From: Candidatus Gastranaerophilales bacterium
GTDB taxonomy: Bacteria > Cyanobacteriota > Vampirovibrionia > Gastranaerophilales > Gastranaerophilaceae
Length of the DNA stretch: 64,000 nt
Direction of reading: 5' to 3'
NCBI GenBank assembly: GCA_944325735.1
Contig: CALVBI010000002.1
Span: 248,001 to 312,000 of the forward strand
A program made the translations under genes and the position numbers. A model generated the notes under the pieces. It had not been told where the DNA came from. It was given only the letters and a program-made list of their open reading frames with translations, and searched no databases. Below, piece by piece: positions 1-64,000 of this stretch; within the stretch, counting starts at the first letter, position 1; every line of letters begins with the position of its first letter.

Positions 1-2
1 CT

Positions 3-542
3 GCGGTAGAACCTTTACTTGCAGAACTTGGAAAAATAGGTACACAAGGTATAGCTAATTCAGTTGCAAATGGTAATAAAAAAGGAATGTCTGAAATATT
101 ATCAGAATTATTTGCAAGCCATTTTAAACAAACAGCTCTTGCTAAATGGACCCGTAATATGATTACTCAGTGTACTAAATTATGGGCTAAATCAAAAGCT
201 TCTAAAACAGATGTTGAAATTCCTAAAGATTTACAAGAAAAATTGGGAATGAATTTTAATTACAAAAATTATAAAACTTTAATTAATACAGGAATTGTTG
301 CAGGTGTACCTGTTTTAGGTGTAATTTTTGCAATTCCTTATGCATTTAATGCTTGGTTGACAAATATTCAAAAGAAAGCAGGCAAAATAGGTATTATGAA
401 GGCTATGGATAAAATTGATGATCCAAGAGTTTTTGCATCTGATATTTATTCAGTTCCATCACAAAATGCTCAGACAAATTCTGGGAATAGCAATGTAGAA
501 AGTGGAAATTTATTAGAAAAATTTAAGCAACAGGCAGTATAA
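3..542 (+). CDS. C-terminal part of a lineage-type membrane protein, cut by the window edge
   Basis: The reading frame is already open at base 3 and has no stop before 540-542, so the true start lies upstream of the window; an internal ATG at 87 is unlikely to be the start. A hydrophobic stretch (IVAGVPVLGVIFAIPYAF) followed by a basic segment (KKAGKIG) suggests one C-terminal membrane helix. The layout of a helical soluble part plus a C-terminal hydrophobic hairpin resembles the proteins at 27846, 34814, 36142 and 45920. The last 20 bases overlap the convergent kinase gene. The function is unknown, and the family link is by eye. Confidence 0.75.
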   Translation, partial: AVEPLLAELGKIGTQGIANSVANGNKKGMSEILSELFASHFKQTALAKWTRNMITQCTKLWAKSKASKTDVEIPKDLQEKLGMNFNYKNYKTLINTGIVAGVPVLGVIFAIPYAFNAWLTNIQKKAGKIGIMKAMDKIDDPRVFASDIYSVPSQNAQTNSGNSNVESGNLLEKFKQQAV

Positions 543-1182
543 TTTCAAATTCTGTTATTTCTGGAGTTGATTTATTTAATCTTAATATAGCATTTTGAGC
601 TTTTAGATTATCAACGCATATATGTAGCCCAAGTCCGCTGCCTGTAGATTTTGTAGTATAGCCTTCTTCAAAGATCATTGATTGTTTTTCTTTTGAGATT
701 GGACTTCCGTTATTTGAAATTTTTATGTGTACCTCATTATTTTTAATTTCTAGTGAAACATTAATTTGACCCTTATGTTCGATAGCTTCTATGGCATTTT
801 TTATTATGTTTACGATGCAAGCTAGGAATTTATTTTCATCTATGTATACTTTTGAATCATTTTGAATATGACAATTTATAGTAATTTCTTTTTCATGAAT
901 ATATACAGTAGATAGTTTTACTCCTTCTTCTAGAATTTCTTTAATATTGCATTCTTTTGGTGAAAAGTTATTTAAAGATTTTAGATCAAGTAATGAATTA
1001 TTCATTATTTTTAATGATTTGCTAATACAATTTATAGCATTGTTGATTGATTTGTTTTCTATTCCTTCTTGTTCTAAATTCTTTTTTATAATTTGGGTGT
1101 AAATTTCGCAAATAGAAAGGTGATTTCTTATTTCATGTGCTACACATCTTGATTGTTCGTATATTAAATTAGTATTATTCAT
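523..1182 (-). CDS. Soluble sensor histidine kinase
   Basis: This 219-residue protein has only the kinase core. An H-box with the sequence HEIRNHL carries the likely phosphorylated histidine at residue 16. An N-box (NIIKNAIEAI) and a G-box (TGSGLGLHI) near residues 130-200 form the ATP-binding HATPase_c fold. No membrane segment or sensory domain is visible, so input must come from a partner or from the cytoplasm. The ATG at 1182 follows a GAGG motif. It lies downstream of the NarL-type regulator on the same strand, so the two may be a pair. The H-box resembles the HisKA type rather than the HisKA_3 type usual for NarL partners. Confidence 0.85.
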   Translation of the reverse strand: MNNTNLIYEQSRCVAHEIRNHLSICEIYTQIIKKNLEQEGIENKSINNAINCISKSLKIMNNSLLDLKSLNNFSPKECNIKEILEEGVKLSTVYIHEKEITINCHIQNDSKVYIDENKFLACIVNIIKNAIEAIEHKGQINVSLEIKNNEVHIKISNNGSPISKEKQSMIFEEGYTTKSTGSGLGLHICVDNLKAQNAILRLNKSTPEITEFEIILPVA

Positions 1183-1199
1183 TTCGCCTCTTCAACATT

Positions 1200-1229
1200 A
1201 AAGGTTCAGTTTTTTAAGACTGAACCTTT
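1200..1229. terminator. Hairpin between response regulator and kinase genes
   Basis: AAAGGTTCAG and CTGAACCTTT form a perfect 10-bp stem with a 10-nt loop. There is no long U-run on either side, so it may act as a weak terminator, an attenuator or an RNA-processing site separating the regulator from the kinase on the minus strand. Confidence 0.45.
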
Positions 1230-1254
1230 AAACACTTATATTAAAAGTATCAAA

Positions 1255-1950
1255 TTAAACAGCCATTTTATGTCTTCTGTTTGCAAAACCATTGTTTAGT
1301 GCGTATAAAACAGCTTGAGTTCTGTCATTTACTTGTAGTTTTTGGAATATATTATTTACGTGAGTCTTAACTGTAGTTTCAGATATAAATAATTTTCCTG
1401 CAATACCCTTGTAGTTATTACCCTGTGTAAGTAAGTCTAATACTTCTTCTTCTCTAGCTGTTAAATATGTAAGTAAATTTTCTTCTGCAGCTGTTTGAGC
1501 TTCTTCTTTGAATGAACGTTGAAAATATTCGAAAAATCTTGATGTAAGAGCATTTGGAAGATAAATTTTGCCAGACGCAACTTCATCCATAGCGTATATA
1601 AGTTGAGCTGATGCCATAGTTTTTAAAACATAGCCTTTAGCTCCTATTTTCATAGCTCTAAAGATTAGATCAGCATCATCATAGCCGCTTAATGCAATTA
1701 CTCTGATCCCTAAGTCTAATTTTTCTATTTCTTGGATTGCTTGAAGGCCGTCTTTTTCTGGCATATTAACATCCATTAAGATAATGTCAGGGCGATATTT
1801 CTTTGCTAAGTTAATTCCAATATTTGCACTTGTTGTTGCACCTACTACTTCATAACTGCTTTCAAGTGTAATTAATTCTTTAACTCCTCTTAAATGATCA
1901 GCGTTATCATCGATTAATAATACTCTTGATCTTCTTTTGAACTCTCTCAT
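1255..1950 (-). CDS. NarL/LuxR-type response regulator
   Basis: A receiver domain occupies residues 1-125: the acidic pair is in LLIDDN, the phospho-acceptor Asp is at about residue 60 in LMDVNMPEKDG, Ser is at about 88 in IALSGYDD and Lys at about 110 in YVLKTM. A LuxR-type helix-turn-helix follows at about 160-222 (LTAREEEVLDLL, SETTVKTHVNNIF). The length of 231 residues is normal for the family. The ATG follows GGGAG. It is expected to act as a cytoplasmic DNA-binding regulator. The kinase at 523-1182 is its likely partner, separated from it by a hairpin. Confidence 0.92.
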   Translation of the reverse strand: MREFKRRSRVLLIDDNADHLRGVKELITLESSYEVVGATTSANIGINLAKKYRPDIILMDVNMPEKDGLQAIQEIEKLDLGIRVIALSGYDDADLIFRAMKIGAKGYVLKTMASAQLIYAMDEVASGKIYLPNALTSRFFEYFQRSFKEEAQTAAEENLLTYLTAREEEVLDLLTQGNNYKGIAGKLFISETTVKTHVNNIFQKLQVNDRTQAVLYALNNGFANRRHKMAV

Positions 1951-2180
1951 TTTTTATCTCCCTGTTTTTTAAGCTTCCCTCTACACTATACATACTACTA
2001 TTTTTATACGGTCTTTTTCATCCATGCCCTGATTGATATTGTCTTGCTGTAGGTTTGAGAATTTGTCTTACATCTTTAGATTGATAAAATCTCTCAATCA
2101 TGCTCTACATCATGCTTTTATTAGTTTTAGCCGCATGGTTGATAAAACTTTTTTATAATACTTTTAGAGTAATTTTCCTG

Positions 2181-2189
2181 TGGTATAAT
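2181..2189 (+). promoter_or_regulatory. Extended -10 promoter of rmuC
   Basis: TGGTATAAT is a perfect TGn-TATAAT extended -10 element 24 bases before the rmuC ATG. The -35 region is weak, which is common with extended -10 promoters. Confidence 0.5.
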
Positions 2190-2212
2190 TTTTTTATTAA
2201 GAGGATTTGTGT

Positions 2213-3292
2213 ATGGAAATTTTAATATTTTTGGTTGGTTTTTTAATTGGTGCTTTGTGCGTGTTTATACCATTTAAAGTAATCCGTAAAAATGATAAAG
2301 CTTCACGAGATTTGATGCTTGAGCAGATGAAGTTGGATTTTGAAAATACTGCTAATAGAATATTTAAAGAACATTCATCAGAGTTATCTATTCAAAACAG
2401 AGAAAAGTTGGATGAATTTTTTAAAAGATTTAAAGAAAAGATTGAAGATTTTGAAAGACGTGCTGAAGAAAACTTTAAAACAGAGGCTGACCATTTTAAA
2501 ACTTTTGATATGAATATAAAAAGTTTCTTGGAAACTGGAAATAAAATCTCTCTTGATGCAAATTCTTTAGTAAATGTTATGAAAGCTGATAATAGAGCTT
2601 CAGGTCGATGGGGAGAAATTGTTCTCGAACGAGTTTTAGAATCTTCTGGATTGAGAAAAGATGAAGAGTATAAAATTCAAATGGGTACAGCTGAAGGTCG
2701 TCCTGATGCAACTGTCTTTTTACCAGAAGGTAGGTGTGTATATATAGATAGCAAAACATCTTTTGCAGCTTGGGATGGTTTTGTAAACGCGCAAGATGAA
2801 AACGAAAAACAAATTCATTTAAAACAATTTGTGGATTCAACGAAAGCGCATATAAACGGTTTGGCAAAAAGAGATTATTCTATAGACGAAGCATCTCCTG
2901 ATTATGTTTTGATGTTTATACCTATTGAAAGTTGTTATTCAATGATGTTTTGTGATGATTGTGCTTTATGGGATTATGCTTGGAAAAATAGAGTAATGCC
3001 TGTATCTCCATCAACTTTGCTTGCAGCTTTAAAAATTATTAATGCATTTCATATTGTTGATAGACAAAATAAAAATGTTCTAGAAATGGCTCGTTTGTGT
3101 ACTAATATTCATGACAAATTTGCTGCTCTTTTGACTGAACTTTTAAAAATAAGAGATAATTTGAATTCGTCTTTGAAAAAATTAAATGGTTCGGGAAATA
3201 TAATTAATCAAATTGAGAAACTGGAAAAATTAGGATGTACTTATACAAAAGAGTTGCCAGAATTGCCTGAAGATATTAGTTTGGATTCATAA
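2213..3292 (+). CDS. rmuC: RmuC-family DNA recombination protein
   Basis: This 359-residue protein has an N-terminal membrane helix (LIFLVGFLIGALCVFIPF), a coiled-coil region to about residue 105, and the RmuC nuclease-like core containing GRWGE, VYIDSKTSFAAWD and a later helical segment. RmuC proteins limit recombination between inverted repeats; the restriction-endonuclease-like core is known for the family. A TTG lies six bases upstream, but the ATG at 2213 is placed correctly after GAGGA at 2201-2205. pyrF follows at short distance and may be co-transcribed. Confidence 0.9.
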   Translation: MEILIFLVGFLIGALCVFIPFKVIRKNDKASRDLMLEQMKLDFENTANRIFKEHSSELSIQNREKLDEFFKRFKEKIEDFERRAEENFKTEADHFKTFDMNIKSFLETGNKISLDANSLVNVMKADNRASGRWGEIVLERVLESSGLRKDEEYKIQMGTAEGRPDATVFLPEGRCVYIDSKTSFAAWDGFVNAQDENEKQIHLKQFVDSTKAHINGLAKRDYSIDEASPDYVLMFIPIESCYSMMFCDDCALWDYAWKNRVMPVSPSTLLAALKIINAFHIVDRQNKNVLEMARLCTNIHDKFAALLTELLKIRDNLNSSLKKLNGSGNIINQIEKLEKLGCTYTKELPELPEDISLDS

Positions 3293-3363
3293 AAGTTGTA
3301 TTACCTGCTTAATTCTAGTAAGGGTTGATTTTATTTTTTTGTAGTGATATATTTTTTGTTAAT

Positions 3364-4122
3364 ATGATAGAGAAACCTAAAACAGCTAAAGATCGAATTA
3401 TTTTAGCATTGGATGTTGATAATTTAAAAGAAGCTCATGAATTAGTTAATGAGTTAAAAGATTATGTAGGGTATTTTAAAGTCGGATTACCTTTAATTGT
3501 GAATTACGGTTTTGAGGCTTTTAGACTATTGGAAGAAAATGGCGCAAAATGCTATTATGATTGTAAATTCCATGATATTCCGCATACAGTACAAAAGGCT
3601 TGTATTAGTCTAGTAAAAAATAATATTAATTTTTTCAATGTCCATATACAAGGCGGTTCAAAAATGACATCAGCAGTAGTGAAAGCATCTAGAGCAGCTG
3701 CTAAGTCTATGGGAATTGATCCTCCAACTATTTTAGGAGTTACTCTTTTATCAAGTTTTGGACAAAAGACTTTAACAACAGAATTATGTGTTGATAAAAA
3801 TATTGAAGATTTTGTATTGCAGCTTGCTAAAGTTGCAAGGGAATCAGGTCTTGACGGTGTTGTAGCTAGTGCTGAAGAAGCACGTAGGATTCGTAAAGAA
3901 ATAGGTGATGATTTTATAATTTTATGTCCGGCAACCCGTCCTACCTGGTCTTCCGTAAATGATCAAGTGAGGGTTGATACTCCTAGAGATGCTATTTTAT
4001 CAGGAGTTGATTATATGGTTGTAGGTCGTCCTATTACATCTGCAGATGATAGAATTGCTGCTGCAACTTTAATTATTGATGAGATTGAAACTGCTCTTGA
4101 AGATAAAATGTCTTTAGTTTAA
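3364..4122 (+). CDS. pyrF: Orotidine 5'-phosphate decarboxylase
   Basis: This enzyme converts OMP to UMP, the last step of de novo pyrimidine synthesis. The 252-residue TIM barrel shows ILALDVDN at the N terminus, the catalytic Asp/Lys array region CYYDCKFHDIPHTV, DGVVAS, LCPATRP and the phosphate-binding end MVVGRPIT. The ATG at 3364 fits the family N terminus, though no clear ribosome binding site precedes it; a TTG at 3325 would add 13 residues. It ends exactly against the convergent comEC stop codon. Confidence 0.93.
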   Translation: MIEKPKTAKDRIILALDVDNLKEAHELVNELKDYVGYFKVGLPLIVNYGFEAFRLLEENGAKCYYDCKFHDIPHTVQKACISLVKNNINFFNVHIQGGSKMTSAVVKASRAAAKSMGIDPPTILGVTLLSSFGQKTLTTELCVDKNIEDFVLQLAKVARESGLDGVVASAEEARRIRKEIGDDFIILCPATRPTWSSVNDQVRVDTPRDAILSGVDYMVVGRPITSADDRIAAATLIIDEIETALEDKMSLV

Positions 4123-6495
4123 TTAGTATGTTTTCGATTGTTGAGTTTTTATATATTTTTTCTTTTTAGGATTAAATGTATAAATTGAATATTCTTCTCC
4201 ATCTGTTTTTATTTTAATTGAGTTATGTCTGTCAGTTCTATAAATATTTGTTTCTCTCAAAGTATCAATTGTACCTTTGTATGGATGTCCAAAAGAATTT
4301 ATTCCTGTAGAAATTATTGAAGTTTCAGGTTTTATATGCTCAAGCATTTCTTTATTTACTGTATTTAAGCCCCCATGATGTCCAATTTTTAGAACTTCAA
4401 TATTTGTTGGAATATCAGATTCTAATTGATCGAATGCTTTTGTTCCTGCATCTCCCATAAATAACATATCAAAATTTTTATAACTAAGCAGTGTGATTAT
4501 TGAATTATCATTCTCTTTATCGGTTTTTGCTTGATAGGTTTGGATATTTAAGTTGTTTTCTATATATATTGATGAATTGTTTTGTGGTATTTTGTTTGGA
4601 ATTTGATTTTTTTCTAATTCATTATAAATATTTTTAGATGTGGCAGATTTTTCATTGTAAGAGTTAATGTATACTTGTTTAACTTTTAAATTTTTCATTA
4701 TATCGATAGCACCACCTGAATGGTCGTTATCAAAATGAGTTATAATCAGAGCTTCGATGTTTTTTATTCCTCTGTCTTTTAAGTACTTTATAATTATTGA
4801 ATTTGCTTGGGCTTTGCTGCCTTTGTAGCCTGATTTGCCTGTATCGATTATAAAATATTTATTTTCAGGAGTTTTAATTAAGAAACAATCTGCATTTTGA
4901 ACATCAAATACAATTATTTCCAAATCTTTTGATGGAATTTGTATAAATGAAATTAATAGTATGGTTAGCAAAGATAGGCAAAATATTTTAAGTTTTTTAT
5001 TAAATCCTGTTTTTATTCCAAGTGTGATAGATAGAATTATTCCATAATAAATGAATATTTGAATAATACTTGGGTGTCTTGTTGTACATAATGAATGTGG
5101 TAGTTGCGCAAAAAAGTTTGAGATAACGACTAAGATATTCAATACATAATTTAGTAGCAAATCAAATAGCATACATATTTTATCAGTGAATGGAGCAAAC
5201 ATTGCTATAATTGAACTTACAAAACCGCCAAAGCTTATTACACTTAAAAATGGCATACTCAAAATATTTGCAAATATTGAATATGTACTAAATGTGTTAA
5301 AATAGAACATTTGTATTGGTGCTACCCAAATTTGTGCAATTACAGGAATTAAAAGAGCTCCGATAAGAAAATCAGGAATTTTTGAATCTTTATATTTGTC
5401 AAAAATAATATTTGCAGTTGAGAGAAGCCCGAATGTCACGATAAATGATAATTGAAATCCAACATCATTTATATATGCCGGATTGTAAATTAGGAGAATT
5501 GTTGCGACAAAAGATAAAAGGGATATTGTATGAGCATCTCTATCGATTAATTTTCCTGCAAGGATTAATAAAAGCATTAATGCTGCTCTTAATACAGATG
5601 CTCCCATACCAGTCATCATTGTATAAAATATGACTAATATCATTCCAGATAAAACAGTAATTTTAAATGGAGCTCTTATGCGTCGCATAAAAAATACCCA
5701 AAATCCATAAATAAATGCAACGTTCATACCTGATGCCGCTAAAATATGTAAAAGTCCTGAATTTATAAAAGATGCTTTTATATAATCAGGAGGTGCAATA
5801 GCATCATCTCCAAAAACAATTCCTCCTAAAATTTCAAGGTTTGGAGATTTTAGATATTTGCTATGTACATTTATGATTTTATCTCTTAAGTTATTTAGGT
5901 TTTGTAAGAATTGCCATTTTACTGTCGGAGTTTTTTCTGCAGGAGTTATCTCATCTGTGTAAAATACAGTGTGCGTGTTGAAATTTCTGAGGTATTTGCC
6001 ATAGTCAAATTGTGATGGATTGCTTGCTTTGAAAGGTGTTCTTAATTTTCCTTTTGCTTTATAATAATTGCCGATTTTTAACTCATCATTTCCTGTATAT
6101 GTAATTAGTGTTTTGCCTTTAATATTTTCGCCGTTAAGAGTTTCAGTTTTAAAGAAAAATTTAGTTTTTCCTTTTCCGTCGCTATTAGGAATTGATACTA
6201 TTTGACCTTGGATAGTTACATTTTGTCTTGCAAATTCTACTAAGTCATCTGAATTTGCTGTTCTAAAATATGCATTGAAAAAGCCGAAATAGAATATAAC
6301 TATCCAAAAGATTATGTATTTAGTTGGAATATAATTTTTTATGATTAAAAATACAGCAAGAATTGTTAATAAAAAAGCTGAAATAATTGCAATATCGTTG
6401 AAATAAGCAAGAATTCCAGTCATAAATATTATTGCAGTAATAAACATTACAATATTTTTATTCTGCATTGTATTAGCTACAGCATTCCTAATCAT
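4123..6495 (-). CDS. comEC: ComEC/Rec2 DNA-uptake channel
   Basis: This 790-residue integral membrane protein has the three-part ComEC architecture. An N-terminal DUF4131-like region with two or three membrane helices carries an OB-like segment (TIQGQIVSIPN). The central competence domain has many helices and the motif HILAASGMNVAFI. A C-terminal metallo-beta-lactamase domain (from about residue 530) carries ITHFDNDHSGG, IGHHGG and related metal ligands. ComEC moves single-stranded DNA across the inner membrane during natural transformation. The prepilin-like genes and a GspF/PilC protein in this window fit a type IV pilus-dependent uptake system. Confidence 0.93.
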   Translation of the reverse strand: MIRNAVANTMQNKNIVMFITAIIFMTGILAYFNDIAIISAFLLTILAVFLIIKNYIPTKYIIFWIVIFYFGFFNAYFRTANSDDLVEFARQNVTIQGQIVSIPNSDGKGKTKFFFKTETLNGENIKGKTLITYTGNDELKIGNYYKAKGKLRTPFKASNPSQFDYGKYLRNFNTHTVFYTDEITPAEKTPTVKWQFLQNLNNLRDKIINVHSKYLKSPNLEILGGIVFGDDAIAPPDYIKASFINSGLLHILAASGMNVAFIYGFWVFFMRRIRAPFKITVLSGMILVIFYTMMTGMGASVLRAALMLLLILAGKLIDRDAHTISLLSFVATILLIYNPAYINDVGFQLSFIVTFGLLSTANIIFDKYKDSKIPDFLIGALLIPVIAQIWVAPIQMFYFNTFSTYSIFANILSMPFLSVISFGGFVSSIIAMFAPFTDKICMLFDLLLNYVLNILVVISNFFAQLPHSLCTTRHPSIIQIFIYYGIILSITLGIKTGFNKKLKIFCLSLLTILLISFIQIPSKDLEIIVFDVQNADCFLIKTPENKYFIIDTGKSGYKGSKAQANSIIIKYLKDRGIKNIEALIITHFDNDHSGGAIDIMKNLKVKQVYINSYNEKSATSKNIYNELEKNQIPNKIPQNNSSIYIENNLNIQTYQAKTDKENDNSIITLLSYKNFDMLFMGDAGTKAFDQLESDIPTNIEVLKIGHHGGLNTVNKEMLEHIKPETSIISTGINSFGHPYKGTIDTLRETNIYRTDRHNSIKIKTDGEEYSIYTFNPKKKKYIKTQQSKTY

Positions 6496-6530
6496 ATTTA
6501 AAATTATATTATAAATATAACTTTAAATTA

Positions 6531-8489
6531 TTATGATTCTTTTTTGAAAATCCACCAACCTTTATTATCATCTTTTTGCTGTTGTTTTTGAGGTTCAGGT
6601 TGGTATAATGGTTTTCTTATTGGTGAACGTTGTGCAAATACGCTTTTTGATAAAGTGTTAATATATTTATTATTCAAATGAGCGTAATCAAATAGAATAA
6701 CACCTTTTGCGTTTACTTTGCGAGCTTCATGAATTAGTCTGATTAAATCTTCATCAGTACCGCCCATGAAAGTTACAAAAAGTCCTGCATAAAAATCAGT
6801 GTTTCCTGATTTTGCGTTAATTACATCTGACATCATTTTATTTGCAGTTTTAGAGTCACAAGTTAGGAATAGCGGAGTAAGACCGTTTATATAACCTCTT
6901 GTAGTCCAAGTTCTCCAGTCTTGTTGTTTATGATCAAGAGCTGCTAATCTGTCTGGGAAAATTACTGCACTGATATATGTGTTTGATTTTTTACCCATTT
7001 CTCCGATTTTTTTCACAACATTTGTCACTTGTTCTCTTCTGTAATTATTCCATTCCAGCCAAAGTGGATCTGTTTTTAGAATATCAGCAGGATCTACACC
7101 ATAGATTGTTTGGAAATCATTTCTTGCATAATCAGTATAACCCCAATTTGAGTTTTCATTTAATGATACACAGTTTGGGTATCTGATGTAATCAAGATTT
7201 ATTCCATCAGGTTTGTATCTGGTAATAATTTCATCTGCTAATTTTACTACAAAGTCTTGAACATAAGGATTTGCAGGGTCAAGAAAATAACCGTTATGTT
7301 CAGATGTTGATTTTGATGGGTCTACAGAATCAATATCTTTTTTTATTTTATTTCCCCAAGATGGGTTCATTGCCAAAATGCTTTTTGGATTGTCTTTTGG
7401 ATTTTGAGGACCAACATAAAATGTTTCAAACCAAGTATGAACTTTTATATTTCTTTTGTGTGCTTCTCTAATCCATATTTCAAGAGGGTCTATACCTGCA
7501 AATTTTTCATATTGAGGTGTAAAGCCGTATGCTTCCATAGTTTTACTTGGGAATATTGTTTTACCATGGAAATATGTTTCTAAAAATATATTATCGATTC
7601 CTGTATGTTTTAATCTGTTAAGAGTTTTTTCAATTTCTTCTTCAGATGTTTCTGTTGGTCGAATCCATACGCCTTTTAATTCTCCGTTTTTGTATGGAAC
7701 GACACTTTTTAAAGCATCATTTGATGCTTCTATTGCAAGTTGTGAATATTTCTTTACTTCATCAGGATTTTTTCTTGCTTTTTTTAAATAATCTTTTGCA
7801 TCATTAATATAGCTTGTCGGAATTCTCCAATTATAGTCAGGACTTAATGATCGATAATATTGAAGCATTTGTTCTGCTTCGCTTATTTTTTTCTCTGATT
7901 CAAAAATATAACTTTCGGATGTTGTATATGTGTATATTAAGTTAGAAGCTCTATCAATGTATATTTTTGTCCCAATTTTAATGCTTGAATTCATCCAAGT
8001 TTTAGCACGACCATGACCGCTTATTACAATTCCATTTGGAGGTATTAAAGAATCAGCGCCAGATAATTCTGTGACAGTATTTCCTTCTACTATAGCTTCT
8101 GCTCCAAATTCATTTGTATTTGTTCTTGTTCCATAGTTAGGAGTATAAATGACTAATTGATTTATACCTCTTGCTCCTGGAAGATAGCTGCCAGTTTTAT
8201 TTGTAAAAGCAGTTGGGTCAATAGCATTAATTAAATTTTTTGTATAACTAAATACAACCTCATTTTTTCCAGCTTCATATGGTTTAAAAACTGGAGCTAA
8301 AGTATCATCATAAATTGATCCTAGATTAGAATTGTCAAGATTCGTTAACTGTTGTACAGATTTTACTTGTTCTTGTAATTTATCCGGTTGAACTTTTGCT
8401 GTTAGTGTTTGATCTATATCTTCAGCTTTTGCATATGATGCTGTTAGAATAAATAATAAAAGTATTATTAATATGTTTTTTAATTTCAT
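6531..8489 (-). CDS. Secreted family-10-like glycosyl hydrolase (YngK/DUF187 type)
   Basis: A signal peptide (KNILIILLLFILTASYAKA) precedes about 250 residues of poorly recognised sequence that includes a phosphodiester glycosidase-like stretch (ISGHGRAKTWM). The YngK/GHL10-type TIM-barrel domain begins near residue 275 (KGVWIRPTETSEEEI) and contains VHTWFETFYVG and DGINLDYIRYP, the typical acidic motif of the family. The C terminus is Gln/Lys-rich. It is probably a periplasmic or cell-surface enzyme acting on a glycan. The substrate cannot be read from the sequence. Confidence 0.85.
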   Translation of the reverse strand: MKLKNILIILLLFILTASYAKAEDIDQTLTAKVQPDKLQEQVKSVQQLTNLDNSNLGSIYDDTLAPVFKPYEAGKNEVVFSYTKNLINAIDPTAFTNKTGSYLPGARGINQLVIYTPNYGTRTNTNEFGAEAIVEGNTVTELSGADSLIPPNGIVISGHGRAKTWMNSSIKIGTKIYIDRASNLIYTYTTSESYIFESEKKISEAEQMLQYYRSLSPDYNWRIPTSYINDAKDYLKKARKNPDEVKKYSQLAIEASNDALKSVVPYKNGELKGVWIRPTETSEEEIEKTLNRLKHTGIDNIFLETYFHGKTIFPSKTMEAYGFTPQYEKFAGIDPLEIWIREAHKRNIKVHTWFETFYVGPQNPKDNPKSILAMNPSWGNKIKKDIDSVDPSKSTSEHNGYFLDPANPYVQDFVVKLADEIITRYKPDGINLDYIRYPNCVSLNENSNWGYTDYARNDFQTIYGVDPADILKTDPLWLEWNNYRREQVTNVVKKIGEMGKKSNTYISAVIFPDRLAALDHKQQDWRTWTTRGYINGLTPLFLTCDSKTANKMMSDVINAKSGNTDFYAGLFVTFMGGTDEDLIRLIHEARKVNAKGVILFDYAHLNNKYINTLSKSVFAQRSPIRKPLYQPEPQKQQQKDDNKGWWIFKKES

Positions 8490-8498
8490 TGTCTGCTT

Positions 8499-9155
8499 TT
8501 ACTCCCTGATAATATGATAATATTCTGATTTATCATAATTTAGCTCATTTAAGAGTTGTATTTTTTCTTGAATTTTATTGTCTGGTTTAATTGAATTTGA
8601 TATTTCATAGTATTTTTTTGAGTTTACTAAGTCTGCAAATTTTTCATGAATAACTGCAAGTCTGTAATTGATATCGAATGTATTATTAAATCCATTATTG
8701 TATGCTACTTTATAATATTTTAAAGCTCTTTTATAGTCTCGTCTTTTAAAATAGAATTCTCCAAAATAAAAATTGGCAAAAGCATTATTTGCTTCAATAT
8801 TTATTGCTTTAGAAAAGTTTTCTTTGGCTAATCTAGGATGATTAGTGTAATCATATATTCTCCCAAGTTGAATGTAAGGTTCAATTCTTGAATAATCAAC
8901 TTTTGTAAGAATATAATATTTGCTGGTAGCTAAATCTAAATAATTTCTTTTATCTGTTTCATTTTTTGCGTTTAGAAACATGTTGAAATTTTTATCAGCA
9001 TCATTTTTAATTTTTTGAAAGTTTAATTTCGAATAATCAAAAAGTATGTAATTATATTCAATTTTTCCATTTGGGGATGCAAAAGATTGAATTTCTGTAT
9101 AACTTATAATTAAAAAAAGCAGAAGTGTGTATAATATGGTTTTATAAATCTTCAT
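8499..9155 (-). CDS. Secreted or membrane-anchored TPR protein
   Basis: Starting at the ATG at 9155 gives 218 residues with a hydrophobic N terminus (ILYTLLLFLIISYT) that could be a signal peptide or anchor. At least two tetratricopeptide repeats lie between residues 85 and 195 (ARPGRIY-like spacing: YIQLGRIYDYTNHPRLAKEN, AFANFYFGEFYFKRRDYKRA). The start codon lies inside the end of the upstream small gene (overlap of 14 bases), implying translational coupling. An earlier in-frame ATG at 9185 is less likely because it would put extra residues ahead of the hydrophobic segment. The function is unknown. Confidence 0.75.
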   Translation of the reverse strand: MKIYKTILYTLLLFLIISYTEIQSFASPNGKIEYNYILFDYSKLNFQKIKNDADKNFNMFLNAKNETDKRNYLDLATSKYYILTKVDYSRIEPYIQLGRIYDYTNHPRLAKENFSKAINIEANNAFANFYFGEFYFKRRDYKRALKYYKVAYNNGFNNTFDINYRLAVIHEKFADLVNSKKYYEISNSIKPDNKIQEKIQLLNELNYDKSEYYHIIRE

Positions 9156-9462
9156 AGCTTGGTGACGTATGTATATTATGGTCATTCATAAATGAATGAT
9201 CATCTAATGATGGATCAATATACATAAAGAATTTTCTTACAGCTTTTACTACAGGTTGATTGTAATATTCTTTTTCAACAGGTTCTGCTAAAGGTTCACC
9301 GTTAGCTCTTGCTGTTGATTTCTGTAGTGAATTTACAAAAGCCTCAGAATATCCTTGATTTTGTAAATATTCTTTGCTTGTTGAATCTTTAACAGTTAAT
9401 TCTGCATATGCAGGAGCCATAAATAATCCAGTTAAAATTAAAATTATAAGTCTTTTTTTCAT
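9142..9462 (-). CDS. Small secreted protein of unknown function
   Basis: The ATG at 9462 follows AGAGG and gives 106 residues beginning with a clear signal peptide (KKRLIILILTGLFMAPAYA, predicted cut after AYA). The mature part is short, polar and acidic near the end (DPSLDDHSF). No known domain was recognised. It is the first gene of a minus-strand run with the TPR protein and the YngK-like glycosidase, so the three may work together at the cell envelope. Confidence 0.7.
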   Translation of the reverse strand: MKKRLIILILTGLFMAPAYAELTVKDSTSKEYLQNQGYSEAFVNSLQKSTARANGEPLAEPVEKEYYNQPVVKAVRKFFMYIDPSLDDHSFMNDHNIHTSPSYEDL

Positions 9463-9546
9463 TTCCACCTCTGCTTATTTAATTATAATATTATTTTTAT
9501 GAGTTACAAAAATATTATAATTTCTTTACATAAAATCTTCCATATA

Positions 9547-10602
9547 TTATTTGTATGATTTTATTATAATTTCTTCTAATTTTTCAAGAAGTTGTTCTTC
9601 TGGAACTTTTGCAATAATTTCGCCTTTTTTGAAGATAATGCCTTCTTTAACACCACCAGCAATCCCAAAGTCAGCATGTTTTGCTTCTCCTGGTCCATTA
9701 ACAGCACAACCCATTGTAGCTATGGTGATAGGCATATCAAGATTTTTAAATTTTTCTTCAACTTTTTTAGCTAACCCAATTAAGTCAATTTGAGTTCTTC
9801 CGCATGTTGGACAAGATATAAAGTTTACTCCTTTTTCTCTAAGTCCTAAACTTTTTAAAATATCAAAACCAGCACTTACTTCTTCTACAGGGTTTTCTGT
9901 AAGAGAAACTCTAATTGTATCTCCGATACCTTCTGCTAGAAGTGTGCCAAGTCCTACTGAAGATTTAATAAGTCCTCCACGCATTGTTCCTGCTTCAGTT
10001 ACTCCAAGATGTAGTGGATAAGGAATTTTTTCTGCTATCATTCTGTATGCGTCAATTGTAGTTAAAACATCTGAAGATTTTAAAGATACTTTTATTAAGT
10101 CAAAGTCTAAATCTTCTAATATTTTAATATGTCCCAAAGCGCTTATTACCATTTTTTCAGATAATGGAATATCTAAATTTTGTAATTCTTTTTCTAGGGA
10201 ACCTGCATTTACTCCTATTCTTATTGGAATTTGTTGTTGTTTTGCTAGTTTTACTACTTTTTCAACATTTTCTTTTTTTCCGATATTACCCGGATTTAGT
10301 CGGAGTGCATCTATACCGTTATTTATGCATTGAATTGCTAATTTATAATCAAAATGTATATCTGCAATTAAAGGAACTGGTGATTTTTTTACAATTTCTT
10401 TGATTGCATTTGCAGCATCTTGATTGAGAACAGCTAATCTTACAAGTTCACAACCTTTATCTGCCATTTTTTTTATTTGATTAAGGGTTGATGTAATATC
10501 TCTTGTGTCTGTATTACACATTGATTGAACACTAATTGGGGCATCTCCACCAATTTTTACGTTCCCAATATTTAATTGTTTTGATTTTCTTCTTTTTATC
10601 AT
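9547..10602 (-). CDS. ispG: (E)-4-hydroxy-3-methylbut-2-enyl-diphosphate synthase
   Basis: IspG (GcpE) carries out the penultimate step of the MEP isoprenoid pathway using a [4Fe-4S] cluster. The 351-residue protein has the TIM-barrel part with IGGDAPISVQSM and LVRLAVL, and the iron-sulphur domain with Cys ligands in SCPTCGRTQ and ATMGCAVNGPGEA. The length matches the short bacterial form without an insert domain. It is transcribed away from the phosphoesterase gene at 10638, with the shared upstream region only 35 bases long. Confidence 0.95.
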   Translation of the reverse strand: MIKRRKSKQLNIGNVKIGGDAPISVQSMCNTDTRDITSTLNQIKKMADKGCELVRLAVLNQDAANAIKEIVKKSPVPLIADIHFDYKLAIQCINNGIDALRLNPGNIGKKENVEKVVKLAKQQQIPIRIGVNAGSLEKELQNLDIPLSEKMVISALGHIKILEDLDFDLIKVSLKSSDVLTTIDAYRMIAEKIPYPLHLGVTEAGTMRGGLIKSSVGLGTLLAEGIGDTIRVSLTENPVEEVSAGFDILKSLGLREKGVNFISCPTCGRTQIDLIGLAKKVEEKFKNLDMPITIATMGCAVNGPGEAKHADFGIAGGVKEGIIFKKGEIIAKVPEEQLLEKLEEIIIKSYK

Positions 10603-10637
10603 ATTATTATAGTATCACAAATAAAAAGGAGAGAAAA

Positions 10638-11372
10638 ATGAAAGTTGCAGTTTTGTCTGATATCCATGGGAATTTCCAAGCGCTAGAAAGTGTTGTGGAT
10701 GATTTAAAGTTAAATAATTGTGAAAAAGTTTTGTGCTTGGGAGATCTTGCAATGGCAGGGCCTCAACCTCGTATGGTAATTGATTATATAAGGTCTCAAA
10801 ATAATTGGGAGGTTATTCAAGGTAATACAGATAAATTGATTGCAGATTTTTCTCCTAAAATTTTTGAAGATGTAAAAAATGCCTTCCCTGTAATGGCGAA
10901 TGCTTTAGCTGATGATGTTTTGTTTATTGAAGATGATAAAAAAGAATATTTAAGAAATTTACCATCTCAAAAAGAAATAGTTATAGAAGGAGTAAAAGTT
11001 CTTTTAGTTCATGGTTCTCCAAGACGTAATAATGAGGATATTTTACCTAATATGCCTCTAAAAGAAATTGAAGATATGCTTGATGGAGTTGATGCAGATT
11101 TAATTTTTTGTGGACATACTCATGTCCCTGCTGGGTATCAAACAAATAAAAAGCAGACAGTTGTAAATGTAGGCAGTGTAGGTCGACCTATGACAACTGA
11201 GCCAAAATCTTGTTATGTAATAGCAGATTTTCAAGATGGTGGTTTTTCTATAGAGCATAGATTTGTTGATTATGATAGAGAAACCGCTGCAAAAATCATT
11301 TCTGCAAGACATTTTGAAGGAGCTGATAAGCTGGCAGAAATGATTTTAAATCCAACATCAAGACATATTTAA
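10638..11372 (+). CDS. YfcE-like calcineurin-type metallophosphoesterase
   Basis: The ATG at 10638 follows a strong AAGGAGAG. The 244-residue protein carries the metallophosphoesterase motifs in order: LSDIHGN, CLGDLAMAGP, GNTDK, LLVHGSP and FCGHTHVP, which bind two metal ions. Such proteins hydrolyse phosphodiesters or phosphomonoesters in the cytoplasm; the substrate is unknown here. It is divergent from ispG and overlaps the next, convergent gene by 4 bases. Confidence 0.88.
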   Translation: MKVAVLSDIHGNFQALESVVDDLKLNNCEKVLCLGDLAMAGPQPRMVIDYIRSQNNWEVIQGNTDKLIADFSPKIFEDVKNAFPVMANALADDVLFIEDDKKEYLRNLPSQKEIVIEGVKVLLVHGSPRRNNEDILPNMPLKEIEDMLDGVDADLIFCGHTHVPAGYQTNKKQTVVNVGSVGRPMTTEPKSCYVIADFQDGGFSIEHRFVDYDRETAAKIISARHFEGADKLAEMILNPTSRHI

Positions 11373-11839
11373 ATTTTTATTTTTAATTCTTTTGATGCGT
11401 GATTGATTAATGCAGGTATTATATTTTCATAAAGTGCAATTTCTTTTGGGTTTTTTATAGGAGTCCCGCTTTCAAAAATTTCACCTGTATCTTTTATTGT
11501 GCACATTATGTGTTTTGTCATGTTATCTTTTGAATATCCAAAATATTGTAAAAGTAGCATTCTTGTATCCGAATTCTTTGTAGAAGCAATTGATGTCATT
11601 TCGAATTTTTCAACATTAGGATTTTCAAATTTATAAATTTTATTTAATTGTAATTTTTTTGCAAAATTTTGAACTAAGTCAATGCTTTCTTGTGATAATT
11701 TTGTAGGAATTGTTCTACCTGAAAAAGATACGCTATCATAAGAAATATTTTGCATTTTTGGGGTTTGTGTATAGCTGTTTTTTACTTGTGTATTGTTTCT
11801 TTTTATAAACAATGGGTTGCTTCTTATTGAGGTAATCAT
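11369..11839 (-). CDS. Unknown protein with an Asn/Thr-rich N-terminal tail
   Basis: This 156-residue protein is not recognised. Its first 45 residues are polar and probably disordered, ending in SVSFSGR, a Phe-x-Gly-type motif also seen near the N termini of other unknown proteins in this window. The rest looks like a small alpha/beta domain (MTSIAST, HIMCTIKDTGEIFES). No signal peptide or membrane helix is visible. The start ATG at 11839 follows a weak AAAGG-type site. Confidence 0.65.
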   Translation of the reverse strand: MITSIRSNPLFIKRNNTQVKNSYTQTPKMQNISYDSVSFSGRTIPTKLSQESIDLVQNFAKKLQLNKIYKFENPNVEKFEMTSIASTKNSDTRMLLLQYFGYSKDNMTKHIMCTIKDTGEIFESGTPIKNPKEIALYENIIPALINHASKELKIKI

Positions 11840-11990
11840 ATATTTGCCTTTCTTTTATACTTTTTAATAAATCATGAAAATGTTTTTTTTTGCTATTACG
11901 TTTAATAAAAATTTACATTAAAACTATTGGTATAATTAATTTTGCTAAAAATTTTTTTTATGTTAATATTTTTTCTGTAGAGGATATTTT

Positions 11991-12995
11991 ATGAATATTA
12001 ACAAAGAACAGCTGGTTTCTAATATTAAGAAATTAAATGAGCCGAAAGTATTAGTTATAGGTGATTTAGCAATTGATGAAATGGTCTATGGAGATGCAGA
12101 AAGAATTTCAAGAGAAGCTCCTGTTTTAATTTTATTGCATTCTGAGACTAAATTAATTTTGGGTGCAGCTTCTAATGCTGCTCATAACGTTTCAACTTTG
12201 AATAACGGTAAAGTTAGTGTAATTGGCGTTTGTGGCGATGATTTTCAAGCAGGTCAGTTGAGGGAAACTTTTGAAAAGGCTAATGTTAATTGTGGTTTGC
12301 TTGTTGTTGATCCTACCCGTAAGACAACTACAAAGACCAGAATTTCTGGATCTATTACCACTTCAATTACTCAACAAATAGTAAGAATTGACAGACAGAC
12401 AAATGCTCTGCTTAGTCCTGAAATAGAAGAAGAAGTCTTGAAACAAATAGAAAGAGCTATTCCAGAGCATGATGCAATAATTTTGTCTAATTATCACATT
12501 GGTACTTTAACTCCAAAAATTATTCAAGAAACTATTAGACTGGCAAATCATTATAATAAAATTATTGTAGTTGATGCTCAAAAAGATTTAAGTGTATATA
12601 AAAATGTTACATCAATGACTCCAAATCTTCCAGATACACAAAAATCAGTTGGTTTCACAATAGAATCAGAAGATGATTTAAAACGTGCAGGTGATAAACT
12701 TTTAAATGAAACAAATGCAAATTCTATATTAATCACTTGTGGTGCTGATGGAATGTTTGTAGTAAGTGGTCATGGTAATTATACAAAAATTCCTGTATTT
12801 AATAAGTCAGAAGTATTTGATGTTACAGGTGCCGGAGATACTGTTACTGCTGTTTATACTCTAGCATTGGCAGCTGGTGCAGAACCTTCTTATGCAGCTA
12901 TTATTGGAAATATTGCTGCAAGTATCGTTGTAAAACAATTCGGTTGCGCAACTACAACTATTGAAGAAATTTTGAGTGCTGTTGATAAATTATAA
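11991..12995 (+). CDS. rfaE1: Heptose-7-phosphate kinase (RfaE1/HldA type)
   Basis: This 334-residue PfkB-family sugar kinase matches the kinase half of HldE. The N terminus VLVIGDLAIDEMVYGDAERISREAP and the LILGAASNAAHN segment are typical of D-glycero-beta-D-manno-heptose 7-phosphate kinases, and the catalytic DVTGAGDT motif lies near residue 280. It would feed ADP-heptose synthesis for lipopolysaccharide core. The adenylyltransferase half (RfaE2) is not attached and not in the window. A TATAAT lies at about 11930 upstream. It is followed by DUF4330 and an O-antigen-ligase-like gene, so an LPS operon is likely. Confidence 0.88.
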   Translation: MNINKEQLVSNIKKLNEPKVLVIGDLAIDEMVYGDAERISREAPVLILLHSETKLILGAASNAAHNVSTLNNGKVSVIGVCGDDFQAGQLRETFEKANVNCGLLVVDPTRKTTTKTRISGSITTSITQQIVRIDRQTNALLSPEIEEEVLKQIERAIPEHDAIILSNYHIGTLTPKIIQETIRLANHYNKIIVVDAQKDLSVYKNVTSMTPNLPDTQKSVGFTIESEDDLKRAGDKLLNETNANSILITCGADGMFVVSGHGNYTKIPVFNKSEVFDVTGAGDTVTAVYTLALAAGAEPSYAAIIGNIAASIVVKQFGCATTTIEEILSAVDKL

Positions 12996-13031
12996 CAGTG
13001 TTTGAAATTTTAATATTAGGAGAGAACTTTT

Positions 13032-13595
13032 ATGGAAAATTTAACAAATAGTTTAAAAAAATTTAGACCGGTAGATATTATAATTGTTGCCGGTGTGATT
13101 ATTGCATTGCTTGTCGGATTTTTTACTTATAAAAATTTTAGACAAACTGCATCAAAACAAATTGAAGCAACTTCAAAAATATCATTCCAAGTATTTATTA
13201 GAGGTGTGACATTAACAGGAAATGAAGTACCTCTTCGTGCGAATGAAAAAACATTTATTAGTATAAGAAATGTTCCATATTCTGATTTGGATATTCTTGA
13301 TGTGAAAGCTGAACATAAAAAAACAGTATTACCGATTTTGAACAGTAAAAAGTTTATAATAGTTGATGATGCATCTCAAGCTAATATGTTTGATATCGTT
13401 GTTACTCTTTCTGATACTGCTAAAATAACAAAAGATGGTGCAGTAGTAGGTGGTAATAAAATTAAAATGGGCTTGCCTATTACATTAGAAGGAAAAGATT
13501 ATAAATTCAACGGAACTGTTTCTGATTTGAAGTTAATGCCAGTAGATGAAAATGACAAATATCATAATTCTTTAGATACAAATGACAATGTTTAA
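13032..13595 (+). CDS. DUF4330-family single-pass membrane protein
   Basis: The ATG follows AGGAGAG. The 187-residue protein has a short cytoplasmic start, one membrane helix (IIIVAGVIIALLVGFFTY) and an extracytoplasmic beta-rich domain with IRGVTLTGNEVPL and VVGGNKIKMGLPITLEG. This layout matches DUF4330 proteins, known mainly from Cyanobacteria and Firmicutes, whose function is not established. It overlaps the following O-antigen-ligase-like gene by 14 bases, which suggests co-translation and a role in envelope polysaccharide assembly. Confidence 0.7.
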   Translation: MENLTNSLKKFRPVDIIIVAGVIIALLVGFFTYKNFRQTASKQIEATSKISFQVFIRGVTLTGNEVPLRANEKTFISIRNVPYSDLDILDVKAEHKKTVLPILNSKKFIIVDDASQANMFDIVVTLSDTAKITKDGAVVGGNKIKMGLPITLEGKDYKFNGTVSDLKLMPVDENDKYHNSLDTNDNV

Positions 13596-14910
13596 TAATA
13601 TATTAGAATTTACTCAATTAAAATTTAAATATTTATATGAAAATAGTTTATTTTTACAAAAGATAGATAATCTTATATTCTTATCTATAATAGCAGTGTT
13701 TCTATCTTCTACTATAATGTCATCTGATGTGATAGGATTTATTGCTCTAATTACTGTATTCCTTACTTTTGTAAAAATATTGACTAAACCTGGTGAAAAA
13801 TTAGATTGCAAAAACTTTGAATTATGGCTTCTAGCTTATTTTATGATTGTCATAATAAGTTTAGCAGGTTCTACTTTATTTCATTTAAGTTTGAAAGGCT
13901 TTTTTAAAACATTTACATATTTAGCCTTTTATTTTTCATTAGTTCAGTATCTTAAAAATAATAAAAATAAGATCCCATACATTTTAGCGACAATTGGTAT
14001 TTGTGTAAGTTTTGAAGCTGTAGTCGGTTTTTTGCAAAACTTTTCTCACGTTGAAGAAATATCTGGTTGGCAAGATGTTTCTGGCTTAAATCCAGAAGAG
14101 GTTATGACTCGTGTATATGGTACTTTAAAACCTTATAATCCGAATTTATTAGGCGGATATTTTGTTGCAGGTATTCCAGCATTATACGGATTAGCAGGAT
14201 ATTTATTTGTAGATAAAAAATATAAATATTCAATAGTTGGATTAATTTTAGCATTATTTTCAACTATGACATTGTTCTTAACTGGATGCCGTGGTTCTTA
14301 TATTGGAATGATGGTTATTTTTGCTTGTATGTTCGGAGTATCTGCTAAATATTTATGGAATAATTATAAGCAAATATATTTATCTATTGTAGGTGGTGTA
14401 GTTGCTTTCGCAACATCTGCATTATTATTAGTAACTTCTTTGAGAGCAAGGGTGCTTTCTATATTTGCAATGCGTCAGGATTCTTCAAATTCTTTCAGAT
14501 TTAATGTTTACCATTCTTCAATTGAAATGTTTAAAGATAACTGGTTATTAGGTATTGGGGTTGGAAATCAAAACTTTAGAGAAATATATGGTTTGTATAT
14601 GAAAACAGGTTTTGATGCATTAAGTGCTTACAATATCTTTTTGGAAATTGCTGTAGAAAGTGGTATTTTTGCTTTAATTGCATTTGTTGGATTTTTAATA
14701 ACTTTAGTAAAAAATGCAATTAATTTTATATTAAAATCAAATGATACAAAAGCTGTGATAATTGTATCTTCTTCAATCATCTCAATTGTTGCTGTATGTA
14801 TTCATGGTATGGTAGATACTGTATTTTTCAGACCGCAAATTCAGTTTGTTTTTTGGACAATGGTAGCTGTTGCAAGAACATTGATTTTTACCAAGGGTAA
14901 TCTTGAGTAA
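13582..14910 (+). CDS. O-antigen ligase-like (WaaL/IctB family) membrane protein
   Basis: This 442-residue protein has about ten membrane helices and a large loop containing the Wzy/WaaL-type signature region (RVYGTLKPYNPNLLGGYF, LTGCRGSYIGMM, WLLGIGVGNQNFREIYG). The family includes O-antigen ligases, polymerases and cyanobacterial IctB. With rfaE1 upstream, a role in lipopolysaccharide or capsule assembly is the better inference. Its end overlaps the convergent prepilin gene by 23 bases. Confidence 0.82.
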   Translation: MTMFNNILEFTQLKFKYLYENSLFLQKIDNLIFLSIIAVFLSSTIMSSDVIGFIALITVFLTFVKILTKPGEKLDCKNFELWLLAYFMIVIISLAGSTLFHLSLKGFFKTFTYLAFYFSLVQYLKNNKNKIPYILATIGICVSFEAVVGFLQNFSHVEEISGWQDVSGLNPEEVMTRVYGTLKPYNPNLLGGYFVAGIPALYGLAGYLFVDKKYKYSIVGLILALFSTMTLFLTGCRGSYIGMMVIFACMFGVSAKYLWNNYKQIYLSIVGGVVAFATSALLLVTSLRARVLSIFAMRQDSSNSFRFNVYHSSIEMFKDNWLLGIGVGNQNFREIYGLYMKTGFDALSAYNIFLEIAVESGIFALIAFVGFLITLVKNAINFILKSNDTKAVIIVSSSIISIVAVCIHGMVDTVFFRPQIQFVFWTMVAVARTLIFTKGNLE

Positions 14911-15634
14911 TTTCCCAGTTTTCTAGCATAATTAATGCCGAGCACCATATTCCTTGTCTTTGTTTATTGCAAGCATATTCTGCTGTTCCTGTTAATTGGC
15001 CTTTTTCCAGATTATCAAATTTGCCACCACTAGTTCCTCCATCTTTATAACCATATGGAACCAGCCCATCAGGGTAAATAATTGAAAATACGAAAAAATC
15101 TTTGCCAATTTGGTTTGGAGCTTTAAATCCATTAATGTCTATTGTGATTGATTTATACTTTGATTCATTACTATGTGTCATTATTCCCATTATTGAGCCG
15201 TTGGGTAAATATGTATAAAAACTATCATTTTGGGTACACCATACTTCTGATGTACACTGTGTTCCATTTAAATTTTTTACAATATATTGTTTTTTGAATT
15301 CTTTATTTTGGATTTCTTTATTTTTTATAAAATATTTTTGTAGGTATTGATAATAAAAATCAGTACCACTTAATGAAAAATCCCAATTATTTATTTCTCC
15401 ATTTTGTATTTGTGATAGTTTTATAGCTTGAGCAATTTCTGAATAAGCTTTTTTTAGTTGAGTTACAGTCGCTTTTTTTTGATAATTAGTAACTAAACTA
15501 GGCATAGTCAAAGCTGCAACTACACCAATAATTCCAAGAGTGATTAAAACTTCCGCAAGCGTAAAAGCCTTTGTATTACTTATGTTTTGCGGGGGGGGGG
15601 CACTCTCAAAGCTTCTTGAATAAACATTTTTCAA
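14888..15634 (-). CDS. Prepilin-like protein with C10 tract in its leader (locus 1)
   Basis: The protein has a type IV prepilin N terminus (KA before FTLAEVLITLGIIGVVAA) with Glu at +5, then a pilin-like globular part with Cys residues and the shared motif DINGFKAPNQIGKDFF. Two starts compete. An in-frame TTG at 15634 reads through the C10 tract at 15591-15600, but it directly abuts the AGGAG at 15639-15635. The ATG at 15627 has ideal 7-base spacing from that AGGAG, but at tract length 10 it is out of frame and stops after 15 codons; 11 C would give a 246-residue prepilin. Expression is therefore probably tract-length dependent. Confidence 0.82.
   Translation of the reverse strand: MKNVYSRSFESAPPPQNISNTKAFTLAEVLITLGIIGVVAALTMPSLVTNYQKKATVTQLKKAYSEIAQAIKLSQIQNGEINNWDFSLSGTDFYYQYLQKYFIKNKEIQNKEFKKQYIVKNLNGTQCTSEVWCTQNDSFYTYLPNGSIMGIMTHSNESKYKSITIDINGFKAPNQIGKDFFVFSIIYPDGLVPYGYKDGGTSGGKFDNLEKGQLTGTAEYACNKQRQGIWCSALIMLENWEITQDYPW
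15591..15600 (+). repeat. G10 homopolymer (C10 in coding strand), locus 1
   Basis: Ten consecutive G on the plus strand, flanked by C and CA. It lies nine codons after the Shine-Dalgarno-supported ATG of a prepilin-like gene. A change of +1 or -2 would put that ATG in frame. Confidence 0.9.
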
Positions 15635-15779
15635 CTCCTATTCTTTTTTTATTTTATTATGTATTATTTTTCTATTTTTGTCAATACAAATTGTTTTATT
15701 AAGCTTATATAAAGGCATGGAAATACTGTGGTAAACTAATACTATAGGCTATAAATAATGGCAAAAAAAGGAGAGAAAT

Positions 15780-16904
15780 ATGATACCTATTTTAGATTCA
15801 AAACGCCAATATGCTACAATTGGTGCTGAAGTTGAAAAAGCAGTTTGTGAAGTTTTACGTTCAGGATCTTATATTCTTGGTCCAAACTCAAAAGCTTTTG
15901 AACAAGAAATGGCTGATTTTATCGGTTGTAAATATACTGTAGGATTAAATTCTGGTACTGATGCTTTACATATTGCTTTGCGTGCATTAGATATCGGTGC
16001 TGGTGATGAAGTAATTACTGTTGCATTCACATTCGTAGCTACAACTGAAGCTATTGGTATTGTTGGTGCAAAACCTGTTTTCGTTGATATTGATAAAGAT
16101 ACTTTTAACTTAGACGCTTCAAAATTAGAAGCAGCAATTACTCCAAGAACAAAAGCAATTATTCCAGTTCACTTATATGGTCAGCCTTGTGATATGGATA
16201 CTATTATGGCTGTTGCTAAAAAACATAATTTACACGTAATCGAAGATTGTTGCCAAGCAATTGGTGCTTTATACAAAGGTAAAATGGTTGGTACTTTCGG
16301 AGATTTTGGTTGCTTAAGCTTCTATCCTACTAAAAATTTAGGTGGAATGGGCGATGGCGGTCTATTAATGACAAGCGATGAAAAATTAAGAGATAGAGCT
16401 GTTGCTTTAAGAAACCATGGTGGTGCTATCCGTTATCATCATGATGAAATTGGTGTAAACAGCCGTCTTGATGAAATTCAAGCTGCAATTTTACGTGTAA
16501 AATTGCCTCATATTAAAGATTGGAACGAAGCTAGACGTAAACACGCTTATTATTATAATGAATTATTTAAAGATTGCGCAGATGTTCAAACTCCTAAGGA
16601 ATTAGATGATACTTATTGTGTATATCACCAATATACAGTAAAAATTCCTAACAGAGATGAAGTTCACAAAATGCTTCAAGAAAGAGGAATTGGTGCAATG
16701 CTTTATTATCCTATTCCTTTACATTTACAAAAAGTTCATGAATACTTAGGTGTAGGAAAAGGTTCATTACCTGTATCTGAAAAGAATACAGAAATGGTAA
16801 TTTCTTTACCTATGTTCCCAGAATTAACAGAAGAAGAACAAAGAACTGTAGCTTCTACATTGATTGATTGTATTGAAAAATCAAAATCAAAAGCTGCTGT
16901 ATAA
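15780..16904 (+). CDS. DegT/DnrJ/EryC1/StrS-family PLP aminotransferase
   Basis: The ATG follows AAAGGAGAG. The 374-residue protein has GLNSGTDALHIALRAL, VAFTFVATTEA, the Asp pair region EDCCQAIGA, and the PLP-binding lysine in LSFYPTKNLGGMGDGG. These enzymes aminate keto-sugars on nucleotide carriers for surface polysaccharides. It stands alone, between a prepilin gene and small unknown genes, with its own terminator. The exact sugar substrate cannot be inferred. Confidence 0.93.
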   Translation: MIPILDSKRQYATIGAEVEKAVCEVLRSGSYILGPNSKAFEQEMADFIGCKYTVGLNSGTDALHIALRALDIGAGDEVITVAFTFVATTEAIGIVGAKPVFVDIDKDTFNLDASKLEAAITPRTKAIIPVHLYGQPCDMDTIMAVAKKHNLHVIEDCCQAIGALYKGKMVGTFGDFGCLSFYPTKNLGGMGDGGLLMTSDEKLRDRAVALRNHGGAIRYHHDEIGVNSRLDEIQAAILRVKLPHIKDWNEARRKHAYYYNELFKDCADVQTPKELDDTYCVYHQYTVKIPNRDEVHKMLQERGIGAMLYYPIPLHLQKVHEYLGVGKGSLPVSEKNTEMVISLPMFPELTEEEQRTVASTLIDCIEKSKSKAAV

Positions 16905-16930
16905 TTTTTCTATTAATTAAATAAATAAAA

Positions 16931-16968
16931 AAAAAGACGATGCTTTATTTTCAAGTATCGTCTTTTTT
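16931..16968. terminator. Bidirectional intrinsic terminator
   Basis: GACGATGCTT pairs with AAGTATCGTC (one G-U) and is flanked by A-run and T-run, giving a terminator for the aminotransferase on the plus strand and for the small gene at 16967-17260 on the minus strand. Confidence 0.85.
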
Positions 16969-17260
16969 ATGATATTAGGTGTAATTTGTTTCCGACTTCA
17001 GGACTGAATATATTTTGGCCTAATCCGACCATATTCCCGAATTGTGCATCTAATTGGCTGCTTATTGGAACGGTTGTTCTTTGGGCTGTAAGACCAAGGA
17101 ATCCAATATTGTTATTGGTTTTATTAGTCCTAAAAGTATTATAGTCGGTATTTGGCATGGTAATAGGACTGCTACTGATTCCAGAGCCATCCATACCCAT
17201 TCCGTATATGTCAGTATTTGCTGCTATTTTTCCTATTTTTAATTCGTCACCTGCAGCCAT
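16967..17260 (-). CDS. Small unknown protein with a GFLGLTAQR motif
   Basis: The ATG at 17260 follows GAGG at good spacing. The 97-residue protein is Gly, Asn and Ser rich, with no signal peptide or membrane helix. The segment GFLGLTAQRTT resembles the ARFLGLTARKSN start of the protein at 41803-42861, suggesting a shared module. It lies 17 bases after the gene at 17278-17541 and ends in a terminator, so the two form a small operon. No function is known to me. Confidence 0.65.
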   Translation of the reverse strand: MAAGDELKIGKIAANTDIYGMGMDGSGISSSPITMPNTDYNTFRTNKTNNNIGFLGLTAQRTTVPISSQLDAQFGNMVGLGQNIFSPEVGNKLHLIS

Positions 17261-17277
17261 ATTTTACCTCGTTCTTT

Positions 17278-17541
17278 TTAAGCAAATAGATTTAATGTTC
17301 TTGTTGCTTCTTCACAAAAGCCGTTTTTATAAGTATATTCTGTAGGAGGCTCTCCATTAACTTGTCCAACATACCCAGCTGTAGGTTGTTGCCATAATCC
17401 TAAGCTTCTTGTGTTTGCAAATGGATTTTCTCCGTCAACAGAACTTATAGAACGTCGACTAATGTCCGTATATAATTTTACTGCTTCTACCGGAAATGTT
17501 TTTTCACGGTATACTGCATCTACTTTGCCTATTGCTGTCAT
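17278..17541 (-). CDS. Small unknown protein, first gene of a two-gene operon
   Basis: The ATG at 17541 is preceded by AGGAAA at 8-base spacing. The 87-residue product starts MTAIGKVDAVYREKTF and contains no recognised domain, signal peptide or membrane helix; the middle is Gly/Pro rich (LGLWQQPTAGYVGQV). It is followed at 17 bases by the GFLGLTAQR protein gene. The pair faces away from a candidate small RNA. Confidence 0.6.
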   Translation of the reverse strand: MTAIGKVDAVYREKTFPVEAVKLYTDISRRSISSVDGENPFANTRSLGLWQQPTAGYVGQVNGEPPTEYTYKNGFCEEATRTLNLFA

Positions 17542-17759
17542 AATTTATTTCCTATTAGATATGTTATATATATAAAGTATATAATCTATAAAAAATTGCT
17601 CTTTTGTTTTAATATCCCTTAATATTTATTAACATATCTCAGCGCATTATCTATACCCAGATAAAATAAAAAACTAACATAATATTAAGTTTTGTAAAGT
17701 GTAAATTCTACACTATATGGGCATTTTCAGAATTCAAAAAAAATTATTAATCCATTCTA

Positions 17760-17788
17760 TTGACATTTAAAATCTTATATGTAATAAT
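17760..17788 (+). promoter_or_regulatory. Promoter of candidate small RNA
   Basis: TTGACA at 17760-17765 is followed after 17 bases by AATAAT (or after 16 by TAATAA). No coding region begins downstream on this strand before the terminator at 17909. Confidence 0.55.
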
Positions 17789-17794
17789 AATTAC

Positions 17795-17934
17795 ATAAGA
17801 TTTAAGTGTAGTCGAAACACTAAATATAAATAGATTCATTAACCCCAAAAACATATAAACTCCTAAATAATAAACACTAAAAGAGACCATTAGGATGCAG
17901 AAAACGACCCACTCAGAACTGAGTGGTTTTTTTT
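17795..17934 (+). ncRNA. Candidate small RNA with own promoter and terminator
   Basis: The 391-base space between 17541 and 17933 holds a sigma-70-like promoter and, about 120 bases later, a strong intrinsic terminator, with no credible ORF between them. The predicted transcript of about 140 nt has a small 5' hairpin (AGTGT/ACACT, 17805-17821), a long unstructured A-rich middle with ACTCCT (17859-17864, complementary to a Shine-Dalgarno sequence), and the terminator hairpin. The layout recalls cyanobacterial Yfr1, but the conserved Yfr1 core is not present as such, so this is only an analogy. Confidence 0.45.
17909..17934 (+). terminator. Intrinsic terminator of candidate small RNA
   Basis: CCACTCAG-AA-CTGAGTGG is an 8-bp perfect stem followed by eight T. 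It abuts the end of the convergent gene at 17933. Confidence 0.85.
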
Positions 17935-18649
17935 ATATTCTATAATCTATTTTATGTTTCGCAAATAAGTTATTAAAGAAGTTTTTATTATCTTTGATAT
18001 TTTGGGTAGTTAATTCCATAGGTAAATCTTCTTTAAAATTGAATCCTGGTGAATTTATAGTTTTGTTCCAAGGTAGTTTTTCTTCTCTTATTTTATTAAC
18101 ATAAGATATTATAAAATCCGGCAATTCTTCATAGTAATTATGTTCTTGTGTAATAGTTCCGTTAAAGAAAATATCTGAAAACATTTCTTCTGCTTTTTTA
18201 GAGTAATTATTAAGTTTTTTTTCTTCTGATGATGCAATTCTGTTAAGAATATCAAGCATAGAATCGTCTGTTTGGATTTTTGGAATAAATTTATATTTTA
18301 AATGAAATGGGATTGCTTCATTCAGAGAAAATATTTGAATTTTTCGAAAATTATTTTCAATCACATTAATAATGCTTGTAAGTCGCATTATTTCTCCTAG
18401 TCCTATGTGTTCATTATTGCTATATGAATCCATACGACTTCCGTTGAAAAATTTTTCGTTAATTTTAAAACTATTAACTCCGATTATAGATTTTTCTTTA
18501 TTAATTAGGAGTGTTTTAAATTTATCATTTTCTTTAATTGTGGTTACAAAAACTGGATTTGAGTTGTTGTCTATTGCTTTTAGTGTATTTACGAGTTTAT
18601 ATTTACCGATATTTGCTAATTGTAGAGTATTATTATTTAGAATTGTCAT
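17933..18649 (-). CDS. Unknown protein, possibly a divergent GNAT-like fold
   Basis: This 238-residue protein is not recognised with certainty. The central stretch HIGLGEIMRLTSIINVI followed by IQIFSLNEAIPFHLKYKF has the order seen in GNAT acetyltransferases (a Gly-rich loop and helix, then a strand, then an A-x-x-F-x-x-K-x-x-F end), so a divergent GNAT domain is a reasonable guess. The C terminus is basic and polar. The ORF ends in the U-run of the small RNA terminator on the other strand. There is no signal peptide. Confidence 0.6.
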   Translation of the reverse strand: MTILNNNTLQLANIGKYKLVNTLKAIDNNSNPVFVTTIKENDKFKTLLINKEKSIIGVNSFKINEKFFNGSRMDSYSNNEHIGLGEIMRLTSIINVIENNFRKIQIFSLNEAIPFHLKYKFIPKIQTDDSMLDILNRIASSEEKKLNNYSKKAEEMFSDIFFNGTITQEHNYYEELPDFIISYVNKIREEKLPWNKTINSPGFNFKEDLPMELTTQNIKDNKNFFNNLFAKHKIDYRI

Positions 18650-18681
18650 ATTGTTTGTAAAACTGGTAAATATATTTTTTG

Positions 18682-19275
18682 TTAATTTCGTTTAATTATT
18701 ATTAAGTTTCGTGTATGGTTTTCTTCAAGGGGTAAGTCGTATTTTATTATGTCAATTACTTTTGAGTTAAATTTTTTCAAAATTGATTGTGCTTCTTTTA
18801 TCTCTTCTTCTGTACGGATTGATTTGTATGCAATAAAGTATCCATTTTTGTTTAAAAGAGGCATTGCGTAACCTGTGATAACTTTTAGCGGAGCTACGGC
18901 TCTAGAGGTTATAATATCAAATTTATCTTTAATATTTTCTGCTCTGTCGCATATTGTATGGAGATTTGTAATATTAAGTTCAGTTTTTATATTTTCAATA
19001 GCGTTAATTTTTTTTCTGATACTGTCTAATCCATACACTTCGATATTTGGGTATGCTAAAGCTATTGGAACAGAAGGGAAACCGCCACCTGTACCTATAT
19101 CTAATAATGTTTTTGGATTAAAGGGATACTTTTCAAAGAATTTTTCAATTGATAGGCTATCAAATATATGTTTTTCCCATAAAAATTTTTCATCATTTTT
19201 TGATATTAAGTTTAACTTCGTGTTTTGGTTTAAAAAAGTTTTTATGTATTCATTAAAAAATTCTTTTTCTTTCAT
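18682..19275 (-). CDS. rsmG: 16S rRNA (guanine-N7) methyltransferase
   Basis: RsmG (GidB) methylates G527 of 16S rRNA. The 197-residue protein shows the SAM-binding motif LLDIGTGGGFPSVPIA near residue 57, VYGLDSIRKKINAIE, and the region DIITSRAVAPL. The length is near the family norm. Its start overlaps the end of the upstream ATPase-TPR gene by 4 bases, so the two are probably translated together. Confidence 0.93.
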   Translation of the reverse strand: MKEKEFFNEYIKTFLNQNTKLNLISKNDEKFLWEKHIFDSLSIEKFFEKYPFNPKTLLDIGTGGGFPSVPIALAYPNIEVYGLDSIRKKINAIENIKTELNITNLHTICDRAENIKDKFDIITSRAVAPLKVITGYAMPLLNKNGYFIAYKSIRTEEEIKEAQSILKKFNSKVIDIIKYDLPLEENHTRNLIIIKRN

Positions 19276-21611
19276 TGTATTCCTAATTTCTTTATGTCAT
19301 TTATACGCATTTCAATTTTAGTTATATTTTCTTTTGAAAAATTATTTAATGCAAGAGCGTGAGCATTTTTATAATGTTTAAGAGCATTAATATAGTCTTT
19401 TTTATTGTAATAGTAATCACCTAGTGCTACATCAGAAGATGTTATATAAAATGGTTCATTTAATTCAATAGCGCAAGCTTTGGCTTTTTTTAGATATTCG
19501 TAACTCTTTTCAGGATTTCTCAATGAATTAATTTCTGCAAGTTTCATTGTTGAAATATATATTCCGTTATAATTTTTTGTAGATTCATCAAGTCTTAGAC
19601 TTTCTTGCAGGTACTTAATTGATAAATCAGTTTTGCCATTTTCATCAAAAATTGTTGCAAGGTTAGTTAAAGATGATGATAAATATGCGTTAACCGTTGG
19701 ATCTTGTGAAGTTTCTACGCATTTTTTGTAATATTTAACAGCGTTTTCAATATCTCCTTCTTCATCGCAGTTTAGAGCGTATTTAAAATATAATTCTGCA
19801 AGAACATTTTTTTCAATTCCTGTTGTTGATTGAGGAAGTGTATTTTTAATGCTTTTGCCGGTAATACTAGATAATAAAAGTTCTGATTTTGCTTTCAAGT
19901 TTGGAGAAATATCTTCAGATAATATTTCTTTAAGAATTTTTTCAGCTCGGTCACGTTTAAATGTAATATAATATATGTTTGCTATTTCATATTTGCATTC
20001 GTTTATTTTTTCTGTATCTCCTGTGGAGAAATAGAATTCAACTGCTAACTCGAAGTATTTTAGTGAATTGAACCAGTCAGATAGTTTGTTAAAATTTTGA
20101 GCTAGTTTAGTATAAATTTTAGGTAAAAAAGTATAATAATCGTCGTCGTTATTCATTGTGAGTGCTTTTTGATAAATCATTATGACTTTTTTATAGTTAA
20201 AATTTTGTTCTTCTTGTCTTGCAAAATTAATTAAATTAACCAATGAAAGATTTTGGATTTCTTCTAGAGTTTTGTTGTTTTCATCTGAAATATCCACAAA
20301 TTTGTTTATAGAATTTGCAATTTTATTCATAATTTCTATTTCATCTTCCTCTGAATCGAAGACAAATGATATATTTTTAATTTTTTCATCTTTTTGCTGT
20401 TTAGTTTGTTGAATAGGTTTAGGTATTTGTGGTTTTATTATTTGGTTAGTTTGAATTTCTTGAATTGTTTTTTGAGGTAAAATAGGTTTTTTAGGAATAA
20501 ACAATTCATGATATTCAATTTCTTTTCGCATAGTCTGTCTTGAGATTAGCAAATCTCTTTCGAGTGGTTTGAGTGGTAGTTGTGTATTGTATAATTCTAC
20601 ACAGTTTTTGTGTATTTTTACTAAAATATTTTCTGCAATTGAGTTTTCTGCAATTGTTTTATAATAATCTTGCAGGTATATCATTGATCCTTCTCTTGTG
20701 AGGACTAGGTTGTCTGTAAGAAATGCTATTTTATCTGCGTTATACAAATTTAAATTTTTAAGCAAGTTGATATTTACAGGATGTCGCATTATTGTAAGAA
20801 ATCTTATTAAATGACCACTTATGGGATCTACTAAAGATAATGCTTCTCTTAGTATAAAGTCGTTAAAAGATAGAAAACTTTTTGTATAACCAGATAGAAA
20901 ATCTGTTAGACTAAGTTTTCTAATTTGCATAATTTTTATTGCTAGAGTTGTATAGAAATAGTAGCCTCTTGAATGTTTATACAATTCATCGGATAGCGGG
21001 CCGATTTGTTTAATATCTTCTGATCTTAGATATTTTTCAAATATTCCTTTATCTAATGCATTTATTGCAACTCTATCATAATCTGTTGAAAAGTCAGAAT
21101 AATCAAATTTTCTTGCTATTAATACTATTTTAATTTTATCATTTTTAGATATATGAGATAAAAAATTTAAAATTTCTTGTTTGTTATCTCTTAGAACTTG
21201 TTCAAAAGAGTTGATAACTATTACGATTGGTTTTTCAATAGAATCAAAATATGCGTTAATTTTTTGTGTAAAGTTTTCTGTTCTGGCTTTGGGAACTTGA
21301 ATAATATTTTGGGCTGTTAATTTTTTGAAATTATCAAAAAATTCTAATAAAATATCATCAAGAATTGTTGTTTCAAAGCAGTTGTACTTTAATTTTATAA
21401 CATCTTCTTTTAGAAAAGAAAGAGATTGATTTATCACATAAATTTTTCCGGTTCCCATAAAACCGTTAACTAAAAGCAGATGTTTGTCAGATTTGAAAAA
21501 ATTAGTAATTTTTTCTATTTGATTAATATTATTTTCTATAAGAAATTGATTAATTCCAATATCTTGTTTCTGAATAGTTTTTTTATCTGCAATTTCTGTG
21601 ATGAATTCCAT
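19272..21611 (-). CDS. P-loop ATPase with C-terminal TPR array
   Basis: This 779-residue protein has an N-terminal ATPase module: a Walker A-like loop in LLLVNGFMGTGKIYVIN (about residues 48-64) and a Walker B-like strand in IVIVINSFEQVLRD, as in ORC/STAND-type ATPases. A low-complexity Lys/Gln/Ile linker lies at about 365-405. The C-terminal 350 residues carry several tetratricopeptide repeats (AELYFKYALNCDEEGDIENA, YYNKKDYINALKHYKNAHAL). This architecture is typical of signalling or scaffold ATPases, but the role is unknown. It overlaps rsmG by 4 bases. Confidence 0.75.
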   Translation of the reverse strand: MEFITEIADKKTIQKQDIGINQFLIENNINQIEKITNFFKSDKHLLLVNGFMGTGKIYVINQSLSFLKEDVIKLKYNCFETTILDDILLEFFDNFKKLTAQNIIQVPKARTENFTQKINAYFDSIEKPIVIVINSFEQVLRDNKQEILNFLSHISKNDKIKIVLIARKFDYSDFSTDYDRVAINALDKGIFEKYLRSEDIKQIGPLSDELYKHSRGYYFYTTLAIKIMQIRKLSLTDFLSGYTKSFLSFNDFILREALSLVDPISGHLIRFLTIMRHPVNINLLKNLNLYNADKIAFLTDNLVLTREGSMIYLQDYYKTIAENSIAENILVKIHKNCVELYNTQLPLKPLERDLLISRQTMRKEIEYHELFIPKKPILPQKTIQEIQTNQIIKPQIPKPIQQTKQQKDEKIKNISFVFDSEEDEIEIMNKIANSINKFVDISDENNKTLEEIQNLSLVNLINFARQEEQNFNYKKVIMIYQKALTMNNDDDYYTFLPKIYTKLAQNFNKLSDWFNSLKYFELAVEFYFSTGDTEKINECKYEIANIYYITFKRDRAEKILKEILSEDISPNLKAKSELLLSSITGKSIKNTLPQSTTGIEKNVLAELYFKYALNCDEEGDIENAVKYYKKCVETSQDPTVNAYLSSSLTNLATIFDENGKTDLSIKYLQESLRLDESTKNYNGIYISTMKLAEINSLRNPEKSYEYLKKAKACAIELNEPFYITSSDVALGDYYYNKKDYINALKHYKNAHALALNNFSKENITKIEMRINDIKKLGIQ

Positions 21612-21700
21612 AAAGCTATATTAATAGATTTCTTAAAATTTTGCAAATCAAATATTTTTATAGTACACTAATATTATAATATTAAGATAAGGGGAATCAT

Positions 21701-21805
21701 ATGGAATTTTTTAGAAAACACCAGAGAGCAATAGTTGCAATAATTGCGGTTACATTTATTGCTTGGACAGTTGGATTGATGATATTGCCTCTTATGGTTA
21801 AATAA
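21701..21805 (+). CDS. 34-residue single-helix membrane peptide
   Basis: An ATG at 21701 follows AAGGGG at good spacing and opens a 35-codon frame ending at 21805, two bases before the M23 peptidase start. The peptide starts MEFFRKHQRAIVAIIAVTF and is almost entirely one membrane helix with a basic N terminus. The start resembles the N-terminal anchor of PpiD/SurA-type chaperones, so it may be a remnant or an independent small membrane protein. Its position suggests it is the first gene of the envelope operon. Confidence 0.65.
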   Translation: MEFFRKHQRAIVAIIAVTFIAWTVGLMILPLMVK

Positions 21806-21807
21806 AT

Positions 21808-22932
21808 ATGAGTAAAATAGGATATTTAAAAAAAGGATTTATAGTTTTTTTAGTGATGCTTATGACTAACATAGGCTCAATTGCTCGTGCTGATCAACTT
21901 AGAAATATTCAGCATAAGCAAAAAGTTACTCATGAAAAAATTAAAAGGTTGAAGGTTTTAGAGCATTTAGAAAAAAATAAATTATATAAAAATCAACAAA
22001 AATTAGAACAAGCTTCAAATACATTGCAATATTCAAAAAATCAATATTCCAGTTTAGAAGCTCAATTAGCAAGGATGGAAAAAGACTTGACGGCTTCTGT
22101 AGCTGAATTTAATAAAGCAAATGTCGATATGAGAAAAAGAATTCGTCAGGTTTATAAAAATCAAAGAACTGGAATGTTCCAATTGATTTTAACTGCAAAA
22201 GATTTGAATTCATTACTTGATGTTGTTTATTTTGAAAAAATTGTTTTGAAAAAAGATTATGCAAGGATTTTAGCGGTGCGAGCAAAATCTCAAAAAATAG
22301 CTATGATGAAAAAAAATATCGAAGCTAAGAAAATTGCCCTTGCTCAATCAATTCAAGAAATAAATTCTCAACAAAAAAATATAAAATATGCCATAGCTCT
22401 AAACCAAAGCATGATTAATAAATACAAAACAGACAGAAAAACTTATGAACGTGCAGAACGTGAATTAGCAAGGCAGTCTGCAAGTATTCAAAGTATGATT
22501 GCAAGAAACCGTGGAGGTTCAACTGTTCGAGTTACTTCTGCCGGGTTTATGAGACCTATTAGTGGTCGTATTACATCTCCTTTTGGCTGGAGAACTCACC
22601 CTATATTTAACAGCAGAACCTTCCATTCAGGAGTAGATATTGCAGGACCTAACAGAGGAAGTATAAGAGCTTCTAATTCCGGAAAAGTTATTTATTCCGG
22701 TTGGTATGGTGGATATGGAAAAGTTGTAATATTAGACCATGGTGTAATTAATGGTAAACCTACTACAACTTTATATGCTCATATGTCGTCTATCAGGGTT
22801 GGACAAGGTCAATTCGTAAACAAGGGAGAAGTTGTGGGATACGAAGGGACAACAGGATATAGTACAGGTCCTCATGTTCATTTCGAAGTTCGAATTAATG
22901 GCAAACCAAATAACCCGTTGAATTATATTTAA
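21808..22932 (+). CDS. Secreted M23-family peptidase with coiled coil (EnvC/NlpD-like)
   Basis: The 374-residue protein has an N-terminal signal sequence (FIVFLVMLMTNIGSIARA), a long coiled coil at about residues 30-235 rich in Lys, Gln and Glu, and a C-terminal LytM/M23 domain. The zinc ligands are visible in HSGVDIAG and HVHFEV, with SPFGWRTHPIF before them. Such proteins cut peptidoglycan cross-links or activate amidases during division. It is followed after 14 bases by an LptA/LptD-like gene. Confidence 0.92.
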   Translation: MSKIGYLKKGFIVFLVMLMTNIGSIARADQLRNIQHKQKVTHEKIKRLKVLEHLEKNKLYKNQQKLEQASNTLQYSKNQYSSLEAQLARMEKDLTASVAEFNKANVDMRKRIRQVYKNQRTGMFQLILTAKDLNSLLDVVYFEKIVLKKDYARILAVRAKSQKIAMMKKNIEAKKIALAQSIQEINSQQKNIKYAIALNQSMINKYKTDRKTYERAERELARQSASIQSMIARNRGGSTVRVTSAGFMRPISGRITSPFGWRTHPIFNSRTFHSGVDIAGPNRGSIRASNSGKVIYSGWYGGYGKVVILDHGVINGKPTTTLYAHMSSIRVGQGQFVNKGEVVGYEGTTGYSTGPHVHFEVRINGKPNNPLNYI

Positions 22933-22946
22933 GAAAAAGGTAAGAA

Positions 22947-25169
22947 GTGAAAAAGAGTTTTTTAATAACAGCATTAATTTTATCTTTGACTTCTCAAGCG
23001 GTTTTATCCGCAGAGTTGATTAAAGGCCCAGAGGATTTAGAACAAGTATTTAGTGATAGTTTCTATGAATCCCCTATTTCTGCGCCTATGCCTAAAGTTG
23101 AAGTAAGTGAAGGTAGTACAACTCCTCCTTGCAAAGGGATGCCTGTTTTTAAAAAGGTAAGAATTAAACTTACTAATAAAATAAGAGAAAAAGATTATAA
23201 AAAAACTCTTGAATTGATTGAAAAAGAAAAGAAGATTCAAGCTGAAATGGAAGCAAAAGAGCTTGAAGAATTGAATAAAGAGTTAAATATAAACTACAAA
23301 AAAGAAGACGATAGTAAAACTTCTGATAAAGTAGATTCTAAAACTAAAAAAGATGATAAGTCTGAAATTAATTCTGAAAAAACTTTAGAATTAGAAGGTG
23401 GAGTAAAAGAACATGTTACATCTAATGATGTTACTTTAGATGCTGATAATATTGATTATGATGATAAAACGTTTGATATTATAGCAACTGGTTCCCCAGT
23501 ATTGTTTTTCCCTCCGCAAAATGTGACAATTAAGGCAGATAAGCTTGTATATAATAATACTTCAAATATTCTAAAAGCATATGGAAAAGTAGAAGTTATA
23601 AGAGATGGAAACAGTGTATTTGGGGATTATTTACAGATTAACCTAAATGAAGAAAATGCTTTTATGGATAATATTGAAACCAAAGCTTCAATGTTGACTG
23701 TTAGAGCTAGAAAATCTGAAATGGGTGATGACAAAATTGTTCTATATAACGGAAAAATGTCATCTGAAGAATCATATATCTTGGATTTTCATACTAAAAT
23801 GATTGGTGGTAACAATTTCAATAGAATGATTATCGATGATGAAGAAAGGTCTTCTATAACTGATGAAATTGGTGATACTGCTATTAATATCAAAGCTAAA
23901 GATATTATTTTCAACGCTAAACGAGATCATGATGTAATAACTTTGAAGAAAGCTCAAATTAATTATGGTGATACTAAGTTATTTACAATTCCGTCAATTA
24001 CAGCTCATACAAATAAAAAACGAGAATTCTTTGATGCAAATTACCCAGAATTTGGATCTCGTGGACGTTTAGGGATGTTCTTAGGACCTGGTTTTGTATT
24101 TGATACTCCATTACAAAATGGTTCTACATTAAAAGTAATGCCTATTTTAAATAATAAAAGCGGATTAGGATTTGGTGGCATGTTGAAATATCGAAGTGCT
24201 ACGAATTATACAGACTTCGCATATGGTTCCTCTGCTGATGTATTTATTTTAAAAGGTAAACAGTTCTTTGATGATAAATTGTATATGCAATATGGTGCAA
24301 ATTCATATATGGATGAATGGTGGTTTGGACCTAGAATGCCTAAGTATACAGCAGAGTTAATTTATCATGATAGAGGAGTTATTCCTTCAACTATTGGCAA
24401 TGGTTTAGATTTGAATTTTAAACATCGTTTTGGTTTTGGTTATATGCAAAACAATGATGTAAATCGTCATGGGGAAAATATTCAAGCTGCTGATATAGGA
24501 ACTATAAGAACTAGATACATGGCAGAGGCTGCTCAGACATTATTTAATTATGAAGATAGAGAAAAATTAAGGTCTTTAAATTTAGCTCTTGTAATGCAAG
24601 GTAGTGCGGCGTTATATGGTACTGGGGATACTCAATTTGTTGGAAGAATAGGGCCTAGAGTTCATACTCAGTATAAATATTGGATGCAAGATATAGGTTT
24701 TTTTGCTGCAGCATACCAAGATGGAACACCAATGCAAATGTATGATATGTATAGATATGGTCATGCTAATGTTTATTTACGTGAAGCATTGCGTTTGAAT
24801 AAATATTTGACAGTTGCTTGGTCTGGCACATTAACTTTAACCGGGGATTCGCCAAATGGTGAAATGTTCCAAGAAAATTCTTTTATAATTGCTTTAGGTC
24901 CGGATGATTTTAAAGTTAATTTGGGCTATGATTGGGTAAGACGTCAGACTTATTTTGCTTTTGTTGTATCAATGGACACTAAAGGCTCTTCTTTGGAATT
25001 TGATAGAATGGAAATTAAAAATCCTGACAGAATAGCAAAAAGTAACCAAGAAGATGTAGAATTAAAAGTATATGATGTTGAAAATAATACAACAGATAAA
25101 AAGGTTCAAAAGAAAATGAGATATGCTGAAGTTATAGATATTGAAGATCCAAACAAGGAACAGATATAG
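22947..25169 (+). CDS. OstA/LptD-like outer-membrane LPS transport protein
   Basis: A GTG start at 22947 follows AAGG and encodes a 740-residue protein with a signal peptide (KKSFLITALILSLTSQAVLSA). Residues about 55-140 are a charged Lys/Glu linker. An OstA/LptA-type beta-jellyroll follows (VTLDADNIDYDDKTFDI, VTIKADKLVYNN, AYGKVEVIRDGN), then roughly 400 residues of alternating aromatic beta strands that look like an outer-membrane barrel. This is the order of LptD, which inserts lipopolysaccharide into the outer membrane; the barrel is shorter than in Escherichia coli. lpxI and lpxB follow, which supports the LPS role. Confidence 0.8.
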   Translation: MKKSFLITALILSLTSQAVLSAELIKGPEDLEQVFSDSFYESPISAPMPKVEVSEGSTTPPCKGMPVFKKVRIKLTNKIREKDYKKTLELIEKEKKIQAEMEAKELEELNKELNINYKKEDDSKTSDKVDSKTKKDDKSEINSEKTLELEGGVKEHVTSNDVTLDADNIDYDDKTFDIIATGSPVLFFPPQNVTIKADKLVYNNTSNILKAYGKVEVIRDGNSVFGDYLQINLNEENAFMDNIETKASMLTVRARKSEMGDDKIVLYNGKMSSEESYILDFHTKMIGGNNFNRMIIDDEERSSITDEIGDTAINIKAKDIIFNAKRDHDVITLKKAQINYGDTKLFTIPSITAHTNKKREFFDANYPEFGSRGRLGMFLGPGFVFDTPLQNGSTLKVMPILNNKSGLGFGGMLKYRSATNYTDFAYGSSADVFILKGKQFFDDKLYMQYGANSYMDEWWFGPRMPKYTAELIYHDRGVIPSTIGNGLDLNFKHRFGFGYMQNNDVNRHGENIQAADIGTIRTRYMAEAAQTLFNYEDREKLRSLNLALVMQGSAALYGTGDTQFVGRIGPRVHTQYKYWMQDIGFFAAAYQDGTPMQMYDMYRYGHANVYLREALRLNKYLTVAWSGTLTLTGDSPNGEMFQENSFIIALGPDDFKVNLGYDWVRRQTYFAFVVSMDTKGSSLEFDRMEIKNPDRIAKSNQEDVELKVYDVENNTTDKKVQKKMRYAEVIDIEDPNKEQI

Positions 25170-25796
25170 ATGAGTGAATTAAAAAAAATAAAATCAGAAA
25201 TAATTGAGTACGGGAAATTAGCTGGGATAAAAAATTTTACTCCCGGATATTCTGGAAATTTTTCTGCAAGATTTGAAGATAAAATTTTGATTACCTCATC
25301 TGGTTCTTCAAATGGTTATTTGTCTGAAGATGAATTAGTTTTAATTGATTTTAACGGAAATTTAGTTGAAGGAGATAAAAAGCCTTCATCTGAAAAAATG
25401 CTCCATGTTGAATTTTATAAACAAAGACCAGATGTTAATTATATTATTCATGTTCATTCTCCGTATTTAAGTTCTTTTGCTTGTTGTCACATTCCTTTGG
25501 ATGAACCGATTATGGCTGAAAATGTGTTTTATTTCGGGGAAATCCCGTTAGCAGAATACGGTTTGCCCTCTTCAATGGATTTAGTTGAAAAAACTGCGAA
25601 GTATTTTAAAGATTATGATGCTGTTTTGATGGCAAATCATGGATTTATCGTTGGAGATAAAACGATTAAAGATGCTTTTTTAAAGCTGGAACTTGCCGAA
25701 TCTTATGCTCAGGTTGTATTTAATACAAAGATGATGGGTGGAGCAGTTTTGTTTACTCAAAAAGAAGTTGATGAAATTAATTCGTTAAAAAAATAG
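25170..25796 (+). CDS. Class II aldolase/adducin-family protein
   Basis: The ATG directly follows the upstream stop codon. The 208-residue protein carries the zinc-site motifs of fuculose-phosphate aldolase-like enzymes: YSGNFSARF with the SSGS phosphate loop, the acidic residue in KPSSEK, HVHSP, and the distal ANHGFIVG. It would cleave or isomerise a sugar phosphate, but the substrate is not clear. Its place inside an LPS cluster suggests a role in supplying a surface sugar or simple operon sharing. Confidence 0.87.
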   Translation: MSELKKIKSEIIEYGKLAGIKNFTPGYSGNFSARFEDKILITSSGSSNGYLSEDELVLIDFNGNLVEGDKKPSSEKMLHVEFYKQRPDVNYIIHVHSPYLSSFACCHIPLDEPIMAENVFYFGEIPLAEYGLPSSMDLVEKTAKYFKDYDAVLMANHGFIVGDKTIKDAFLKLELAESYAQVVFNTKMMGGAVLFTQKEVDEINSLKK

Positions 25797-25835
25797 TTGT
25801 GATATAATAAATTTTAGTAAAAGAGGATATAAAAA

Positions 25836-26657
25836 GTGTCAATGTCAATAATGTTAGAAAATAAACAGGGATTAATAGCAGGAGATGGTATATTACCAGT
25901 AGAAATGGCTCGCCATGCAAAAGAAAACGGGTTTGAAGTAGTATGTATTTCTCTTGCGAATGATAATGTTAAACAATTAAAAAAATATTGTTCAAAAGTA
26001 TATTCTTGCCATCCTGGTGAAGTAAATAGAATTGAAAAAATATTAAAAGATGAAGAAATTAAACAAGCAACTTTTTTAGGAAAGGTTCATAAAAGAGTTC
26101 TTTTGCAGCTTCATAAATTTGATTCTCGTGCTATTGAAATATTAAAGGCAGCGCAGAGATTAAATGATGATAAGGTAATGTTGCTTATTGTAAATGAATT
26201 TGAAAAGTTAGGTATAACTGTTTTAGACCAAACAATATTTATTAAAAATTTAATGATTCCATCAGGAGTTTTAGGAAAATTAAAACCTACAGAAGAACAA
26301 ATGGAAGATGTAAATTATGGTTTTTGGCTTGCAAAAGAAATGGGTAAAGTTGATGTAGGTCAATCAGTTGTAATAAAAGATAAAATGATTATGGCAGTAG
26401 AAGCGATTGAAGGTACAGATATGTGTATAAAACGCGGTTCAAAACTAGCTAAAAGCGGAGCTGCTGTTGTAAAAGTCGCAAAACCTTCTCAAGATAAGAG
26501 ATTTGATATTCCAGCAATTGGATTAAGAACATTAAAAACAATGAAAAAATACAAGGCAAATTTAATTGCAGTTGAAGCTAATGAAACAATTATTGTTGAT
26601 CAAGAAAAAGTAATTAAGTTTGCAGATGAAAATGATATTGTAATAATGGCTGTGTAG
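25836..26657 (+). CDS. lpxI: UDP-2,3-diacylglucosamine pyrophosphatase
   Basis: LpxI hydrolyses UDP-2,3-diacylglucosamine to lipid X, replacing LpxH in many bacteria including Cyanobacteria. The 273-residue protein has the family start LIAGDGILPVEMARHAKENG and the C-terminal DUF1009 domain with AVEAIEGTDMCIKRG and FDIPAIGLRTL. The GTG at 25836 is spaced 8 bases from AGAGGA; an in-frame ATG six bases later is too far from it. lpxB begins one base after the stop, the usual pairing. Confidence 0.95.
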   Translation: MSMSIMLENKQGLIAGDGILPVEMARHAKENGFEVVCISLANDNVKQLKKYCSKVYSCHPGEVNRIEKILKDEEIKQATFLGKVHKRVLLQLHKFDSRAIEILKAAQRLNDDKVMLLIVNEFEKLGITVLDQTIFIKNLMIPSGVLGKLKPTEEQMEDVNYGFWLAKEMGKVDVGQSVVIKDKMIMAVEAIEGTDMCIKRGSKLAKSGAAVVKVAKPSQDKRFDIPAIGLRTLKTMKKYKANLIAVEANETIIVDQEKVIKFADENDIVIMAV

Positions 26658-26658
26658 A

Positions 26659-27777
26659 ATGAAAAAACTCTTTATAATAACAGGTGAATACTCTGGAGAT
26701 ATTCATGCATCACATGTTGTAGAGGCTTTAAAATCAACTAATCCTGATATTGAGATTGAAGGAGTTGGTGGAGATAATTTACGCAATGCTGGAGTAAAAT
26801 TATTTTCTGACCAAAAGAAAATGGGAGCAGTTGGATTAAGTCCTAAAATTATAATTGACCATATAACTTTAGGGAAACGCCTTGTTGATTATTTGATAAA
26901 TGATTATAAACCTGATTTGGTTTTATTAATAGATTATGGTGCTTTTAATCTGAGTGTTTCAAAATTTTTAAAAAGAGCTGGAATTAAAGTTTTTTATTAT
27001 ATTCCACCACAAGTTTGGGCAAGTAGAAAATGGCGTATAAATACTATTAAGAGAAATATTGATGAAGTTTTATGTATATTTCCTTTTGAAAAAGATTTAT
27101 ATGAGGGTTATGGAATAAAAACTCATTATTGCGGTCATCCTTTAGTTTCTCAGTTACCTCCAAAAGCAGATAGAGATAAATTTTTTGAGAAACATGGATT
27201 TGATAAAAATAAAAAGTTAGTTTCAATTTTTCCAGGTTCTAGGGAATTTGAATTGAAATATTTGATGTCAGTCTTTATAAAAACCGCAGAAAATTTACAA
27301 AAAAAACATCCTGATTTGCAATTTTGTTTGTCACATGCACCAAATTTGTCTGATAGGGTGTATGATAAGTATTTAAAAAATTGTCCTTTTAAAGTTATTA
27401 AAGGAGAAAATCAAGCTTTATTAAGTGTATCAGATGCTCTAATTTTAGCATCTGGAACTGTCGCACTTGAAGCTTGTTTGTATCAAACTCCTATGATTAT
27501 TGCATATAGGGGACCTTGGTTATTTTATTTAATATATTTACTAGTAAGATGTATAAAAAGAGTTTCTTTACCAAATATTATTGCAGATAAATCAATTGTT
27601 CCTGAAATTATTCAAGGAGATGTAAATGCAAATAAAATTTCATATGAGATAGAAAAACTATTATTTGATATTGATTATAGAGAAAATAATATATTAGAGT
27701 TAGGTAAAGTTCGTTCATTGTTATCTGATAAGATATCTTCAAAGGAAGTAGCTAAAATTATTTCTAATAGTCTTTAA
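26659..27777 (+). CDS. lpxB: Lipid-A-disaccharide synthase
   Basis: LpxB joins lipid X and UDP-diacylglucosamine to make the lipid A disaccharide. The 372-residue GT-B (family 19) enzyme shows FIITGEYSGDIHASHVV, VGGDNLRNAG, the YYIPPQVWASRKWR motif, a GHPL signature and the C-terminal donor-site segment ASGTVALEA. The length fits the family. It is directly coupled to lpxI. Confidence 0.95.
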   Translation: MKKLFIITGEYSGDIHASHVVEALKSTNPDIEIEGVGGDNLRNAGVKLFSDQKKMGAVGLSPKIIIDHITLGKRLVDYLINDYKPDLVLLIDYGAFNLSVSKFLKRAGIKVFYYIPPQVWASRKWRINTIKRNIDEVLCIFPFEKDLYEGYGIKTHYCGHPLVSQLPPKADRDKFFEKHGFDKNKKLVSIFPGSREFELKYLMSVFIKTAENLQKKHPDLQFCLSHAPNLSDRVYDKYLKNCPFKVIKGENQALLSVSDALILASGTVALEACLYQTPMIIAYRGPWLFYLIYLLVRCIKRVSLPNIIADKSIVPEIIQGDVNANKISYEIEKLLFDIDYRENNILELGKVRSLLSDKISSKEVAKIISNSL

Positions 27778-27845
27778 ATGGTTAATAAATCTTTAGAAAC
27801 AGGCAATATTTTTAAGCTTTATACGTTTATAAATATAGGTAGCGT

Positions 27846-29489
27846 ATGATAAATCAAGTGTTGTCGACAAATACTTCTCAAAGGAGTGCATTTAGCAATT
27901 TTTCTCAGCCTAAAAATGGCTATTACATAAATGCGCCTTTTAATAATGAAGAAGCACAGCGAAAAGAGAGTAATCATAAATTAGGAAAAACAATCGCAAT
28001 ATCTGCCTTAGTGGTAGGTTTTGGTACTTTAGCGTTACTAAGTGGAGGCTTAAATAAAGGGACTGCAAAATTTTTAAATAAGTGGAAACTTAAATTAGAA
28101 CAAAAAATGGCTAAAAATAGTAAGTTTAAGAATTTCTACAGATTTGCTGTTGGGAAAATTGATTCTTTTATTGAAAAATCTGAAAGTATAAACAATTTTA
28201 CGACACTAAAAGATGTATTCTTCCAACGTTTAATGTGGGGGAAAGATGGAAATAGGTCTTTTACAAGAAAAATTCATGAAAGTATAACAAAATACTTTGA
28301 TAAAGTAAGTAGAAAGACTGTTAATTCTTCTTACTCTAATACTTATGATAAATTTGCAGGTTTGTCAGAATATTTTGCATCAGTAAATGAAAGAGTATTG
28401 AAAAATCATAATAATGATCAAAAATATCTAAATATAATAAGTTCAATAAATAAGAGAATAACTACTGTAAATAACAATTTAGAAAAAGGTTTTGGTATCA
28501 ATGTTAGAAATGAAAGATTAAAAGAAATTAAATCATCTTCAGACGGTTTGTTTGAATTTTTCTGGGATGCATCTTTAAAAGATGTTAGAAATTTTAAATC
28601 TAAAAATATGTGGCAAACTTTTATTGCAGAAGATTATTTATTACCGGCAAAACTTCAATTAGGTAATAAAGTAAGTATGTTAAGACAAACTATTACTCAT
28701 GATATTTTAGATAATTACAAAGCATCTATAAAAGCTTTTGATAATATTCAGAAATTTGTAAATCCTTCTGATATTTCAACAAATGAAATTCTAAATAATT
28801 TGCGTAATAATTTATCAAGTTATAAAAAATTGTCTGGGAAAGATGAAGCTGCTCAAAGATTAGAATTAAATAAAGAAATTATTAAAAATTTAAAAGATTT
28901 GAGCTCAAGTTTCTCCAAAATGTCAAGTAAATATAATTACAGTCCTGATGCTGTAAAATCAATATCCTCTTATGTTGCAGAAGTTGAAGAAATAATTTCT
29001 AAAAGTTCAAAAGGTGAATTACAAGAAATTTTAACATTGTATAAGAGTATTTTACCAAGAAGTGAATATTTAAAATTAAAATCAAAAGTTCACTCTGCAA
29101 TAAAATCATTAGATAAATCAATTGATATTGAAACAGTTCAGTATTTTGATAAAGCAAGAGATTTAAAACTCGGCTCAGCTCCAACTGACGTATTGTCAAT
29201 TTTGGGAGCTGTTGGAGCTGTTGGATATTACTTGAATAAGGCAGAAACAACTGATGATAAATATTCTGTATCATTACGATATGGAATTCCAGCAATTGGA
29301 GCTATTGCAACTTCTTTATATTGTACAGCAAGACTTGTATCTGGTGGAAAAGCTATGCTATTAGGTCTTTTATCAGGCTGGGTTATGAATAAAGCCGGAG
29401 TAGTTGTAGATGACGCAAGAAAAAAATACACATTAGATGTATCATTTCATAATAGAGAAATCCTAAAACCTCAATCAGATAAAGTATAA
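27846..29489 (+). CDS. Large helical membrane protein of unknown function
   Basis: This 547-residue protein begins with a polar Asn/Ser-rich tail (INQVLSTNTSQRSAFSNF), then one hydrophobic helix near residues 48-66 (TIAISALVVGFGTLALLSGG), about 380 residues of Lys/Asn/Ser-rich helical sequence, and a hydrophobic C-terminal hairpin near 450-515 (VLSILGAVGAVGYYL, GIPAIGAIATSLYC). This layout is shared with the proteins at 34814, 36142 and 45920. No known domain was recognised. It is followed by dgt at 45 bases. Confidence 0.7.
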   Translation: MINQVLSTNTSQRSAFSNFSQPKNGYYINAPFNNEEAQRKESNHKLGKTIAISALVVGFGTLALLSGGLNKGTAKFLNKWKLKLEQKMAKNSKFKNFYRFAVGKIDSFIEKSESINNFTTLKDVFFQRLMWGKDGNRSFTRKIHESITKYFDKVSRKTVNSSYSNTYDKFAGLSEYFASVNERVLKNHNNDQKYLNIISSINKRITTVNNNLEKGFGINVRNERLKEIKSSSDGLFEFFWDASLKDVRNFKSKNMWQTFIAEDYLLPAKLQLGNKVSMLRQTITHDILDNYKASIKAFDNIQKFVNPSDISTNEILNNLRNNLSSYKKLSGKDEAAQRLELNKEIIKNLKDLSSSFSKMSSKYNYSPDAVKSISSYVAEVEEIISKSSKGELQEILTLYKSILPRSEYLKLKSKVHSAIKSLDKSIDIETVQYFDKARDLKLGSAPTDVLSILGAVGAVGYYLNKAETTDDKYSVSLRYGIPAIGAIATSLYCTARLVSGGKAMLLGLLSGWVMNKAGVVVDDARKKYTLDVSFHNREILKPQSDKV

Positions 29490-29534
29490 CAATTGTTCCC
29501 TTTTTTGTTAATATTGTAGAAAAAGGATTTAAAA

Positions 29535-30560
29535 ATGAAAGATACAGATACTATAAGATATAAACTGGAACAAAGAGAAATTGATACATTAAGTGAATTT
29601 GCAACTAAAAGTAGATTTTCAAAAGGTCGAAAAGTTAAAGAAGAGCCATGTTCTTTACGTACAGATTTTCAGCGTGACCGAGATAGAATCTTGCATTCTA
29701 AAGCTTTCCGCCGTTTAAAACATAAAACCCAAGTTTTTTTATCACCTTTTGATGATCATTTTAGAACTCGTTTAACTCATACTTTGGAAGTTTCCCAAAT
29801 AGGCAGGACAATTGCAAGAGCTCTTGATTTTAATGAAGATTTAGTTGAAGCAATTGCTTTAGGTCATGATTTAGGTCATACTCCATTTGGACATTGTGGA
29901 GAAGGGGTTTTAAATGAACTCGTAAAAGGTGGGTTTCATCATAATATTCAAAGTGTAAGGGTGGTTGAAGTTCTAGAAAACCTTAATTTATGTCAGGAAA
30001 CAATAGATGGGATTTTGACTCATACTTGGGGTTATACTCCGAAAACACCTGAAGCTCAAATTGTTCAATTAGCAGATAAAATAGCATACATAAATCATGA
30101 TATTGAAGATTCAATCAGAGCTGGAATTATTGCTGAAAGTGATTTGCCTAAAGATTGTATTGATTATTTTTCATCAGTACAAAGCAAAAGATTAAATAAG
30201 ATGATAAATGAAATTGTTGTAAATTCTATAGGAAAGCCTACAGTTGCAATGAGTGAGGAAGGTTGGCATTATACAACAAAATTGCGTCAGTGGATGTTTG
30301 AAAATGTCTATGAAGATTCATCTCCTGCAAAATTAGAAGAGAAAAAAGCAAGAAATGTAATTAGGGAATTATTTTTCTTATATTGCGATATGCTTAAATC
30401 AGTCTGTGAAGAAAGTAAAATAGAAAGAATTGTTACAGATTATATTTCTGGAATGACTGATCGTTATGCTGTTGAGAAATTTAAAGAAAACTTTATCCCA
30501 AAAGGCTTGCAATGTGGAGCAAGAGAAGATTATTTATTTAAATTAGCTAAAATATATTAA
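29535..30560 (+). CDS. dgt: dGTPase-like HD-domain phosphohydrolase
   Basis: The 341-residue protein matches deoxyguanosinetriphosphate triphosphohydrolase-like proteins: RDRDRILHSKAFRRLKHKTQVF near residue 50, the metal-binding H...HD array in RLTHTLEVSQIGRTIAR and ALGHDLGHTPFGH, and LADKIAYINHDIED. These enzymes remove triphosphate from dNTPs and affect nucleotide pools. The length is that of the short, non-Escherichia subtype. The ATG follows AAAAAGGA. Confidence 0.92.
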   Translation: MKDTDTIRYKLEQREIDTLSEFATKSRFSKGRKVKEEPCSLRTDFQRDRDRILHSKAFRRLKHKTQVFLSPFDDHFRTRLTHTLEVSQIGRTIARALDFNEDLVEAIALGHDLGHTPFGHCGEGVLNELVKGGFHHNIQSVRVVEVLENLNLCQETIDGILTHTWGYTPKTPEAQIVQLADKIAYINHDIEDSIRAGIIAESDLPKDCIDYFSSVQSKRLNKMINEIVVNSIGKPTVAMSEEGWHYTTKLRQWMFENVYEDSSPAKLEEKKARNVIRELFFLYCDMLKSVCEESKIERIVTDYISGMTDRYAVEKFKENFIPKGLQCGAREDYLFKLAKIY

Positions 30561-30641
30561 TATTTTGTTTTTGTAACTATACAAATATTTCCATATATGT
30601 TATAATAAAATTGTGATACTTTGACCAATGTGAGGATATTT

Positions 30642-32726
30642 ATGAAGAAGATTGATCTGTGCGCAATTTTGCGTAAAGAAGCCTGTTCTAGGCTGACAAA
30701 ATTTATGCGTTCTGCTTATACTTTAGCAGAAGTAATAATTGTAATGTTAATTATTGCAGTTATTGTCGCTGTGAGTATAGGAATTACTAAAGCGAAGTTA
30801 GATAATGTAATATCTTATACTTATTATAATAGTTATTCAACATTACGAGAAATAACAACCGATATGCTTGCAAATTGGGATCCCAAAAATCCAGAGTATA
30901 AACAAGCATTAATCCAAGAAGAAAATATTTTTAATAATTTTAAGGTGTTGGCTTATATTAAAAATTTTTTTGAGCAGCCTGTAATTGCTGCTACACGACC
31001 ATCTGGCGGATCTTCTGATCGAGATCCTAGTACGAATACTGGAGCTGTTGGTAGACGTTGTACTGCTACTAAAGTTTGGGTTTTGTGTTATGATTCTGTT
31101 CACGTTGCCTGTGGAGCTGATGCTTGTTATCAAACTTGTTGGGATGGCTCACGGATTGGCTTTTGGTTAGAATGTCCTCCTCAAGAAGTAACCTGTTGGG
31201 ATGGATCTAAAGCTCCTAATGCATCATCGTGTCCACCAAAAATTTCTTGTTGGGATGGAAGTTATGCAACAAGTAGTTCTAATTGCCCAAAAGCAACCTG
31301 TTGGAATGGTTCTCAAGCTAATACACCATCAGATTGTCCTCCTAAAGTAGGTTGTTGGGATGGTAGTTATTCCACAAGTTTGTCAAGTTGTCCTAAGGCA
31401 ACTTGTTGGGATGGTTCTCAAGCCAATACTCCATCAGATTGTCCAGATAAAATCGCTTGTTGTGATGGTTCCTATAAAACAGATGCATCACAATGTCCAC
31501 AACAACAATCTTGTTGGGATGGTAGTACCGTTTGTGGCGGCAGTTGTCCACAAAAAATCACTTGTTGGGACGGCAGTTTTGCAACAAGTAGTTCAAAATG
31601 TCCAAGTTATGTAACCTGTTGGAATGGCGAAAAGAAACATAATTCATCAGAATGTCCAAAAGCAGATTGTTGGAATGGCACTCAAGCTAATACACCATCA
31701 GATTGTCCACCAAAAATCACTTGTTGGGACGGCAGTTTTGCAACAAGTAGCTCAAATTGTCCAAGTTATGTAACCTGTTGGGACGGAAGTAAGAAGTATA
31801 ATTGGTCAGAGTGTCCAGCTTGTACAAATAAGCCAGATCCATTGCCTTGTGGGCAAGGCTGGGATGACCATACTTGTCAATTAACAGGATCAGCTAAGAC
31901 ATGTCCAGGTGGTCAACACTTGAATAGTGGTTGTGAATGTGTATTGGATTGTCCAAGCAATTTGACCCCATGTCAGCAATGTAGCAATGAAACTGGCGTA
32001 GTATCCAAAAATCCAAATATAAATAGAACATGTAGTGATGAAACCTATGAATGGAGTGAAGAACAATGTAAATGTATCATCTCTCCACGCACATTGCCAC
32101 GTCAGGGTGCAAACTTCTGTAAATTATTTGAAGCCAATGCTAATATAATGGGGAATACCGATGTTTGCCAAGGCAGTGCAATAGCATCAAATACAACCGA
32201 CTTTTCAGATAAAAAACCTGATGTAACTTTACGAAACGGTTTACGTATATATAATATGCACAATGACGCAACAGCAATAGCAATGTTAGCAGGAAATACT
32301 CAGGGCGGTGTATATGATGGAGTTCCAAACACCAATGCATATGGTTACACTGTATATATTGATATTGATGGCGTAAAAGGTGATTCCAAATTATGGAGTG
32401 ATGTTTATCCATTTTATATCACTTTATCTGGAAAAGTAATTCCAGGCTATGATGCAACTGCAAATCCAAGCGGATCCGGTGCAGATAGTAAAAGTCATAT
32501 GCAAGTAAGTGTTGAATATGAACATTATAATGGAGGCAAACGCTCAATCACTTGGTTAGCTAAGAGTGTACCATTTAAAGAAGGAGCTTGTTTATCCGGT
32601 TATGTTGGCGATGGAACACCATATTGTAAAAATAATGGCGCAGTAACAAAAGCTCCAAATTGTACAACAGATTCAGATTCAGTCTGTCGTGTAAAACAAA
32701 TTAAACCGGTTAAGTTTTTCTTCTAA
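30642..32726 (+). CDS. Prepilin-like protein with 13 Cys-rich CWDG repeats
   Basis: The ATG at 30642 follows GTGAGGA; a TTG at 30621 is in frame but has no site. The 694-residue product has a 33-residue leader ending RSA, a prepilin helix YTLAEVIIVMLIIAVIVA with Glu at +5, and then, from about residue 165 to 393, thirteen tandem units of 16-19 residues of the form C-W-[DN]-G-S-x(8)-C-P. A second Cys-rich segment follows, then a C-terminal pilin-like domain with YTVYIDIDGVKGDSKLW. Each unit could form a disulphide loop, giving a stiff stalk or adhesin on a pilus tip. It has its own terminator and no homopolymer tract. Confidence 0.82.
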   Translation: MKKIDLCAILRKEACSRLTKFMRSAYTLAEVIIVMLIIAVIVAVSIGITKAKLDNVISYTYYNSYSTLREITTDMLANWDPKNPEYKQALIQEENIFNNFKVLAYIKNFFEQPVIAATRPSGGSSDRDPSTNTGAVGRRCTATKVWVLCYDSVHVACGADACYQTCWDGSRIGFWLECPPQEVTCWDGSKAPNASSCPPKISCWDGSYATSSSNCPKATCWNGSQANTPSDCPPKVGCWDGSYSTSLSSCPKATCWDGSQANTPSDCPDKIACCDGSYKTDASQCPQQQSCWDGSTVCGGSCPQKITCWDGSFATSSSKCPSYVTCWNGEKKHNSSECPKADCWNGTQANTPSDCPPKITCWDGSFATSSSNCPSYVTCWDGSKKYNWSECPACTNKPDPLPCGQGWDDHTCQLTGSAKTCPGGQHLNSGCECVLDCPSNLTPCQQCSNETGVVSKNPNINRTCSDETYEWSEEQCKCIISPRTLPRQGANFCKLFEANANIMGNTDVCQGSAIASNTTDFSDKKPDVTLRNGLRIYNMHNDATAIAMLAGNTQGGVYDGVPNTNAYGYTVYIDIDGVKGDSKLWSDVYPFYITLSGKVIPGYDATANPSGSGADSKSHMQVSVEYEHYNGGKRSITWLAKSVPFKEGACLSGYVGDGTPYCKNNGAVTKAPNCTTDSDSVCRVKQIKPVKFFF
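31134..31820 (+). repeat. Tandem coding repeats of about 54 bases (13 units)
   Basis: Units encode T/S-C-W-D/N-G-S followed by a variable stretch and C-P. There is higher-order alternation of an ATSSSNCP unit with a QANTPSDCP unit. Two 63-base stretches near 31559 and 31719 differ at only two positions, pointing to recent duplication or gene conversion. Confidence 0.9.
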
Positions 32727-32740
32727 TATAAAAAATAAAA

Positions 32741-32772
32741 AAGGGCTCATATAATTATGAGCTCTTTTTTTA
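32741..32772 (+). terminator. Intrinsic terminator after the CWDG-repeat gene
   Basis: GGGCTCATA-taat-TATGAGCTC forms a near-perfect stem followed by seven or more T. Confidence 0.88.
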
Positions 32773-32815
32773 TTTTTCTCTTTACCAAATTATTTTATTA
32801 GTTTATAATTAGGTT

Positions 32816-33538
32816 ATGGAAAGAAAAGTTTTAAAATTACAAGGTTTAAATATTGATAGCTTTACATTTGATCAAGCGATAGAATATGCAAATAATATTT
32901 CAGGTCAGGTTGTTACTATAAATCCTGAAATGATTGATAATGCTGTAAAAAATCCAGATTTCGCAGAAATAATAAACAATGCAGAGTTGGTAATTCCTGA
33001 TGGGATTGGAGTGGAACTTGGCTTAAGAATTTTGGGTTATAATGTCAAAAGAATTGCTGGAATAGAATTCTCTCATAAAATGATTGAAGAATGTGCAAAA
33101 AGTAATCAATCAGTAGCTTTAATTGGTGCAAAGCCAGAAATTGTTGAAAAAGCAAAAGAAAATTTAATGAAAGAATTCCTAAGTTTGTATATTACATATA
33201 TTCATGATGGTTATTTTAAAGATGATGAAAAAGTATTGGAAGAACTAAAAATAAGACAGCCTCGTTTAGTTTTATGTGCTTTAGGTTCTCCAAAACAAGA
33301 AGAATTTATTTTAAAAGCTAAATCGATATTGACAAATGCATTATTTATAGGTGTTGGTGGTAGTTTTGATGTATGGTCAGGAGAGGTTAAACGAGCTCCT
33401 GAAATTTATCAAAAATTAGGTTTAGAATGGCTTTATAGGACGGTAATGGACCCTAAAAGATTTAAGAGAATTTTCCCTACATTGCCTTTGTTTGTTTTAA
33501 AAGTTCTCAAAGAGAGATTTATTCCAAAAGGAGTATAG
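32816..33538 (+). CDS. WecG/TagA/CpsF-family glycosyltransferase
   Basis: This 240-residue GT26 enzyme carries the family motifs NPEMIDNA, IPDGIGVELGLRI, the KRIAGIEF segment and the C-terminal GALGSPKQE-like ALGSPKQEEF and GVGGSFDVWSGEVKRAP. Family members transfer N-acetylmannosaminuronate or N-acetylmannosamine to an undecaprenyl-linked sugar in surface-polysaccharide synthesis. The transketolase half-gene follows after 4 bases, so an operon is likely. Confidence 0.92.
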   Translation: MERKVLKLQGLNIDSFTFDQAIEYANNISGQVVTINPEMIDNAVKNPDFAEIINNAELVIPDGIGVELGLRILGYNVKRIAGIEFSHKMIEECAKSNQSVALIGAKPEIVEKAKENLMKEFLSLYITYIHDGYFKDDEKVLEELKIRQPRLVLCALGSPKQEEFILKAKSILTNALFIGVGGSFDVWSGEVKRAPEIYQKLGLEWLYRTVMDPKRFKRIFPTLPLFVLKVLKERFIPKGV

Positions 33539-33542
33539 TTAT

Positions 33543-34367
33543 ATGTTAAGTGAAAATGATGTTAAAAATTTAGAAAAATTATGTAAAGAGAATAGAAGAA
33601 ATATTCTCAAGATGGTTTATAATGCACAATCTGGGCATATCGGCGGAGCTATGTCTTCTGTTGAATTGTTGACTGTTTTATATCATAAATGTATGAATGT
33701 TTCTCCAAAATGGACTAAATCACCAGATTTTAATAATAGAGATCGTTTTGTTTTATCAAAGGGACATGCATCATCAATTTTATATTCAGTTTTGGCTCAA
33801 TTAGGTTTCTTCCCAAAAGATGAGTTAATGACATTTAGATTATTTGGTTCAAGATTACAGGGACATCCAGTTCCTTTTTGTCCAGGTATTGATGTCGCTA
33901 CCGGTTCTTTAGGTCAAGGTTTATCAATTGCTTGTGGTATGGCTATTGGTTTAAAGCTAGATAAGAATCCTGCAAAAGTATTTTGTTTAATGGGTGATGG
34001 TGAATTGCAGGAAGGTAGTGTTTGGGAAGCTTTTATGCATTGTACTCATGCAAAATTAGATAATATTATAGCAATTATAGATAGAAATAGATTACAAATT
34101 GATGGTTGTACAGAAAATGTTAAATCTTTAGATAATCTATCTGATAAAATTAAAGCATTTAATTGGGATGTCATTGAAATTGATGGACATGATATTAATG
34201 CTGTATATTGTGCAATAGAAAGAGCAAAAGAAATTAATAAACCTGTGGCTATTCTTGCTAATACTGTAAAAGGTAAAGGTGTTAGTTTTATGGAAAATAA
34301 TGCGGGCTGGCACGGGAAAGCTCCTAATAAAGAAGATTTTGAAAAAGCTTTAGCGGAATTGGAGTAA
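33543..34367 (+). CDS. Transketolase, N-terminal subunit only
   Basis: The 274-residue protein is the thiamine-diphosphate-binding half of transketolase: HIGGAMSSVELLTVLYH, LSKGHASSILYSVLA, TGSLGQGLSIACGMA, and the ThDP motif GDGELQEGSVWEAF ending in IDRNRLQIDG. Split transketolases normally have the C-terminal (pyrimidine-binding) subunit gene directly downstream; here a YhcH/YjgK gene follows instead, and no C-terminal partner is in the window. It may pair with a distant gene or serve a pathway-specific reaction. Confidence 0.92.
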   Translation: MLSENDVKNLEKLCKENRRNILKMVYNAQSGHIGGAMSSVELLTVLYHKCMNVSPKWTKSPDFNNRDRFVLSKGHASSILYSVLAQLGFFPKDELMTFRLFGSRLQGHPVPFCPGIDVATGSLGQGLSIACGMAIGLKLDKNPAKVFCLMGDGELQEGSVWEAFMHCTHAKLDNIIAIIDRNRLQIDGCTENVKSLDNLSDKIKAFNWDVIEIDGHDINAVYCAIERAKEINKPVAILANTVKGKGVSFMENNAGWHGKAPNKEDFEKALAELE

Positions 34368-34370
34368 AGT

Positions 34371-34817
34371 ATGATTATTGATAGTTTAGAAAATATTGCT
34401 TTTTATAATAACATCCCTCAAAATGTAATTGATTTTATTAAAACTTTAACCCCTCAAATAGAGGTTGGGCGCTATGAAATTGACAATGATTCTTATGCAA
34501 ATATTGATGTATATGAAACTAAAAATTTAAATGATTGTAAATTTGAAGCCCATAAAAATTATATTGACATTCAAATGTTATTATCAGGTATTGAAGAATT
34601 AGATTATACTCCAGTTAAAGGTTTAACTATATCAGAAGAATACGATGTAAAAAGAGATGTAATGTTTTTTGAAAATCCTAACAGAATTTCAGACAGTGTA
34701 ATTTTAGAGGCTGGGAAGTTTGCTTTAATTTATCCGCATGAAGCCCATAGACCTCAAGTTGCTTTTAATGCAACTTCAAAGACTGTTAAAAAGGTTGTTG
34801 TTAAAATTCATGTTTAG
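34371..34817 (+). CDS. YhcH/YjgK/YiaL-family protein
   Basis: The 148-residue cupin-like protein has the family segments EAHKNYIDIQMLLSGIEEL and KFALIYPHEAHRPQVA with His residues in the metal-binding positions. Members (DUF386) are linked to sialic-acid and related sugar catabolism, but the exact activity is not settled. It starts 3 bases after the transketolase half-gene and overlaps the convergent membrane-protein gene by 4 bases. Confidence 0.88.
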   Translation: MIIDSLENIAFYNNIPQNVIDFIKTLTPQIEVGRYEIDNDSYANIDVYETKNLNDCKFEAHKNYIDIQMLLSGIEELDYTPVKGLTISEEYDVKRDVMFFENPNRISDSVILEAGKFALIYPHEAHRPQVAFNATSKTVKKVVVKIHV

Positions 34818-35815
34818 GCAACAGTTTGTTTTTCTTTTTTATGTTTTCCAGTGAATGCTGGTTGTACAACTTTTTTAATTACAACGTGTTCTACAAAATT
34901 ATCAATAGGTTTAATAGCTAATCCAAGAGCAACAAAACCGCCTATTGTTTTTAGAATTTTTGCATTCATAATTTTGCTTTTTTGATATTTTTTAATAATA
35001 TCTTCAGCAGCATCTCTTAAATATGTTTGTTTATAATCTGGATCTTTTGCGTATTTAGTTTTTAATTTAGAAAATTTATCCCACATTTTATTTGAGAATT
35101 CTGTAGGTTTTTTATTTTCTTTTAAATTTTCATAGATTTTAAACATTTCATCAATATGTTTATCCGCATATTGTAAAACTTTATCTTTTTGCGACATAGC
35201 AATAGATTCAGGGTGTCTTTGCCCAAAAATATTTTCTGTTAAAAATTTTATAGGTCTTTTTAATTTATTTTCTCTTATTAATTTTTCTCGTTTTGTAATT
35301 AAGGATTCGTGGAATTGTTCTTTAAAACCTTCAATATTGTTATCGTATTTGTTTAAATGTCTGCGGCTTGTAAATTCTTGTAGGAAATTAATAATTTCTT
35401 CTTGTGATTGTAATGTAAGCCCTGTTTTGCTAATCATACCTAGTCCTGATGCAGCTTTTTGCCCGGCAATTACAGCTCCTGTAGGCATAATTACACTTGC
35501 TAATAATTGAAATATTGCTTGTTCTGTTCCTCTTTTGCTATCAGGATTATATGAAGTTTTTTCATTTTTATATTTGTCGTAAATATCAGCTCCAAAATAA
35601 AGCATAGCAGGGAACCATAGCAATGTCCCTAATTTGGGCGCTACTTCACTTATCGCTGCTCCTAATTCGTTAGAATATGCTAATCCACGGGCTGGCCATT
35701 GCATTAGTGGGTCTGAGTATGTTTGTTGTTTTTTTTCTTTGTTAACATTTTCTTTTGTACCAAATGCAGGGACATTACTTTTTAGAGTAACGTTATTAGG
35801 GGTTATTGTAATCAA
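34814..35815 (-). CDS. Lineage-type membrane protein of unknown function
   Basis: The TTG start at 35815 is supported by AGGAG at 35828-35824 with 8-base spacing. The 333-residue protein begins with a polar tail MITITPNNV ending VPAFGTK, then hydrophobic segments near residues 60-75 (TLLWFPAMLYFGA) and 100-118 (ASVIMPTGAVIAG), a Lys-rich helical middle, and a final hydrophobic helix (TIGGFVALGLAI). The pattern is shared with the proteins at 36142 and 45920. No known function. Confidence 0.7.
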   Translation of the reverse strand: MITITPNNVTLKSNVPAFGTKENVNKEKKQQTYSDPLMQWPARGLAYSNELGAAISEVAPKLGTLLWFPAMLYFGADIYDKYKNEKTSYNPDSKRGTEQAIFQLLASVIMPTGAVIAGQKAASGLGMISKTGLTLQSQEEIINFLQEFTSRRHLNKYDNNIEGFKEQFHESLITKREKLIRENKLKRPIKFLTENIFGQRHPESIAMSQKDKVLQYADKHIDEMFKIYENLKENKKPTEFSNKMWDKFSKLKTKYAKDPDYKQTYLRDAAEDIIKKYQKSKIMNAKILKTIGGFVALGLAIKPIDNFVEHVVIKKVVQPAFTGKHKKEKQTVA

Positions 35816-35978
35816 ATTTCTTTCTCCTACCAGTCTGTGAACCTTCCAACATGTATATAATACCTGAAAAATTTATCTTTTGCTAGTTTTCAGCTATTTG
35901 TAAAAAATTTGTAACCTTTATACTTGCTTTTTTTATATTAGTGTGTTAGTTTAATTCTGGAAAAGGAAAAGTAATTTT

Positions 35979-36053
35979 ATGTCAAACTTAAATTTAAACA
36001 CTCAATCTTGGTGGCGCCTGTTAGATAAAACAGGTCTTTTAAGTTGGCAATAA
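35979..36053 (+). CDS. 24-residue leader peptide with tandem Trp codons
   Basis: ATG at 35979 follows AAGGA at 11-base spacing. The peptide starts MSNLNLNTQSWWRLLDK and ends LLSWQ, with Trp codons at 36009-36014 (two adjacent) and 36045-36047, that is 3 of 24 residues. The adjacent TGG codons lie just before the first arm of a set of competing hairpins, as in trp operon leader peptides. The peptide itself probably has no function beyond controlling ribosome position. Confidence 0.75.
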   Translation: MSNLNLNTQSWWRLLDKTGLLSWQ

Positions 36054-36112
36054 GCTGATAATAAATTTTTAAGTTTTAAAATGACCTGTTTAAATTTGCA
36101 GGTCATTTTTTT
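36017..36112 (+). promoter_or_regulatory. Trp-type transcription attenuator
   Basis: Three mutually exclusive pairings can be read. Arm 1 (CCTGTT, 36017-36022) pairs with arm 2 (AACAGG, 36029-36034). Arm 2 extended (AACAGGTC, 36029-36036) pairs with arm 3 (GACCTGTT, 36083-36090) as an antiterminator. Arm 3 within AAATGACCTG (36079-36088) pairs with arm 4 CAGGTCATTT (36099-36108), followed by a T-run, as an intrinsic terminator. A ribosome stalled on the Trp codons would cover arm 1 and favour the antiterminator. The controlled gene starts at 36142. Confidence 0.75.
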
Positions 36113-36141
36113 GTTGTCAGTTTATATAAAGGAAATTACTA

Positions 36142-37362
36142 ATGAAAACTAATAAAGTTAATAATATATCATTTACTAATGCTGGGAATATTGGAACAGG
36201 ATTGAAAGTTGCAAGTAAAATTATAGGAATACAAGAAGGTGGTGCAGGGTTATCTAATATAAGATTTATTCAAGATAGTGCAACAGGCCTTGTGCCTAAA
36301 GCTGTATTTGCAAGAAGTAAAGCTGATTTAGGTGAAAATACATTTTTAGAGTTATCAGAATCTGTTTTGGTATATTATTTCCCTACAATTTTAGGAGAGG
36401 GAATTTTTAGAAAATTATATTCTAAAAAGCTTCCAACTGATTTGAAAAAACAAATAGCAACTCCTGCCGTGGATTTATTAAAGACTAATAATCAGGCAGT
36501 AAATAAAAAATTATTACCGGTTAAAGCAGCTCTTGCATTGAGTGCTTTTGCTATTCCTTTAGTTGAATATACTCTTAATTATTTTAAAAATTTAATGACT
36601 TTGAAGGTTTTTAAACAATCAGATTTTGAAAATATTGCTAATTTGAATAAAAAGAAATCAGAAAATACGGAACAAGCAAAAAAAGTAGAGAATAGTGCAA
36701 AAAAACATATTAAGTTAGCTGCAGGCATTTATTCTGCTTGTCTTGCTTTGAGTGCATTATTGATCAAAAAAGGTGAAAAATCTAAATCTCTTCAAAATAT
36801 TTCTGAAATGATATTAGCACCTGGTACTAAGTTTTTTAAAAATAATAAAAAGAAAGCTGATTTTTTAAATAAATATTTTAGTCTTGATTTTGCTGATAAC
36901 AACGGGAAATTAGCATTAAGCAGAGGACAGCTTACATCTTGTGTTTTAGTTGGCGGAGTCGGATATTTTGGAGCATCAAAAGATAGAGGAAAACAGAATT
37001 TTCTAGAAACTTTGTTCAGATATCCTCTTGTTGGTTTTTATATTATTTGCGGAAATGAATTGTTAGAAAAAGGCTTTAGAAAATTCCTTTACAAGAATGG
37101 AAAATGCAAAGAATTGATTAATGAAAAATTAGAAGTTCCTAATTTAAAAGATTTAAGAGGTATTGCGGAAAAACATGGCGGTGATATTGATGCTATGTAT
37201 AAAAAACTTTTAAAACAAAAAGTATTAATCGCAGGTCTACCATTGTTATTTGGAATTGGAGTTATGGGATTTTTTATTGCAGGAACTTCAAACCTGTTTA
37301 CTAAATTTAGATATAACAGAGATGTAAAAAATAAAGAACAAGGTAAAAAGGAATTAATATAG
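36142..37362 (+). CDS. Trp-free lineage-type membrane protein downstream of an attenuator
   Basis: The 406-residue protein begins with MKTNKVNNISFTNAG and has several hydrophobic segments: YYFPTILGEGIF (about 92), ALALSAFAIPLVEY (about 132), AGIYSACLALSALLI (about 195), SCVLVGGVGYFGA (about 272) and a C-terminal helix VLIAGLPLLFGIGVMGFFIAG, followed by a basic tail. It contains no tryptophan. ATG follows AAAGGAAA. It is the only gene after the Trp attenuator because the next gene converges on it, so its expression should rise when charged tRNA-Trp is scarce. Its biochemical role is unknown; transport is possible but not supported by a recognised motif. Confidence 0.75.
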   Translation: MKTNKVNNISFTNAGNIGTGLKVASKIIGIQEGGAGLSNIRFIQDSATGLVPKAVFARSKADLGENTFLELSESVLVYYFPTILGEGIFRKLYSKKLPTDLKKQIATPAVDLLKTNNQAVNKKLLPVKAALALSAFAIPLVEYTLNYFKNLMTLKVFKQSDFENIANLNKKKSENTEQAKKVENSAKKHIKLAAGIYSACLALSALLIKKGEKSKSLQNISEMILAPGTKFFKNNKKKADFLNKYFSLDFADNNGKLALSRGQLTSCVLVGGVGYFGASKDRGKQNFLETLFRYPLVGFYIICGNELLEKGFRKFLYKNGKCKELINEKLEVPNLKDLRGIAEKHGGDIDAMYKKLLKQKVLIAGLPLLFGIGVMGFFIAGTSNLFTKFRYNRDVKNKEQGKKELI

Positions 37363-37363
37363 A

Positions 37364-38227
37364 TTAAAAATAAATTTCTTTTACAAGTTCAAGTATTTGA
37401 TTAATAAATTTTCTATAAGCAGCTCTGTCTGCTTCGCCTGATAAAATAATATCTGCTTTTGCTGCTGTTGGGTGAATGTGGGTTTTAGCTTTATTTGAAG
37501 CATTTTCATATACTTCATCTGCAGAATCACCTAAATCTCTTTCTGCTGCTCTTTTATAAAATCTTTCTTTTTGAATATCGTGAGATACATCAACATATAT
37601 TTTAAAATCAAATGCATCAACAACTTTGTCTGTGAGAGTAAATAGACCTTCTGAAATTATTATTTTTGAAGGGTAAGCAGGTTTTACATTATCACGTCTT
37701 ATAGCAGTTCCTGACATATCATATTCTGGTAAAAGAACTGTGTTTCCAAAAAGTAGAGATTTTATATGCTTTTTCATTAACTCTAATTCAAGAGCTTCTG
37801 GGATATCTAAGTCATAATGTTTTGCAAATTCTGCAAAACTGCCTGCTTTTTTTACCATATCTGAGCGGTCATAATAATAATCGTCTGTATTAATTCTTGT
37901 AATTGCATTTTTAATACAATATTCTTCTGCAAAGCCTTGTATTGTATTAATAATATCTAAGGCAATTGTGGATTTGCCGCTAGCTGTTTCTCCTGCAATT
38001 CCTACAGAGCAGGATCTTGTAATATTATTTGATAAAAATAATGCCATTTTTTGAATGGCAGAACTTTTAACTTTACGAAATATTGAATTGTCAGAATTCA
38101 TTTCATTAAAGAAAATTTGATTTAATCTTTTTTCAATATAAATAAAAAGATTTTTGTTATCGTTAGAATGAAGAAAACTTTGTTTGTTTTTAGTTTCTGT
38201 AAAATTTTTAGTTATAGTATTTTGCAA
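37364..38227 (-). CDS. Uridine kinase-like P-loop kinase
   Basis: The 287-residue protein has a Walker A loop in VGIAGETASGKSTIA near residue 75, a substrate-binding stretch INTDDYYYDRSDM, and a Walker B/lid region IIISEGLFTLTD then VDVSHDIQKERFYKR. This is the uridine kinase/phosphoribulokinase fold. The 70-residue N-terminal extension is polar and unusual for Udk. It may phosphorylate uridine or another small alcohol; the substrate is not certain. It converges on the gene at 36142 with one base between stops. Confidence 0.82.
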   Translation of the reverse strand: MQNTITKNFTETKNKQSFLHSNDNKNLFIYIEKRLNQIFFNEMNSDNSIFRKVKSSAIQKMALFLSNNITRSCSVGIAGETASGKSTIALDIINTIQGFAEEYCIKNAITRINTDDYYYDRSDMVKKAGSFAEFAKHYDLDIPEALELELMKKHIKSLLFGNTVLLPEYDMSGTAIRRDNVKPAYPSKIIISEGLFTLTDKVVDAFDFKIYVDVSHDIQKERFYKRAAERDLGDSADEVYENASNKAKTHIHPTAAKADIILSGEADRAAYRKFINQILELVKEIYF

Positions 38228-38333
38228 TGTATAAATCCTTATTTCTTATCACGTATAAAAAGTGAACAAAAAAAAATTTGCCAACTGCTTTTTTATATAT
38301 TAACAAAAATAAGTAAAAAAAGAGCAAAATATG

Positions 38334-38381
38334 TATAAATGTTAATTTAACATTTATATTTATATAAAAATATGGTATAAT
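38334..38381 (+). promoter_or_regulatory. Promoter with overlapping palindromic operator-like site
   Basis: A perfect palindrome with 12-base arms around one T (38334-38358, arms TATAAATGTTAA and its complement) covers the expected -35 region of a TATAAT at 38376-38381. The site precedes the gene at 38407 and could bind a dimeric repressor; no regulator is identified. Confidence 0.45.
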
Positions 38382-38406
38382 ATATTATTGAAACATAGGT
38401 GATAGA

Positions 38407-38877
38407 ATGAAAATAAATTATAAAAAAGTTTTATCAGTTGGTTCTGTGGTCTTAATAGTTAGCTTTTCTGTATATTATTTTTACATATATTATCTTAATC
38501 AAAAATCCTATGAGAAGTTAAATATATGTCAGAATGACGATTTGATTGTAAAATTGATATCTAAAAATATTAATCCGTTCAGTAAATTTAATTATATAAA
38601 GAAAAGGAATCAAGATTGTAATACTCTTTTAATTGAAAATAAATATAATTTAATAAATTTACAAGAGCCTAATCAAGAAGTTTGTTCTGTTTTGTCTTCT
38701 TCTACTAATTCTGTATCAATGCTTGTGCTTACATATGTAAATGATATGTATGATAGAGAAACAGCAGCTAAAGAATTAAATAAAACAGTAAATTTGATGA
38801 GTAATTTTAATTCTTGCCCTGAATATATGGATAATATGATAATTTTAGTAAAATTGAAAAAACGTTTAGGATTATAG
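38407..38877 (+). CDS. Single-pass membrane protein of unknown function
   Basis: The 156-residue protein has a short basic start and one membrane helix (VLSVGSVVLIVSFSVYYFYIYYL, quoted in part: residues 8-30), followed by a polar domain with four Cys (NICQNDD, QDCNTL, QEVCSVL, SCPEY) that could form disulphides outside the membrane. No known family was recognised. The upstream region contains a palindrome overlapping its likely promoter. A prepilin-like gene follows 100 bases downstream. Confidence 0.65.
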   Translation: MKINYKKVLSVGSVVLIVSFSVYYFYIYYLNQKSYEKLNICQNDDLIVKLISKNINPFSKFNYIKKRNQDCNTLLIENKYNLINLQEPNQEVCSVLSSSTNSVSMLVLTYVNDMYDRETAAKELNKTVNLMSNFNSCPEYMDNMIILVKLKKRLGL

Positions 38878-38977
38878 TGCAAATCTAATTATTATTTTTA
38901 ATATTTTTTTATAATTATATTGATAAAAATTAAATATTAATTTATAATGTAAATGTTATTATTAAATGGAGAGTTGT

Positions 38978-39712
38978 ATGAAAAGAAAAGCTTTTACTCT
39001 AGCAGAAGTTCTTGTAACTTTAGGTATTATAGGTGTGGTATCTGCAATGACTATGCCTACATTAATTCAAAACCAACAAGAAAAAGTTCTTATTAACCAG
39101 CTTAAAGTTGCTAATAGTATTTTAAGTAATGTTGCATTAGCGGCATCTGAAAAATATGGACCAATGGATATGTGGGTGAATGATTATTCTCAAGGTACTG
39201 TTTATATGTCATATAATAAGGCAAATTTTGAAAAATATTTTATTCCATACTTGAAAGTTCAAAAATATTGTAAAACTGCTAAGGGTTGTTTTTCTGATGA
39301 GGTTGTATTTAGTGGAAGTAGTAGTGTAAATTCTAATGCCAATTACACAAAAGCTCTATTAAATAATGGAATGTCAATTGCGGTTGCAAGTTTATCTTTT
39401 GGAAAATCTAGAGGTGGTTCAATACTTGTCGATGTGAATGGGTTTAAGAAACCTAATCAATGGGGTAAGGATTTATTTTATTTTGCAATCCCAAGTGATG
39501 GTTCTGGAATATATCCATCTTTTTCTAGTGCTTTTAAAGAGGGTAATAATTCTCAAGGTTATTATTCTATATCAAAGCAATATAGTGGCTGTTACAAGAG
39601 TATTGGTTCTACATACATGCCTTATCGAGCATATTGTACAGGTTGGGCACTTAGACAGGAAAATATGGATTATTTAAAATGTACAAGTGCAAGTTCTTGT
39701 GAAGAACGTTAA
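38978..39712 (+). CDS. Prepilin-like protein without homopolymer tract
   Basis: The ATG at 38978 has GGAG six bases upstream and gives a short five-residue leader (MKRKA) before FTLAEVLVTLGIIGVVSA, with Ala at -1 and Glu at +5. The 244-residue product has Cys pairs (CKTAKGC, CTSASSC) and the C-terminal motif DVNGFKKPNQWGKDLF shared with the other prepilins here. It is a useful control: same family, normal leader, no G or C run. An ATG 12 bases upstream is less well placed. Confidence 0.88.
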   Translation: MKRKAFTLAEVLVTLGIIGVVSAMTMPTLIQNQQEKVLINQLKVANSILSNVALAASEKYGPMDMWVNDYSQGTVYMSYNKANFEKYFIPYLKVQKYCKTAKGCFSDEVVFSGSSSVNSNANYTKALLNNGMSIAVASLSFGKSRGGSILVDVNGFKKPNQWGKDLFYFAIPSDGSGIYPSFSSAFKEGNNSQGYYSISKQYSGCYKSIGSTYMPYRAYCTGWALRQENMDYLKCTSASSCEER

Positions 39713-39737
39713 TACTAACAATTTTTTAATTCAAAGA

Positions 39738-39775
39738 AGTTATTTAATTCTACTTATTAGTAGAATTAAATAACT
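39738..39775. terminator. 17-bp perfect hairpin between convergent genes
   Basis: Arms of 17 bases (AGTTATTTAATTCTACT and its complement) with a 4-base loop lie between the stops of the prepilin gene and the CheR-like gene. No strong U-run follows, but the position suggests a bidirectional transcription barrier. Confidence 0.55.
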
Positions 39776-39792
39776 TTACGAAATAATAATTA

Positions 39793-40554
39793 TTATAGTT
39801 TTTGGTATACGTGTTCAAATATTTTCATAAATTTGTTTTCTAAAAGATATCTGTCAATAAATGTGTTAGAAGTATCATGTTGTCCAATAATAAACATACT
39901 TCCTTGTTTTAATTTATTAGATACAATTTTAACAAATTTTTCTACTTTGTTATCTTCAAAATATCCTAATATGTTTCTGCATAATAATATTGTGTCAGAA
40001 TTATCATTTAGTTCTGCCAAAATGTTATACATATCAGCTCTTTCAAAGTGAACTCTGTTTTTTAATAAATTTGTTGCTTTTAATGTTTTTTTATTTTGAA
40101 GAGTTATATCCTCTTTTATGTTAAGTATTTTATTTGTTTCTGTAAAATATTTAGAATAATCTTCAGAGTTTATTTGAAGAGACATTCTATCTACCAAACT
40201 AGTATTTATAAGTCCGCTTCTTGCCGCATTTACAATTTCTTCATCTATATCATAAGCTTTAATAGGGAAAAATTTATCAGAATTTTTATTCGGATAATTT
40301 TCAAGAAGAGAGATTATTTGCGTATAAGCTTCAGAACCGTCAGAAGATGCAAATTGGATTATATTAACTCTATTTATATTGCAAAAATGATTTTTTTCAT
40401 ATTTAGCAAGTCTTTTCCATTCTATATCGTCTCTAAAAAGCCAGCTGTTTGTCCCAAATTCGTCACCATTTGTGGTTGTGTAAAATCTTGCACAGCTGCC
40501 AAATGAAAACTTATTAGGGTATTGTTGATAGTTTATTCTTTGTTGAATTTTCAT
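39793..40554 (-). CDS. CheR-like SAM-dependent methyltransferase
   Basis: The 253-residue protein shows the CheR-type order: IIQFASSDGSEAYTQI (SAM-binding motif I, replacing the usual CSTGEE), IKAYDIDEEIVNAARSG, and DTILLCRNILGYF (motif corresponding to the FCRNVLIYF of CheR). CheR enzymes methylate chemoreceptor glutamates, but no chemotaxis genes are nearby and the N-terminal CheR helical domain is lacking. The N-terminal tail ends in NKFSFGSC, like other unknown proteins here. It may methylate something else. Confidence 0.72.
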   Translation of the reverse strand: MKIQQRINYQQYPNKFSFGSCARFYTTTNGDEFGTNSWLFRDDIEWKRLAKYEKNHFCNINRVNIIQFASSDGSEAYTQIISLLENYPNKNSDKFFPIKAYDIDEEIVNAARSGLINTSLVDRMSLQINSEDYSKYFTETNKILNIKEDITLQNKKTLKATNLLKNRVHFERADMYNILAELNDNSDTILLCRNILGYFEDNKVEKFVKIVSNKLKQGSMFIIGQHDTSNTFIDRYLLENKFMKIFEHVYQKL

Positions 40555-40605
40555 ATATCAACTAAAAAAAATAAACAATAAATTTTTTGCTAATGAAATA
40601 TTAAT

Positions 40606-40635
40606 AAAAAGACACTCTATATAGAGTGTCTTTTT
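40606..40635. terminator. Terminator after tRNA-Leu
   Basis: AAAAAGACACTCTAT is directly followed by its reverse complement, giving an A-run/hairpin/T-run that works on the minus strand immediately after the tRNA. Confidence 0.88.
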
Positions 40636-40638
40636 ATT

Positions 40639-40722
40639 TGCCGAAGGCCGGACTCGAACCGGCACGTGGTTGCCCACACAAGATTTTGAGTCTAGCACGT
40701 CTACCAATTTCATCACTTCGGC
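40639..40722 (-). tRNA. tRNA-Leu (CAA)
   Basis: The minus strand folds into a class II tRNA: acceptor arm GCCGAAG/CTTCGGC with discriminator A, a D arm with TTGGTAGAC, anticodon loop CTCAAAA (anticodon CAA), a long variable arm and T arm GGTTCGAGTCC. The anticodon stem has one T-T mismatch. CCA is not encoded. Confidence 0.93.
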
Positions 40723-40883
40723 ATATATTTAATTGTCATATATTTATTTTAGCAGAAAAATTTCAAATTTCAAATAAAATTTTTAAAAATTTTTTAATAG
40801 GTATGTTTTTCTTACTAAGGGTTGATTAAATTATATTTTCTAGCATTTAACATGCATATATAAATTTTTTGAAAAGAGGGTTT

Positions 40884-41666
40884 ATGAGATACGTTATAAT
40901 TTGTATTTGTTCTTTTTTATTTATATCTATTCCAGCTAATTCAGCTGTTATGGAAGGCGGTGTTTCAAAAACTGGTGTTGGTAATATGAGCAGAATTGTA
41001 GATAATGCTACAAATTTACCTGTAGCTGGTGCTAAAGTAAGTTTGCCAAAAAATAATTACACAACTTATTCTAATGGTGATGGAGCTTTCACTCTTAATA
41101 CGGATGTAAAAAATCCTACAATTTTGTCCGTCGAAAAAGAAGGGTATAGACCTTTTTCTTTAACTATAAATGAAAAAATTGCATCAAAGCCAATAATTGT
41201 AGGGATTGAAAAAAGTAATATACAAGATGTTGTGATATCCTCAGAAATGTTCCATTTAGGAGATGACAGATTTTCTGATAATTCAGCTAACTCTGGAGAA
41301 TTTAAAGCTAAATCAATTGGTCCCTTTTTCTCTAAATCATTTAAAATTAGTGCGAATGCTTTGTCAAAAAGAAATTATCTTGTGATTGGTTCAATTATTG
41401 GAATTGATACTTTAATGGCTAGGTCTATGAAACAAAATTCTGTTATTCATTCTTATTCAAGTCCTCCTGAAATATTCTTTAATGGGGCTAAAATTGCCGA
41501 AATTCAGCTAAATGGAGATGGACAAAGAGTTAAAATCCCAAATAACCTTTTGCGTCCTGGACAAATGAATGAAGTGACGATAAGAACTGGTAGAAATCTT
41601 CAGCAGACTGCATATATAGATTATGATGATATTGAATTTATGAATTTAACAATTCAATCTGAATAA
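40884..41666 (+). CDS. Secreted protein with carboxypeptidase-regulatory-like domain
   Basis: The ATG at 40884 follows AGAGGG and gives a signal peptide (YVIICICSFLFISIPANSA). A beta-sandwich of the carboxypeptidase regulatory (CarboxypepD_reg) type follows at about 35-105: IVDNATNLPVAGAKVSLP, YSNGDGAFTL, SVEKEGYRPF. The C-terminal 140 residues form a second, unrecognised beta-rich domain (PPEIFFNGAKIAEIQLNGDG). It is probably periplasmic or surface exposed. A TTG at 40869 is in frame but would place charged residues before the signal peptide. Confidence 0.75.
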   Translation: MRYVIICICSFLFISIPANSAVMEGGVSKTGVGNMSRIVDNATNLPVAGAKVSLPKNNYTTYSNGDGAFTLNTDVKNPTILSVEKEGYRPFSLTINEKIASKPIIVGIEKSNIQDVVISSEMFHLGDDRFSDNSANSGEFKAKSIGPFFSKSFKISANALSKRNYLVIGSIIGIDTLMARSMKQNSVIHSYSSPPEIFFNGAKIAEIQLNGDGQRVKIPNNLLRPGQMNEVTIRTGRNLQQTAYIDYDDIEFMNLTIQSE

Positions 41667-41667
41667 T

Positions 41668-41694
41668 AAAAAACGACTTTTGGGTAAAAAGTCG
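41668..41694 (-). terminator. Terminator for the minus-strand gene at 41803
   Basis: CGACTTTT/AAAAGTCG with a 4-base loop; on the minus strand it is followed by six T. It lies between two convergent genes. Confidence 0.75.
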
Positions 41695-41802
41695 CAAATT
41701 AAGGAAACAAAATATATAAAATTTTTATAATTTAATATTGGATTAGTATAATTTAGTAAATTATATATTCTTTGATCATTATTGTTTAATGCTTTAAAAT
41801 TA

Positions 41803-42861
41803 TTAACCGAATGTTTTGAATGTAGATTCAGTGTTCTTTTCAATAACTTTTTGTACTGCATCCATTTCAGTTTGAATTGCATCTTGTTCTGTATCTAATT
41901 GTTTTAATCTTAATTCTAAGTTTTTATCTTCAGCTTGAACAATTTCAATTTTTGCATTGATATTTTGAATAGATTGATCATATTCATATTTATCATATTC
42001 ATATTGATTCATAGCGTCATCATATGCAGCTTGGTCTGTTACTGTATTAGTTGTTACTGCGTATGTAACTTCGTCATCTTGTCCAGGATTTAATGTAATA
42101 TTGATAATTCTGCCTGATGCGTCTTGTTCTAAACGAGCTGTAACACCTTTGATTTCTTCTGTTTCAGTTGCAGAACCAACTGTATATGTAGGAATATTGC
42201 TTTGAGATGCTCCATTTTCGTTATAAATTGTGTTTGGAGATTCTAAAACATCTTTTTTTACAAAATATGGAGACCAAGTTCCGGTAGATGTGTTTTGTAC
42301 GTATCTTACCATCCAATCTGCATCACCATATTTGCTGTTTAATTCTTCAATATATTTTTTTTCTTCTGCTTCAAGTTTTTTAATTTGATCTGCTGATAAA
42401 GTGCTTAGGTAAGGATCATTTCCTGTATATTTTCCTTCTCCATCTACAGGGATTGTTCCACCTAAATCTCTTAATTCTTGTCCGCCAACAAAGTATGAAT
42501 AATCTGGAACAGTTGGAGTTCCGTTATTAACTCTTGTATAAATAGCAGGAGCTGCTCCAATTACAGCGAAATCATTTTTCCAAGTTGAAGTGTAGCTGAT
42601 TAAATAAGTTCCATCAGCTTGTGCAATAAGTGAGCTGATAGAGTTGTTTAATGCACCATCTGTAAAGTTGTATACTGTTTTTGTGTAATCTGAAACAGAA
42701 GGAGGAACAGGTACTGTCATGCCTAGTAATTGGTTATAGTAGTTAGCAGACTGATTACCTAGAGTTGTTCTCTGTTGGTTAATCTGTTGACCTTCATATT
42801 CAGTATTTGATTTTCTAGCGGTAAGACCTAAAAATCTTGCCTGAGAAGCTGCCATACCCAT
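41803..42861 (-). CDS. ARFLGLTARK-type protein of unknown function
   Basis: The 352-residue product starts MGMAASQARFLGLTARKSN and continues QQINQQRTTLGNQ, a conserved-looking helical N terminus, then a beta-rich middle containing many Tyr and Thr (VYNFTDGALNN, TYLISYTSTWKNDF) and a C-terminal coiled coil (QNINAKIEIVQAEDKNLELRL). Helical ends around a variable middle recall filament-forming proteins such as flagellin or hook proteins, but no known family motif is present. AAAGG lies 9 bases before the ATG and an extended -10 (TTGGTATAAT) further upstream. The motif FLGLTA recurs at 16967-17260. Confidence 0.72.
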   Translation of the reverse strand: MGMAASQARFLGLTARKSNTEYEGQQINQQRTTLGNQSANYYNQLLGMTVPVPPSVSDYTKTVYNFTDGALNNSISSLIAQADGTYLISYTSTWKNDFAVIGAAPAIYTRVNNGTPTVPDYSYFVGGQELRDLGGTIPVDGEGKYTGNDPYLSTLSADQIKKLEAEEKKYIEELNSKYGDADWMVRYVQNTSTGTWSPYFVKKDVLESPNTIYNENGASQSNIPTYTVGSATETEEIKGVTARLEQDASGRIINITLNPGQDDEVTYAVTTNTVTDQAAYDDAMNQYEYDKYEYDQSIQNINAKIEIVQAEDKNLELRLKQLDTEQDAIQTEMDAVQKVIEKNTESTFKTFG

Positions 42862-43007
42862 GACATTTTTCCTTTCGCTTTGTTTCCTTGTTATTATCTA
42901 CGGCAATAAAGCAAGAAATCTTTAATAATTATACCAAAAATCTTAATATTTCGTTACAAATATCATTTGTTTGTAGTAGGAAATATAGCGAAAATCGTTA
43001 ATATTAA

Positions 43008-44249
43008 TTACTTTAGAATGCTTTTTAATTCATTAATAACAAATTCCATTGCACCTTGTTGGAATTCAAATACTGTTTTACAATCATTACAGCTTTCAAT
43101 ATAAAACTCTTTATCTTCTAATAATTTGTGCATGTAATTTGTTAGTTCTTGAGGAGTTTTAACAACTTTACCTGCTTTAGAACGTGATAAAATCCAGTAA
43201 ATATCTCTAAAGTTATGAATTGATGGTCCAGAAATTGCAGGTTTATTGTATACAACCGCTTCAAGAGGGTTATGGCCTCCTGTTTTATTAAAACTGCCTC
43301 CAATAAACGCAAAATCACATATTTGGTACATTTTGCTTAATTCCCCAAGTGTATCAAGAATAATAATATCATTGTTTGAAAAAGTATCATTATTAGATCT
43401 TTGTCCATAAGGAAGATTTGTTTTTTCGACCAATTCTTTAACATTATTAACTCTTGTAAGATGTCTTGGAGCGAGTAATAGTTTAATATCAGGGAATTCT
43501 TTTTTTAATTCAGAAAAAGAGTTTAATACTATTTCATCTTCTCCTTTGTGAGTGCTGCCTGCAATGATTATTCTATTATTAGCTTTACCTATTTCAATAT
43601 TTGCATCAACTTTTTTTACATCAAATTTAAGGTTTTTCATAACCATTGTTTTGTCTGATGGTGCACCTATGCTGATAAATTTTTCTTTATCTTCTTCGCT
43701 TTGAGTAAGAATTTTTGTGTAATTTTTGAAAAGTTCTTTAAAGAAGCCTTTTAATAAGCGATAGCTTTTATATGTTGAATCAGAAATTCTTCCATTAATT
43801 ACAAATAAAGGAATTTCTCTTTTTTTACAATAAGCAGCAAAAGTTGGCCATAATTCTGTTTCTGCAATTAAGACAATACTTGGTTTAATTTTCTTTAAAA
43901 ATAATTCAACACATATAGTTATATCAAATGGAAAATATGTTATAAAATCAGCGATATTATCAAATTTTTTATGTGCAATTTCCTGTCCTGTTTTAGTTCC
44001 TGTAGTAATAACTATTTTGTAATCAGGAAAAGTTTCTTTTGTCTTCTTAATTAAATTTTCAAGAGCTATAACTTCTCCTACAGATACGCCATGGAACATT
44101 ATTACTTTTTCTCCCAATTCTGGAGATGTAAATTTTCCAAGTTTTTCTTTCCAGCCAGGTAAAAATTTCCCGCGACATGCTCTTACTGCTGCATAAATTG
44201 GCAGTGAGATTAAAAATAATATTGTTGATAAAATTCTATAAATAAACAT
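43008..44249 (-). CDS. waaA: 3-deoxy-D-manno-octulosonic acid transferase
   Basis: WaaA (KdtA) adds Kdo to lipid A precursors at the inner membrane. The 413-residue GT-B enzyme (family 30) has an N-terminal membrane anchor (ILSTILFLISLPIYAA), MFHGVSVGEV with the catalytic acid, ITTGTKTGQE, IAETELWPTF, and the Kdo-binding C half with IAGSTHKGE, LAPRHLTR and GGHNPLEA. The ATG at 44249 with GGA six bases upstream gives the normal start; a TTG at 44291 would extend it. Confidence 0.94.
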   Translation of the reverse strand: MFIYRILSTILFLISLPIYAAVRACRGKFLPGWKEKLGKFTSPELGEKVIMFHGVSVGEVIALENLIKKTKETFPDYKIVITTGTKTGQEIAHKKFDNIADFITYFPFDITICVELFLKKIKPSIVLIAETELWPTFAAYCKKREIPLFVINGRISDSTYKSYRLLKGFFKELFKNYTKILTQSEEDKEKFISIGAPSDKTMVMKNLKFDVKKVDANIEIGKANNRIIIAGSTHKGEDEIVLNSFSELKKEFPDIKLLLAPRHLTRVNNVKELVEKTNLPYGQRSNNDTFSNNDIIILDTLGELSKMYQICDFAFIGGSFNKTGGHNPLEAVVYNKPAISGPSIHNFRDIYWILSRSKAGKVVKTPQELTNYMHKLLEDKEFYIESCNDCKTVFEFQQGAMEFVINELKSILK

Positions 44250-44340
44250 AATTCCAACAGTGATTATATAATAAAAAAAATAACTGTTCAATTTTAATTA
44301 TAATATTGACATTACCATTTAAAAAACCTAAAATGTTGAT

Positions 44341-44847
44341 ATGGCAATAGTATATTTAAGTTTAGGTTCAAATTTCGGCGATCGCATCGGATATGTTCAA
44401 CAAGCAACAAGTTTGCTTGGCGCATCTGATAATATAAATCTTATAAGGACATCTGCTTTTTACGAAACAGAACCTTGGGGGATGGATTCCGAAAATTGGT
44501 TTGTTAATGCTGTTGTTGAAATTAAGACAAGTCTTTCACCTCAAGCTCTTTTAGCTGAATGTCAAAGAATTGAACATCAGTTGGGACGTAAGCGTGAAGA
44601 AAGTAAAGGATATTCTGATAGAACTATTGATATAGATATTTTGTTTTATAACAAAGATATAATTAATGATGAAAATCTTACGATTCCTCATAAATTTGTG
44701 CATTTAAGAGCGTTTACTCTTGTTCCTTTGCTAGAATTAATCCCGAATTTTGAACATCCGCTTTTGCATAAAACTATATCTGAATTGCATAATGATTTAG
44801 AAAACCCTGAAATGGTATTTTTGTATGGCACAAGAGTTGAAATCTAA
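44341..44847 (+). CDS. folK: 6-hydroxymethyl-7,8-dihydropterin pyrophosphokinase
   Basis: FolK activates the pterin for folate synthesis. The 168-residue protein has LSLGSNFGDR at the start, FYETEPWGM, the metal-binding RTIDIDILFY and IPHKFVHLRAFTLVPL. The length matches the monofunctional enzyme. There is no clear ribosome binding site before the ATG, which lies divergent from waaA. It overlaps the following flavoprotein gene by 23 bases. Confidence 0.95.
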   Translation: MAIVYLSLGSNFGDRIGYVQQATSLLGASDNINLIRTSAFYETEPWGMDSENWFVNAVVEIKTSLSPQALLAECQRIEHQLGRKREESKGYSDRTIDIDILFYNKDIINDENLTIPHKFVHLRAFTLVPLLELIPNFEHPLLHKTISELHNDLENPEMVFLYGTRVEI

Positions 44848-45943
44848 AGTTGCAATTATTGGCGGTGGACCTGCCGGATGTATTTGTGCATATTTTTTGC
44901 AGGATAATTTTGATGTTATAGTCTTTGATAAAAAATCTCCATTAAAAACGTTATTGCCAACAGGCGGTGGTAGATGTAATTTATGTCATGCAGAATATGA
45001 TTTTAGAGAATTAGCTTCTAACTATCCGCGAGGAGAGAAATTTTTATATTCAATATTTTCAAAATTTGGGACTGCAGATACTATTGATTTTTTTGAAAAT
45101 ATTGGAGTAAAAACTTATATGCAGGATGATATGAGGTTTTTTCCTATATCTAATAGTTCTTCAGAAGTAAGAGAAAAATTCCTAAATTCTCTAAAAAAAG
45201 TTAAATTTATAAAAAAAGAAGTTTTAAGGATTAATGAAGGTTTTTCTGTCGTTACAAATATGGGTGCATATCATGCTGATTATGTTGTAATAGCAACCGG
45301 TGGACATGCTTCATATGATTTGATAAAAATGCTCGGTCATAAAATTATAGAGCCAAAACCTGCACTTGTAGGGCTAAAGACTGCAGAAGATTTTTCTGCT
45401 TTAAGCGGTGTATCTATAAATGATATTCTATTTACTCATAAAGGGATATCCGGACCTGCGGTTTATAAAATATCTTCTTTGAGGGCCAGGGATAGGTTTC
45501 CATATAAATTAACTTTTGATTTTGTTGGGGATATTGATTTGCAAGAAGAATTGAATTCTAATCCTCATAAGAGTATAAAAAATTTATTAGGGGAACAAGT
45601 TCCAAAATCTTTAGCGGAATTTTGCCTTAAAGATTTGAGGATTGATATTGATAAAAAAAGTCATGAAATTGATGGAAAAACTCGTGATGAAATTTTAGAT
45701 AAATTAAGGAATTTTGAAGTTACAATCATAGGTACAGCGCCTGATGGAGAAGTTGTTACATCAGGCGGAGTTGATTTAAAAGAAATTAATCCTAAAACAC
45801 TTGAATCAAAGCTTGTGCCACGAATATATTTTTGTGGCGAAGTTATGGATATAGATGGATTTTGCGGAGGGTTTAATTTGCAAAATTGTTGGTCAACAGG
45901 TTTTGTTGTTGCTCAATCCTTAAATCTTACCCTTGGCTTGTAA
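44825..45943 (+). CDS. HI0933/YhiN-family flavoprotein
   Basis: The 372-residue protein has an N-terminal dinucleotide-binding motif VAIIGGGPAGCICAYFL, the family signature TGGGRCNLCH, a central ATGGHASYD, GISGPAVYKISS and a C-terminal FAD-contacting segment FCGEVMDIDGFCGGFNLQ. These NAD(P)/FAD-dependent oxidoreductases are widespread but their substrate is not established. The start lies inside folK (23-base overlap). Its end overlaps the convergent membrane-protein gene by 24 bases. Confidence 0.9.
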   Translation: MAQELKSKVAIIGGGPAGCICAYFLQDNFDVIVFDKKSPLKTLLPTGGGRCNLCHAEYDFRELASNYPRGEKFLYSIFSKFGTADTIDFFENIGVKTYMQDDMRFFPISNSSSEVREKFLNSLKKVKFIKKEVLRINEGFSVVTNMGAYHADYVVIATGGHASYDLIKMLGHKIIEPKPALVGLKTAEDFSALSGVSINDILFTHKGISGPAVYKISSLRARDRFPYKLTFDFVGDIDLQEELNSNPHKSIKNLLGEQVPKSLAEFCLKDLRIDIDKKSHEIDGKTRDEILDKLRNFEVTIIGTAPDGEVVTSGGVDLKEINPKTLESKLVPRIYFCGEVMDIDGFCGGFNLQNCWSTGFVVAQSLNLTLGL

Positions 45944-47260
45944 TTCTTTTTTTAGGTCTTCTTTAACTTGGAATGCATTATTATCTTTATCGAATTTTCT
46001 AAATGCAATCATTAGAGCTGGTGCAAGTATTCCTAATGCACCGATACATGCTCCCATGTTTTTCAGGATTGATCTTCTTTTTAATTTTTTGACGTTATCT
46101 AAAAATGCATCTAATGTTTTTTCTTTGACGTTTGCTTGTTTAAATTCTTCGAATTTGTTTTTTAATTTATCTAATTTTTCTGCAACACCTTTAAATTCAT
46201 CAAAATCGATGTATTTTCTATAATCAATATCATCATTTTGAGTTGCATTTTTCAAAGTTGGCAATATGTCAGATTTTTTTGCCATTTGTACAACAAAATC
46301 GTCAGGATTATTATGCATGAAATCAAGTAATTCTTCATGATTTTTTAAGGATAATACTTTTTTACTGCTTTCGACAAGTTTACCGTTTTCAAATGCTTCT
46401 TTTAATTCTTTACTTTCTATTACTCTTGCATCTAAGTCAATTGAAGCAGGTTTTTCTTTGTTCTTCTCTGCCGCATTTTCTAAGAATTTTTGGATTGGTT
46501 TACTTGCGAAATACATGAATAGCCATACAGATCCTTCTTTAATAGTATAGCCAAGTAATTCTTGTTTATTTCTTGATTCTGCAAGTCTTTCTGCAGTGAT
46601 AGCTCCGTCTAAAATCATAAGGTTTTTAACCGGATTATACATGAAGTCTTGAATGCTTCCTGTGAAAGTAGTTTGTTTTTTTAATTTTAAATTATTAAAA
46701 GCTTCTGATGTTGGTTTTGTATAAGAAAAAGTATCTGTATTTTTGTTATTTTTTTCTTTAGCCATTTCAGCTAGGATTTCTTTTTCAGCATCTTTTCTTG
46801 TTTTGTAGTGTCTGTATTTTGTTAATCCGGCATAAGAAGCAATTGTCAAAGCTGTAGATACGATAAATTTTGTCATGGCAAGATTTTTTGTATACTTTGG
46901 ATTTTTGCTTGCCTTAATCATGCTCTCTTTTATTGAAGAATCTGCGTATTCTATAGATTTTTCAAGTAGTTTACTTCTATTTTTTGAAAGGTTTCTAACA
47001 TCAAAAGTCGGATCGATTTTTAATGCTTTGTACATGGTGTAATCCATGAGCTTTTTATAAACGGGAATTCCGAATAACCAAATGGCTTGAGTGCCGAATT
47101 CATCTAAAAATCTGTCTTTTCCCTCTAATTTATCCCCTGTAATGTATGAACCTGCTGTAAGTCCTGTACTGTTAGCTATATCTTTGATAGCCATAGGGAC
47201 TAATGAATTATTATTTCCTAATGTTGAATATATTGTTCCTGCTGTAATTGCGAGCGTCAT
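45920..47260 (-). CDS. Lineage-type membrane protein of unknown function
   Basis: The ATG at 47260 follows AAGGAAGG, so the 446-residue form starting MTLAITAGTIYSTLG is preferred over a longer one. Hydrophobic parts include AIWLFGIPVYKKLMDYT (about 63-80), IVSTALTIASYAG (about 130), EGSVWLFMYFASKP (about 250) and a C-terminal hairpin NMGACIGALGILAPALMIAFRK. The soluble parts are Lys/Glu/Asn-rich and helical. The FG-W-P pattern and C-terminal hairpin resemble the proteins at 34814 and 36142. The function is unknown. The upstream region holds a possible small ORF and a structured RNA. Confidence 0.72.
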   Translation of the reverse strand: MTLAITAGTIYSTLGNNNSLVPMAIKDIANSTGLTAGSYITGDKLEGKDRFLDEFGTQAIWLFGIPVYKKLMDYTMYKALKIDPTFDVRNLSKNRSKLLEKSIEYADSSIKESMIKASKNPKYTKNLAMTKFIVSTALTIASYAGLTKYRHYKTRKDAEKEILAEMAKEKNNKNTDTFSYTKPTSEAFNNLKLKKQTTFTGSIQDFMYNPVKNLMILDGAITAERLAESRNKQELLGYTIKEGSVWLFMYFASKPIQKFLENAAEKNKEKPASIDLDARVIESKELKEAFENGKLVESSKKVLSLKNHEELLDFMHNNPDDFVVQMAKKSDILPTLKNATQNDDIDYRKYIDFDEFKGVAEKLDKLKNKFEEFKQANVKEKTLDAFLDNVKKLKRRSILKNMGACIGALGILAPALMIAFRKFDKDNNAFQVKEDLKKELQAKGKI

Positions 47261-47304
47261 TTTTACCTTCCTTGTGCACATTTATGTGCTTCTCAATATC
47301 TAAA

Positions 47305-47388
47305 CTATAGCCCCCAAATTAAATTCATTAATTTGACGATTGGGGTATTCGCCTTGATTATTGAGTTTCGTCGGATAAATTTTTCCAT
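47305..47388 (-). CDS. Possible 27-residue basic peptide in a leader
   Basis: ATG at 47388 lies 8 bases after AAAGG and opens a 28-codon frame (start MEKFIRRNSIIKANTPIV) ending at 47305, upstream of the membrane-protein gene. The peptide is basic and partly hydrophobic. It could be a regulatory leader peptide or chance. Confidence 0.3.
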   Translation of the reverse strand: MEKFIRRNSIIKANTPIVKLMNLIWGL

Positions 47389-47469
47389 GTAACTACCTTT
47401 CACTTTTTTCATAAGTACACTGAATATAATTTCTTGCTTAATTTTCGTATAATTTTAACGATTATTAAC

Positions 47470-47600
47470 AAAAAAAAGACCTTTCGGGGGGAAAGGTCAA
47501 GTAATAAAAATCTTTTTTACGACAATAATAAGCGTCTTATTTTTACAACAAGCCTTTCATATTACTTATTATTCGTCGGATTTGATTTCTGTTTGTCATG
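47470..47600 (-). ncRNA. Candidate structured RNA with own promoter and terminator
   Basis: On the minus strand, TTTACA (47633-47628) and TACAAT (47611-47606) are 16 bases apart. The predicted transcript of about 130 nt contains a long imperfect stem (CGAC-AATAATAAG with CTTATTATT-GTCG, one bulge) and ends in GACCTTTC-ggggg-GAAAGGTC followed by eight T (terminator 47498-47470). A short reading frame (MTNRNQIRRIISN...) begins almost at the transcription start, so a leaderless peptide cannot be excluded. Confidence 0.4.
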
Positions 47601-47650
47601 TTTATATTGTAACCTGTTAAAACTATTTGTAAAGTTTAATCTTATAATTA

Positions 47651-47674
47651 AAAAAAGCGGTTTTAACCGCTTAT
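47651..47674 (-). terminator. Terminator after tRNA-Glu
   Basis: AAGCGGTT/AACCGCTT stem followed on the minus strand by seven T, ten bases after the tRNA 3' end. Confidence 0.85.
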
Positions 47675-47683
47675 CTTTTTAAA

Positions 47684-47759
47684 TGGTACCCCCAAGCGAA
47701 TTCGAATCGCTGTCTACACCGTGAAAGGGTGTTGTCCTAGGCCTCTAGACGATGGGGGC
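47684..47759 (-). tRNA. tRNA-Glu (TTC), CCA encoded
   Basis: The minus strand folds as tRNA-Glu: acceptor GCCCCCA with TGGGGGT (a G-U at the first pair), D arm TCTAGAGGCCTAGGA, anticodon loop CTTTCAC (anticodon TTC), T arm with TTCGAAT, discriminator A and an encoded CCA. Confidence 0.95.
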
Positions 47760-47818
47760 TTGTTTCTTTCGACAAGTTCTATTGTACATGAAGAAAAATT
47801 AAATGTCAACTACTTTTT

Positions 47819-48585
47819 TTATTTTATAAAATCTTTCCAGTAACTTTTTGTTTTATCTTCTGGATTAATATCTGTTATGGCCCAGTAGGCACAGCCCATT
47901 CCGTTAAAATTGGATGTTCCTGTTTTTGAACATTCAGTAAAAGATGAACTTCCGTTCTCAGAATCGTTTATGGTTGAAGGATTGCCTAAAGGGATTACTT
48001 TTCCATTTTTTGTAGGTCTAAATGCAAACATGTCTACACCAAGCTGGTTAGGTCGTTTATAATAGCCATTTATGTCAACAGTTATTATAGGACATTTTTT
48101 GTTGCTTGCAGTTCCATATTCAAAGTAAAATGTCCGTTTATGTAAATCTGCTACCGAGCCGTCATCAAAATAACTTGTATGTGCTGTCCCTCCTGATATC
48201 GTTTTTATATTGTTAATTCCTAAATTATTAATATATTCCCCATTTCCATTGTAATATTTAATAAATTTCTTTGATAGATCTTTTGATGCAGTCATAACTG
48301 TTAGTCCAGAATCTACAAGCATCCAGTTATATTCACACATATTCATTTCTTCATCATTGATGAAACTTAAATTAACCTGTTGTAATTCATTGTAGGCTTT
48401 TTTTAATTCAGTTTTAAGAACTTCTTTTCTGTGATTTGCAATTAAAGACGGTATTGTAAGTGAACTAATAATCCCAATTATTCCTAATGTAATTAATACT
48501 TCCGCCAGCGTAAATCCGTATATTTCTTTATTTACCGGTGTATTTTCGGGGGGGGGGCAATTCTTTTTGCTTCTTTATTGAACAT
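47819..48585 (-). CDS. Prepilin-like gene, frame broken by C10 tract (locus 3)
   Basis: ATG at 48585 has GGAGG at ideal spacing and reads MFNKEAKRIAPPP into a C10 tract; at length 10 it then stops at TAA (48534-48532). With 11 C (or 8) it continues through YGFTLAEVLITLGIIG and on to the stop at 47819, giving 255 residues. I checked codon by codon that the prepilin frame is uninterrupted from 48547 to the downstream open frame. There is no other ATG, GTG or TTG between the tract and the prepilin helix, so in this sequence state the pilin is not made by simple translation. The C-terminal part has DINGYYKRPNQLGVDMF. Confidence 0.85.
48548..48557 (+). repeat. G10 homopolymer (C10 in coding strand), locus 3
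   Basis: Ten consecutive G on the plus strand, flanked C and CAATT. It lies ten codons after a well-supported ATG of a prepilin-like gene. Confidence 0.9.
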
Positions 48586-48714
48586 ATTTAACCTCCATTT
48601 TTTCTTAATTATATATGATTTTAACATAATTTTCAAGTACACTTGCAACTACTTGAAAGTTTTTCATGTTTTATGTAAAATATATATATAATTTGAGAGA
48701 GATAGGAGTAATAA

Positions 48715-51207
48715 ATGTTCGAACGTTTTACGGAGAAAGCTATAAAAGTTATAATGTTAGCTCAAGAAGAAGCGCGTAGGCTCGGTCATAATTTTGTCGG
48801 GACTGAACAGGTTCTTTTAGGCTTGATTGGAGAGGGCACCGGTGTTGCTGCTAAAACTTTAAAGTCTATGGGCGTTACATTAAAAGATGCTAGAGCTGAA
48901 GTCGAAAAAATTATTGGCAGAGGTTCTGGTTTTGTTGCTGTAGAAATTCCTTTTACCCCAAGAGCTAAAAGAGTTTTAGAATTATCTTGGGATGAAGCTA
49001 GACAATTAGGTCATAATTATATAGGTACCGAACACCTTTTATTAGGTTTGATAAGAGAAGGTGAAGGTGTAGCTGCAAGAGTTTTAGAAAACCTTGGTGT
49101 TGATTTAAATAAAATTAGAAGTAATGTTGTTAAAATGCTTGGGGAATCAAAACCTCAAACAGTTTCATCTGGTTCTTCTAGTTCATCATCATCTTCTGGT
49201 GGTAAAACTAAAACTCCAAGTTTAGATGAATTTGGACGTGACTTAACTTTAGCGGCTCAAGAATTAAGACTTGATCCTGTAGTTGGTAGAGAAAAAGAAA
49301 TTGAACGTGTTATTCAAATTCTTGCAAGACGTACAAAAAATAACCCTGTATTAATAGGTGAACCAGGTGTTGGTAAAACAGCTGTTGCTGAAGGTCTTGC
49401 TATTAGAATTGTAAATGCTGAAGTTCCTGATATATTAGATGGCAAAAAGGTAATCCAGTTAGATATGGGGTTACTAGTTGCCGGTACTAAGTATCGTGGT
49501 GAATTTGAAGAACGTTTGAAAAAAATTATGGATGAAATTCGTCAAGCAGGAAATATTATTCTTGTAATTGATGAAATGCATACATTAATCGGAGCAGGTG
49601 CCGCAGAAGGTGCTATTGATGCAGCTAATATCTTGAAACCAGCCCTATCAAGAGGCGAAATTCAAGTAATTGGTGCTACTACTTTAGATGAATATAGAAA
49701 ATATGTAGAAAAAGATTCAGCTCTTGAACGTCGTTTCCAATCTGTAATTATTGATGAACCGACTGAAGACGAATCTATTGAAATTATCAAAGGTTTAAAA
49801 CCAAAATATGAAGAACACCATAAATTGATAATTTCTGATGATGCAATTGTTGCTGCGGTTAAACTTTCTAATAAATATATTACAGATAGATTTTTACCGG
49901 ATAAAGCAATTGATGTAATTGATGAAGCATCTTCTAAAGTAAGATTAAAAGTTTCAAATCTTTCTCCAGAAGGAAAAGAATTAGAAAAAGAACTTAGAGT
50001 TTTAATAAAAGATAAAGAAGATGCAATAAGAAATCAAGAATTTGAAAAAGCATCTCAACTTCGCGATGAAGAAGCTGATTTAAAAGATAAAATCAGAGAG
50101 ATGGCTCAAAAATATAGAGAAGAGCATGAAGCTAATAAACCAACTGTTACTGCTGAAAATGTTGCAGAAGTTATTGCTACGATGACTGGTGTTCCTGTAA
50201 CTAAGTTGACAGAAGGTGAAAGTGAAAGACTTCTAAAATTAGAAGATACATTGCATGCTAGAGTAATTGGTCAGCATGATGCTGTGGTTGCAATATCAAA
50301 AGCAATCAGACGTGCTCGTGTTGGCTTGAAAAGTCCTAACAGACCTATTGGAAGTTTTATCTTCTGTGGTCCTACTGGGGTTGGTAAAACTGAACTTGCA
50401 AAAGCTTTAGCTGAAGCTGTATTTGGTTCTGAAGATAACATGATAAGAGTTGATATGTCAGAATTCATGGAAAAACATTCAACTGCAAAACTTATCGGTT
50501 CACCTCCAGGATATGTTGGCTATGATGACGGTGGTCATTTGACTGAACTTGTAAGAAAGAAACCTTACAGTGTAATTCTATTTGATGAAATAGAAAAAGC
50601 TCACCCAGATGTATTTAACATCATGTTGCAAATTTTAGATGATGGTCGTTTGACTGATGCAAAAGGTCGTCATGTAAACTTTAAAAACACAATTATCATC
50701 ATGACTTCTAACGTTGGTGCAAGCATGATTACAACAACATCAAGATTAGGCTTCTCTACAAGTGATGATGAATCTAAAGATAAATACGAAAAACTTAAAG
50801 AAACAGTTTCTGAAGAAATGAAAAAAGCTTTCAGACCTGAATTCTTAAACCGTATTGATGAAACAATCGTATTTGCTCATCTATCACAAGAAGAAATTAG
50901 ACAAATCGTTGACTTGATGTTGAAAGACTTGTTCAAACGTCTTGCAGAACGAGAATTGTCTGTTGAAGTAACTGATGAGGTTAAAGATCATTTAGCTAAA
51001 AACGGTTACTCTGAAGCATATGGTGCAAGACCTCTAAGAAGATTAATTCAGCGTAAAATCGAAGATATGTTGGCTGAAGAAATTCTTTCAGGAAAATATG
51101 CTCCAGGTGATACAATTGTGATAAAACTGGTAGATGATAAAATAGCTTTTGAGAAGAAGCAAAAGCGAGCAAAAAAAGAACAGAATGAAACTTCTGAAGT
51201 TGTATAA
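48715..51207 (+). CDS. clpC: ClpC-type AAA+ protease ATPase
   Basis: The 830-residue Hsp100 protein has two N-terminal Clp repeats ([30 protein letters not shown]), a first AAA module with [15 protein letters not shown] and [12 protein letters not shown], a middle UVR-like coiled coil (about residues 420-470), and a second AAA module with [29 protein letters not shown] and the C-terminal D2-small domain. It unfolds substrates for ClpP. The Ser-rich linker ([14 protein letters not shown]) is normal for the family. The ATG follows TAGGAG and a strong terminator follows. This is the cyanobacterial/Firmicutes-type Clp unfoldase. Confidence 0.97.
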
Positions 51208-51212
51208 ATAAA

Positions 51213-51243
51213 AAAATCCCATCATATCGATGGGATTTTTTTT
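51213..51243 (+). terminator. Intrinsic terminator of clpC
   Basis: AAAATCCCATC-atatc-GATGGGATTTT followed by a T-run. Confidence 0.92.
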
Positions 51244-51293
51244 CTTGCTATTTTTTCAAAAATAGTTTAAATTATATATATTGGAAGTTGGTT

Positions 51294-52535
51294 ATGGCAA
51301 AGTATAAATATAGTGCATTAAAAGACAATAATAATATTATAAATGGTGAAATTGAGGCTTCTAATCCAAGAGAGGCTAGAGAGAAAATCAGAGAATTAGG
51401 TTTTCTTCCTACAAAAATATATCTTGAACAGTCAAATGAAATTAATCAAAATGTAGATTTTGACGTAGATACAAAAAATGTTCAAATTAATGTTTCTCGT
51501 TTGTCTTTGCAAGAAAAAATAATGTTTACTTCCGAGTTAGAAGTATTATTGTCTTCTGGAATTCCAATTATTGAAGCTTTACAGTCTATTGCTAATAATA
51601 CTCCAAAACAGAAAATTAAAACTGTTTGTGAAAAAATCAAAGATGGAATTTTATCAGGAATGACTTTTGCACAAGCTCTTGAAAGTTTTTATGGAAAAGT
51701 TTTTGGTCCTGTATATACAGGACTTGTAAAAACCGGAGAAAATGCTGGAGAGTTAGATGTAACTTTAAGTCGAATGCTTTTATTGCTAAGGAAGCAAGAC
51801 AGGATAAAAGGACAGATAATAAATGCATCAATATATCCAGCTATTTTGATTATTATAATGTTTGGTTTATTAGTGTTATTTTCAAAAGTTGTTTTCCCTG
51901 CTTTTATGGGAGTGTTTGCGTTTAATGGCGCAGAGTTGCCATTTTTAGCATCTATGCTTGTTGGTATTTGTAGTTTTGTTGAACATTTTTGGTGGCTTAT
52001 AATAATAGCTATTGGTGCTGTTTGTGGAGCTGCATCTTCTTTATTTAAAAATTATCAGTTTAAAAGTAAATGGGATGAATTTATATTAAATGTTCCTATA
52101 GTATCAGATTTTATAAAATATATAAATCTGTCAAATTTTTTGACTGTTTTACATATTTCATATGATGCAGGATTGCCTATTATGTCTGGTTTAGAACTCT
52201 CTAATGGGACTGTTGGAAATTATTCAATAAAAAGAAAAATAAATAAATCTCTATCAATGGTTCGCAATGGGAAGTCTTTGACTGAATCTTTTCAGTGTAC
52301 AGATGCAATTCCGCATGCTTTGCTCACAATGATTGCTACAGGAGAAAAGTCTGGAACTTTAGGTAAAATGTTTCATGATGCTGCGGAAGTTATTGATAAA
52401 AAAGTTGATATGGCATTAGAAGCAATGACAAAGATGTTTGAACCTCTACTAATTGTTATTTTAGGTGGAGTTATTTTATTTGTAGCTATTGCTTTTTATC
52501 AAATGTATATTGGAATGCTCGGAACTTTATTTTAG
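51294..52535 (+). CDS. GspF/PilC-family inner-membrane pilus assembly protein
   Basis: The ATG at 51294 follows GGAAG. The 413-residue protein has the family N terminus KYSALKDNNNIINGEIEA, then two T2SF domains: the first with FTSELEVLLSSGIPIIEALQ and GPVYTGLVKTGENAGELD, the second with NFLTVLHISYDAGLPIMSGL and ATGEKSGTLGKMFHDAAEV, each followed by membrane helices. It is the platform protein that couples the assembly ATPase to the growing pilus or pseudopilus. No ATPase or PilB/PilT gene is adjacent. It is the likely assembly partner of the dispersed prepilins. Confidence 0.93.
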   Translation: MAKYKYSALKDNNNIINGEIEASNPREAREKIRELGFLPTKIYLEQSNEINQNVDFDVDTKNVQINVSRLSLQEKIMFTSELEVLLSSGIPIIEALQSIANNTPKQKIKTVCEKIKDGILSGMTFAQALESFYGKVFGPVYTGLVKTGENAGELDVTLSRMLLLLRKQDRIKGQIINASIYPAILIIIMFGLLVLFSKVVFPAFMGVFAFNGAELPFLASMLVGICSFVEHFWWLIIIAIGAVCGAASSLFKNYQFKSKWDEFILNVPIVSDFIKYINLSNFLTVLHISYDAGLPIMSGLELSNGTVGNYSIKRKINKSLSMVRNGKSLTESFQCTDAIPHALLTMIATGEKSGTLGKMFHDAAEVIDKKVDMALEAMTKMFEPLLIVILGGVILFVAIAFYQMYIGMLGTLF

Positions 52536-53932
52536 TTTTTATTGAACCATTTCATTATTTTATCAATAAAACCTTCTTCTTCCTGCATTTCTGTGTTTTG
52601 TAATTTTTCTAATTTATGTTGGATTTTAGAATAATCAGGATTTCCTTTTCCTATTTCCAAATATTTTTCATAGCATTCTACTGCTGCAGGTTTGTTTCTT
52701 AGCTTTTCATATGCTTCACCAAGTTGTCTTACTGTAGTAGAATTTCTTTTATCTAAATGATAAAGTTTTAAAAGATATTCTGCTTGAGCTTTATAGTCTC
52801 CGATACTTTCTCTAAATTCTGCTAATTTTTGGAGAGATTTTTTGTCTGTTTCATCAAGTTTTGAAATCTTTTCATAAAATTCCATAGCATGGTTTTTGTC
52901 TCCTGATTCTTCCAAGAGCATTGCAAGAGTATTTAATAGGTTAATATCGTTATCTTTTATTTGATTTGCATTTAAAAATTCATTAATCGCTATATCTTTA
53001 TTTCCTCTTACTAAATTGTATTTACCCCAATTTAGATAAGAATTATAATCATCATTTTTTTCTTCATAAATTAATGCTCTCATTTGATATGTGAGTGGTG
53101 AATTTTTTTCGTATTTATCAAATTCTTCCACGCATTCAAGTGCTTTATCAAAATCTTTAGTCATGTAATAATATTGAGCTTTAAGTGAATAGAATTGAGG
53201 AATGTGATTATATTGACCTTCCATTTTTTGAAGTTTTTCAAAAGCTTCAGATTTTTTATCCATATCTAAAAGGCATTTTACTTTTGTTAATTCATCAGAT
53301 GTAACTTCTAATGCTTTTTCTGGATTTCCGTTTTTTAGGTATAAATCAGCTAATTGTTCATTTAAATTAACGGAGTCAAATCCAGCTTTTCTTCCTCTTT
53401 CCAAAACATCTATTGCGCTTGGAACTGCATCTTCTTTTACGTATAAGTTTGCAAGTCTTGTATAGACTTCTTCGTGAGTATCTTCGTGTTCAATGACTTT
53501 TAAATATTCATCAATTGCTTTTATGTTATTTCCTTCTTGTTCGTATAAGGTGCCTAATACAAATCTTGCAGATATAATTTCTTTGTCTTCTTGTGCGCAA
53601 TTTATTGCTTTTTTGTAATCATTAATAGCGTGTTCTAATTTGTGTTCTACAGTATGCATATTGCCTCTGTAAACATAATATTTATATTTGTCTGTTGTTA
53701 CATAAATATCCATTAATTGTTCATATGCAAGAACATTTGTAGCATCCGATTCTAGTATTTCAGAATAATATTTAGCAGCTTCTTCTTTGTTGTCTAAAAG
53801 CATTGAAATATGTCCGAGTCTTTCTAAAAGGCTTAAATCTTTAGGATTTCTTTCATAAAGTTTTTTATATTCTTCAAAAGCTTGTGTATATTGTTCATTT
53901 TCTTCAAATTGTTCTGCTGTCTGTAAACTCAT
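52532..53932 (-). CDS. Soluble protein made of tetratricopeptide repeats
   Basis: The 466-residue protein is almost entirely TPR units from residue 1 (QTAEQFEENEQYTQAFEEYK, NVLAYEQLMDIYVTTDKYK, HEEVYTRLANLYVKEDAV) to about 430, with no signal peptide or membrane segment, so it should be a cytoplasmic scaffold. The stop overlaps that of the convergent GspF/PilC gene by 4 bases. Pilus systems often use TPR proteins (PilF type), but those are lipoproteins, so the link is only positional. Confidence 0.75.
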   Translation of the reverse strand: MSLQTAEQFEENEQYTQAFEEYKKLYERNPKDLSLLERLGHISMLLDNKEEAAKYYSEILESDATNVLAYEQLMDIYVTTDKYKYYVYRGNMHTVEHKLEHAINDYKKAINCAQEDKEIISARFVLGTLYEQEGNNIKAIDEYLKVIEHEDTHEEVYTRLANLYVKEDAVPSAIDVLERGRKAGFDSVNLNEQLADLYLKNGNPEKALEVTSDELTKVKCLLDMDKKSEAFEKLQKMEGQYNHIPQFYSLKAQYYYMTKDFDKALECVEEFDKYEKNSPLTYQMRALIYEEKNDDYNSYLNWGKYNLVRGNKDIAINEFLNANQIKDNDINLLNTLAMLLEESGDKNHAMEFYEKISKLDETDKKSLQKLAEFRESIGDYKAQAEYLLKLYHLDKRNSTTVRQLGEAYEKLRNKPAAVECYEKYLEIGKGNPDYSKIQHKLEKLQNTEMQEEEGFIDKIMKWFNKN

Positions 53933-54083
53933 TTATGGCTCCTTTATATATTATTATCTTAGTTTAATTATATATTAAAAATAAATATTATTATAACCAC
54001 AAAGCTAATTCTAAGTATCTATTGAATTGTGAAAAAAAATATGCTAAAATGAAACTTAGGAATATAAAAAAAAGGAGCTAGTT

Positions 54084-54952
54084 ATGAAGAGATTTGAAGC
54101 AGAACAGGCACAAAAATCTAGTAAGAGCAATAATGCTTGTGTAGAAGTGTCTAACTGCGTAGCAGTCGGGGGGGGGGCAATTTAGAGCTTGCTCCACAAG
54201 GTTTTTCAGGTGTTGAAAATGTAAATTCAAAATGCTATATTAGTGATATGATACATCACTATAAGAATAAGCAAGGTTTTACTCTCGCTGAAGTATTAAT
54301 AACCTTAGGGATAATAGGTGTTGTTGCGGCTCTTACGTTGCCTGCAGTTATTAATAATACCGAAAAAAAAGAACGTCAGGAAGCTTTAAAAAAGGCTTAT
54401 TCAACTTTGCAACAAGCTTTATTAATGTATCAAAATGATATTGGTGAAGTTCCAACAAAGTCTACTTTTAATACTGAAACAGGAGCTTTTAAAAAGGCGC
54501 TTTTACCATACTTTAAGGGCGCTGTAGATTGTGGGAAGGGAACTGAAAATTCTGCTTGTGTGTATAATAATGTTACTGATGGTTCTGAAGAATATAAAAA
54601 TTATACAGGAACTTCAAATATTGTTAATACTGGATATTTTGATGATGGTCAATATATTGTGACAGATGGTGTTATGTATTTTTTTGAGAATTATCTTTCA
54701 ACAGGAACAGGCTCTCAAGGAAATGTTTTTGTTTCAGTAGATGTAAATGGCTACAAACATCTTCCTAATAAATGGGGGCATGATTTGTTTACATTTGAAT
54801 TAACAGAGGAGGGTAAGTTATTACCGATGGGGGCTGTTGGTACAAAATATGAAAAAAATGCAGACAGTTATTGCTCAAAAGTTTCAACAAGTTCTATGAA
54901 TGGTATAGCTTGTACAAATCGAGCATTATATGATAAATCTTTTTGGAAATAA
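54084..54952 (+). CDS. Prepilin-like gene, frame broken by G10 tract (locus 4)
   Basis: ATG at 54084 follows AAAGGAGC and reads MKRFEAEQAQKS... into a G10 tract, where at length 10 it stops at TAG (54183-54185). With 11 G the frame continues GGGGNLELAPQGF and joins KNKQG before FTLAEVLITLGIIGVVAA, making a 289-residue product with a 65-residue leader. An in-frame ATG at 54248 gives a short conventional prepilin leader but has no ribosome binding site. The mature part has a Cys pair region (DCGKGTENSACV) and DVNGYKHLPNKWGHDLF. The first 37 bases are identical to locus 5. Confidence 0.85.
54168..54177 (+). repeat. G10 homopolymer, locus 4
   Basis: Ten consecutive G flanked by C and CAATT, starting exactly at codon 29 of the upstream ATG frame. 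Confidence 0.92.
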
Positions 54953-54955
54953 TTT

Positions 54956-55501
54956 CTAATTAAATTGGTTTTGCGCTTTTTGAATCCCATTTTCTAGGTA
55001 AAATTCAATAGCTTTATCGGCTTTGATTAAAATGTTTTTTAATTCGTCATGTTGTTCCTTCGGAAAATTTTGTAGAACATAATTTTCTGAAGGAATATTT
55101 GGTTGTGGGCCAATTCCTATTTTTAATCTGTCAAATTCTTTAGTACCTACATGTTTAATAATTGATTTTATGCCGTTATGACCGCCATCAGAACCGTTTG
55201 CTCTAAATCTTATTCTACCTAAATCAAGTGCAATGTCGTCATAGACAATCAAAATATCTTTTACATCAATTTTATAATAATCCATAACAGCTCTTACTGC
55301 TTCTCCTGACAAATTCATAAAAGTTGTGGGTTTGATAAGCAGATTATCTCCAATTTTTGCAATAAAGCATTTGAGCTTTTTTTCTTCTCTGAATGAAATA
55401 TTGTTATCTAATGCCCATTTATCAAGTACCATAAATCCTGCATTATGTCTTGTAAAACAGTATTTGTCGCCTATATTTCCTAGTCCTACAATTAATTTCA
55501 T
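54956..55501 (-). CDS. pth: Peptidyl-tRNA hydrolase
   Basis: Pth recycles peptidyl-tRNA released from stalled ribosomes. The 181-residue protein has LIVGLGNIGDKYCFTRHNAGF with the catalytic His, TFMNLSGEAV, IVYDDIALDLGRIR with the catalytic Asp, and GSDGGHNGIKSII. The length is normal. Its stop lies 4 bases from that of the convergent prepilin gene. Confidence 0.96.
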   Translation of the reverse strand: MKLIVGLGNIGDKYCFTRHNAGFMVLDKWALDNNISFREEKKLKCFIAKIGDNLLIKPTTFMNLSGEAVRAVMDYYKIDVKDILIVYDDIALDLGRIRFRANGSDGGHNGIKSIIKHVGTKEFDRLKIGIGPQPNIPSENYVLQNFPKEQHDELKNILIKADKAIEFYLENGIQKAQNQFN

Positions 55502-55629
55502 ATTTTATAATCCTTTATATTTATTATTTTAACGTAAATAAATATTACCGTTGAGATTTACCATCTTTACGCTTAACAAAAAGATAGAAAACATTTATTT
55601 TAAAAATGCTAAAAGAAGAGGATGTGACT

Positions 55630-56193
55630 ATGAAGAATAAACCTATAATTCAAGAAAAAAGTTCAGAAAAAGTTGCAAAATTTTTAGAAAAAAATTCTTT
55701 ACACAAAAAAGATTTTGCTGAAATGATTGGAGTGACACTGTCTTATGTTTACAATTTAATTGATGATGCAATTCCATTTTCAACTCGCGGTACTACTTTA
55801 GAGAGAATTGCAACAGTCATGGAAATTCAGCCTGAAGAGTTCGAAGAATATAAAATTCCTCAGGAACCTATTTTAATAGATGATTCTGTTGAGTTTTTCA
55901 AAGATGTAATGAAAGAAAAAGGCATGACAACTGTCAATTTTTTGAAAGCATTCCCGAGAAAAAAACGTTTAGATATTGTAGATATGCTTAGAGGTTCACT
56001 GCCTATTCCAATTGATTTTAAAGAGCTTACAATGATAGCTCAAGTGTTAGATTTAAGTAAAGATGATATTTACTCGATGTGGGAAAAACGTATGAAACAG
56101 GTCTTAGAATCAAATGGCATGAATATATATTCAAATGCCGCTCTCGTGAATTCCATGTTTGATTGTGCAAAGAAATATATTCATCTAAAATAG
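55630..56193 (+). CDS. Helix-turn-helix (XRE-like) protein with two HTH-type regions
   Basis: The ATG at 55630 has GAGG 8 bases upstream; an ATG at 55606 is in frame but less well placed. The 187-residue protein has an XRE/Cro-like HTH near residues 20-65 (LHKKDFAEMIGVTLSYVYNLI, TTLERIATVMEI) and a second, similar region near 95-150 (MTTVNFLKAFPRKKRLDIVDML, LTMIAQVLDLSKDDIYSMW). It is likely a cytoplasmic DNA-binding regulator. No adjacent operon gives a target. A terminator follows. Confidence 0.72.
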   Translation: MKNKPIIQEKSSEKVAKFLEKNSLHKKDFAEMIGVTLSYVYNLIDDAIPFSTRGTTLERIATVMEIQPEEFEEYKIPQEPILIDDSVEFFKDVMKEKGMTTVNFLKAFPRKKRLDIVDMLRGSLPIPIDFKELTMIAQVLDLSKDDIYSMWEKRMKQVLESNGMNIYSNAALVNSMFDCAKKYIHLK

Positions 56194-56197
56194 CTTG

Positions 56198-56234
56198 AAA
56201 ATTACGATCTTTTTAAGATCGTAATTTTTTTTTA
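56198..56234 (+). terminator. Intrinsic terminator of the HTH gene
   Basis: AAATTACGATC and GATCGTAATTT form an 11-bp stem followed by nine or more T. Confidence 0.9.
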
Positions 56235-56243
56235 ATAAAAGTG

Positions 56244-56272
56244 TTGACATTAAATTTTGTTCTTGCTAAGAT
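56244..56272 (+). promoter_or_regulatory. Promoter of tRNA-Lys
   Basis: TTGACA (56244-56249), 17-base spacer, TAAGAT (56267-56272), about 30 bases before the tRNA. Confidence 0.6.
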
Positions 56273-56308
56273 AATATCACTGACGAAATGAATAGCATTT
56301 ATAAATTT

Positions 56309-56381
56309 GCGCTTGTAGCTCAGCAGGTAGAGCACTCCCCTTTTAAGGGATAGGTCGCGCGTTCGAATCGCGCCAAGCGCA
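56309..56381 (+). tRNA. tRNA-Lys (TTT)
   Basis: Acceptor GCGCTTG/CAAGCGC with discriminator A, D arm AGCTCAGCAGGTAGAGC, anticodon loop CTTTTAA (anticodon TTT), T arm GCGCGTTCGAATCGCGC. CCA is not encoded. The 148 bases to glyS contain no other clear feature. Confidence 0.96.
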
Positions 56382-56529
56382 ATTTTTTATTGCTTATTTT
56401 TTATTTAACTTTCTCAAAATTACTTATATTTTTTTGTTTACATCAATAAAAAAGTTTTCTGTTAGCTTTACTTTCTGTTTTGATAAACTATAATTGTATT
56501 AAGATTATATATAATTTAAAGGAAACATT

Positions 56530-58575
56530 ATGAGTAAATATTTATTAGAAGTTGGATGTGAAGAATTACCTTATAAATTTATCCCGTCAGCAATTCAACA
56601 ATTAAAAACAGGTTTTGAAAACTTTTTGAATTCAAATAAAGTTGAATTTGAAGATGTTAAAGTATATGCAACACCAAGAAGATTAGCTGTAATAGTTTCA
56701 GGTCTTGAAAAAGAAAGTAAAGATGAAATTAAAGTTGTAAAAGGACCTATTAAAAAAGTTGCATACGATGAAAATGGAAATTTGACAAAAGCCGGGGAAG
56801 GTTTTTGCAGAAAAAACGGTATTAATCCTGAAGATTTATACATTGAAGATGATTATATCCATGCAAAAATTACAATCAAAGGAAAATCTATTGTTGAGTT
56901 GTTAAAAGAAAATGTTCCATCAATAGTGTTGAAATTGCAAGGCTCTCATTTTATGAGGTGGGCAGCTAATGATGAAAAATTTTCTCGTCCGATAAGATGG
57001 ATTGTATCTATTTTGGATAGAGAAGAAGTTAAAATTAAAATTATTGATAAAGAAAGCTCTAATGTGACACGTGGTCATAGATTTGCTCAACAAAATGTTT
57101 ATATTAATAACCCTGATGATTACGTAGAAATTATGCGTAACTGTTGCGTAATTGTAGATCAGGAAGAAAGAAAACAAAGAATTATTGACAGAGCTAAAGA
57201 AGAAGCTGCAAAATTAGGTGCAACTCCTTATTACACAGACGATTTATTGGAAGAAGTAACATTTATTACTGAATATCCGGTGCCTGCTGTATGTGAGTTT
57301 AATCCTGATTATTTAAGATTACCGGAAGAACTTGTTGTTACTGTAATGGCTGTTCACCAAAGATATTTCGCTTTGTATAAAGATGGCAAATTAATTAATA
57401 AATTTATCACTATGACAAATTATCTCGGTGATGAGTTTGAAAATATCAAGGCAGGTAATGTAAGAGTTATTAAAGCTCGTTTAGATGATGCTGTATTTTT
57501 CTTCAATGAAGATACTAAAAAGCCTTTAGCTGATTATGTTGAGGACTTGAAAGGTATTACATTCCAAAAAGGTATGGGCTCAATGTATGATAAAGCTCAA
57601 AGACTTGTTAAGTTGTCAAAATTAATGGTTGGGAATAATCCTACTGTTGAAAGAACTGCACTTCTTGCAAAAGCTGACTTGACAACAAATTTAGTGTTTG
57701 AATTTACTGAATTGCAAGGATTTATCGGTGCTGATTATGCAAGAGTATCAGGAGAACCTGACTGTGTTTGTGAAGGTATTAAAGAACATTATTTCCCTCT
57801 TAATGCCGATGGCGAAATTGCTGTTACAACTGAGGGACAAATTGTTGGTATTGCCGATAAAATAGATACAATTTGTGCAGTATTTGCAGAAGGTAAAAAG
57901 CCTACCGGATCTTCAGACCCTCTAGGTGTTCGCCGTGCAGCTTTAGGTGTTATCAGAACTATTTTAACTAACGATTTAAAAATTGATTTGACTAAATTGA
58001 TTACAGAAACTTTATTATTACTTCCTGTATCTACAGAAGGTGAAAATATTGCTGATAAATTTAAAAAAGCTGCAGGATCTTGTATTAGCAGAGTATCAGG
58101 TAAAGTTACAGATGAAATTTATGAATTCTTTATTCAAAGATTAATAATTTTCTTGTCTGAAAAATATTCTAAAAATGTATTAGAGGCTTGTGCTGCTAAT
58201 AAAAATCCGCTTGTTGATTTAACTGATTATATCAAACGTGTAGAAGCTGTTTCAAAATTGAATTCAGAAGCAGTATTAGAAAGTGCTAACAGAGTATTGA
58301 GAATTTTAAAAGAAGATTCTAAAAAATCTGTTAATAAGAATTTATTTAAAGAACCTGCTGAGAGCATGTTATTAAATCAGATTGAAACAGTAAGTGAAGA
58401 TTTAGATTATGACGCTTATTTGAAGCAGTTAGAAGAAATTAATCCATCTGTTGAAAAATTCTTTAACGATGTTCTTGTAATGGATAAAGATGAAAATGTT
58501 AAGGAAAACAGATTAGCTCTTCTTACTATGTTGAAAGGCAAATATAATCACTTAGCTGATTTCAGTAAATTATAA
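56530..58575 (+). CDS. glyS: Glycyl-tRNA synthetase beta subunit
   Basis: The 681-residue protein matches the bacterial tetrameric GlyRS beta chain: LLEVGCEELPYKFIPSAI at the start, VYATPRRLAVIV, MRWAANDEKFSRPIRW, FITEYPVPAVCEF, AVHQRYFALY, and GSSDPLGVRRAALGVIR, followed by a C-terminal anticodon-binding region. The alpha subunit glyQ is not adjacent or in the window. AAAGGAAA precedes the ATG. Confidence 0.95.
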   Translation: MSKYLLEVGCEELPYKFIPSAIQQLKTGFENFLNSNKVEFEDVKVYATPRRLAVIVSGLEKESKDEIKVVKGPIKKVAYDENGNLTKAGEGFCRKNGINPEDLYIEDDYIHAKITIKGKSIVELLKENVPSIVLKLQGSHFMRWAANDEKFSRPIRWIVSILDREEVKIKIIDKESSNVTRGHRFAQQNVYINNPDDYVEIMRNCCVIVDQEERKQRIIDRAKEEAAKLGATPYYTDDLLEEVTFITEYPVPAVCEFNPDYLRLPEELVVTVMAVHQRYFALYKDGKLINKFITMTNYLGDEFENIKAGNVRVIKARLDDAVFFFNEDTKKPLADYVEDLKGITFQKGMGSMYDKAQRLVKLSKLMVGNNPTVERTALLAKADLTTNLVFEFTELQGFIGADYARVSGEPDCVCEGIKEHYFPLNADGEIAVTTEGQIVGIADKIDTICAVFAEGKKPTGSSDPLGVRRAALGVIRTILTNDLKIDLTKLITETLLLLPVSTEGENIADKFKKAAGSCISRVSGKVTDEIYEFFIQRLIIFLSEKYSKNVLEACAANKNPLVDLTDYIKRVEAVSKLNSEAVLESANRVLRILKEDSKKSVNKNLFKEPAESMLLNQIETVSEDLDYDAYLKQLEEINPSVEKFFNDVLVMDKDENVKENRLALLTMLKGKYNHLADFSKL

Positions 58576-58685
58576 AGAATTGTAAACAATCTTTGTAAAA
58601 AAGTAAATTATTTTTTTCAGGATACTTTACAATAGTACGAAGTAGGTAAGATAAAAATTAACAATAAATGGTAGGAGTCAACTTC

Positions 58686-58997
58686 ATGTTAAACCGATTA
58701 AAAAATTTAAAAGTCGTAAAATCTTTAGGAAAACATATTAGCCCTAAATTACGCTGGCTAAATTTTATGAATCACAATATTGACAAATCATCTCCTGAAT
58801 ATATTAGAATGATTAGCGGAGTTGACGAATTAAAATCAAGTTCTGACGAACGTAAGCTGGAAGCAATGGTCAGAGAACAACTCAAAGAAGAATTCCCGAA
58901 TATTGAGAATATGAAATCTTATGAGCTTCTTGTAGATGCCGTAATTTATAACTACAAGAAAAAACAGCTTCAAGCTATGGATGAGCTCGAAAAATAA
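58686..58997 (+). CDS. Small basic helical protein of unknown function
   Basis: The ATG at 58686 follows AGGAG with 8-base spacing; an ATG at 58668 is in frame but overlaps that site. The 103-residue protein is basic at the start (LNRLKNLKVVKSLGKHI) and acidic-helical later (ERKLEAMVREQLKEEF), with no signal peptide, membrane helix or known domain. A terminator follows at 59027, so it is probably a single-gene transcript. Confidence 0.68.
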   Translation: MLNRLKNLKVVKSLGKHISPKLRWLNFMNHNIDKSSPEYIRMISGVDELKSSSDERKLEAMVREQLKEEFPNIENMKSYELLVDAVIYNYKKKQLQAMDELEK

Positions 58998-59026
58998 TAA
59001 TAAATACTCATCAAAATTAATAAAAG

Positions 59027-59057
59027 ATAATATCCCTCAGGGGATGTTATTTTTTTT
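59027..59057 (+). terminator. Intrinsic terminator
   Basis: ATAATATCCC-tcag-GGGATGTTAT (one G-U) followed by eight T. Confidence 0.88.
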
Positions 59058-59096
59058 ATAGAAATTTATTATGGTGTTAAATATGGAGATGAGTAT

Positions 59097-59336
59097 ATGA
59101 AAACTACAATTATTGGTGTTATTTTAAAAAATCGATTAGAAGATGCTATTGAATTTCAAAAGATTATTACAACTTATGGTTGTGATATAAAAACAAGAGT
59201 TGGATTGCATCCAGTACAAAAAGATACTTGTGTGAATTCAGGTATTGTCTTATTAGAAGTTTTAGAAAATGCAGAAAAATTAAGTAAAGAATTAAGAGAA
59301 AAATGGGATATTAAGACAATGGAATTCGAATTATAA
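59097..59336 (+). CDS. Small ACT-like protein of the TM1266 type
   Basis: The 79-residue protein has the pattern of the TM1266-like ACT fold: a first strand IIGVILKNR, a helix with EDAIEFQKIITTYG, a strand around IKTRVGLHP, IVLLEVLENA and a C-terminal strand. That family is annotated as a putative regulator of iron-only hydrogenase systems. No hydrogenase genes are present in the window, so the link is by fold only. The ATG follows GGAGATGA. Confidence 0.6.
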   Translation: MKTTIIGVILKNRLEDAIEFQKIITTYGCDIKTRVGLHPVQKDTCVNSGIVLLEVLENAEKLSKELREKWDIKTMEFEL

Positions 59337-59411
59337 CTTTTGTAAACCTTTTATTTTTAATATAGCAAAAATTTTTTTTAGGGTGTTTAATGCTAAAGGG
59401 AATTAGATTAG

Positions 59412-60956
59412 ATGATAACGCCCATAAATACTCCACAATCGAATTTAATAGCTCAGGCGCTTTTAAGAAAATCGCCAAACGGTAAAACAGAAGCTAATAA
59501 TCCTAATAGGTCCAGTATTTTTTATATAAACGATTTCCATGGCAAGTCAATAAATATGGAAAGAACTATTACGGCTTCAAATGCATTTGATGCATTTATT
59601 CCTTCTGTACCTACCGATAAATTGAAGCTGTCATCAGGGGATATTCAGTTAGGAGAGCCTGTGAAAGCAAATCAGGTTATGGTAGAAGCTCAAAATATTA
59701 TGGGTATTATGGCGTCAGCTATGGGTAACCATGAATATGATATGCCAAAGCATATTGCAGAATTAATTCCTCAAATGGGTTATAAAATGTTAGCGTGTAA
59801 TATAAATATTAAGCCAGATAATCCATTGTATAAAAAGGTTGAAAAATCTTATATTCAAGAAGTTAACGGAAATAAATACGGTATAATTGGAGTTTCTCCG
59901 GTTGATTTATTTTCAAGATTAAAATATGGAAAATTGTTTGAAGATTTAAAAATTGATGGTATTGAAAGTACTATAAAAGATGTTCAAACAGAGGTTAATA
60001 AGTTAAAGGAACAAGGTGTAAATAGAATTATTCTATTATCTCATGTTGGTTTTGGGTATGATCAAAAAATTGCGAAAGAAACAGAAGGTATTGATATTAT
60101 ATTAGGAGGGCATTCTCATAATTTTATAACTGATGTAAAACCAGGTGTTAATTTATTCAATTCTAAATCAGGTGAACCTGTAGTTATTACCCAAGCCGGT
60201 CGTGATGGAAATTATTTTGGCATTTTGAATGTAGAGTGGAATAATAAAGGTGTAATGACAAAAATTCAAAATAATGTTACAAGTACAAGAGGTTTTAAAC
60301 GCAGTCCAGTTGTAAGATATGCGTTTGAAAAAATTCTTGGAAAACCAAAAGTTGTAGGAGTGATAAATTCAGCTCCTCCTCCTCTTAAAAATGCTTCAAT
60401 AGAGCCAAGCGGGCATGCAAACTTCTTGTGCGATTGTATGAGAGAAGAATTAGGAACAGATATTTCTTTATTTGGTTCTGCAACAATTAGAGGATTTTTT
60501 GAACCTGGGAAATTAGATACAAGATGGCTTGAGGATATTTCTCCATTCAAAAATAAAATGGTAGTTGCAAATTATTCAGAAAAAGAAATAGTTGATATGC
60601 TAAGAGTGTCTTCTAAGTCATTAGTGAATACAAATAACAAACCAGGAATTGTACATGTTTCAGGTCTGAAATATACAATTTCTAAAAATGGAGAATTAAA
60701 ATCAGCATTTTTTGTTGATAAAAATGGAAATGAAACACCTATAAATATTAATAATCCAAGAGTTGATAAGATGTATAAAACAGCATTAACAGATTATTAT
60801 GCACAAGGTCATGATGGGTTTACGATGTTAAATAAATATAACCAGGCTGAAAAAGTTTATGATTTTGATGTTTGTAAATGTGTTGAAGATTATATGCAAA
60901 AACATACTGAGCCTATTGATATAAAAGATGATGGCAGAATAAAAATAGTTGATTAG
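59412..60956 (+). CDS. UshA-like bifunctional metallophosphatase/5'-nucleotidase
   Basis: The 514-residue protein has the N-terminal calcineurin-like domain with FYINDFHGK, MGNHEYD, ILLSHVGFG and GGHSHNF, and a C-terminal 5'-nucleotidase domain (about residues 305-510) with a substrate region GSATIRGFF and the Asp/Phe stacking region YAQGHDGFTML. Family members are usually exported, but no signal peptide is visible; instead there is a polar Asn/Pro/Ser-rich tail of about 35 residues (starting MITPINTPQSN), similar in style to other N termini in this window. The cellular location is therefore uncertain. Confidence 0.85.
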   Translation: MITPINTPQSNLIAQALLRKSPNGKTEANNPNRSSIFYINDFHGKSINMERTITASNAFDAFIPSVPTDKLKLSSGDIQLGEPVKANQVMVEAQNIMGIMASAMGNHEYDMPKHIAELIPQMGYKMLACNINIKPDNPLYKKVEKSYIQEVNGNKYGIIGVSPVDLFSRLKYGKLFEDLKIDGIESTIKDVQTEVNKLKEQGVNRIILLSHVGFGYDQKIAKETEGIDIILGGHSHNFITDVKPGVNLFNSKSGEPVVITQAGRDGNYFGILNVEWNNKGVMTKIQNNVTSTRGFKRSPVVRYAFEKILGKPKVVGVINSAPPPLKNASIEPSGHANFLCDCMREELGTDISLFGSATIRGFFEPGKLDTRWLEDISPFKNKMVVANYSEKEIVDMLRVSSKSLVNTNNKPGIVHVSGLKYTISKNGELKSAFFVDKNGNETPININNPRVDKMYKTALTDYYAQGHDGFTMLNKYNQAEKVYDFDVCKCVEDYMQKHTEPIDIKDDGRIKIVD

Positions 60957-61014
60957 TTGTATCCTTTATTAATATCTGTTATAATAATTATATAGATTTA
61001 GAAAGGAGCAGAAA

Positions 61015-61958
61015 ATGAAGAGATTTGAAGCAGAACAGGCACAAAAATCTAACAAATTAAAAGATAATTGTGACGTAGTTCTCGGGGGGGGGGCAATTTA
61101 AGGCTTGCTCCACAAGGCTTTCGAAGGTATAGTCATTCTGAAGGTGAATATCTGAAAGAATCCAGCCAATTATTAAAAGGAAAAGCTGGATTGCTTCGAC
61201 AAAAGTCTCGCAATGACAAATATGGCTTTACTTTAGCAGAAGTATTAATAACATTAGGTATAATTGGTGTTGTTGCTGCGATGACATTGCCAACATTAAT
61301 AGCTCGTTATAATGAAAAAGTATGGACAACATCTTATTTACGTGTGTATTCCATTTTGGATAATGCTTATAGACGTGTTCAAGAGGAATATGGTACGTTT
61401 GATAATTGGACAACATTTACAATGGTTGGAGATAATAGAAGAAGTACTGTTAAAGCTAAAGATTTATACGAATATATGATAAAGCCATATGTTGAAGTCA
61501 ACAAGGCTTATCTCCCTAAAGATGATAATTGGAATAGGACTGGAAAACATAATTGTTGGCCTGAAACATCATATTATTTTGATAAAACTCCATATAGCTC
61601 AAATTCTAATGGAGAGTATCGAGCACAGCCTGCAATAAGTTTAAAGTCTGGTGAATGTGTAGTTTTGGGCTATGGAAATGGAGATTTTTCTGTTGACTTG
61701 AATTCTAAAAGAGGTCCAAATACTTTAGGTAAAGATCAGTTTATATTTTCCTTTGATATTAAACAAAAAGAACGTATAAAACCTGGAAATTATGAAATTT
61801 GGTGGACTGATAATGCAAATTACTGTGATCAAAATGATGCCCATGGCTGGATGGCTGGTGTATCTTGCGGATTTTGGATAGTGAGATATCACAATATGGA
61901 CTATTTACACCTGCCTTTTGAAGAAGTAAAAAAAAGATGGCGTGGTGGTGTTTGGTAA
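61015..61958 (+). CDS. Prepilin-like gene, frame broken by G10 tract (locus 5)
   Basis: ATG at 61015 follows AAAGGAGC, reads MKRFEAEQAQKS... into a G10 tract and at length 10 stops at TAA two codons later. With 11 G it continues GGGGNLRLAPQGF, runs through a translated palindromic repeat pair, and joins DKYG before FTLAEVLITLGIIGVVAA, making 314 residues with a 71-residue leader. A TTG at 61191 is an alternative start with a weak AAAGG. The mature part has DLNSKRGPNTLGKDQF and Trp/Tyr-rich ends. A terminator follows. Confidence 0.85.
61084..61093 (+). repeat. G10 homopolymer, locus 5
   Basis: Ten consecutive G flanked by C and CAATT, starting exactly at codon 24 of the upstream ATG frame. 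Confidence 0.92.
61132..61217 (+). repeat. Pair of inverted palindromic repeats inside a coding leader
   Basis: The left copy (61132-61166) begins GTCATTCTGA and ends GAATCCAGC. The right copy, read on the minus strand (61217-61185), begins GTCATTGCGAG and ends GCAATCCAGC. Both match the style of dispersed GTCATT...AATCCAG repeats seen in many bacterial genomes. Here both are inside the prepilin leader frame. Confidence 0.65.
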
Positions 61959-61961
61959 CAA

Positions 61962-61993
61962 AAAAACACCCTTTTCAAAAGGGTGTTTTTTTT
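61962..61993 (+). terminator. Intrinsic terminator
   Basis: ACACCCTTTT and AAAAGGGTGT form a stem with a tight loop and are followed by T8; it may also serve the convergent rpmA. Confidence 0.88.
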
Positions 61994-62013
61994 CTTTTCT
62001 ATTTAATTTTTAG

Positions 62014-62268
62014 TTACACAGCGTAAACACTAACTTGTTTTCTGTCACGTCTGTGAGCTTCAAATTTAACTTGACCGTCAATTAAAGCATATAAAGTATC
62101 ATCTGATCCGATACCTACGTTGTTACCAGGATGTACTTTTGTTCCTCTTTGACGAACAAGAATGTTACCAGCTTTAACGATTTCTCCGCCGAATTTTTTA
62201 ACGCCTAAACGCTTCGCTTCGGAGTCACGACCGTTACGGGTAGATCCCATACCTTTCTTATGTGCCAT
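62014..62268 (-). CDS. rpmA: Ribosomal protein L27
   Basis: The 84-residue protein has the L27 start [20 protein letters not shown] and the core [19 protein letters not shown] and [20 protein letters not shown]. There is no N-terminal cleavable extension of the Firmicutes type. AAGGAG precedes the ATG. It follows rplU by 204 bases, a space that holds a leader-like element related to the one before rplU. Confidence 0.97.
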
Positions 62269-62459
62269 TTTTATATTCTCCTTGTACTACGTACGTAGCT
62301 ATAACTTACAATTATTTTAAGTATCGCCTGCCATACGATTTTTGTGCTACTTTTTCCGATTTATTTTTTTTATCGGCTTTTGTTTTGTCAATGTACTCGA
62401 GGTATTATTTTAAAATTTTTATATTATATTTTAAATTTTTCCTCTCGCATCTGTTTTGT
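62269..62459 (-). promoter_or_regulatory. Leader-like element before rpmA
   Basis: Read on the minus strand, this spacer starts with CAAAACAGATGCGAGG, continues to ACCTCGAGTACATT followed by ACAAAACAAAAGC, and ends at the rpmA ribosome binding site. CGAGG can pair with CCTCG. The same blocks in the same order occur before rplU. It contains no ORF. Confidence 0.5.
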
Positions 62460-62472
62460 TTATCATTTTTGA

Positions 62473-62823
62473 TTATGCTTCTTCAGTTGTTTCTGCTGAT
62501 TTTTTCTGAGCTGATGTTCTGATTTTAGAAATCATTACTCTTGTGAAGCCTTGTCTGTGTCCTTGTTTTTTTCTGTAACCTTTTTTAGGTCTTTGTTTGT
62601 AAACAATAACTTTCTTTTCTTTGTCATGTTTAACGATTGTACCTTCAGCAGAAGCACCTGCAACGTAAGGTTGTCCTACTTTAGATTTTTTACCGTTAAC
62701 GATCATTACGACTTTATCAAAAACTACTTTTGAATCTTTTTCGCCGTCTAATAATTCAACATCAAGATATCTTCCTTCTTCTACTTGATATTGTTTTCCG
62801 CCTGTTTCTACGATTGCGAACAT
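62473..62823 (-). CDS. rplU: Ribosomal protein L21
   Basis: The 116-residue protein has the L21 start MFAIVETGGKQYQVEEGRYL, then GQPYVAGASAEGTIV, and YKQRPKKGYRKKQGHRQGFT near the rRNA-binding C-terminal part, with a short acidic tail. AAAGGAAA precedes the ATG. A strong promoter lies at 63068-63096, about 240 bases upstream, leaving a long untranslated leader. Confidence 0.97.
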   Translation of the reverse strand: MFAIVETGGKQYQVEEGRYLDVELLDGEKDSKVVFDKVVMIVNGKKSKVGQPYVAGASAEGTIVKHDKEKKVIVYKQRPKKGYRKKQGHRQGFTRVMISKIRTSAQKKSAETTEEA

Positions 62824-63012
62824 GTTTGTTTTTCCTTTCTACTTGGGTTTCGTTTTTTCATTACAGCTTACGGGATTGCTTGTGCCGCCTTTTGACGGTT
62901 TTGATCAGTTTTGAAACATATCTTTTTGCAAGCTTTGATTTGTTTAATGCACTCGGGTAAATTTACTCCGTTTTATATGTTTCAGAATGACTTGTCCCTC
63001 GCATCTGTTTTG
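62824..63012 (-). promoter_or_regulatory. Long untranslated leader of rplU
   Basis: Read on the minus strand from 63012 it starts with CAAAACAGATGCGAGGG and continues to ACCCGAGTGCATTA followed by ACAAATCAAAGC; GGG and TGC can pair with CCC and GCA. These blocks match the element before rpmA. The leader is rich in short inverted segments and holds no credible ORF. A ribosomal-protein autoregulatory leader is a reasonable guess. Confidence 0.55.
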
Positions 63013-63067
63013 CTTTAAAAGCTTTTGAAAAATTATTAACGAGTTACCGCATACTAATACATCAATA

Positions 63068-63096
63068 TTATCACTTGCTCAATGCCTCTTGTCAAG
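63068..63096 (-). promoter_or_regulatory. Promoter of rplU-rpmA
   Basis: On the minus strand TTGACA (63096-63091) and GATAAT (63073-63068) are 17 bases apart, with TG just before the -10. The expected start is near 63061. Confidence 0.7.
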
Positions 63097-63175
63097 CACT
63101 ATTAACATTTATTAACTTTGTGTTTTTAGTGTTTTGTTTGGGTTAAAATTATTTAAGAGGGAGAATTTTTTGAAA

Positions 63176-64000
63176 ATGAAATTTACTGTTGAAGAATTAA
63201 GAGCAGCTACTGGTGCTCAGGTAAAAGGGAATTTAGACGGCGAATATGAAATTTCTACTGACACTAGAACAATAAAAGCCGGAGATATATATTTACCTTT
63301 AAAAGGCGCAAGTTTTGATGGTGAAAATTTTTGTGATAAGGCCATAGAGGCTGGTGCTGCAGGTTGTTTTTGTACAAAAAATGATTGCCCTTCTGATTTT
63401 TCAATGAAAGTTTCAGATACTCTTACTGGATATTTGAATATTGCAAATTATGCACGTAAAAAATATAATCCTATTGTAATAGGTATTACAGGCAGTTCGG
63501 GTAAAACTACAACTAAAGAAATGGTGTATTCGGTTGTTGCTGAAAAATTCAGAACGCATAAAACTTATTCAAATCATAATAATGAAATAGGCTTTTGCCA
63601 GACAGTTCTTTCAATGCCTGAGGATACTCAAGTTTTAATTATTGAAATGGGAATGAGAGGTCTTGGAGAAATTGAATTGATTACAAAATATGCTGAACCT
63701 GATTATGCGGTAATTACCAATGCAGGTTCTGCTCATATTGGTCGTTTAGGTAGTCTTGATAATATTGCGAAAGCTAAATGTGAGATTACTAAGTTCTTGA
63801 AGAAGGCTCTTGTTGCAAATAATAATGATCGAATTAAAAAATTTGCAAATTTTTCTGGAGAAAAAGTCTTCTATTCAATTAATGATGTGAAAATTTTAGA
63901 AAAAAGAAGTGGTTATTCAAAATTTGTATATAAAGATAAAGAATATGAGCTAAATGTTGAGGGTGATTATAATATCGAAAATTCTCTATCAGCGATTGAA
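63176..64000 (+). CDS. murF: UDP-N-acetylmuramoyl-tripeptide--D-Ala-D-Ala ligase, 5' part
   Basis: The frame is open to the window end (275 codons). The N-terminal domain has STDTRTIKAGDIYLPLKGASFDG, and the Mur ligase ATP loop is GITGSSGKTTTKEM followed by the YSNHNNEIGF and IIEMGMRGLGEI segments typical of MurF. It adds D-Ala-D-Ala to the peptidoglycan precursor in the cytoplasm. ATG at 63176 is 12 bases from GGAG; a TTG at 63170 in the same frame has better spacing and could be the true start. Confidence 0.93.
   Translation, partial: MKFTVEELRAATGAQVKGNLDGEYEISTDTRTIKAGDIYLPLKGASFDGENFCDKAIEAGAAGCFCTKNDCPSDFSMKVSDTLTGYLNIANYARKKYNPIVIGITGSSGKTTTKEMVYSVVAEKFRTHKTYSNHNNEIGFCQTVLSMPEDTQVLIIEMGMRGLGEIELITKYAEPDYAVITNAGSAHIGRLGSLDNIAKAKCEITKFLKKALVANNNDRIKKFANFSGEKVFYSINDVKILEKRSGYSKFVYKDKEYELNVEGDYNIENSLSAIE

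Follow-up and report, generated by a model that had tools for sequence, protein, structure and literature searches.

Attenuators are a textbook device of biosynthetic operons. In the E. coli trpL leader of the trp operon (PMC1183508), a short leader peptide with adjacent Trp codons precedes helices 1:2, 2:3 and 3:4 and an intrinsic terminator, and the same arrangement is found at the locus described here, whose leader even repeats the Trp-Trp-Arg motif. The two systems differ in that the target here is an orphan predicted membrane protein in an apparent Trp auxotroph and not Trp biosynthesis, in that the leader ORF, when of the long type, spans arms 1 and 2, and in that a further, outer helix extends as far as the ribosome-binding site of the gene. 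Rfam holds no family, attenuator leaders included, that matches the leader at the gathering score, and a permissive search returned chance-level matches only. Predicted Trp attenuators of trpS and of trp operons have been found by comparison in Actinobacteria (PMC1262725); these share the classical Trp-codon leaders, some of them before non-biosynthetic genes such as trpS, but belong to a different phylum and have a different target. In the same work, methionine operons had no conserved RNA element ahead of them, and riboswitches are cited for such operons elsewhere, whereas a sister clade of the gene described here has Met-codon leaders. Low cognate bias, whereby proteins that serve to replenish an amino acid are themselves poor in it, is a signature of amino-acid supply and biosynthetic pathways (PMC4209129). 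Here, in contrast, its bearer is an orphan predicted membrane protein, and the purge of Trp is near complete and reciprocal between sister clades. TnaC, an arrest peptide that senses free Trp (PMC8429421), likewise places a Trp-related leader peptide before a gene, but differs in target, logic and leader lengths, and in that the Trp pair alone is invariant here. What is new in the present system is the target family, the use in apparent auxotrophs, the outer helix, and the existence of a Met counterpart with reciprocal depletion.

Organization of the leader region

The window, that is the whole stretch of 64,000 nucleotides analysed (G000:C2:248001-312000), comes from a genome of 1.94 Mb, whose closest named relatives are Candidatus Gastranaerophilales metagenome assemblies. 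The relatives used throughout are also nearly all metagenome assemblies, and everything reported was computed from assemblies, with gene starts picked automatically, a few of them uncertain. The features of the locus are as follows.

35979..36053, forward strand: leader peptide ORF MSNLNLNTQSWWRLLDKTGLLSWQ*, 24 codons, with WW invariant in 77/77 orthologous leaders
36009..36014, forward strand: adjacent Trp codons TGG TGG, the regulatory codons
36016..36022, forward strand: arm 1, which pairs with arm 2 and would be masked by a ribosome stalled on WW
36029..36036, forward strand: arm 2, partner of arm 1 or arm 3
36045..36047, forward strand: third Trp codon (codon 23), near the leader stop
36050..36065, forward strand: 5' strand of the outer helix, overlapping the leader stop codon
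36078..36112, forward strand: intrinsic terminator, with 3:4 stem 36078-36089/36098-36109 and T run
36083..36090, forward strand: core of arm 3, partner of arm 2 (antiterminator) or arm 4 (terminator)
36110..36125, forward strand: 3' strand of the outer helix, separated by about 2 nt from the Shine-Dalgarno of the main gene
36128..36134, forward strand: Shine-Dalgarno-like AAAGGAA of the main gene
36142..37362, forward strand: main gene, encoding a predicted helical membrane protein of 406 aa without Trp (Trp clade of an undescribed family)

The leader runs from ATG at 35979 to TAA at 36051-36053 and has a Shine-Dalgarno-like AAAAGGAAA directly 5' of it. Properties by which a trp-type attenuator is recognized are found together at this site: a leader ORF that can be translated and has cognate codons side by side, helices 1:2, 2:3 and 3:4 that exclude one another, the position of 3:4 as an intrinsic terminator ahead of the structural gene, and regulatory codons so sited that a stalled ribosome would mask arm 1 and leave arm 2 free. 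When sub-stretches are folded, the RNA with all arms present forms 1:2 and 3:4 (z -4.5), and withholding of arm 1 and arm 4 gives the 2:3 antiterminator (-16.8 kcal/mol, z -3.5). An earlier, sequence-only reading of this DNA had proposed the 24-codon leader with its adjacent Trp codons and the three alternative pairings; the former is present as described, and the latter are borne out by the folding of sub-stretches and by covariation across relatives. That reading had also announced a 10-bp terminator with a U-run, of which the terminator and its T run stand, but the stem comprises 12 pairs, A-T included, and not 10. The third leader Trp codon and the outer helix were both absent from it.

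The main gene stands between opposing genes, and since the gene that follows is on the opposite strand, 36142-37362 constitutes a single-gene unit. The claim that the sole downstream gene encodes a 406-residue Trp-free membrane protein thus holds, with no Trp encoded at 36142-37362 and a membrane character that is predicted. The neighbouring gene at 34817-35815 was considered as a relative of this protein and ruled out, as the two have no similarity. Elsewhere in the window, in this apparent Trp auxotroph, 30621-32726 encodes a protein with a pilin-like N-terminus followed by a Cys/Trp-rich part made of 12 CWDG/CWNG repeats, with 20 Trp and 52 Cys.

Conservation and covariation among relatives

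A family search covered 146 genomes, of which 59 (G004 included) carry an orthologue. The WW leader precedes 57 of these 59 orthologues (56 of the 58 first examined, plus that of G004), and the remaining two retain a single-Trp leader with arms. A second scan, of named gut Gastranaerophilales genome records, yielded 80 loci that partly overlap the first set, and WW was present at each of the 77 loci with enough upstream DNA. An additional Trp codon downstream of WW, defining the long type to which the leader in the window belongs, occurs in 34 of these 77 leaders.

The helices are conserved along with the codons. Among 25 diverse leaders, 94% of cells are paired in the 1:2 and 3:4 helices, with 33 two-sided changes, a result reached by 0/500 shuffles, and the 2:3 helix is paired in 91% with 15 two-sided changes. 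Sliding of the partner strand abolishes pairing, and the covariation of 1:2, 2:3 and 3:4 exceeds both shuffles and slid controls. Because pairing is conserved and covaries across relatives, these helices lie far beyond chance, which excludes chance hairpins as their origin. In one clade (g24-like) the arm sequences have been replaced with the 1:2 and 2:3 pairing kept, and automatic arm finding missed a few loci with unusual arms, hence the arm counts are lower bounds. Five leaders of the g24-like clade (L034, L036, L037, L039 and L040) keep WW and have new arms, long extra downstream hairpins and no obvious classic terminator, and possibly employ a different read-out. A lack of conservation of the leader peptide and of its pairing in relatives would have refuted the sequence-only reading, and the comparison did not refute it. 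Its proposal of a Trp-responsive function appears well supported by this comparison, given the conserved WW, the covarying helices and the conserved Trp-free protein.

A covariance model of the leader finds credible matches solely upstream of this gene. A multi-gene Trp regulon was considered and rejected, as the model identifies one site in this genome, with weak extra matches elsewhere that are unrelated, chance-like terminators.

An outer helix next to the ribosome-binding site

The outer helix comprises 16 pairs (36050-36065 with 36110-36125), and the read-through 5' UTR containing it folds with z -5.98. In about two-thirds of Trp-clade loci, a segment that surrounds or follows the leader stop pairs with sequence whose end lies next to the ribosome-binding site of the gene or on top of it. 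Across 65 loci, the true partner strands have a mean energy of -11.2 kcal/mol, as compared to -6.6 (sd 0.32) for swapped partners, and all 39 significant outer helices overlap the ribosome-binding site or end at most 12 nt away from it. In the Met clade as a whole the outer helix is weak. In long leaders its 5' strand starts at either the final Trp codon or the stop codon, and thus leader ribosomes would open this helix as well. Since the terminator lies nested inside the outer helix and the antiterminator would cross it, this helix would close leaky read-through RNA and open in starvation, which suggests a second, translational lock.

A Trp-free predicted membrane protein of an undescribed family

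The 406-aa protein belongs to no Pfam or NCBIfam family, and neither by sequence nor by fold was a significant solved relative found in the PDB or a match to solved amino-acid transporters. Its AlphaFold model is all-helical and confident (pLDDT 84.5, pTM 0.81). Hydropathy averaged over the family indicates about 4-6 membrane spans, few of them strong, and the composition of the family protein is very, unusually basic.

Absence of Trp is a conserved, selected-looking trait of this protein, found in 96% of 92 distinct Trp-clade proteins, with 0.011 Trp per 100 aa in the Trp clade as compared to 0.73 in the proteins of the window. By chance alone, about 5% of single proteins of 406 aa would contain no Trp, and hence only the family-wide pattern is convincing. 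Two positions, each occupied by Trp in 37 of 38 Met-clade proteins, carry Leu or Phe in 88 of the 92 Trp-clade proteins, and three Trp-clade proteins retain Trp at one such position, which suggests that Trp was lost within the Trp clade.

Short Phe-Gly/Phe-Lys-Gly-like motifs occur near the N- or C-termini of many family proteins, for example in the window protein at 36142 (NNISFTN), in L069 (PSFKG) and at the C-terminus of L228 (SFG repeats). Similar terminal motifs are present in an unrelated ORF of the window (39793-40554), and they are possibly a localisation signal in this order.

A sister clade with Met-run leaders

The homologues that share about 44% identity group into a clade of their own, sister to the Trp clade (SH-aLRT support of 99 for the Trp clade and 90 for the Met clade). 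Their leaders contain no WW and instead have runs of Met such as MNNITNAMMMNMMMQGSGYGSLYFLLRM*, and the same was seen at 29 further loci, some of them repeats of genes already counted, with fewer Met codons in a few. Met-run leaders with antiterminator and terminator arms were noted upstream of Met-depleted homologues at L061-L071, L221-L232, L246-L260 and L262-L290. A terminator is present in 36 of 38 Met-clade loci, and the 2:3 helix outperforms its shuffles in 32 of 36. Arm 2 starts at a median of 12 nt past WW in the Trp clade and 13 nt past the last Met pair in the Met clade. The leaders upstream of Met-clade genes are hence predicted to be Met attenuators. Literature searches on attenuators with Met-rich leaders and on auxotrophy within the order returned nothing relevant; we know of no earlier ribosome-mediated Met attenuator, and none is named in the papers searched.

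The clades also differ reciprocally in composition when compared: the Met clade contains 0.74 Met per 100 aa versus 1.36 in the Trp clade, about half (p 2e-9), and every Met-clade protein contains Trp, usually 2-4 residues. One Met-clade member, L228 (G012:C33:37602-39086, minus strand), has an Ile/Leu-rich leader, MITSLNIAIISLIIISLLDSKRLLYCECEI*. Its protein contains 16 Met versus about 4 expected (P 1e-6) with Ile not reduced, so that in this single case the switch of leader would have gone with loss of the Met depletion. Upstream of a distant homologue in another family of the class (L235 in G195), a Met-rich short ORF, MPLLLLLPPTITLIAVMGMMMLMAMPMMCMAPAGVGWMTGQGYER*, was observed, which may represent the ancestral state.

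Amino-acid synthesis and transport in the host genomes

Neither trpE nor trpA was found in this genome. Among the 146 family genomes trpE occurs in 11, namely in 0/59 with the gene and 11/87 without it (Fisher p 0.003, a value that ignores phylogeny). The pattern of trpA agrees, with the one exception of G049, which has the gene and trpA with no trpE match. MetH and MetE were found in 0/146 family genomes, and control genomes gave matches. Judged by this comparison, these gut relatives of cyanobacteria seem to make neither Trp nor Met, the latter judged from MetE and MetH. Most family genomes without trpE are also without the Trp-clade gene, and hence their bearers must rely on other means of obtaining Trp. 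The Trp-clade gene occurs together with SNF-family transporters in 4/31 genomes versus 55/115 otherwise (p 4e-4, a contrast confounded by phylogeny), and this rare co-occurrence fits a replacement of function.

An origin of the leader by copying from a trp operon was rejected, as no close copy was found in the DNA upstream of trpE in two trpE-positive relatives. In G123, a relative that has trp genes, a short ORF with a W-A-W stretch lies upstream of trpE (L073, about 974-1330) and is possibly a separate trp-operon leader.

Proposed mechanism and alternative explanations

Taken as a whole, the locus is best read as a ribosome-mediated attenuator controlling a protein for amino-acid acquisition that is new in family and fold, a reading to which a probability of roughly 0.6 is assigned from the comparison of sequences. 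Its first part, attenuation by shortage of Trp-tRNA, is very probable; granted this, an acquisition role for the product is somewhat favoured. The attenuator would sense charged tRNA-Trp and control a single gene in an apparent Trp auxotroph. When Trp is ample, the leader would be translated past WW, so that helices 1:2 and 3:4 arise and transcription is terminated. Under a shortage of Trp-tRNA, the ribosome would stall on WW and mask arm 1, so that 2:3 pairs and the gene is read. The outer helix would form solely in read-through RNA and silence leaky transcripts, and the product, purged of Trp, could still be made in the starvation that induces it. Both this direction of response and the acquisition function are what we infer: a low content of Trp or Met in the cognate clade, coupled to a switch opened by shortage, means that the protein probably helps the cell to obtain that amino acid. 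Trp uptake or salvage would be the likeliest role of the 406-aa predicted membrane protein, and the sister clade would likewise serve to acquire Met under control of its Met-run leader. The depletion and the missing trp genes also suggest that the downstream gene has a place in Trp metabolism, as the target of a trp-type attenuator would. Points against this reading are that no transporter fold is recognisable in the protein, that only about 4-6 membrane spans are indicated in an unusually basic sequence, that most family genomes have neither trpE nor this gene, and that G049 combines the gene with trpA.

The same attenuator could instead control a starvation-response protein, active in dormancy, envelope remodelling, attachment or peptide scavenging and not in acquisition. 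A fold without a significant PDB match and a basic protein with few strong membrane spans are in line with this, and such a product would be expected to be Trp-free too, for which Trp-poor chlamydial persistence proteins offer a comparison (PMC3937554). However, the split of one family into Trp and Met clades that differ in both leader and depletion fits amino-acid-specific acquisition better, and so does the rarity of the Trp-clade gene beside SNF-family transporters, within the limits set by phylogeny; the starvation-response role is thus considered less likely, though not remote. Much less room is left for a leader that acts mainly on translation, its ribosomes unfolding the outer helix, and for which termination is of lesser weight. 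The energy of matched over mismatched strands and the invariable closeness of significant helices to the ribosome-binding site argue for it, but conservation is no lower for the terminator stem with its T run or for the competing 2:3 helix, and the outer helix is clear only in the above two-thirds of Trp-clade loci, which makes this order of control improbable.

A nascent-peptide sensor of free Trp, resembling TnaC and turning the gene on when Trp is abundant, could draw on the recurring context of WW (Asn at -3 in 51/77 leaders and Leu at +3 in 64/77) and on the fact that, in short leaders, arrest at the early stop would place a ribosome over arm 1 too. Yet WW is the sole invariant codon pair of the 77 leaders, with no conserved arrest residues beyond Trp, and the Leu codon at +3 (CTG) falls inside arm 1. 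The distance from the first Trp to the end of the leader varies widely (4, 5, 6 or 14 codons), long Met runs like those of codon-counting attenuators are used in the Met clade, and a Trp-free product would make no sense for a gene induced by plenty. A sensor of this kind is accordingly very improbable, and attenuation by Trp-tRNA shortage is retained as the preferred reading. A wider version of it, offered tentatively and at somewhat less than even odds, would see a new class of acquisition proteins in these non-photosynthetic gut relatives of cyanobacteria, in which a swappable leader sets the amino acid sensed (Trp, Met and, once, Ile/Leu), each of the Trp and Met branches is purged of its own amino acid, Met is read by a ribosome-mediated attenuator of its own, and a dual lock acts on transcription and on translation.

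Biological significance

In this system an attenuator would guard an orphan membrane protein in apparent auxotrophs, with the sister clade using Met codons. As the leader would reveal the purpose of an otherwise uncharacterized family and the amino-acid purge serves as an independent witness, the function becomes directly testable. The finding would bear on the competition of gut bacteria for tryptophan, which is a signal for the host and for other microbes.
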